Shown here: positions 1-23,017 of the stretch, one piece after another | Layout of the letters: the number at the start of each line of letters is the position of its first letter | Numbering within the stretch: position 1 is the stretch's first letter | IMG/VR virus record: IMGVR_UViG_3300034073_000640 | Location: 1-23,017 of that record | Length of the DNA stretch: 23,017 nucleotides | DNA from: a virus | Direction: 5' to 3' (one strand) | The notes under the pieces: generated by a model | Told to the model about the DNA's origin: nothing | Databases searched by the model: none | What the model saw: only the letters and a program-made list of their open reading frames with translations | Translations under genes and position numbers: made by a program

Positions 1-10
1 TGATCCATGA

Positions 11-262
11 TCAGCACGATGGTGGACGTGCCTCCAGCCTAGAAACGCGCTGCTCAACCGTCGATAAGCGTCCGAAGGTTTCTTTCCGGTCTTCCTTCAT
101 GTCAGCGTGGAGCACCTCCAGCTGGGTGGCGATGTGCTCCACTGCACTGGTGAGGCGGATGACGGCATCCCTGGCCTGATCATTGCGCCTGGTAAAACCA
201 GCAGCACCCATTGCCGCCACTGAGATCGAGGCCCCAGCCACTGCTGCGATGATCTCGACCAT
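11..262 (-). CDS. Small membrane plus coiled-coil protein, possible holin-like lysis protein
   Basis: From the chosen start at 262 the protein has 83 residues and begins MVEIIAAVAGASISVAAMG, a single hydrophobic segment of about 20 residues. A charged helical region follows (residues about 28-80, including AVEHIATQLEVLHADMKEDR and LSTVEQRVSRLEA) with heptad-like spacing typical of a coiled coil. One N-terminal membrane segment plus a cytoplasmic coiled coil fits small phage holin-like or membrane-anchored accessory proteins, but no family hallmark proves a holin. The frame stays open upstream to 385, but that extension is compositionally unlike the rest and overlaps the 3' end of the next gene, so I reject it. 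No Shine-Dalgarno is visible. Its position at the end of the late genes is compatible with a lysis role. After its stop the sequence reads TGATCATGGATCA, so another minus-strand gene probably begins at 8 and leaves the window. Confidence 0.6.
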   Translation of the reverse strand: MVEIIAAVAGASISVAAMGAAGFTRRNDQARDAVIRLTSAVEHIATQLEVLHADMKEDRKETFGRLSTVEQRVSRLEARPPSC

Positions 263-320
263 GGCGGCAACGGCTACAGGATCAGTGTACCGAGGCCAGC
301 CATGGCAGTAGACGGCGAGA

Positions 321-647
321 CTAAGCAGCGGCAGGCGCTGCACTCCAGGGCAGGCCCGACTGCTTTCTAGGGCTGCGCTGTTCATCCAGCTGGCTCTGCA
401 GAGCGCCCTCGATCTCGGCCACCTTCTCAGCGCCGAACTTCTCTTTGACCCAACCGATCACAACCTCAGGGGTCAAATCAGCGAAGGGGATCATGCTGCC
501 CTCAGGGCGCTCCAGGCCGAGTGAGCCATAGGCTCCAGCCGAATAGGTGTCATCCTTGGCGTCCACGGTGTAGTGAACAGTGAAGACATAGCCGTCAGCG
601 GTTTCCCGCTCCATTTGGGCGATGTTCCAGGTAAAGGTGGTGCTCAT
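321..647 (-). CDS. Conserved cyanophage-type small protein (DUF7936-like)
   Basis: This is a 108-residue acidic soluble protein beginning MSTTFTWNIAQMERETADG. The N-terminal half (residues 1-60) looks like a beta-rich domain with the phrases YVFTVHYTVDAKDDTYSAGAYG and MIPFADLTPEVVIGWVKEKFG. The C-terminal half is helical and ends in a Q/R/P/A-rich tail. From memory it matches a small family found repeatedly in marine and freshwater cyanophages near fibre and lysis genes, which I believe is called DUF7936; no biochemical function is known to me. The start at 647 is supported by the leader just upstream (CACCAGACCC before ATG), which loosely resembles the leaders of the neighbouring small genes. 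Confidence that it is a gene is high; the family name is from memory. Confidence 0.8.
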   Translation of the reverse strand: MSTTFTWNIAQMERETADGYVFTVHYTVDAKDDTYSAGAYGSLGLERPEGSMIPFADLTPEVVIGWVKEKFGAEKVAEIEGALQSQLDEQRSPRKQSGLPWSAAPAAA

Positions 648-681
648 GGGTCTGGTGGTGTCAGGTGGATTGTGGCTGAAA

Positions 682-705
682 TCCTAATTAGGAGCAAATT
701 AGGAG
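682..705. promoter_or_regulatory. 12-bp palindrome with an overlapping direct repeat, operator-like
   Basis: TCCTAATTAGGA at 682-693 is a perfect palindrome. The nine bases AATTAGGAG at 686-694 recur at 697-705, a centre spacing of 11 bases, about one helical turn. It lies in the 75-base gap between the gene ending at 723 and the gene starting at 647, i.e. in the 5' region of the latter. The arrangement resembles a protein-binding site (a palindrome plus a third half-site), but no -10/-35 pair can be placed confidently. Confidence 0.4.
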
Positions 706-722
706 GTTGCTAGTGAAGGTGA

Positions 723-950
723 TTACTGGGTTTCAAGTTCGATAGCAATGGCCAAAAGTTCGGCTCGTATTGCTGATGCGTTTACATCACAGCAAGAGTC
801 ATACGGACAACGTGGCGCTGGAACCACCTGATCAATAGCAGCTCGCAGGGCGGCCGCGAGCGTTGCTTCTACCTCGTTGTGCGGGTTTTCGTCCATTCGC
901 TGATAGGCGGCATCTAGCACCGCCTGTGCAGCGGGGGAGATGTCAGTCAT
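723..950 (-). CDS. Small protein of a cyanobacterial/cyanophage family, function unknown
   Basis: The protein has 75 residues from the ATG at 950 and begins MTDISPAAQAVLDAAYQRM. It is mostly helical. The middle segment reads ATLAAALRAAIDQVVP and the end reads AIRAELLAIAIELETQ, with a CPYDSCC cysteine cluster (three Cys) between them. From memory, short proteins with the pattern SPAAQAVLDAA...AALRAA.DQVVP are very common in Synechococcus-type genomes and their phages, often in several diverged copies; no function is known to me. The frame stays open to 1013, but the ATG at 950 fits because it overlaps the stop of the preceding gene by 8 bases (ATGACTGA), a translational-coupling arrangement. 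The upstream extension would be out of family. Confidence 0.75.
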   Translation of the reverse strand: MTDISPAAQAVLDAAYQRMDENPHNEVEATLAAALRAAIDQVVPAPRCPYDSCCDVNASAIRAELLAIAIELETQ

Positions 951-1125
951 CTTCGTCAGGCAGGATTTCGAGTAGGGATGTGATGCAGTGGCCGGTGGAG
1001 TTCTCAGCGCCAAGGCAGTAGCGCTCGGCTTCGCAAAGTGCCATTCGCAGCCGCTCGACGACAGGCCATGGATCGCCCAGCTCAGTTGAAAAGTCTTGAA
1101 ACGGCGCGGGGTGGAAGTCGGTCAT
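943..1125 (-). CDS. Small unknown protein in the accessory cluster
   Basis: A 60-residue acidic protein beginning MTDFHPAPFQDFSTELGDPW and ending PDEDD. A central helix (VVERLRMALCEAERYCLGA) is followed by a short Ser/Thr/His segment with two of its three cysteines near CLGAENSTGHC. I do not recognise the family. Evidence that it is real: its start is preceded by the leader repeat shared with neighbouring genes (CCACTAATCACC directly before ATG), and its 3' end overlaps the next start by 8 bases. The upstream gene's stop (1144-1146) falls inside that leader. Confidence 0.65.
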   Translation of the reverse strand: MTDFHPAPFQDFSTELGDPWPVVERLRMALCEAERYCLGAENSTGHCITSLLEILPDEDD

Positions 1126-1147
1126 GGTGATTAGTGGAAGCGTCTAC
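1126..1147 (-). repeat. Intergenic leader repeat, copy 1
   Basis: Read on the minus strand, the 22 bases before the ATG at 1125 end in CCACTAATCACC and contain TAG near their start; that TAG (1144-1146) is the stop codon of the upstream gene. Twelve contiguous bases are identical to the copy before 1818. There is no Shine-Dalgarno sequence. Confidence 0.55.
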
Positions 1148-1356
1148 TCTGGATTGGCGTAGTTAATTAGCTCTTCAGCTAGTTTGCGCAAATGGTCCCT
1201 GCACTCAAAGCCGTGCCAATCGCGGTAGAGCAGCTCAGAGGCGGTGTTTAGGATATGCGCAGCCATTTCAGCATTGAATGATTTACCACCGCCGCCAAAT
1301 AAATCTGCGGTAATAAAAACTCTTTGTGCTTCTGAGGAAAGTTGTTGTTCTGTCAT
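1144..1356 (-). CDS. Small unknown protein in the accessory cluster
   Basis: A 70-residue protein beginning MTEQQLSSEAQRVFITADLF. It has a glycine run (LFGGGGKSF) at about residues 19-26, then two amphipathic helices (AEMAAHILNTASELLYRDW and RDHLRKLAEELINYANPE). The Gly-rich turn is not a P-loop, since the GxxxxGKS spacing is absent. I do not recognise the family. The start at 1356 is supported by the leader repeat immediately upstream (CACTAGACACC before ATG). Its stop codon is part of the next gene's leader, so the two genes form consecutive cassettes. Confidence 0.65.
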   Translation of the reverse strand: MTEQQLSSEAQRVFITADLFGGGGKSFNAEMAAHILNTASELLYRDWHGFECRDHLRKLAEELINYANPE

Positions 1357-1378
1357 GGTGTCTAGTGGGAATGACTAG
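1357..1378 (-). repeat. Intergenic leader repeat, copy 2
   Basis: On the minus strand this begins CTAGTCATT and ends CCACTAGACACC before the ATG at 1356. It matches copy 3 (1819-1840) at 19 of 22 positions. Unlike the other copies, its embedded TAG does not terminate an upstream gene: the nearest upstream gene ends at 1456, leaving about 77 bases (1379-1455) in which I see no gene. Confidence 0.55.
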
Positions 1379-1455
1379 TTTATTCGTGCATGATAACGGC
1401 ACAGCAAATTACGGTTAAGCAGATAAATGCCGTGATCCACACTGACGCAGTGGCG

Positions 1456-1818
1456 CTATCCATCGAGCTGTTCCAGTGCGCGGCGGATGATGGAAGGATC
1501 GAACCCCATGCCCATTGAATAAGCATTGGCATGAAGCTGCTCTAGGTGTTCTAGCGCCTGCTCCTTCAAGCTCGGCGGCTTGGGGCGGCGGGCGGTCCAG
1601 ATGTCTTCGGCTAAACGAACACGGTCACTGGTTTCGTCGATGTAAAAAAGTCCTGCCCCATCAATGATCTCCATGCGGCAAGCCTCTAGCTCCTGGTCGG
1701 CGCCCCATTGGGCGGCGCGGGTGACGATGCGGCTGATCACACTTGGGCCACCTTCGTCAGTATCAATCCACTCGCCAATCAGCTCATCTGACGGGGTGAT
1801 GGGATGTTGTTGTGTCAT
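1456..1818 (-). CDS. Small cyanobacterial/cyanophage family protein, function unknown
   Basis: A 120-residue acidic protein beginning MTQQHPITPSDELIGEWIDT. Key phrases are AAQWGADQELEACRMEI (about residues 35-50), ARRPKPPSLKEQALEHLEQL (about 76-95) and a C-terminal IIRRALEQLDG. From memory this matches a family widespread in picocyanobacteria and their phages (TPPPELV...AARWGADQELEAC...RRPKPPSLKEQALEAL), typically multi-copy and of unknown function. That is one of the best host-range hints in the window. The start is supported by the leader repeat directly upstream, whose TAG is the stop codon of the upstream gene. Confidence 0.75.
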   Translation of the reverse strand: MTQQHPITPSDELIGEWIDTDEGGPSVISRIVTRAAQWGADQELEACRMEIIDGAGLFYIDETSDRVRLAEDIWTARRPKPPSLKEQALEHLEQLHANAYSMGMGFDPSIIRRALEQLDG

Positions 1819-1841
1819 GGGTGATTAGTGGTAATGACTAG
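1819..1841 (-). repeat. Intergenic leader repeat, copy 3
   Basis: On the minus strand it begins CTAGTCATTA and ends CCACTAATCACCC before the ATG at 1818. The TAG is the stop codon of the upstream gene (1838-1840). It shares 19 of 22 positions with copy 2 and the 12-base core CCACTAATCACC with copy 1. The similarity to copy 2 continues into the coding sequence as ATGACA. Confidence 0.55.
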
Positions 1842-2191
1842 GAGAACTGGCGGCGGTAGTCTTCAATCCATTCTTCGCCCATCAGTTTCACAAGATCTGC
1901 ATGGGTAAGATTGCGGATCTGTTCAAGGCAAGCTTTCAAGCGGCGCTCGTTTTCCTCTGACGCAATTTCTTCGGGCTGGTGGGTGTTCTGCTTCAGGAAC
2001 GCAACCATCAGCCGGTGTGCTTCACCAGCATCAGCGATGAATTGCCCGTTGTAGTGAAAGCCTTCCTTGTCGATGCGGATCACCTCTTCCGTCTTTTCCC
2101 GCAGGACGATGCTGCTAAGCGGATCGACAATGCGTGTCGGGTCTGGTTTTACACCTACAGTGAGCCGGGACGTGTAATCTTCTTGGGTCAT
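1838..2191 (-). CDS. Small unknown phage protein
   Basis: A 117-residue charged soluble protein beginning MTQEDYTSRLTVGVKPDPTR. The first half has beta-type phrases (VIRIDKEGFHYNGQFIADAGEAHRL, about residues 37-61); the second half is helical and highly charged (EEIASEENERRLKACLEQIR, about 74-93) and ends EEWIEDYRRQFS. I do not recognise a named family; the strand segment VIRIDKEGFHYNG looks like a short conserved phage motif but gives no function. The start at 2191 is preceded by CCCTAGAAACC, a weaker relative of the leader repeat seen before the next genes. It is transcribed with the rest of the small-gene block. Confidence 0.65.
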   Translation of the reverse strand: MTQEDYTSRLTVGVKPDPTRIVDPLSSIVLREKTEEVIRIDKEGFHYNGQFIADAGEAHRLMVAFLKQNTHQPEEIASEENERRLKACLEQIRNLTHADLVKLMGEEWIEDYRRQFS

Positions 2192-2213
2192 GGTTTCTAG
2201 GGAACTGTGGCCA

Positions 2214-2241
2214 GGGGCAGGAGGTGCAAACTCGCTGCCCC
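2214..2241. other. Intergenic stem-loop
   Basis: GGGGCAG (2214-2220) pairs perfectly with CTGCCCC (2235-2241), and an inner GAG/CTC adds three pairs around the loop GTGCAAA. It sits between the 45-residue gene ending at 2246 and the gene starting at 2191. No T-run follows on either strand, so it is not a textbook terminator. It could be an RNA-processing or translation-control hairpin. Confidence 0.45.
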
Positions 2242-2245
2242 ACCA

Positions 2246-2383
2246 CTATAAGCGACGGTACGGTTTTGCAAGCTCACCGTTCTCGTCGATCAGCCCAGCA
2301 TCCCGCAAGAAACGCCGGGCATCTTCAGGGGCCTTGAGCCGTGCCACCAGGGCATCGACCTGCTGTTTAGTGAGCTGTGCCAT
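2246..2383 (-). CDS. 45-residue phage protein downstream of the fibre
   Basis: The ATG at 2383 opens a frame of 45 codons ending in TAG at 2246-2248. The protein begins MAQLTKQQVDALVARLKAPE and contains DARRFLRDAGLIDENGELA, ending PYRRL. The pattern (helical start, then FL..AGL.DENGELA.PYR) looks like a small family I have seen in tailed-phage genomes near tail fibres; its function is unknown. Its charge and amphipathic composition are not those of a chance frame. It begins 13 bases after the fibre stop codon. Confidence 0.6.
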   Translation of the reverse strand: MAQLTKQQVDALVARLKAPEDARRFLRDAGLIDENGELAKPYRRL

Positions 2384-2396
2384 TTAGTGAGTAGGA

Positions 2397-4814
2397 CTAC
2401 ACGCCTTCAAGGGCTGCAACTTTGGCTTCAAGGGTTTCGATCTTTGCGACTGCTTCCTGCAATGCCTTCACTAGTCGAGCCTCAGTCTTGGACCAACCAG
2501 TAATCATCAGCATATCGTCTTCACCTCTTTCGTTGACTACATCAGGATAAATCTCCTGCATTTCTTGGGCGATGAATCCAATTTGATGCCCGCCACCTTC
2601 TGATTCGATGTAGTCAAACTCAACTGGCCGTAGGCTAAGGATCTTTTCAAGCTGAGGTGGGAGGTCTTCAATATTTTCTTTTAGTCGAATATCTGATGTC
2701 GATCCAAAAGCCGCAGTATTCGCTCCGTTTGCCGTGATTCGCCCGCAGTTAGCGCCGCCGTTATTGACCTGAAACTGAATAAAGTTCTGCGAGGTCGTTG
2801 TGTCGTTATCAAACTTTGTGACAAGGATTGATTGATAGGTTGTATCCCCAGAAACACCCAAGGTCGCTATTGGACTGAGTGTTGCGCCTGCGCTTTTAAC
2901 TGTTAACTGAGCACCTGCAGTAGACGTGCCAACTAACAGGCGTCCCGAGCTGTCGATCCGGGCGCGTTCGTTTGTATTGGTGCTGTCGTATAAGGTAATT
3001 CCACTAGATCCGGCCTGAAGCCGTAGCTCGTTACTTGCGTCAGTACGAATATATCCATTGTTATTGAAACTCACATAATTTCCTTCGAACCTAGCGTTGC
3101 CCCCCGAGACGTGAAGACGTTCGCTAGCTGAAGTAGTGCCAATCCCTACTTTGCCGTCATTTGTAATACGCAACTTTTCAGTAGCTGTAGCCGTAGCGCC
3201 GTCCGCAGTTCCAAAACTAAGGCCAGTTAAGGTTCCTGCAGAGTTTTCCGCAATAGCTTTGATATTGCACTTTGCACCAGTGGCAAGCGTACTGGTGTCG
3301 TTCGAATAGAAATCAATCTGGCCAATTATTTCATCTGTCGAAACGTTCCCAAGTCTTTCAAGGGTCAGAATAGACCCACTTGAAGACGCTATGTTTAACA
3401 GGCTGCGTGGGCTGCTAGTCCCCAGACCTAAGCGGCCACTGGAGTCGATGCGAAGCCGCTCACTTCCATTGGTGTAAAGCTGAAGGGCGTCAGCACTGTT
3501 GTCATACTGAACTCGACCTTGTGCGTCTGCATCTGTGTCGCCAAACAGAAGGTACGCAATGTTGGCCGGATTGGAAACAAGTGAAGCAGCAACAATAGAG
3601 CTACCATTCTTGATGGTCAGATTCCTGGTGGGCAAAGATTCGCCAACACCGACATTTCCACTCGCATCAACAAACAACCGCCCAGTGCCATTAGTCGAGA
3701 TGGCTACGTTATTTGCGGAAGGTAGATAAAACCCGTTCGTGGGGACGCTGCTGCTGGTTGGGATGAACGATGCAGCCGTGCTCGTGCCAGTGGTGACGAC
3801 GTTCTGGCTGCCAAAGTTGGGGCTGATCTTGGTGCCAGCAATGGCGGCGCTCGCGTTCACGTCACCATCAACGATGGTGCCATCAGCGATCATCGTGCTG
3901 GTGACAGTGCCCGTGTCTCCTGTGGTGACAATCGTGCTGTCTAGATAGGCGGCATCAATCGCAGTGCCCTGCCACACACCCGTTCCAATGGTGCCAACAC
4001 TGGTCAGGCTGCTGCTGACCACAGCGCTGCCCAAACTGGTGGCATCCAATACCTTGGTGCCATCAATCCGGTATTCCTTGCCGCTGGCGATATTGACGTT
4101 TTCGCTCAGCGTCCAGGCATCTGTGGAATCAACCCAGTTGATGGTCTTATCGGTGCTGCCCTTGAGTGTGATGCCACCACCATCAGCAGTTAGATCAGTC
4201 GGCGTGTCGACGTTGCCGATGATGATGTTCTTGTCCTCAACCAGCAGATCCTGAGTATTGATCGTGGTTGTGGTCCCATTGACCGTGAGATCACCAGCGA
4301 GCGTGAGGTTGTCAGACCAACTGACATCAGTGCCATCTGTCACCAGCACCTGGTTGGCGGTGCCATTGGCCAGCTTGCTAACCGCAATCTCAGCGCTGGC
4401 GTTGATGTCAGCATTGACGATCGTGCCATCAGCCAGCATGGTGCTGGTCACTGACCCTGTATCACCAGATGTGATCACAGTGCCGGTTACATCCGGCAGC
4501 GTGATCGTGCGGTCTGCCGTTGGATCGGTGACAGCCAGCGTTGTCTCGAATCCGTTTACTGTGCTGCCTTCAAAGGTCAGCGTGCCAGTACTGCCAATCT
4601 CAAGGTTCCCTGTAATGGTCAGATTGCCGCTGCCGTCAGGAATCGGCAGATAGGACAAGCTGTTCCAGTTGGTCGTGCCATCGCCGATCTTGAACTTCTT
4701 GGTGTCGGTCTCATAGCCGATCTCACCTAAGAGGAGGATCGGATTGGCTGCAGTCCAGTCAGCAGCGGTATCTTTCCGCTGCGCCATCTGGACGCGGATT
4801 GTTGTAGCAGTCAT
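2397..4814 (-). CDS. Tail fibre with N-terminal anchor domain and C-terminal peptidase S74 chaperone
   Basis: An 805-residue receptor-binding or adhesin fibre. Residues 5-55 (RKDTAADWTAANPILLLGEI through KIGDGTTNWNSL) form a small domain typical of phage fibres and hyaluronidases, likely the attachment module. Two related segments with the core TVTSTM.ADGTIV (about 118-148 and 300-330) follow. Beyond residue about 350 come four repeats of the type R.RIDSSGRLG.GTS.P, common in trimeric fibres. The last 99 residues match the intramolecular chaperone (peptidase S74): SDIRLKENIEDLP begins near S707 with the conserved Ser and Lys712, IGFIAQEMQEIYPDVV follows, and the end is coiled coil. By analogy with S74 proteins it trimerises and cuts itself just before S707. 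It overlaps the preceding gene by 4 bases (ATGA). The part coding for residues after about 355 is visibly more A+T-rich than the part before. Confidence 0.92.
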   Translation of the reverse strand: MTATTIRVQMAQRKDTAADWTAANPILLLGEIGYETDTKKFKIGDGTTNWNSLSYLPIPDGSGNLTITGNLEIGSTGTLTFEGSTVNGFETTLAVTDPTADRTITLPDVTGTVITSGDTGSVTSTMLADGTIVNADINASAEIAVSKLANGTANQVLVTDGTDVSWSDNLTLAGDLTVNGTTTTINTQDLLVEDKNIIIGNVDTPTDLTADGGGITLKGSTDKTINWVDSTDAWTLSENVNIASGKEYRIDGTKVLDATSLGSAVVSSSLTSVGTIGTGVWQGTAIDAAYLDSTIVTTGDTGTVTSTMIADGTIVDGDVNASAAIAGTKISPNFGSQNVVTTGTSTAASFIPTSSSVPTNGFYLPSANNVAISTNGTGRLFVDASGNVGVGESLPTRNLTIKNGSSIVAASLVSNPANIAYLLFGDTDADAQGRVQYDNSADALQLYTNGSERLRIDSSGRLGLGTSSPRSLLNIASSSGSILTLERLGNVSTDEIIGQIDFYSNDTSTLATGAKCNIKAIAENSAGTLTGLSFGTADGATATATEKLRITNDGKVGIGTTSASERLHVSGGNARFEGNYVSFNNNGYIRTDASNELRLQAGSSGITLYDSTNTNERARIDSSGRLLVGTSTAGAQLTVKSAGATLSPIATLGVSGDTTYQSILVTKFDNDTTTSQNFIQFQVNNGGANCGRITANGANTAAFGSTSDIRLKENIEDLPPQLEKILSLRPVEFDYIESEGGGHQIGFIAQEMQEIYPDVVNERGEDDMLMITGWSKTEARLVKALQEAVAKIETLEAKVAALEGV

Positions 4815-5335
4815 GATTCGGCACCACCTGCCTGAAGGATAAGAGTGGCTGCGATCGCAGGATCAGCATCGTCAGCTTCAAGAATGAACGGTGCAGTGCC
4901 GGTCATGACGTATGAGGTAAATGCCTCCTCAGCGCCAAGGGCAGCCGGTTCGCCAGTCAGGGCGTAGAGCAGGAAGTTGCCGATCAACGCCACCAGCTCG
5001 ACGCTCACATCGGTGAACACACCGGACTGCACCTCCTCGGGCTTTGCGCCATAGCGATAGAGGCCATCAGCAGGCATCACGTCGCCACCATTCCAAAGTG
5101 ACGGTGCCATGGTGAATGTGCGGTGACTGCCAGCCGAGTCCGTGTAGTGCTGGCGAATCAGTGCTACCTGGGTCTGCGTCAAATTCGTGTAGGTGAGCGT
5201 GATCCTGAAATTGCTCTGCCGCAGGCTGTGCCTGAACAGCACCGGCGCACCGTTCTGTGTCTCCTCCGCTGAGACGTTCAGGCCGCCCAGGTCATAGCTG
5301 ACGGAATTGGGCTCCAGATCAGGGAAGGCGGTCAT
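4811..5335 (-). CDS. Minor tail protein, gpM-like, second paralogue
   Basis: A 174-residue protein beginning MTAFPDLEPNSVSYDLGG. Residues 1-115 align by eye with the 122-residue protein encoded just upstream: both share FP.L.P...Y, then V.FRHS/VRHS, L, I..HY...G....F, a central P..L.RY, and V.VEL. This layout also recalls lambda gpM-type minor tail proteins (short beta-rich proteins with an FY/HY...G....F block). The last about 55 residues are an extra acidic/hydrophobic tail (FLLYALTGEPAALGAEEAF onwards) absent from the paralogue. Overlapping ATGA junctions with both neighbours show tight coupling. A role at the tail tip or fibre adaptor is inferred from position between hub and fibre. Confidence 0.7.
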   Translation of the reverse strand: MTAFPDLEPNSVSYDLGGLNVSAEETQNGAPVLFRHSLRQSNFRITLTYTNLTQTQVALIRQHYTDSAGSHRTFTMAPSLWNGGDVMPADGLYRYGAKPEEVQSGVFTDVSVELVALIGNFLLYALTGEPAALGAEEAFTSYVMTGTAPFILEADDADPAIAATLILQAGGAES

Positions 5336-5700
5336 ACCAGGTACGGCGGCAGAAGCTGCAACTCCACTGTGGCGCTGATCACGTCGCAGGTCTCATCAAT
5401 CTGCGGTGGCGCCAGATAGCGCCAGAGGTAGCCGGATGGGAATGTGACGTTGGTGGCGGTGAGCAAGCTGCTCGGCAGATCGAATGGTTCAAAAGTGCCG
5501 TGAAGCGCGTAGTGGCTGATGATGTTGAACTTCTCTGCTGCAGTCAGAGCGATGAAACTCATGCGCAGTAGATGAGCCACGCTGGCATTGCTGTGGCGCA
5601 CGCTGGCCTCATAGCCATCGAGCACTGCGAACTCGCTACTGGCATTGGTGCCCGGCGTGTAGGTGCGGGTCGCTGGCTGTAGCGATGGGAAGGTGGCCAT
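5332..5700 (-). CDS. Minor tail protein, gpM-like, first paralogue
   Basis: A 122-residue beta-rich protein beginning MATFPSLQPATRTYTPGTNA. Shared landmarks with its downstream paralogue are VRHSNASVAHLLRMSF, IISHYALHGTFEPF, the central LWRYLAPP and a final ATVELQLLP. The pattern resembles the lambda gpM minor tail family in length and in the block around the HY...G....F motif. It starts two bases after the hub stop codon, and its stop overlaps the next ATG. In lambda gpM is encoded before the hub (J) rather than after it, so the family assignment rests on pattern and not on order. Confidence 0.7.
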   Translation of the reverse strand: MATFPSLQPATRTYTPGTNASSEFAVLDGYEASVRHSNASVAHLLRMSFIALTAAEKFNIISHYALHGTFEPFDLPSSLLTATNVTFPSGYLWRYLAPPQIDETCDVISATVELQLLPPYLV

Positions 5701-5702
5701 GA

Positions 5703-8144
5703 CTATGTGCAGCTCACGGTGTTGTTGTAAGTGACGCTGGTGATATTGCTCTGAGGGTAGGAGCAGCCTACTGACCCACTAGTACCGCTAGTGATTGCAA
5801 GGGCTATTTTATCGCCGGCAACCATTGCAAAGCCGCTGACTGTCTGGTTCTTGCTAATTTCAAACACTGCAAATATATAGTCAGTTATAGCTGGCGCCGT
5901 GCGGGTGGTTGCATTGTAGTAAGTGCTGCCAATTTTGAGCCATTTAACGCCCAAGTATTGGCCATAAGTCTGTAGCGGCGGGCCGCCACAGGTGGGTGAT
6001 ACTGCGCTATATCTTGCCTGCTCATAGGACTTGTAAACAGTGGGCAGGCTAGTGCTAACTGTGCCTGATGTTGTGACCCCCGTGGGCGTGCAGTTTCCAG
6101 AGCATCCTGCGTCTGTGATCGCTGCCTTTGTCCACCCGACCGATACGCTTGTCGTGCATGTGGCAGGCAACACAGCACCTGTCTGACCCAATGCCTGTGG
6201 TGCCCCAAACCCACTAGAGGTTGATGGATCTTTGCATCGGCCAGTAGCAACAATGTAATGGTCGATCTCGTTTGTTGTAATGGAAAGATCCCATGAACCG
6301 GCAATGGGCTCGTCTTGACATGAGATATCAGATTCCTCACCAGTGTTCTTGTTGATCTTGCTCCAGCACACCTGTCCGGCGCATGTGAAATCTGAGTCCG
6401 GGACTGAGAGAGTATCGCCAACTCGAGGCGCGCCGCCAGTTCCGGTCGCACCAGTGATATAGCCGACACCATCCTGATCCAATGTTTGATCAAGCGGGTC
6501 GGATGGATTGTCCCATCCTCCAACTGGCGTCTGTCCACCAGTTGGTTCCCCGGCAGGCTGACTCACATCAGGCCCGATTGGCGGATATCCGCCAGTTGCC
6601 CACTCATCATCAGTGGGGACATCAATATCCACTGTGGTATCAGCAAAGTCTGGAGTGTCATCAAAGGCAGGGAAGTCGATCCCGCCGCCTCCCACGGCAG
6701 TGCCAGGCGTTGATGAGTTGTCATCGCAGCTGTAGTCACTGCGGCCTGATGCGATCGCCACACCAGGCGCCGTTGCAGCCGCCACCTCAAGCGCCACCAG
6801 GCTGCGGCCCTGGGCATCAATCGGGAAGTGCGTCAGATCAAAGATGCAGGCACCGCTGGCAGTCTTCTCGATGCGCTCGATCTCATAGAGGAAGTCGTGA
6901 TAATCCAGCGCAGCAAGGGCTGTCTCACGCCGCAGCCGCACGCGCACAATGTCGCCCTGGGTGAGCAGGCTGTTGTAGTTCGCTGGCCGCACCTTTAGCC
7001 GCAGCGTGTGCGTGATGAACTTGCGTCGTGCCAGGCGATAGGCGCCAACCTTTACTGCGTGCGTTTCGCTGGTGCAGTAGCCACTGAGGTCATACTGCTC
7101 GAACGGGCCAGCCGTTGCCTCACCGCTGTAACTGATCTCAGTGGTACGCGGGAATCCGATATCAGACTCTGGCTGCTGACGCCACATCATCTGCAACGTC
7201 ACAGGGATGCGATCGGCCAGCGGGATGTACTGGATCTCGAAGCCATCCGGCAGCAGATGATCCTCGGTGAACGTGTATCCCCAGTCGATCGCAGTGGTCT
7301 TGATGGTGTGATTGACGTTCACCGGCAGCCGTGGCCTGAATCCAAACTTGCCGTTCAGCTCCACCAGGCGCAGCAGATAGTCATTGCTGATCTGCTCGAG
7401 CCATTCATCAAGGTTGAGGCTCTCTTGGAACACGCCATTGAAGTGCAGGCCATTGGTCTCGGTAAAATTGGCCGCGGCCAGCATCTGCGTGCTATCAATC
7501 AGCGTGCTCGGTATCCGGCCTGACTTGTCCATCAGGTAGAGAGCCAGGTCGATCACGTTGTTGCTGGGGCCCAGCGTGCTATCAAGAATGCGCGTGATCT
7601 TGATGCCCTCGCGCACGAAGACATGAAGCTGATGCTCCCATCGCTCGCTGCCGTCCACAAACGTGTTGACGCAGCTCATCGTCGTCATATCTTCATAACG
7701 CCCTGACGTGCCGCAGTAGTAGGGACAGGCCCATGGATCTTTGTCCGCCACTGTGGTGACGAAATTGCCCGGGGTCCAGGTGCCGGCCCTGCGGTCATAG
7801 GTCTGGTTCCAAGTGCCCTGACGGCATGGCCCGATGAAACAATCGGCCAAGTCGATCTGCGGCAGCTCGCCTTCGCTGAGCACCACCATCGTGCTCACCG
7901 TCAGCGCGTTGGTGGTGCCATCGTTTTGATAGCGGGCTTCTGTGGCGCCTGGTGCCACCATCACGCCGCCATTGCCCGACACGCGGCGGCAGAAGACGAT
8001 CGGCACCGGATCACCGATCCGATAAGCGCGTTGCTGCGCCGTCAGGTCATCAGCAGCCTGCGCGGCGGCCTCCACAAGCGGGGGATCAGCCAGCCCACTC
8101 TGATAGGACAGGAGAGACAGCGGATCGGAGATGTTGAGGCTCAT
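5703..8144 (-). CDS. Central tail hub / tip protein (lambda J-like) with Cys-rich C-terminus
   Basis: An 813-residue protein and the largest tail-tip gene. Residues 1-450 form the hub: an N-terminal segment with the phrases YRIGDPVPIVFCRRVSG and GELPQIDLADCFIG, then NVIDLALYLMDKSGRIPS and SLNLDEWLEQISNDYLLRLV, features of J-type hubs that close the tail tube and hold the fibres. A disordered Gly/Asp/Pro/Thr linker follows (about 455-550). The final about 260 residues are rich in Ser/Thr/Gly, and 11 cysteines lie from SCDDN to the C-terminal VSCT, suggesting disulphide-stabilised or receptor-facing domains. The start overlaps the previous stop by 4 bases. Assignment as a hub is strong from size, position after the tape measure and distal tail gene, and motif content; the C-terminal domain is unrecognised. 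Confidence 0.82.
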   Translation of the reverse strand: MSLNISDPLSLLSYQSGLADPPLVEAAAQAADDLTAQQRAYRIGDPVPIVFCRRVSGNGGVMVAPGATEARYQNDGTTNALTVSTMVVLSEGELPQIDLADCFIGPCRQGTWNQTYDRRAGTWTPGNFVTTVADKDPWACPYYCGTSGRYEDMTTMSCVNTFVDGSERWEHQLHVFVREGIKITRILDSTLGPSNNVIDLALYLMDKSGRIPSTLIDSTQMLAAANFTETNGLHFNGVFQESLNLDEWLEQISNDYLLRLVELNGKFGFRPRLPVNVNHTIKTTAIDWGYTFTEDHLLPDGFEIQYIPLADRIPVTLQMMWRQQPESDIGFPRTTEISYSGEATAGPFEQYDLSGYCTSETHAVKVGAYRLARRKFITHTLRLKVRPANYNSLLTQGDIVRVRLRRETALAALDYHDFLYEIERIEKTASGACIFDLTHFPIDAQGRSLVALEVAAATAPGVAIASGRSDYSCDDNSSTPGTAVGGGGIDFPAFDDTPDFADTTVDIDVPTDDEWATGGYPPIGPDVSQPAGEPTGGQTPVGGWDNPSDPLDQTLDQDGVGYITGATGTGGAPRVGDTLSVPDSDFTCAGQVCWSKINKNTGEESDISCQDEPIAGSWDLSITTNEIDHYIVATGRCKDPSTSSGFGAPQALGQTGAVLPATCTTSVSVGWTKAAITDAGCSGNCTPTGVTTSGTVSTSLPTVYKSYEQARYSAVSPTCGGPPLQTYGQYLGVKWLKIGSTYYNATTRTAPAITDYIFAVFEISKNQTVSGFAMVAGDKIALAITSGTSGSVGCSYPQSNITSVTYNNTVSCT

Positions 8145-8605
8145 ATCCGCAGCGGTGATCCGATCTGATAGGTGGTGAACTTCCTAGGCGGCACCTGAGC
8201 GCCCACTGGTGACAAGCTACTGCCGAGCTCAATATCGAGTCTGGTGAAGGTGCCAGAGACATCCACCACTTCAGCGGTATAGCTTCCGATCAGGGTCTGG
8301 CCTGCCTGAGGTGCGCTGTTATCAAGTCGGCTGTCGAACTCATAGATCTTGAGCTCACAGAAGCGGCCATAGCTTAACGCCAGATTGAAAGCCTCCACCA
8401 CGCTGTTGGTGGCCGGCACTGTGATGCTGACGGACTTGCTGCCACTGGCTCCCGACTCTGTGATGCCACTGGCGCTGAATGGCATGTAGGACCAGCTAGC
8501 CCCATCAAGCGTTACGGTCTGATTGACGTAGTAGGTCTGCCATCTGACGTAGGTGGTGCTGGCGTCAAAGATGCGCAGGTACTGGCTCTGGGCTCTGTTA
8601 CTCAT
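8141..8605 (-). CDS. Distal tail / minor tail protein
   Basis: A 154-residue protein beginning MSNRAQSQYLRIFDASTTYV, beta-rich throughout. Landmarks are VTLDGASWSYMPFSASGI, SVSITVPATNSVVEAFNLAL and a closing IELGSSLSPVGAQVPPRKF. Being the gene between tape measure and hub, it is expected to be the distal tail (DIT-like) or lambda gpL-like component that joins the tube to the hub. The gpL iron-sulphur cysteines are not present (only one Cys), so a DIT or DUF1833-like assignment is preferred; the name rests on position and fold expectation. Start and stop overlap the neighbours by 1 and 4 bases. Confidence 0.65.
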   Translation of the reverse strand: MSNRAQSQYLRIFDASTTYVRWQTYYVNQTVTLDGASWSYMPFSASGITESGASGSKSVSITVPATNSVVEAFNLALSYGRFCELKIYEFDSRLDNSAPQAGQTLIGSYTAEVVDVSGTFTRLDIELGSSLSPVGAQVPPRKFTTYQIGSPLRI

Positions 8606-10341
8606 CAGTAGGACCCCTGATAGCGCCGGCCGCCATAGGAGCGGCTATTGCGGAAGATCTGGGCGCCATAGTCCTGCAGGGCCCGCTCCAAGTCCCCGAT
8701 GGTGACGTAGCGCTGGCCATCCTGCTGCAGCACCGGGCCGGTGGTGATCTGCACGGTGGTGTTGGCAGCGCCCCCATTAGCAGCAGCGCCTGCAGTGCCG
8801 TTGTTGGCAAAGGCAGGGATCACAGCATCACCGTGAGCTCCTGAGAGATAGTTGGCTGCTGCTGCGGCCATCTTGCTCTCGGGGATGATGTACTCACGCC
8901 CGGCTTCACCGACCATGGCCAGCGTTGGTTGAGAGACGACACCACCAGCAGCGAAGGCCGGCACCGAGACCGTAGGGATGTTGGGCACATCCGGCAGCGT
9001 TGGGATGCTGTTGTAACTCGAGATCAGTGTCCTGATGCTCTTGGTGGCGTTGTTGATGCCATTAGCCACGAACTTCAGCAGGCTGCTGAATAAACCCTTG
9101 ATGTTGTCGACAGCCGACTTGAACGGGCTGGTGAGCACACTGGCCAGTGAGCTGAATGCCGACTTTAAGCCACGCACCACCAGGTCGCCGCCGGTGATCA
9201 CTGGCTTGATGAAAATGTCGTAGTAAACCTTCGCGGCAGTCTTGACTACTTCACCGATCACGCTGAATGCTGCTGTGACCTGATCCCGGAAGGCATAGAT
9301 GGCAACGCCAGCGGCTACGGCCAATGCAATCCATCCCACCGGGCCGGTGAACACTGCAGCAAGTGCAGCAAGTAGGCCACCGCTTCCAGTCAAGGAAGCA
9401 ATCAATGGGCCAATGGCACCAGCCCAGCCTGCAATAGTTGCTCCCAATTGAAGGCCAGAAATAATCCCGACCAATGAAATCACCGCGTTGATAGCCGGTG
9501 CCAAAACAACAAAAGCCGCAGTCAGCGCCGCAATGCCACCAATAATCGACTGTATCGGCTCTGGGAGTGCTGCAAAACCATCTGCGATTCCAACAACTGC
9601 ATCTGCGATCATGTTCAACGCAGGCATTAATGCAGTGCCAAGATCAACAGCAAGCGTGAGAAGCTTGCCTTGCAACGTGGCCAGCTTGTCATTGAGGCTA
9701 TCGGCGCCCTGGGCAAACTCTGTCGTCATGGTCGCTGACAATGACTCAACAGCAGCTCGGCCACCATTCAGCAGTGGGATCATGTCGGCGCCAGCCTTGC
9801 CAAACAGCTGCATCGCAAGTGCTGTCTTCTCTGCGCCATCTGGCATCGTCTTGAATCGCTCTGCAACATCAAGCATCACCTGATCAGTGCTACGCAGTTT
9901 GCCGCTGGCGTCAGTGGCACTGACACCAAGTGATTGCAATGCTTGGCTGGCCTGACTACTGGTGCCCTCAGCCAATCCTCTGTTGAGCTTGATGATTGCG
10001 CTGCCGACGCCTTCGATGCTCGTGCCGCTAGCGTTTGCAGCTTGCTGAAACTTGCTCAACTGTTCAACCGAAACGCCTGTCTTTTGCGACAGGTCATTCA
10101 TGTCATCAGCTGCATCGATGGCACCCTTCGCCATCGTGGCAAGGCCTGCGCCAGTGGCCAATGGCACCAATGAGCCGAGAGCGCCGCTCAACACGCCGGC
10201 ACCTTTGGCCAATGCACCCATGGACCCAGATACCTTGTTCGCTGTATTGCCGACACCACCAATGGCTCGTCCCAATGCCTCCACACGGCCTTCGCCCTGA
10301 ACATCTGCCTTGATCTTCAGCAGCGCTTCCATGACTGCCAT
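8605..10341 (-). CDS. Tape measure protein
   Basis: A 578-residue tail-length protein, Ala/Gly/Leu-rich and mostly helical. Residues 1-60 are the N-terminal repeated small-residue region; residues 75-230 carry the conserved tape-measure core (DDMNDLSQKTGVSVEQLSKF and ALAMQLFGKAGADMIPLLNG). Residues about 262-350 are a run of hydrophobic helices, typical of the part that may enter the host membrane. The C-terminus has the characteristic FAAGGVVSQPTLAMVGEAGREYIIP block (about 460-485). At about 1.5 angstrom per residue the tail would be near 87 nm, an inference. It starts at a TGATG junction with the chaperone extension, consistent with G/GT-H order. Confidence 0.93.
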   Translation of the reverse strand: MAVMEALLKIKADVQGEGRVEALGRAIGGVGNTANKVSGSMGALAKGAGVLSGALGSLVPLATGAGLATMAKGAIDAADDMNDLSQKTGVSVEQLSKFQQAANASGTSIEGVGSAIIKLNRGLAEGTSSQASQALQSLGVSATDASGKLRSTDQVMLDVAERFKTMPDGAEKTALAMQLFGKAGADMIPLLNGGRAAVESLSATMTTEFAQGADSLNDKLATLQGKLLTLAVDLGTALMPALNMIADAVVGIADGFAALPEPIQSIIGGIAALTAAFVVLAPAINAVISLVGIISGLQLGATIAGWAGAIGPLIASLTGSGGLLAALAAVFTGPVGWIALAVAAGVAIYAFRDQVTAAFSVIGEVVKTAAKVYYDIFIKPVITGGDLVVRGLKSAFSSLASVLTSPFKSAVDNIKGLFSSLLKFVANGINNATKSIRTLISSYNSIPTLPDVPNIPTVSVPAFAAGGVVSQPTLAMVGEAGREYIIPESKMAAAAANYLSGAHGDAVIPAFANNGTAGAAANGGAANTTVQITTGPVLQQDGQRYVTIGDLERALQDYGAQIFRNSRSYGGRRYQGSY

Positions 10342-11050
10342 CAGCTGCCTCCGGCCTTGCGGTTGATCAGCTCACGGGCATGAAGCTCCATCAGCTGTAT
10401 GTCCTCCATCATCGCAGCGGTGAGCTGTAAACCAATGATGCCGGCAACCTGGATCACAGCCACATAATCCAAACCGATCACGCCGACGCCACCAGTGCGC
10501 CATTGCGTCAGGCAGCGCTGGAACAATCCCACCACTGGCGCCAGCTCCGCCCACAACGTGTAGGTCTCAGTCTGGAGATGATGGCTCTCCAAAATGACGC
10601 CATAGGCCGCAGCATGAGCCTGCAGCTGCGCCGTGTCACCCTTGCTCGCAAACAGGTGATCAACGGCGCCGGTCAGTTTTTTGCTCGTGCCTTCTCGTGC
10701 GCATCGAAGAACGTCACCACCAGCGCATCAGCCACTGCGGCACGATCCAACAGCTGCGCCTTGGCGGCTGCTGTCATCTCCACCGGCTCACCATCAGCGG
10801 TGGTGATGCCCTCCCATCCGGCAAGGATCTCATTGGCGATCTCCCTAGTAGGAATGCCGTCGATTGCCTCACCGCGCCGAGCGGCCACCTGGATGGCCTG
10901 ATACTGCAGCTGCACCTCCTCCATCCGGGTCTGAGTCAGACGGTTGAAGATCGCAGTGAACTGATGCGTGCGGATCTTGCCGCCATCAAGCACTTCACGG
11001 ATCGTGATCGGATGAGAGAAGGTGGGCGACTGCTCAAGGACAAAAGCCAT
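10341..11050 (-). CDS. Tail assembly chaperone fusion (gpGT-like), made by -1 frameshift
   Basis: Reading the upstream frame from 11050 to the heptamer A AAA AAC (10676-10682), then slipping back one base, gives an in-frame continuation of 111 residues to the stop at 10341. The joined protein is about 236 residues. The extension begins just after the slip with LTGAVDHLFASKGDTAQLQA, runs into a segment with LWAELAPVVGLFQRCL, and ends HARELINRKAGGS. The downstream frame has no ATG near its beginning (the only local initiator is a TTG at 10592), so independent translation is unlikely. In lambda the GT product recruits tail tube protein to the tape measure; the same role is inferred from the gene order. 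Confidence 0.85.
10629..10668 (-). promoter_or_regulatory. Stem-loop downstream of the slippery site, likely frameshift stimulator
   Basis: On the minus strand CGCCGT pairs with ACGGCG (10663-10668 with 10629-10634), and an inner CACC pairs with GGTG (10655-10658 with 10637-10640). A further short TTG/CAA stem lies inside. The base of the stem is 7 bases past the heptamer, the spacing usual for -1 frameshift stimulators. Confidence 0.6.
10673..11050 (-). CDS. Tail assembly chaperone (gpG-like), non-shifted product
   Basis: A 125-residue soluble protein beginning MAFVLEQSPTFSHPITIREV, ending KARAKN. The N-terminal 50 residues are beta-rich (ITIREVLDGGKIRTHQFTAIF); the rest is helical and acidic (MEEVQLQYQAIQVAARRGEA, then ALVVTFFDAHEKARAKN). 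Size, lysine-rich end encoded by an A-run, position between tail tube and tape measure, and the slippery heptamer over its last codons all match the abundant non-shifted chaperone of siphoviruses. The stop (10673-10675) follows the heptamer directly. It acts in the cytoplasm during tail assembly and is not expected in the virion (family knowledge). Confidence 0.85.
   Translation of the reverse strand: MAFVLEQSPTFSHPITIREVLDGGKIRTHQFTAIFNRLTQTRMEEVQLQYQAIQVAARRGEAIDGIPTREIANEILAGWEGITTADGEPVEMTAAAKAQLLDRAAVADALVVTFFDAHEKARAKN
10676..10682 (-). promoter_or_regulatory. Programmed -1 ribosomal frameshift site (A AAA AAC)
   Basis: In the chaperone reading frame the sequence reads GCA AAA AAC TGA, i.e. 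the heptamer A AAA AAC in the phase required for tandem -1 slippage, with the stop codon right behind it. The -1 frame is open from here to 10341. A stem-loop lies 7 bases downstream. Confidence 0.85.
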
Positions 11051-11055
11051 GCAGA

Positions 11056-11988
11056 TCAGGTGAACGCGAGGGTGAAGTCGTCGTTGCCGGAGGATGTTGG
11101 CATCAGACGGAACGGAAGCGTGATATGGGTCACGCTGTCGGTCTCGACAAAGGTGGGTGAATCAAAGGCTGCCTGGGCTGCAGTGAACGTGATGATGTTG
11201 CCTGCAGTGCCGCCATGCACCCAGCTGATAGTGCCTTCAGTTTGAGCGCTGGCGATAGCGATGAAGTCCTTTGTGGCAAATGCTGGCAGCTCAATCGTGA
11301 TGCTGCCGGTGGTCTTGCGATCCGTCAACCGCACCTGTTTGCTGCAGCCGGCCTTCTGCTCGAACACCATCTCAGTGCCCAGGCTGAGGCTGAACTCCGT
11401 CATGCAGGCCGAGAATCCATGCACGCTCACCGTGGCGGTGTTGTCAGCGTTGACGGCCACTGGCGAAGCTTGTGCGCTGTAGGTCTCGCTAGGACGGGCC
11501 ACAGCAGTAGGAGCCGACCAGATGCCCATATGAGAGAAGGCGATCGTCGGAATGCTGCCAACACTCAGCGCCAACTCAGCGGTGCCGCGGATGCCACCGA
11601 TCGCTTGCCGGCTGCCATTGTCGATGTAGAAGTCCATCGCGTAGCTGCTGAAGTCAGTCGCCACCGGCGCATAGGTGACGCTGGTGCTGGACACGATGGT
11701 TTCGCCAAGGCCGGAAGCCTTCAGCATCGGGCCGTAACGCGGTGCAGTGCCTGCTGTGCCGCTGCCCGCCATTTCAACAGTGGCACTGATCGGCACCGAA
11801 CGCTGACCAACGATGCTGGCCCGGTTGCCGAAATAAGGCTGGATCGTTTCGCGCTCAATCAGCTCCAGGCTGAGCGGTTCCACATCCAGCTCAGTAAACA
11901 GCAGCGCATCAGTCGCCGCTGGCGTTGGATTGGTGTTGTAGGTCGATTCGGCCTTCACCAAGGCCAGTCGGTTGCGCCACAGGGCCAT
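11056..11988 (-). CDS. Major tail protein (tail tube)
   Basis: A 310-residue beta-rich protein beginning MALWRNRLALVKAESTYNTN. Residues 1-170 contain tail-tube-type phrases (LDVEPLSLELIERETIQPYF and GGIRGTAELALSVGSIPTIA); the C-terminal half has a second similar beta unit (MTEFSLSLGTEMVFEQKAGC, TGSITIELPAFATKDFIAIA). The two-unit layout suggests an internally duplicated tube protein, common in large siphoviral tubes, though I cannot exclude one tube domain plus an Ig-like surface domain. Position just before the G/GT frameshift pair is diagnostic. It starts two bases after the small gene at 11991 and should be among the most abundant virion proteins. Confidence 0.85.
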   Translation of the reverse strand: MALWRNRLALVKAESTYNTNPTPAATDALLFTELDVEPLSLELIERETIQPYFGNRASIVGQRSVPISATVEMAGSGTAGTAPRYGPMLKASGLGETIVSSTSVTYAPVATDFSSYAMDFYIDNGSRQAIGGIRGTAELALSVGSIPTIAFSHMGIWSAPTAVARPSETYSAQASPVAVNADNTATVSVHGFSACMTEFSLSLGTEMVFEQKAGCSKQVRLTDRKTTGSITIELPAFATKDFIAIASAQTEGTISWVHGGTAGNIITFTAAQAAFDSPTFVETDSVTHITLPFRLMPTSSGNDDFTLAFT

Positions 11989-11990
11989 GG

Positions 11991-12158
11991 TCAGTCCTCA
12001 GTGATTGGAGCAGCTGCTTCGGATTCATTCTGGCAGGGCTCCACTTCACCAGGCTGCGCTGTTCGCTGAGTGCAAATCCACTGGCCATCTTGCAGCTCAT
12101 AAGAGCCACCACCTGAGGGGAGCGGCGGAATGGATTGGGCTGATGTCTTGCGAGCCAT
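11991..12158 (-). CDS. 55-residue protein between tail terminator and tail tube genes
   Basis: The ATG at 12158 opens 55 codons to TGA at 11991-11993, two bases before the tail tube ATG. The protein begins MARKTSAQSIPPLPSGGGSY, continues ELQDGQWICTQRTAQPGEVE, and ends APITED. It is acidic at its C-terminus with two cysteines and one tryptophan. I do not recognise a family. The segment GSYELQDGQWICTQRT looks like a small beta hairpin. It is supported as a gene because it fills the gap exactly, with tight spacing to the next gene and sensible composition. Confidence 0.65.
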   Translation of the reverse strand: MARKTSAQSIPPLPSGGGSYELQDGQWICTQRTAQPGEVEPCQNESEAAAPITED

Positions 12159-12186
12159 AACGTGATGCCCTGATCAGATCACGCTA

Positions 12187-12609
12187 TCAAGCCTGAGTCA
12201 AATCAGCGTCACGGGTTCGATATTGCACTTCATAGGTGTGGACCCACCACATGCTCGACAGATCGCCTGGATCAATCTGTGGGTCGCTGTTGGTTGGCAC
12301 GATGTCCACCGCTAGGCCACCGATCGTGGTGTCGGCCATGATCAGCGCATGAGCCGACACGATGATCGGATCAGCGAGGCTGTCCGGTGTCGCGCCACGG
12401 GTGTGAACGATCACTTCAACGTCAAGCGTGTGATGCAGCTTGCAGGTGCTGTGGCGCTGCGCACGGCCAGGGCCGGGCTGAATGACCAGCACTGGCGCCT
12501 CGCTGCGGCCGAAGGCCTCAGCTCGTGAGCGGTAAACAGCACGCACGCCACTGGTGGCGGCCAGTGTGGTGGTTAATGATTGGAGGATCTGCTCGCGGAC
12601 GCTGGCCAT
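12187..12609 (-). CDS. Tail terminator / tail completion protein (gpU-like)
   Basis: A 140-residue protein beginning MASVREQILQSLTTTLAATS. The pattern is a leading helix (REQILQSLTTTLA), VRAVYRSRAEAFGRSEAPVL, then strands HTLDVEVIVHTRG and a late VHTYEVQYRTRDADLTQA. This helix-plus-beta layout and length match phage tail terminators and minor tail proteins that cap the tube and join it to the head (family knowledge). The position before the tail tube gene agrees. Its start overlaps the previous stop at a TGATG junction. Confidence 0.72.
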   Translation of the reverse strand: MASVREQILQSLTTTLAATSGVRAVYRSRAEAFGRSEAPVLVIQPGPGRAQRHSTCKLHHTLDVEVIVHTRGATPDSLADPIIVSAHALIMADTTIGGLAVDIVPTNSDPQIDPGDLSSMWWVHTYEVQYRTRDADLTQA

Positions 12610-13217
12610 CAGCTACGCACCTCGATCGCGCTGATGCGTCCACGTTGGAATTGGATCGTGGTTGTGTCACTGATGTTGGCTACATAAAGCGCAACCTCAT
12701 CGCCATCAGCAAGCTCAACCATCCAGAAGCAGAAAAGCTTTGCAATCTGCCCAGTAGAGCCGCTGAAAGCGCGGCACTCAGACTGATCAATGCCAACGCC
12801 GTTCTTGGCCAGTTTGATGCCGAGCGTGTGATTGTTGCCGGCATAGGCATCCATGCTGGCCTGCACCATGAAGAGCTTGGTTGCGCCGCTGTCGTTCTTT
12901 AGGCCAAACGTATCGCTAGTGCCCAGCACCATCTGATAGTCGGTTGCGCTGTCAAACGTCGCCGTGAGCCCTGTGCTTTGGTAGGTGCCGGCGCTTGTGA
13001 TGGCAATGGTGCCGCTTGTGGTTTTGCTGGCCTGGCCGCGTGCCAGCACGCCTTCGATGTAGTAGCTCAGGCTCGACCATGCCGTCGTGCCATCGCCGAT
13101 CTTGTAGCGGCGATTATCGGTTTCGACGCCAATCTCACCCTGCAGCAGCACTGGATTGGTGGCTGTCCAGTTCGCTGCCGTGTCGTTGCGCAGCTTGAAA
13201 CGGGTGTAGGTCGTCAT
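12609..13217 (-). CDS. Fibre-like protein: fibre anchor domain plus C1q/TNF-like jelly roll
   Basis: A 202-residue protein. Residues 1-53 (RNDTAANWTATNPVLLQGEI and KIGDGTTAWSSLSY) are clearly homologous to the N-terminus of the 805-residue tail fibre. Residues about 58-202 read as a compact all-beta domain (TTSGTIAITSAGTYQSTGLT, YQMVLGTSDTFGLKND, ATKLFMVQASMDAYAGNNHT, DGDEVALYVANISDTTTIQF), typical of trimeric C1q/TNF-like jelly rolls. It sits among head-tail connector genes, overlapping the joining protein by 4 bases and the tail terminator by 1. It may decorate the neck or capsid (whisker or head fibre) or be a short side fibre; which one cannot be told from sequence. Confidence 0.78.
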   Translation of the reverse strand: MTTYTRFKLRNDTAANWTATNPVLLQGEIGVETDNRRYKIGDGTTAWSSLSYYIEGVLARGQASKTTSGTIAITSAGTYQSTGLTATFDSATDYQMVLGTSDTFGLKNDSGATKLFMVQASMDAYAGNNHTLGIKLAKNGVGIDQSECRAFSGSTGQIAKLFCFWMVELADGDEVALYVANISDTTTIQFQRGRISAIEVRS

Positions 13218-13639
13218 GCGCCGCCGCTATCGAGCACGTTGCCTTCAATGTAGGCGGTGTCAGCAGCGCCACCACTGAGCTCGACTGTGCTGGTGGTACT
13301 CACCCCATCGCCATCGAGCACCGTGTCGTCTGAGGTGTTTTGCTCTGGCGTCACAGTGCGCTGCAGGGTCAGGCTGCAGAATGCGCCATCGTCCAGCAGC
13401 ATCGGCGGCCCGATCAACGTGTAGGGATAGCCATCTACGTTGATGCCAGCACCGTGCATCAGATCACCAAACTGATCAGCGCGGCAGATCAGGCTGTAAT
13501 CCGTACTGACCACCATGCCGCCGGCGATCGTCTCGCTTGGCATGTCGAGGATGCCATTGCCTGACACGCTGCCGGCCGTGACTGGCACCGCCATCTCATC
13601 GGTGTTCAGGAACAGATCGAGATCTTCGGTGAAGGCCAT
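13214..13639 (-). CDS. Head-tail joining protein (lambda gpFII-like)
   Basis: A 141-residue protein beginning MAFTEDLDLFLNTDEMAVPV. The first 95 residues follow the gpFII/head-closure plan: a short helical start, strand AVPVTAGSVSGNGIL, then STDYSLICRADQFGDLMHGA and INVDGYPYTLIGPPMLLDDG with FCSLTLQR. A low-complexity Thr/Asp/Ser/Gly tail of about 45 residues (including DGDGVSTTSTVELSGG) extends it beyond the usual length. It would seal the capsid-portal channel and accept the tail. It is the first gene after the terminator, so it depends on read-through or its own promoter. Confidence 0.72.
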   Translation of the reverse strand: MAFTEDLDLFLNTDEMAVPVTAGSVSGNGILDMPSETIAGGMVVSTDYSLICRADQFGDLMHGAGINVDGYPYTLIGPPMLLDDGAFCSLTLQRTVTPEQNTSDDTVLDGDGVSTTSTVELSGGAADTAYIEGNVLDSGGA

Positions 13640-13656
13640 GGCTTCAGGTTAGGCAC

Positions 13657-13684
13657 AAAAAAGCCCCCACCATGAGGCAGGGGC
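13657..13684 (-). terminator. Rho-independent terminator after the head genes
   Basis: Read on the minus strand, GCCCCTGCC (13676-13684), loop TCAT and GGTGGGGGC (13663-13671) form a 9-pair stem with two G-T wobbles. It is followed directly by TTTTTT (13657-13662). It lies between the head protein ending at 13704 and the joining protein starting at 13639. Confidence 0.9.
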
Positions 13685-13703
13685 CACGAGGTAGCTGAGC
13701 AGA

Positions 13704-14081
13704 TCAGCCGTACTTCTTCAGGCCGAAGCCGAAGCATGTCACAGCGCTGGAAGCGGTGCCAGTCTCATCAGTGCAGCTGAGGCGGATGTAACGCTTCAGG
13801 TCGTTGCTGTTGAGGGTGATCACTTCTTTGTAGGCAGCGTTGCCGATGGCGGTGAAGGTGCCGCCAGTGGCTGCGGTGAAGGTGCTGTTATCAGCAGACT
13901 CCTCGATGCGGAAGGTCAGATCAGCATCAGCGCCGGCAGCAGTGCCGGAGAGGATGATCTGAACATCACCTTCATAGCCGGCCAGATCAACGCCGGTCTG
14001 GTTGCCAGTGGCGGTGATAGTGGTGGTAGCCAGAAGGGTGAAGTGCTGGAGTTTGTCCAGAGTGAGCTCATGCAGTGCCAT
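13704..14081 (-). CDS. Small beta-rich head protein, possible capsid decoration protein
   Basis: A 125-residue protein from the ATG at 14081, beginning MALHELTLDKLQHFTLLATT. It has a short helical lead followed by an Ig-like all-beta pattern: GVDLAGYEGDVQIILSG, ADLTFRIEESADNSTFTAA, KEVITLNSNDLKRYIRLSCT and the end CFGFGLKKYG. Small beta-sandwich proteins encoded right after the capsid gene are often decoration or stabilisation proteins. That is inference; the family itself I know only as a frequent hypothetical. The frame is open upstream to 14210, but the extension (Arg/Trp-rich) is the shadow of the preceding gene, and the ATG at 14081 gives a 14-base overlap with it. Confidence 0.72.
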   Translation of the reverse strand: MALHELTLDKLQHFTLLATTTITATGNQTGVDLAGYEGDVQIILSGTAAGADADLTFRIEESADNSTFTAATGGTFTAIGNAAYKEVITLNSNDLKRYIRLSCTDETGTASSAVTCFGFGLKKYG

Positions 14082-14292
14082 TGGTCTTGGTGCGACGTGT
14101 GCGTGGTTTGCGCTGAGTGGGCTCTGGATCCTGCGCCACTGGCTCCACCACAGGGGCGGCCAGTTCTGGCGCTTGCTTTGCCTTACCGCTACCGAGCAGC
14201 AGCCAAGCATCGCGGCCGTCTACTTCCACCACATCGCCAACCCTTGCGGGCTGGCCGGCGATAGAGGTCTGGCGCAGGATCTCAAGCCTCAT
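14068..14292 (-). CDS. Small conserved protein downstream of the capsid gene
   Basis: A 74-residue protein from the ATG at 14292, beginning MRLEILRQTSIAGQPARVGD, then VVEVDGRDAWLLLGSGKAKQ and a Pro/Arg/Lys-rich tail (EPTQRKPRTRRTKTNGTA). The first 40 residues match a very common small phage fold seen next to capsid genes: a strand, G..V..G.V.EV, then a helix D/A..LL..GKA. A GTG at 14298 would overlap the capsid stop by 4 bases and adds two residues; either start is possible. Its role is unknown; the basic tail might contact DNA or the capsid interior (inference). Confidence 0.68.
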   Translation of the reverse strand: MRLEILRQTSIAGQPARVGDVVEVDGRDAWLLLGSGKAKQAPELAAPVVEPVAQDPEPTQRKPRTRRTKTNGTA

Positions 14293-14294
14293 GA

Positions 14295-16802
14295 TCACAG
14301 GGTGTTGTTACCGCGGCAGAAGGCCTCGGGATGACGCACAGCGACGTCCACATCCTGCAGAGCGGTCACGCGGACGCTGCCACTCTTGTCCAAGGCGTAA
14401 GGGTTCACCTGGATATCCAGGGCGCCCCACATGCCCATGATCATCTGGTTCCAGACACCGAAGAACACATCGCCGGTGGCCACCTGATTGGACCGAACGA
14501 CGTTGTAGCCGTTCACGGTGCCGCCGGGCTCAAGGATGAACTGAGCGGTGCCTGCTGCCTTCTCGGTGGTCTTGAAGCCGCCAAAGATGGTGGAGTTGGT
14601 GATGTAGGACATAGCGCCGATATCGGCGTTGTCTGCAGCCACCTTGGTCTCCATGCTCACGATCTCCGCATAGGTCGGAGCGGCAGCGCCAAAGTCCTCG
14701 GTGTTGATGCCGGTGACGAACTTAAGGCCCTCGGGCTGGCTGCTGGAGCCGGTGCCATAGAGAGCAGCACGGTCGATCTCGAGAGCGATCACAGTGGCCA
14801 GCTCAGTGCGGACCATCTGCTCAACGTCGATGCTGGACTGCAGCATCAGGCGACGGCTGAACTCGGTGTAGGCGCCAAGGGTCTTGGCTACCAGGCTCAC
14901 CTGATCAACGCTGGGCTGCGATTCGGTGGGATCACCAGATTCAGCTACCCAGTAGGCAGTGGCAGCGCCAGTCTGACGGGGAATTGCCACAGGGCCCTGC
15001 AGGCCAGTCAGCATGGTGACGCCGAGGGTGTTCAGCGCCAGGCGGTTGCGCAGCAGCTCGATGAAGCTGCCGGGGCGTGCGTCGGTAAAGACCAGATCAC
15101 CAGCACCGGAAGCGGTGCCGACAACGAGATCGCGCTGCAGCACGTCGTTAGGGGCCAAGATGCCGCGAGGGGTGATGCCCATGCGCTGTGCGGTGGCTTC
15201 AGACACCTCACGCTCAAAGGCAGCGGCCTCATAGGCAGCACGATCGCCAGGCATCATCTGCGCACGGATGGCGCGAACAAAGCTGAAGGACCGGGCTTCC
15301 TTATCGGTCAGACCGATATCAGCAGAACCGCCGGAAGCGATCGGCTGAGCCGAGCGTGCAGGAGCAGCAGGAGCAGCAGCCTGAGCAGGACGCTTAGCAA
15401 TCTCGGAAAGCACCGAGCGCATAGCGTCAGCTTCAGAAGCACCGGATTCGATCAGGCCTTGGGCCAGATCGTCTGCCTTGTGCTCACGGCAGAGGGAAGT
15501 GATGGAAGCCACGCGGGTGCGCTCATCGGCCGCAGCCTGAGCCCGCACGGCCTCCATATCGATGGTGGAGGGATCCATGGTCGTTGTGATGTTGTGGGTC
15601 AAGGGTGCGACCGGGGCCGCGGCAGCATCAGGCGGGCTGGTGCTGCTGGTGTGGCCGGCCTTACGGCCTTGGCCAACGGTGTGATCAGCAGGGATGCTGA
15701 CAGCCGAGACTTCCATCGGGGTGAACCGTGTCACCACTGCGAAGCCATCGCGACTTGTGGTGTCGAGCGGTTCGTCGATGGAATACATGAAGGAGACGTT
15801 GCGGATAGTGCCGCTCTCCCAGTCCTGCCGGCGCTTGTATTCTTCGCTGCCTTCTGTCCTGGTGTTGGGGCTCCAACGGGTGCGCACGCGGCCGCGGCGA
15901 TCGTCACCCATCCATGCCCGCTCAACAACACCAAGAACCACCTCAGGATTGTGATTCCACAGCCATGGGGCAGCGCCGCTATTGAGGCGCTCCATGTTCA
16001 TGGCGCTGGGATCGTGGCTCAGCACCTCCATGCCGAAGTAGCGCTCAACCGGCTGCTCAGAACTAAAGGTGAACTCAACAACATCAGGATCCTCAGCAGC
16101 ACGCGCAACCTCAGCCACCACCGCTGAGCGGTAGAGGGGCTGATGGTTGAGCTCGCGCAGTTCCACTTCCTGATCCTCTGATCTTGGACTCATGCTATCC
16201 GTTGCGGGCTCGAACAATATCGGCGTGAAGTCATGCTCAGTGAGCCAGGCCTTTGCTTCGGCCACTGTGTAGCGGGCTGCATCGAATCGAATCGCCTGAA
16301 TCTCGATGGGATCATCGCCGTTGATCCCATAGATGAAATCAATGCCAGGGCCGCCTTCATCTTTGACGCGGCTGAACTCATCAAAGCGATCAGGATCAGC
16401 GAGTCTGGCAGCGTGTTCGTTCGGATAGGGCCGGGCTTCGTCGCCCATGCCCTTGCGCTCCTGCGCTCGTTTAATGGTCTCGGCCTTAGCTGTCGCCCAT
16501 GTCTGGCCGGGGTCGCCGCCCCATGCGGCCCACGCGACGCGACCGTTTGAGGGGTAGCCATCTTCATCGGGGCTAAAACCCTGGCCTTGCTTGTCCACCT
16601 CATGCCTGGCGAACCATGCGGCCATGGTGATCACCGTGTCAGGGCTGAGCTCATCACCGGAGAGGATCTGGCTAGCTCGGCGTGCAGCCACATCAGTGCC
16701 GCCAGCTTCGCCGTCAGCCTTCCATGCGCGATAGCGCCTGGCCTCCTCCCTCATGCCTTCGGTGGGCATGAGGTTGATCTCGGTGCCGTTGACGTTGGCC
16801 AT
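14295..16802 (-). CDS. Prohead protease - major capsid protein fusion (HK97 fold)
   Basis: One uninterrupted 835-residue frame with four parts. Residues about 12-110 (PTEGMREEARRYRAWKADGE, ASQILSGDELSPDTVITMAA, WFARHEVDK, GYPSNGRVAWAAWGGDPG) are an accessory domain often found near phage proteases. Residues 145-200 (IEIQAIRFDAARYTVAEAKA) are a second small module. Residues 215-380 are an S78-type prohead protease with probable catalytic H284 (LWNHNP) and S337 (VRNVSFMYSI), plus MEVSAVSIPAD. Residues 410-475 look like a scaffolding delta region (helical, charged). Residues 490-835 are the HK97-type capsid domain (RGILAPNDVLQRDLVV, WVAESGDPTESQPSVDQVSL, AALYGTGSSSQPEGLKFVTG). The protease would digest the delta part during maturation, releasing mature capsid protein (family knowledge). 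Whether some capsid protein is made from an internal start is unknown; ATG codons at 16193 and at residue 409 are candidates. Confidence 0.9.
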   Translation of the reverse strand: MANVNGTEINLMPTEGMREEARRYRAWKADGEAGGTDVAARRASQILSGDELSPDTVITMAAWFARHEVDKQGQGFSPDEDGYPSNGRVAWAAWGGDPGQTWATAKAETIKRAQERKGMGDEARPYPNEHAARLADPDRFDEFSRVKDEGGPGIDFIYGINGDDPIEIQAIRFDAARYTVAEAKAWLTEHDFTPILFEPATDSMSPRSEDQEVELRELNHQPLYRSAVVAEVARAAEDPDVVEFTFSSEQPVERYFGMEVLSHDPSAMNMERLNSGAAPWLWNHNPEVVLGVVERAWMGDDRRGRVRTRWSPNTRTEGSEEYKRRQDWESGTIRNVSFMYSIDEPLDTTSRDGFAVVTRFTPMEVSAVSIPADHTVGQGRKAGHTSSTSPPDAAAAPVAPLTHNITTTMDPSTIDMEAVRAQAAADERTRVASITSLCREHKADDLAQGLIESGASEADAMRSVLSEIAKRPAQAAAPAAPARSAQPIASGGSADIGLTDKEARSFSFVRAIRAQMMPGDRAAYEAAAFEREVSEATAQRMGITPRGILAPNDVLQRDLVVGTASGAGDLVFTDARPGSFIELLRNRLALNTLGVTMLTGLQGPVAIPRQTGAATAYWVAESGDPTESQPSVDQVSLVAKTLGAYTEFSRRLMLQSSIDVEQMVRTELATVIALEIDRAALYGTGSSSQPEGLKFVTGINTEDFGAAAPTYAEIVSMETKVAADNADIGAMSYITNSTIFGGFKTTEKAAGTAQFILEPGGTVNGYNVVRSNQVATGDVFFGVWNQMIMGMWGALDIQVNPYALDKSGSVRVTALQDVDVAVRHPEAFCRGNNTL

Positions 16803-18307
16803 CAGGCTGACTGATCTGGTTCAGTCTGCACCGGATCGGGTGTGGCATCAGGTGCGCCGCCTTGTTGATCATCGGCTGGGTTGGTTTCAAACTGCAGGCC
16901 AAGCTGCTCAGCCCGATCGACTTCAGCGGCGCGGGCCACCAGCAGATCCTCGATGTCGCCACCACCTTCGGCCACTACCTCAGCCTGCGTCTTAAAGCCG
17001 GAGCGGACCGCCTTGGTGTAGGCATCCACCTCCTTCTGCGGATCGACCCATGCCCATCCGCGGGGATACCAGCGGACCGACTCATAGCGCTCGGGCTGGC
17101 TGTCATAGCCCGGCAGGTTGAGCTGTCCAACGCCGGTGGCCGCGGCCAGCCAACGATCGAACACAGGCTGCAGCAGGTGCTCGATCATGTAGTCCTGCAG
17201 CATCCGCCAGTGCTCACGGTCCTCGAGCAGGCTCAGCCTGCTGCTGCTGTAGTTGGACTGACTGAAGTCGCGGCTGATGGTTTCGAAACTGCAGCCGATG
17301 GCGGCCGCCACGCCGCGAAGCATGGCGCGGAGGAACGGCTCAAACTGACCATCAGGGGCATCCAGCTGCGGGATGCTGACTGTTTCGCCGGGCGCCAGGT
17401 ATTTGAACACGCCAGGCTCGAATCGCGTCACTTGATCGCCGTCTTCCACATCGTCGCCATGTAGCTCACCCTCTGGCGATTGGATGAAGCCCATCAGGGA
17501 GCTGTTGGCCCGGGCACGTACCACCTCAGCCTCCTCATAGCCGGACAGGTGATGCAGGCGCTTCACGGCGCTGGCTGCCCATGGCACGCCACGGGACTGG
17601 CCGGGCCGCTCGGTGATGAAGAGGTGAATGATCTGATCGGCCGGCACCTCTGTGACGCGATAACCGATGCCGTTGGTGATGTCGCCTGGATGCCGATCGC
17701 GAAAGGCGTAGGAGATTGGGCGGCCCCAGCGGTTGACCTTGACGCCCATGCGCCACTCGTTGCCCTGCGCATCAGGGCCGGAAGTCTTGCCCTCATCGCA
17801 GTAGTCGGCCTCGATCACCTCGAGCGCCAGGGGCACCCTGCTGCGGCCGAAGGATTCATCGACGATGCGGATGAACACCTCACCGGATTCTGCCATCGCC
17901 TCGATGGCAACGCGCAGGATTTCGGGCAGGCTGAGCTTGCCGGCAACGTGGCAGCGATCCGCGTGACTCCAGCTGGTCCAAGCTGATTCGATCTGACGGT
18001 TGAGCGGTTCGTTGAGCCGACCGCCGCGGGCCATCATCACGCGGGACTGCATCCGGATGCCGCGGCCGATGACATTCGCGCCAATTGCGCGGATCGCTTG
18101 GCGAACGTAGGGGGAATCACGGCGGAGCTGACGTGAACGATCGCGCAGCTTGACTAGGCTGCCGTCGATCTCAGCATCGGCGCTGGTGGCGCTGGTGACC
18201 CATCCGTGGGTCAGGCGGTTGACGATGGCGCCTTCATAGGCGCGGCGGGGCTTGCGTGTGGTGATGGCCTGCTGTTGAGGCTCTGGCGTGATCTTGCGCT
18301 TAGCCAT
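16802..18307 (-). CDS. Portal protein (lambda gpB-like)
   Basis: A 501-residue protein beginning MAKRKITPEPQQQAITTRKP. Landmarks of the lambda-type portal family are LRDRSRQLRRDSPYVRQAIR and GANVIGRGIRMQS (residues about 52-88), FIRIVDESFGRSRVPLALEV, GRPISYAFRDRHPGD, VPADQIIHLFITERPGQSRG and ISRDFSQSNYSSSRLSLLED (about 342-361). It ends in a Gln/Asp/Pro-rich disordered tail. It forms the dodecameric DNA channel and terminase docking site at one capsid vertex (family knowledge). Start and stop both overlap the neighbours by one base (TGATG), the standard lambda-like order connector, portal, protease/capsid. Confidence 0.93.
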   Translation of the reverse strand: MAKRKITPEPQQQAITTRKPRRAYEGAIVNRLTHGWVTSATSADAEIDGSLVKLRDRSRQLRRDSPYVRQAIRAIGANVIGRGIRMQSRVMMARGGRLNEPLNRQIESAWTSWSHADRCHVAGKLSLPEILRVAIEAMAESGEVFIRIVDESFGRSRVPLALEVIEADYCDEGKTSGPDAQGNEWRMGVKVNRWGRPISYAFRDRHPGDITNGIGYRVTEVPADQIIHLFITERPGQSRGVPWAASAVKRLHHLSGYEEAEVVRARANSSLMGFIQSPEGELHGDDVEDGDQVTRFEPGVFKYLAPGETVSIPQLDAPDGQFEPFLRAMLRGVAAAIGCSFETISRDFSQSNYSSSRLSLLEDREHWRMLQDYMIEHLLQPVFDRWLAAATGVGQLNLPGYDSQPERYESVRWYPRGWAWVDPQKEVDAYTKAVRSGFKTQAEVVAEGGGDIEDLLVARAAEVDRAEQLGLQFETNPADDQQGGAPDATPDPVQTEPDQSA

Positions 18308-18879
18308 CAGCCGAACCTCACGAACATGTTCATCGGATCACCCAAGCCCTGCGCGGCCTTCTCTGCTGCACGTTCACGCGCAACGATCGCTTTCAGCTGC
18401 GCTTCACGCTGCATCAGCTGGCCGAGATCCATGCTCGTGTAGCTGCGGCTGCCGATGCTGTATTGCTTGGCGCCTTTGCTGATGATCGCCCGGATGGCGG
18501 CCTGCACCGCCTCCAGATCTTTCTCAGCTTGGCTGCGGCCATCGAATGCTGTTGGGTCGCCGGTGTAGCTGAGCGATGGCAGAACGGTCGTAGTACCGCT
18601 ACCGACGATCACCACATCGCTGCCGCTGGTGATCTTGGTCTGCCAGTACCAAATGCCTGCATCCCAGCTGGTGGTAGTGGCAGCCGATAGGGCTACATCC
18701 CAGCCACCATCAGATCGAGCAGATCCGTTGACCGTGGCGCCTTCGCCTGCGGTGTTCGTGCGAAAAGCAATCTGCAGCGTCCAGCTGGCTGATGTAGCTG
18801 GATCGCCAGATGGATCTGTGGCCGCCGGCTCAATCCAGACGGAAGTGCTGCCAGCGACGATTTCGGCGGGGATAGTCAC
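18307..18879 (-). CDS. Head gene preceding the portal, beta-domain plus gpW-like helical C-terminus
   Basis: A 190-residue protein with a GTG start at 18879, beginning MTIPAEIVAGSTSVWIEPAA. Residues 1-105 form an Ig-like beta domain (SASWTLQIAFRTNTAGEGAT, TSWDAGIWYWQTKITSGSDV, TTTVLPSLSYTGDP). Residues 112-190 are helical: DGRSQAEKDLEAVQAAIRAI, ISKGAKQYSIGSRSYTSMDL and a charged helix ending MNMFVRFG. The second part has the plan of lambda gpW-type connector proteins (helix, short hairpin YSIGSRSYT, helix). Proteins of this exact two-part type are frequent between terminase and portal genes in phages, from memory. No Shine-Dalgarno is seen; the gene lies right after the repeat array, which forms its upstream region. 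Confidence 0.72.
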   Translation of the reverse strand: MTIPAEIVAGSTSVWIEPAATDPSGDPATSASWTLQIAFRTNTAGEGATVNGSARSDGGWDVALSAATTTSWDAGIWYWQTKITSGSDVVIVGSGTTTVLPSLSYTGDPTAFDGRSQAEKDLEAVQAAIRAIISKGAKQYSIGSRSYTSMDLGQLMQREAQLKAIVARERAAEKAAQGLGDPMNMFVRFG

Positions 18880-18909
18880 TTTTAAGCCCGCACAACTGCA
18901 AATAGTGTA

Positions 18910-18940
18910 AGCGGCGCAAGGGATAAGCCCTCACGCCGCT
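18910..18940. other. Stem-loop upstream of the connector gene
   Basis: AGCGGCG (18910-18916) pairs with CGCCGCT (18934-18940), and AGGG (18919-18922) pairs with CCCT (18928-18931) across a small internal loop. No T-run follows on either strand. It sits 30 bases upstream of the GTG at 18879 and directly borders the pentamer repeats, so it may belong to the same RNA structure. Confidence 0.5.
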
Positions 18941-18960
18941 ACTGCCACCGGAGGTGCCCC

Positions 18961-19025
18961 CTGCCATGCCGTGCCACGCCGTGCTCCGCCGCGTTGAGTC
19001 ATGCCACGCCGCGCCGGGCTTCGCC
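18961..19025. repeat. Pentanucleotide periodic tract A (NNGCC, 13 units)
   Basis: The plus strand reads as 13 consecutive 5-base units of the form NNGCC (CTGCC ATGCC GTGCC ACGCC, then less exact units, then ATGCC ACGCC GCGCC). Nine units have exact GCC, the others one or two changes; the phase is kept over 65 bases. On the minus strand, which carries the late genes, this is GGCNN repeated. No protein-coding rationale is convincing, since stop-free frames exist only as shadows. Confidence 0.8.
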
Positions 19026-19028
19026 ACG

Positions 19029-19086
19029 ACCATCCGTTGAGGATGGCAGAGAGGGCTGAAGCCCTCTGTGCCACCGTCTGTGGCCC
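19029..19086. repeat. Three-hairpin module, copy 1
   Basis: It contains three consecutive stems: CCATCC/GGATGG (19030-19035 with 19041-19046, loop GTTGA), AGAGGGC/GCCCTCT (19050-19056 with 19061-19067, loop TGAA) and GCCAC/GTGGC (19070-19074 with 19080-19084, loop CGTCT). A second copy lies 127 bases further along. Confidence 0.8.
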
Positions 19087-19151
19087 TTGCTTAACCCCGC
19101 CCAACCGGGCCATGCCCTGTCCAGCCACGCCACGCCGGACCATGCCGGACC
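19087..19151. repeat. Pentanucleotide periodic tract B (NNGCC/NNACC, 13 units)
   Basis: Thirteen units of five bases in unbroken phase, from TTGCT TAACC CCGCC to ATGCC GGACC. Seven units end in exact GCC and most of the rest in ACC. The tract is 65 bases long, exactly the length of tract A. Confidence 0.72.
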
Positions 19152-19155
19152 TGCA

Positions 19156-19210
19156 ACCATCCGTGAGGATGGCAGGGAGGGAAGACCCTCCGTGCCACCG
19201 TCTGTGGCCC
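19156..19210. repeat. Three-hairpin module, copy 2
   Basis: The same three stems as copy 1: CCATCC/GGATGG (19157-19162 with 19167-19172, loop GTGA), GGAGGG/CCCTCC (19176-19181 with 19186-19191, loop AAGA) and GCCAC/GTGGC (19194-19198 with 19204-19208, identical loop). The outer pair of the second stem is G-C here and A-T in copy 1, a paired change that preserves the stem. Confidence 0.8.
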
Positions 19211-19284
19211 ATACCCGACCAAGCCCGGCCCAACCCGCCTTGCCGCTCCTAACCAGAACCGATCACGCCATGCCGCGTCGCGCT
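19211..19284. repeat. Pentanucleotide periodic tract C (about 15 units, degenerate)
   Basis: Five-base units continue (ATACC CGACC AAGCC CGGCC CAACC), slip by one base near 19239, then resume in a new phase (TTGCC GCTCC TAACC through ACGCC ATGCC GCGTC GCGCT). It ends about 30 bases before the stop codon of the gene at 19315. Confidence 0.6.
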
Positions 19285-19314
19285 GGGGCTTACACCTTGC
19301 GGATGCCCAGTGCA

Positions 19315-19905
19315 TCAGACCACTTCCGCATGAAAGCGGCCATGCTTCGGTCGCCAATCACCGATGCCAACTAGCTTGCCGGCATCGGCGGCGATCTCCT
19401 CAATGTCGCGCAGGTTCAGCACGTCGGGGTCGTACTGGGCAAATGCGATGCAGCCCCAGCTGCGGAAGATTGGCCGGGTGCGCATCACCTTCGCCATACC
19501 GACACGCACGCCAATCGTATGTGTGTAATAGCCTGACTCGAACATGCCAGCCAGCGTGTCGTCGTTGATCTCGTGTGGCTTGCCGTCAAAAATCAGCGTC
19601 GCGTGCTGGGTGAAGAACAGGCCGCATTTGGCCTGAGGCCCGCGCTTGCTCTTCTTGGCGCCAGCGATCATGGCGCTCTCGATCACGTAGTCAGGGATGA
19701 CCAGATCATCGGCTGAGCGGTAGATGCCGGCCAGCCACTCAAGCCGCGCCAATTCGTCGAAGTCGGCATCAACCTTTTTGCGCTTGCTGCTCACGGCCTT
19801 CATCGCCTTGGCGTAGGTATTTCGCGGATCGGCGGTCTGACCGTTGTGGCACAGCAATGGGCTCACGCCCTGCATGTGGATCTTGATCTCTGGGAGATTG
19901 GACAT
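19315..19905 (-). CDS. Conserved phage protein of unknown function between HNH and the repeat array
   Basis: A 196-residue protein beginning MSNLPEIKIHMQGVSPLLCH. Distinct blocks are PLLCHNGQTADPRNTYAKAM (about residues 16-35), a Lys-rich stretch SSKRKKVDADFDELARLEW, LVIPDYVIESAMIAGAKKSK, a central VRVGMAKVMRTRPIFRSWG and the C-terminal AGKLVGIGDWRPKHGRF. From memory this pattern recurs in siphophages near the terminase and portal genes, but I know no assigned function. Start choice: 19905 or the ATG at 19875 (M11); both leave the conserved blocks intact. The 137-base overlap with the HNH frame is large. Its stop codon overlaps an ATG that opens a 74-codon frame into the repeats. Confidence 0.75.
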   Translation of the reverse strand: MSNLPEIKIHMQGVSPLLCHNGQTADPRNTYAKAMKAVSSKRKKVDADFDELARLEWLAGIYRSADDLVIPDYVIESAMIAGAKKSKRGPQAKCGLFFTQHATLIFDGKPHEINDDTLAGMFESGYYTHTIGVRVGMAKVMRTRPIFRSWGCIAFAQYDPDVLNLRDIEEIAADAGKLVGIGDWRPKHGRFHAEVV

Positions 19906-20251
19906 TGCGTCGCGGTGTTCTTGTGGGTGGTGTCAGTGATGGTGCTGAGACGTGAACAGCAGGCACTTGCTTGCGTGGGTCGAGCTTGAAGCGTTGGCGG
20001 CGGACTGAATTGGTGATGCCGTCGTGGCACTCGGAGCACAGCGTCAGAAGGTCTGACAGCGGCTCGTGGCCGAAAGACGGGTAGCGAAAGTCCGGTGGTC
20101 CGGCATTGCGGTGGTGGACCTGCAGGGCAGGCCAACTCAGCTCGACCAGTTGCTGCTGCGTGATGCCGCAGCCTTGGCAGGTGTGCTGATCGTGTTCGAG
20201 TCGTTGCTGTCGCTTGCGCTGCCATGCGGCAGAGCGGTAGTAGTCCTCCAT
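19769..20251 (-). CDS. HNH endonuclease
   Basis: A 160-residue protein from the ATG at 20251, beginning MEDYYRSAAWQRKRQQRLEH. The HNH fold is explicit: HTCQGCGITQQQL (first CxxC), LQVHHRNAGPPDF (the conserved HH), then LLTLCSECHDGI (second CxxC with the final His). These give the zinc sites and catalytic His. Phage HNH proteins beside terminase genes can assist cos cleavage or packaging (family knowledge); a free-standing homing endonuclease is the alternative. The frame is open upstream to a GTG at 20293, but that start would lie inside the palindrome at 20263-20294. The last about 45 residues overlap the next gene and lack HNH character, so translation may run past the functional domain. 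Confidence 0.88.
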   Translation of the reverse strand: MEDYYRSAAWQRKRQQRLEHDQHTCQGCGITQQQLVELSWPALQVHHRNAGPPDFRYPSFGHEPLSDLLTLCSECHDGITNSVRRQRFKLDPRKQVPAVHVSAPSLTPPTRTPRRNVQSPRDQDPHAGREPIAVPQRSDRRSAKYLRQGDEGREQQAQKG

Positions 20252-20262
20252 TCGGGGTAGCC

Positions 20263-20294
20263 TGTGGGCAGATCGCAGTGCGATCACACCCACA
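20263..20294. promoter_or_regulatory. Extended inverted repeat, probable operator between divergent genes
   Basis: The perfect core GATCGCA-G-TGCGATC (20271-20285) is flanked by matching outer arms TGTGGG (20263-20268) and CCCACA (20289-20294). It lies between the HNH start (20251, minus) and the ribbon-helix-helix start (20313, plus). Position and symmetry fit an operator controlling both divergent genes. Confidence 0.7.
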
Positions 20295-20312
20295 ACATAC
20301 CACGATCAGAGC

Positions 20313-20474
20313 ATGGCGCAAGGGGTACGGGTCCAGGTGGTGCTGCCGCCAGCAGTCGCAGAGCAGCTCAGGCAGCGGGCCGCAGACCAGTCGCGCACGG
20401 TCTCGAACCTCGCCGCCTTCATGATCGAGGCCGCGCTGCGCTCACCAGCCATCGACGAACCCAGGCCCAGCTGA
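20313..20474 (+). CDS. Ribbon-helix-helix (CopG/Arc-like) DNA-binding protein
   Basis: A 53-residue protein and the only credible plus-strand gene in the window. It begins MAQGVRVQVVLPPAVAEQLR, the beta-strand (VRVQVVLPP) plus first helix of the ribbon-helix-helix fold, and continues with a second helix around TVSNLAAFMIEAALR. Size and layout match small CopG/Arc-like regulators, which dimerise to insert the paired strands into the DNA groove (family knowledge). The last 33 bases overlap, antisense, the 3' end of the large terminase gene. Its start is 18 bases beyond a strong palindrome, the expected autoregulatory operator. No toxin-type partner gene is evident next to it. Confidence 0.78.
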   Translation: MAQGVRVQVVLPPAVAEQLRQRAADQSRTVSNLAAFMIEAALRSPAIDEPRPS

Positions 20475-22328
20475 AGGGGCTCTGCGACGTCTTGCCGGTG
20501 GCTTTGCTGTGGTTGTTTGTCGTTGTTCAGCAGCTGCAGCCTCTAATTGATCCCACATGGTCGCTCTGTTGTAGCGGCGCTTCACCAGTTCGAGCATTGC
20601 CAGCGCATAGACGCATAGATCGAGCGGTTCGTTGCGGGCACCGCTGGGCTTCTCCCATGTGAGCACCTGAAAGCCCTTCACGGTCTTGGGCACCAGTCGT
20701 TCGCAGGTGAGTCCCTGCAGGAACTCCTCGGTCACGTCGTTGCCGAAGTGGATACTGCCCGGGCCGGTGCTGTCTTTCTTCAGGCGGGCGTAGATCGTGC
20801 GCTTCAGCGTGTCGCCGCCGACCATGTAGAGCATCAGGCCTTTCTTCACCAGCCGGCCGCGCCAGTTCACGTCCACCTTGCTGCCCTTGCCCAGGGCCGG
20901 TGCTGCCTTGGTGCTGCTGCCTTTGATCGCCACCACGCCCTCGGCCGCTCGGGCCCGGCAGAACTCATAAGCCTCTTGTGTGAAGTGGCCGCCGGTATCA
21001 ACAGCGCAGTGGCGCACGGTGAGGATGCCGCCACCTTCGCGTGGCCATTGCGTCTTGCGGATGCTGTCGATCTGCTGCCACACGTCGTCGTAGGCCGGGC
21101 TGCCTTCGACCTTCTGGTGCCAGATGCGCCACATCTCCTCGCCGCGGCCAAAGCCCCAGACGGTGGTTTCGAGCCAGGTGTCCTGGACGTCTACCGCCAT
21201 GAGCAGGAGCACGACGCCCTCGGGGCAGGTGCCGCTGCTGTAGCCGTCGCCCTGCGCCCGGGCCATGAGGCCATCGGCGTTGATGGCGGCCACTGCCTCA
21301 TCCTCCCAAGCCTCAGCGGCCCGTTTGTTCACCCAGCCTTTCAACAGCAGCGGGTCAGTCTTGGCCCTGAGGAATTCATTACGGATCTGCCCCCAGCTGG
21401 TCCAGCCAGCCGGTGCGTACCAGGCGGGCAGATGAAAGCCGGCAGTGATGCCATCGCCCTTGGCGGTCGCTTGCCACTGGGCGCCAGTGAGCATGGATGT
21501 TTTGTGGTGCTCGCTCACGCGCTCACCGCAGGCTGGGCACTGCGCGAACACTTCCCCATCGGGGGTGTCCCATTTCATGTGCTCACGCCAGCGCAGCACC
21601 TCGAGGGCACCGCAGCAAGGCATCCGCATGGCCAGCTGCCGGCGATCACTGCGCTGCTCGAACTCGTGCGTGATGCGGCACATGCCACGGGTGCCTGGTG
21701 TGCTGGTGATCAGCACCTTGCCCATCGGAAAGGTGGAGGTTCGAGCTTCGGCGTTCTCGAGCGGATCGCCCTTGTCGTCGGCCTCGAACGGGTAGGAGCT
21801 GACCTCATCGGCCAACAGGTAGGCCGCAGGCATCGACTGCAGACCGCTGCCGCTGTTGGCGCCGGTAAGCACAAACAGTCCGCCTCTGAACTCCTTCAGA
21901 AACATGGTGTTTCCTGAGTCGCGTGCCCGGGCCGGTGCGATCAGTTCAGACAGCACTGGTGTCTCACGCAGCAGGGGCTCAAGTCGCTGCCGGTTGAGAC
22001 GCTTTGCCATGTCCAGCGTCGGCTGCACCAACAGCGTCGGGGCCGGCCACAGGTGAATGATTGCGCCGAGCCAGTTGAGCACCACTTCGGTCTTGCCGAG
22101 CTGACTGCCGAACATCAGCACCACGCGCCGGTAGGGGCTGGTAGGGCTCAGGCATTCCATCGGCTCGCGCAGGTACGGCGTGCGATCTGTGCGCCACGGG
22201 CCAGGCTCCGCTGAGCCCTTGGTGCTCAGCACGCGATGGCGATCAGCCCATTGCGCCACCGTCATTGGATCAGCAGGCCGCAGACCCTCACGAAAGGCCT
22301 CGGCATAGATCAGGGCAGCATCAGCCAT
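20442..22328 (-). CDS. terL: Terminase large subunit (GpA type)
   Basis: A 628-residue packaging motor and nuclease. The ATPase domain has Walker A GSQLGKT (residues 74-80) after VVLMF, Walker B YLLADE (170-175, acidic D174/E175) and coupling motif LITSTPG (207-212). A zinc-ribbon insertion follows: CCGALEVL and FAQCPACGERV (C238, C239, C264, C267). The C-terminal nuclease has acidic strand motifs LLLMAVDVQDTWLETTVWG (D380, D383) and VRHCAVDTGGHFTQEAY. It ends in an Arg/Ala/Pro-rich tail. The zinc insertion and layout are those of the lambda GpA family, which makes cohesive ends in lambda (family knowledge). It overlaps the small subunit stop by 8 bases. The 3' end overlaps the plus-strand regulator gene. 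Confidence 0.95.
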   Translation of the reverse strand: MADAALIYAEAFREGLRPADPMTVAQWADRHRVLSTKGSAEPGPWRTDRTPYLREPMECLSPTSPYRRVVLMFGSQLGKTEVVLNWLGAIIHLWPAPTLLVQPTLDMAKRLNRQRLEPLLRETPVLSELIAPARARDSGNTMFLKEFRGGLFVLTGANSGSGLQSMPAAYLLADEVSSYPFEADDKGDPLENAEARTSTFPMGKVLITSTPGTRGMCRITHEFEQRSDRRQLAMRMPCCGALEVLRWREHMKWDTPDGEVFAQCPACGERVSEHHKTSMLTGAQWQATAKGDGITAGFHLPAWYAPAGWTSWGQIRNEFLRAKTDPLLLKGWVNKRAAEAWEDEAVAAINADGLMARAQGDGYSSGTCPEGVVLLLMAVDVQDTWLETTVWGFGRGEEMWRIWHQKVEGSPAYDDVWQQIDSIRKTQWPREGGGILTVRHCAVDTGGHFTQEAYEFCRARAAEGVVAIKGSSTKAAPALGKGSKVDVNWRGRLVKKGLMLYMVGGDTLKRTIYARLKKDSTGPGSIHFGNDVTEEFLQGLTCERLVPKTVKGFQVLTWEKPSGARNEPLDLCVYALAMLELVKRRYNRATMWDQLEAAAAEQRQTTTAKPPARRRRAPSAGPGFVDGW

Positions 22329-22872
22329 CAGCCAGGCTCCGTAGTGCGATGCGTAGCTCTTCAGTCAGCAGCGTGTGGCACTGGCGTGCGTCGGTGGTGC
22401 CAGCCAGCTGCGCAGCAAGGCGATCGGGGATGGCCATGATGCTGTCGCGCACGCCACGGGCCAGCTTGAACGCAGCGGCCTTGACTTCATCAGCAGGCAC
22501 CAGTTCACCTCGGCCCTGGAGCGCCTCGAGCCTGGCCTTCTCCGCCTTGTAGTGCTCGTGCCTGGCACGGCTCTCATTGAGGTCAGGGATCTGATCTTCT
22601 GGCAGCGCGTCGATCAGCTGCTTCAACTCAGCAGGCCGCGGCCGGTGCGGTAGTGAATCAGGTGATGGCTCGATGGGATCTGCCTGACGCACCTTGCTGC
22701 CGGGTGTGGCCCGGGTGTTCTTGTCCCAAAGCTCGAGAGCAAGATCACGATCCAGCCAGCGCTTGCCGTCCTTCTCCACCACTGCTGCAGCGATGCGGCT
22801 TTTGCTGGCGTGCGTGACTGCCGCCTTGGTGCAGCCCTTGATCATCGCCAGTTCAGCGAAGGTGATCAGCAC
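22321..22872 (-). CDS. terS: Terminase small subunit (Nu1-like)
   Basis: A 183-residue protein with a GTG start at 22872, beginning MLITFAELAMIKGCTKAAVT. Residues 1-50 form a winged helix-turn-helix of the MerR/Nu1 type (FAELAMIKGCTKAAVTHASK, then KDGKRWLDRDLALELWDKN). Residues about 85-150 are charged helices that could bind the large subunit (AEKARLEALQGRGELVPADE, AFKLARGVRDSIMAIPDR). Nu1-like proteins bind cosB sites and stimulate packaging (family knowledge). Using the internal ATG at M10 would cut into the HTH, so the GTG is preferred. No Shine-Dalgarno is visible. It is the first gene of the packaging operon, and several repeated motifs lie just upstream. Confidence 0.85.
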   Translation of the reverse strand: MLITFAELAMIKGCTKAAVTHASKSRIAAAVVEKDGKRWLDRDLALELWDKNTRATPGSKVRQADPIEPSPDSLPHRPRPAELKQLIDALPEDQIPDLNESRARHEHYKAEKARLEALQGRGELVPADEVKAAAFKLARGVRDSIMAIPDRLAAQLAGTTDARQCHTLLTEELRIALRSLADG

Positions 22873-22873
22873 A

Positions 22874-22973
22874 GAGTTAAGCGGTTTGGAGTTAAGTTAA
22901 CTGCTCGCTAAACTCCTGATGGAAGCATTGTATGCGCATTGGCGAGATCCACTGCGGCGCAGGGGTTTAGCGG
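22874..22973. repeat. Four related 11-12-base motifs upstream of terS, cosB- or operator-like
   Basis: Motifs with consensus NCGCTWAACYCC occur on the minus strand at 22874-22884 (CCGCTTAACTC) and 22962-22973 (CCGCTAAACCCC) and on the plus strand at 22905-22916 (TCGCTAAACTCC). A weaker minus-strand copy lies at 22888-22898 (AACTTAACTCC). GGAGTT (22888-22893) and AACTCC (22911-22916) also form an inverted pair. Confidence 0.45.
22927..22932 (-). promoter_or_regulatory. Possible -10 element of the late/packaging promoter
   Basis: The minus strand reads TACAAT here, close to the TATAAT consensus and 54 bases upstream of the terS start. The -35 position has only a poor match (GCAGTG), so either an activator is needed or the site is not a promoter. 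Confidence 0.3.
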
Positions 22974-23017
22974 CTTCCAAGTCTTCGGCTAGAAAAAGAT
23001 CGAGACGCTGGATCACC

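Follow-up and report, generated by a model that had tools for sequence, protein, structure and literature searches.

What is the five-base-periodic, GC-rich array between positions 18961 and 19284, and is it an RNA, a protein gene, or a DNA site? Among short periods, period 5 alone stood out strongly in the window (the whole stretch of DNA analysed, 23,017 nt), and it lay where the preliminary description, made from the letters alone, had placed it. In-phase GC or CC dinucleotides reached 11/13 at the array, with no comparable place elsewhere in the window, so the period is real and unique there and not a product of chance. A log-odds scan returned tracts at 18961-19035, 19087-19151, 19211-19235, and 19235-19284, confirming the array and placing the limits first proposed right to within a few bases. 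The unit had been read as NNGCC on the plus strand and GGCNN on the minus strand; the periodicity held, with the correction that the minus strand is the gene strand and that the unit is GGY-NN.

Read on the minus strand, the array consists of three repeat tracts, each followed by a folded 3′ tail, which are called here vrRNA1 to vrRNA3 after the system identified below. The vrRNA1 tract (19211-19274; NN = AT GT CG CT TA GC AA G- TG CG TT CG AT) had been given as about 74 bases and was revised to about 13 units; it is degenerate because one of its units has 4 bases and several of its GGY cores are broken. The vrRNA2 tract (19087-19151; NN = CC AT CC GT GT TG AG AT CC TG GG TA AA) and the vrRNA3 tract (18961-19025; NN = GA CC GC GT AT TC GC GG AC GT AC AT AG) have 13 units each, as first counted, and also hold a few non-GGY units. 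The two hairpin modules of 55-58 bases seen between the tracts are present, each being in fact three consecutive hairpins: the tails of vrRNA1 (19157-19210), with covarying stems, and of vrRNA2 (19030-19086). A third, diverged tail, that of vrRNA3, occupies about 18903-18960 and ends in a strong hairpin, GCGGCG...CGCCGC. Related contigs carry the same three-hairpin modules and phase-locked tracts at the same locus. The array is therefore not a peculiarity of one genome, as its absence from relatives would have implied, but is kept in related phages together with the neighbouring gene.

The view that no credible protein runs across the array, and that it is a noncoding element acting at the RNA level, was borne out. 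Because the unit is five bases long, similar peptides result whichever of the three frames is read, and such ORFs are annotated in some mycobacteriophages, as a translated, frame-tolerant, Gly/Ala/Arg-rich low-complexity protein would predict; yet no frame is depleted of stops by comparison with arrays whose units were shuffled (minimum-frame stops, 22 observed against 19.6 expected), units are gained or lost in fives, which shifts the frame, and the same array is annotated differently between near-identical phages. Taken together, these observations make translation highly improbable. The order of units in the tracts showed neither an RNA fold signal nor selection for an open frame, and we found no support for the packaging or recombination element that had also been proposed.

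Directly upstream of the array on its sense strand lies a gene of 196 codons (19315-19905, minus strand), assigned to PHROG 4652, where its function is listed as unknown. The upstream genes of 89 loci with similar arrays shared a weak consensus, 40 of them matching PHROG 4652, and a profile iterated from the window gene detected homologues at 108 of 158 loci, in most cases near one side of the array. No usable model of this family was obtained from Pfam, NCBIfam, or PADLOC. Among solved structures the family profile matched one, 36pp, "SUSP1 Vipr protein" (E = 4.3e-39); searched by itself with phmmer, the window protein matched chain 36pp_D (E = 1.5e-23). The AlphaFold (AF2) model of the protein had a pLDDT of 96.4, and its top Foldseek matches were Csm3/Cas7; 55 PDB matches had E ≤ 0.001, and the best 50 of these 55 were all CRISPR effector entries, mostly Csm3/Cas7. 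The product is thus a Vipr homologue, predicted to be a RAMP/Cas7-like guide-RNA binding protein, with the glycine-rich loop and near-invariant G176, G180, R185, and G189 close to the C-terminus. Cas7/Csm3 RAMPs of class 1 CRISPR systems make periodic protein contacts along the guide RNA, and the fold of the predicted Vipr model resembles theirs. Unlike those systems, the window has no CRISPR array, no other cas genes were seen in it, and its guides carry their information in a gapped (NNx), not a contiguous, form. A CRISPR-Cas array of identical direct repeats and contiguous spacers was accordingly rejected: TRF found no tandem array, since the units are too degenerate, and targets are matched with gaps.

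The match to the solved structure supplied the name VIPR; a literature search on phage pentanucleotide repeats gave nothing relevant. The first description of VIPR (Viral Interference Programmable Repeat), from April 2026, is of a Vipr protein with vrRNAs made of GGY/NN repeats and a folded tail, reading DNA as NNx (PMC13142463). Published vrRNA tracts have 9-16 YNNGG repeats and skip one nucleotide, and the systems are sorted into types I-VII by Vipr phylogeny, with accessory genes vap1-6 (PMC13142463). Every testable element of the window fits this system, including tracts of 13, 13, and about 13 units, and we put at about 95% the probability that the array supplies the guide RNAs of a VIPR system carried by a Synechococcus siphovirus. 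As a positive control, our scan recovered the arrays of SUSP1.

Each tract is followed by a conserved structured tail. In 17 tails of the lineage the first two helices were 98.4% paired, with both partners altered in 8 of 11 pairs, compared with 41-60% pairing in slid controls. An alternative pairing, between the second and third stem strands of the tails at 18903-19210, covaried equally well and excludes the first; the tail may therefore alternate between two folds, or both strands may take part in one of higher order. An Rfam search of the window and 20 loci returned no family, and a tRNA/tmRNA search of the window returned none.

If the NN pairs are guides, they should find targets. A first, unfocused scan with 354 tracts against all collected loci gave just a slight excess at a skip of one base; a lineage-focused set gave a clear result. 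When 24 guides of the lineage were scanned against 154 of its loci (1.3 Mb) with skips of 0, 1, 2, and 3, skip 1 gave 137 significant sites for 5 of the 24 guides, while skips of 0, 2, and 3 gave no significant site for any guide in the same loci, and unit-shuffled guides gave none in 12 replicates. In 137/137 sites the skipped base was the codon wobble base, although the sites are not independent, being homologous copies of about four target sites. The one-nucleotide skip is thus observed on natural DNA targets, and these lie in competing mobile elements, namely sister phages that include the cultured S-CBS1 and S-CBS3, in a search biased to this lineage.

The sites fall in terL and in the head-tail joining gene. 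The terL C-terminus KRRYNRATMWDQ is the site of guides from two related contigs (L003 and L008), matched 24/26 in contig L297, 23/26 in S-CBS3, and 22/26 in the window; in the window phage it corresponds to 20544-20582 on the minus strand, KRRYNRATMWDQL, the 22/26 match being to the guide of relative L008/L253. The head-tail N-terminus ATIQWIEPAATD is the site of the L007 guide (23/24), and a site inside the same gene is matched 25/30 by the L256 guide. The vrRNA3 of the window, one of the five guides with significant targets, matches related phages 23/26 at the start of their head-tail joining gene, TVP.EITAG. This concentration in terL and head-tail genes is suggestive, not proven, because it comes from about four independent sites and because these genes make up 24% of the searched DNA, the loci having been fetched by terL and portal. 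The own-genome sites match worse, with 18/26 for L008, 14/24 for L007, and 19/26 for vrRNA3, whose best own match is at the same head-tail gene start; since that match is already 19/26, self-discrimination by vrRNA3 rests on few mismatches. The best match of vrRNA2 is a conserved motif, GQPEGIMQTTGIG, of the major capsid gene of related phages, tentatively its target (21/26, borderline by our estimate). For vrRNA1 no significant target was found, a variable offset giving at most 18/24.

Such matches bear on the suggestion that the array is a ligand site of the kind read by TRAP. Part of this suggestion stands, namely a triplet-plus-two period read by a repeated RNA-binding protein; the protein, however, is the RAMP/Cas7-like Vipr and not TRAP, and the two-base NN is the information-bearing part, not a spacer. 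That a TRAP-like ring protein binds the triplets, with NN neutral and the array serving as a regulatory or sponge RNA, would agree with the formal triplet-and-spacer match and with tract lengths peaking at 10-12 units. Set against this are the occurrence of the TRAP family (TrpBP, PF02081) in 0/49 array-bearing records in a search that detected the Bacillus subtilis positive control, the RAMP encoded next to the array instead, and codon-phased matches of NN to phage genes, unexpected of a neutral spacer. We regard this reading as having next to no chance, and at the window locus TRAP is refuted by the decoded targets.

A more serious question is whether the VIPR array of the window phage is decaying or unused. 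The broken GGY cores and 4-base unit of vrRNA1 and the few non-GGY units of vrRNA2 and vrRNA3 would fit decay, as would the lack of any exact match to the 10-unit patterns of vrRNA2 and vrRNA3 in IMG/VR viral contigs; the vipr ORF, on the other hand, is intact with a high-confidence fold, the tails are intact and covarying, and vrRNA3 matches genes of rivals at 23/26 in codon phase. Decay or disuse therefore appears unlikely.

Similar arrays, as anticipated, occur commonly in other phages, where the annotation of some is that of small hypothetical genes, for example in mycobacteriophages. Viral contigs were surveyed with a pattern of six GCCNN units, the stretches analysed being among the matches listed. 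Among the matches listed, picked by DNA pattern alone, 78 of 119 viral stretches held a GGCNN array and a Vipr homologue, usually adjacent; in the other 41 of these 119 no Vipr homologue was found in the fetched stretch. In 53 of 60 scorable loci it was the gene strand that carried GGCNN, tract lengths peaked at 10-12 units, and many successive tracts were offset by one 4-base unit, GGCA. The GGY (GCC) core was kept across genome G+C contents of 37 to 72% (rho -0.10), whereas the hypervariable position tracked genome G+C (rho 0.52). Pairwise NN diversity exceeded 0.8 in 108 of 117 viral arrays compared with 16 of 119 bacterial ones, matches in bacterial genomes being mostly pure pentanucleotide microsatellites, a different thing. 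A few bacterial-genome matches with diverse NN and a Vipr homologue (L039, from Aureimonas, L052, and L065) are probably prophages. Blastn against plasmids gave chance matches only, and against phages weak matches that led to the mycobacteriophage arrays.

Between near-identical mycobacteriophages (Cheoctovirus), arrays vary in single units as well as in entire tracts. Mycobacteriophages Brocalys, BobaPhett, Saal, Donkeykong, Quico, ByChance, Philus, DRBy19, and Zizzle (L264-L272), isolates grown on M. smegmatis, carry such arrays with GGCA between tracts, an adjoining Vipr homologue annotated as hypothetical, and single-unit and whole-tract differences between 99.5%-identical phages; they offer a tractable laboratory system. 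Four further loci (L144, L181, L227, and L233) have uninterrupted GGCNN tracts of 56-176 units, as against the 9-16 published for vrRNAs. In another (L159:6900-7200), the module between two tracts has a stretch like a tRNA 3′ half (GGAGTCGAACC...), in which ARAGORN calls no tRNA. The survey indicates that guide arrays account for many phage stretches that carry no annotation or are called small Ala/Arg/Gly-rich ORFs.

The phage itself, judged from its sequence, is an S-CBS3-like Synechococcus siphovirus: its TerL is 98.5% identical to that of Synechococcus phage S-CBS3 and 90% to that of S-CBS1 (595 aligned residues). The array had been described as filling the only sizeable gene-free gap; the gap is not gene-poor by accident but makes up the 3′ end of a cassette inserted between terL and the head-tail joining gene, placed by gap-size comparison at about 18880-20441. 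Overlapping the start of vipr is an HNH endonuclease-like gene (19769-20293, minus strand; PHROG HNH families, E ~4e-11; Pfam HNH, 0.0017, below Pfam's own cut-off), a candidate accessory or homing nuclease. Divergent from HNH-vipr is a gene for a small ribbon-helix-helix (RHH) protein (20313-20474, plus strand; Pfam RHH_5, E = 8e-16), a candidate accessory DNA-binding protein or cassette repressor.

The terL/head-tail region was readable in 131 loci, of which 20 had vipr, a partly redundant set with about 9-12 distinct VIPR-positive contigs. The order RHH-HNH-vipr-array between terL and the head-tail gene was found in 20/20 VIPR-positive loci, as was the HNH gene itself; the other 111 relatives had neither vipr nor HNH, and the RHH gene, on the opposite strand, only in VIPR-positive loci. 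The gap between terL and the head-tail gene measured 1.43-1.78 kb in VIPR-positive loci and mostly about 20-160 nt in the 111 VIPR-negative ones, and the cassette ends are conserved among relatives. In VIPR-positive loci TerL is 31 to 100% identical to that of the window, at the same position, so that either the cassette is mobile or the genes beside it are swapped. The same ends (GAGCGCAGCGC... and the terminal hairpin) also enclose other cargo at L301:2563-4415 (also in L363), with ORFs of 221 and 354 aa, while vipr, HNH, and the array are all missing; the site resembles a hotspot accepting different inserts.

Phage HNH homing endonuclease cassettes lie between essential genes, are present or absent among close relatives, and carry an HNH gene. 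The window insertion is alike in all three respects and differs in adding a predicted RNA-guided recognition of the genes flanking the site. We infer that RHH-HNH-vipr-array is an inserted cassette with guides acting against cassette-free relatives, since guides aimed at genes on both flanks suggest competition with cassette-free sisters. More tentatively, at somewhat less than even odds, the cyanophage VIPR would be a mobile RHH-HNH-vipr-vrRNA cassette at one terL/head-tail site, with guides against both flanking genes in cassette-free sisters, that is, a nuclease-linked, RNA-guided marker exclusion.

By analogy with the published system (PMC13142463), the minus strand would be transcribed and processed into three vrRNAs, each a run of about 13 GGY/NN units ending in a folded 3′ tail. 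The small Cas7-like RAMP Vipr would line up on the GGY units and leave the NN pairs exposed to read double-stranded DNA as NNxNNx (protein and DNA binding as in PMC13142463). The guides would be aimed at assembly genes of close relatives (terL, head-tail joining, and probably capsid), and the likely effect would be repression of competing S-CBS-type phages, as repression is reported in PMC13142463. The system of Escherichia phage SUSP1 (PMC13142463; PDB 36pp; NC_028808.2) likewise has a homologous Vipr, a downstream array of several GGY/NN vrRNAs with folded 3′ tails, a one-base skip, and wobble-phased targets in competing mobile elements. It differs in that its Vipr is about 31% identical, its cores are mostly GGU where those of the window are mostly GGC, and the window tail is three GC-rich hairpins. 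The neighbour gene is vap1 in SUSP1 and RHH and HNH in the window, and the guides of SUSP1 target a satellite, those of the window lineage sister phages, in their terL, head-tail, and probably capsid genes.

Priority for VIPR belongs to PMC13142463; new here are the cassette organisation, without mention in the main text of that preprint, and the decoded natural targets. This months-old class of RNA-guided systems is extended to cyanobacterial siphoviruses, its unusual gapped code is confirmed on natural targets in independent data, and testable targets are named in the cultured phages S-CBS1 and S-CBS3. The finding also suggests that VIPR, an HNH gene, and competition between near-identical phages are connected.
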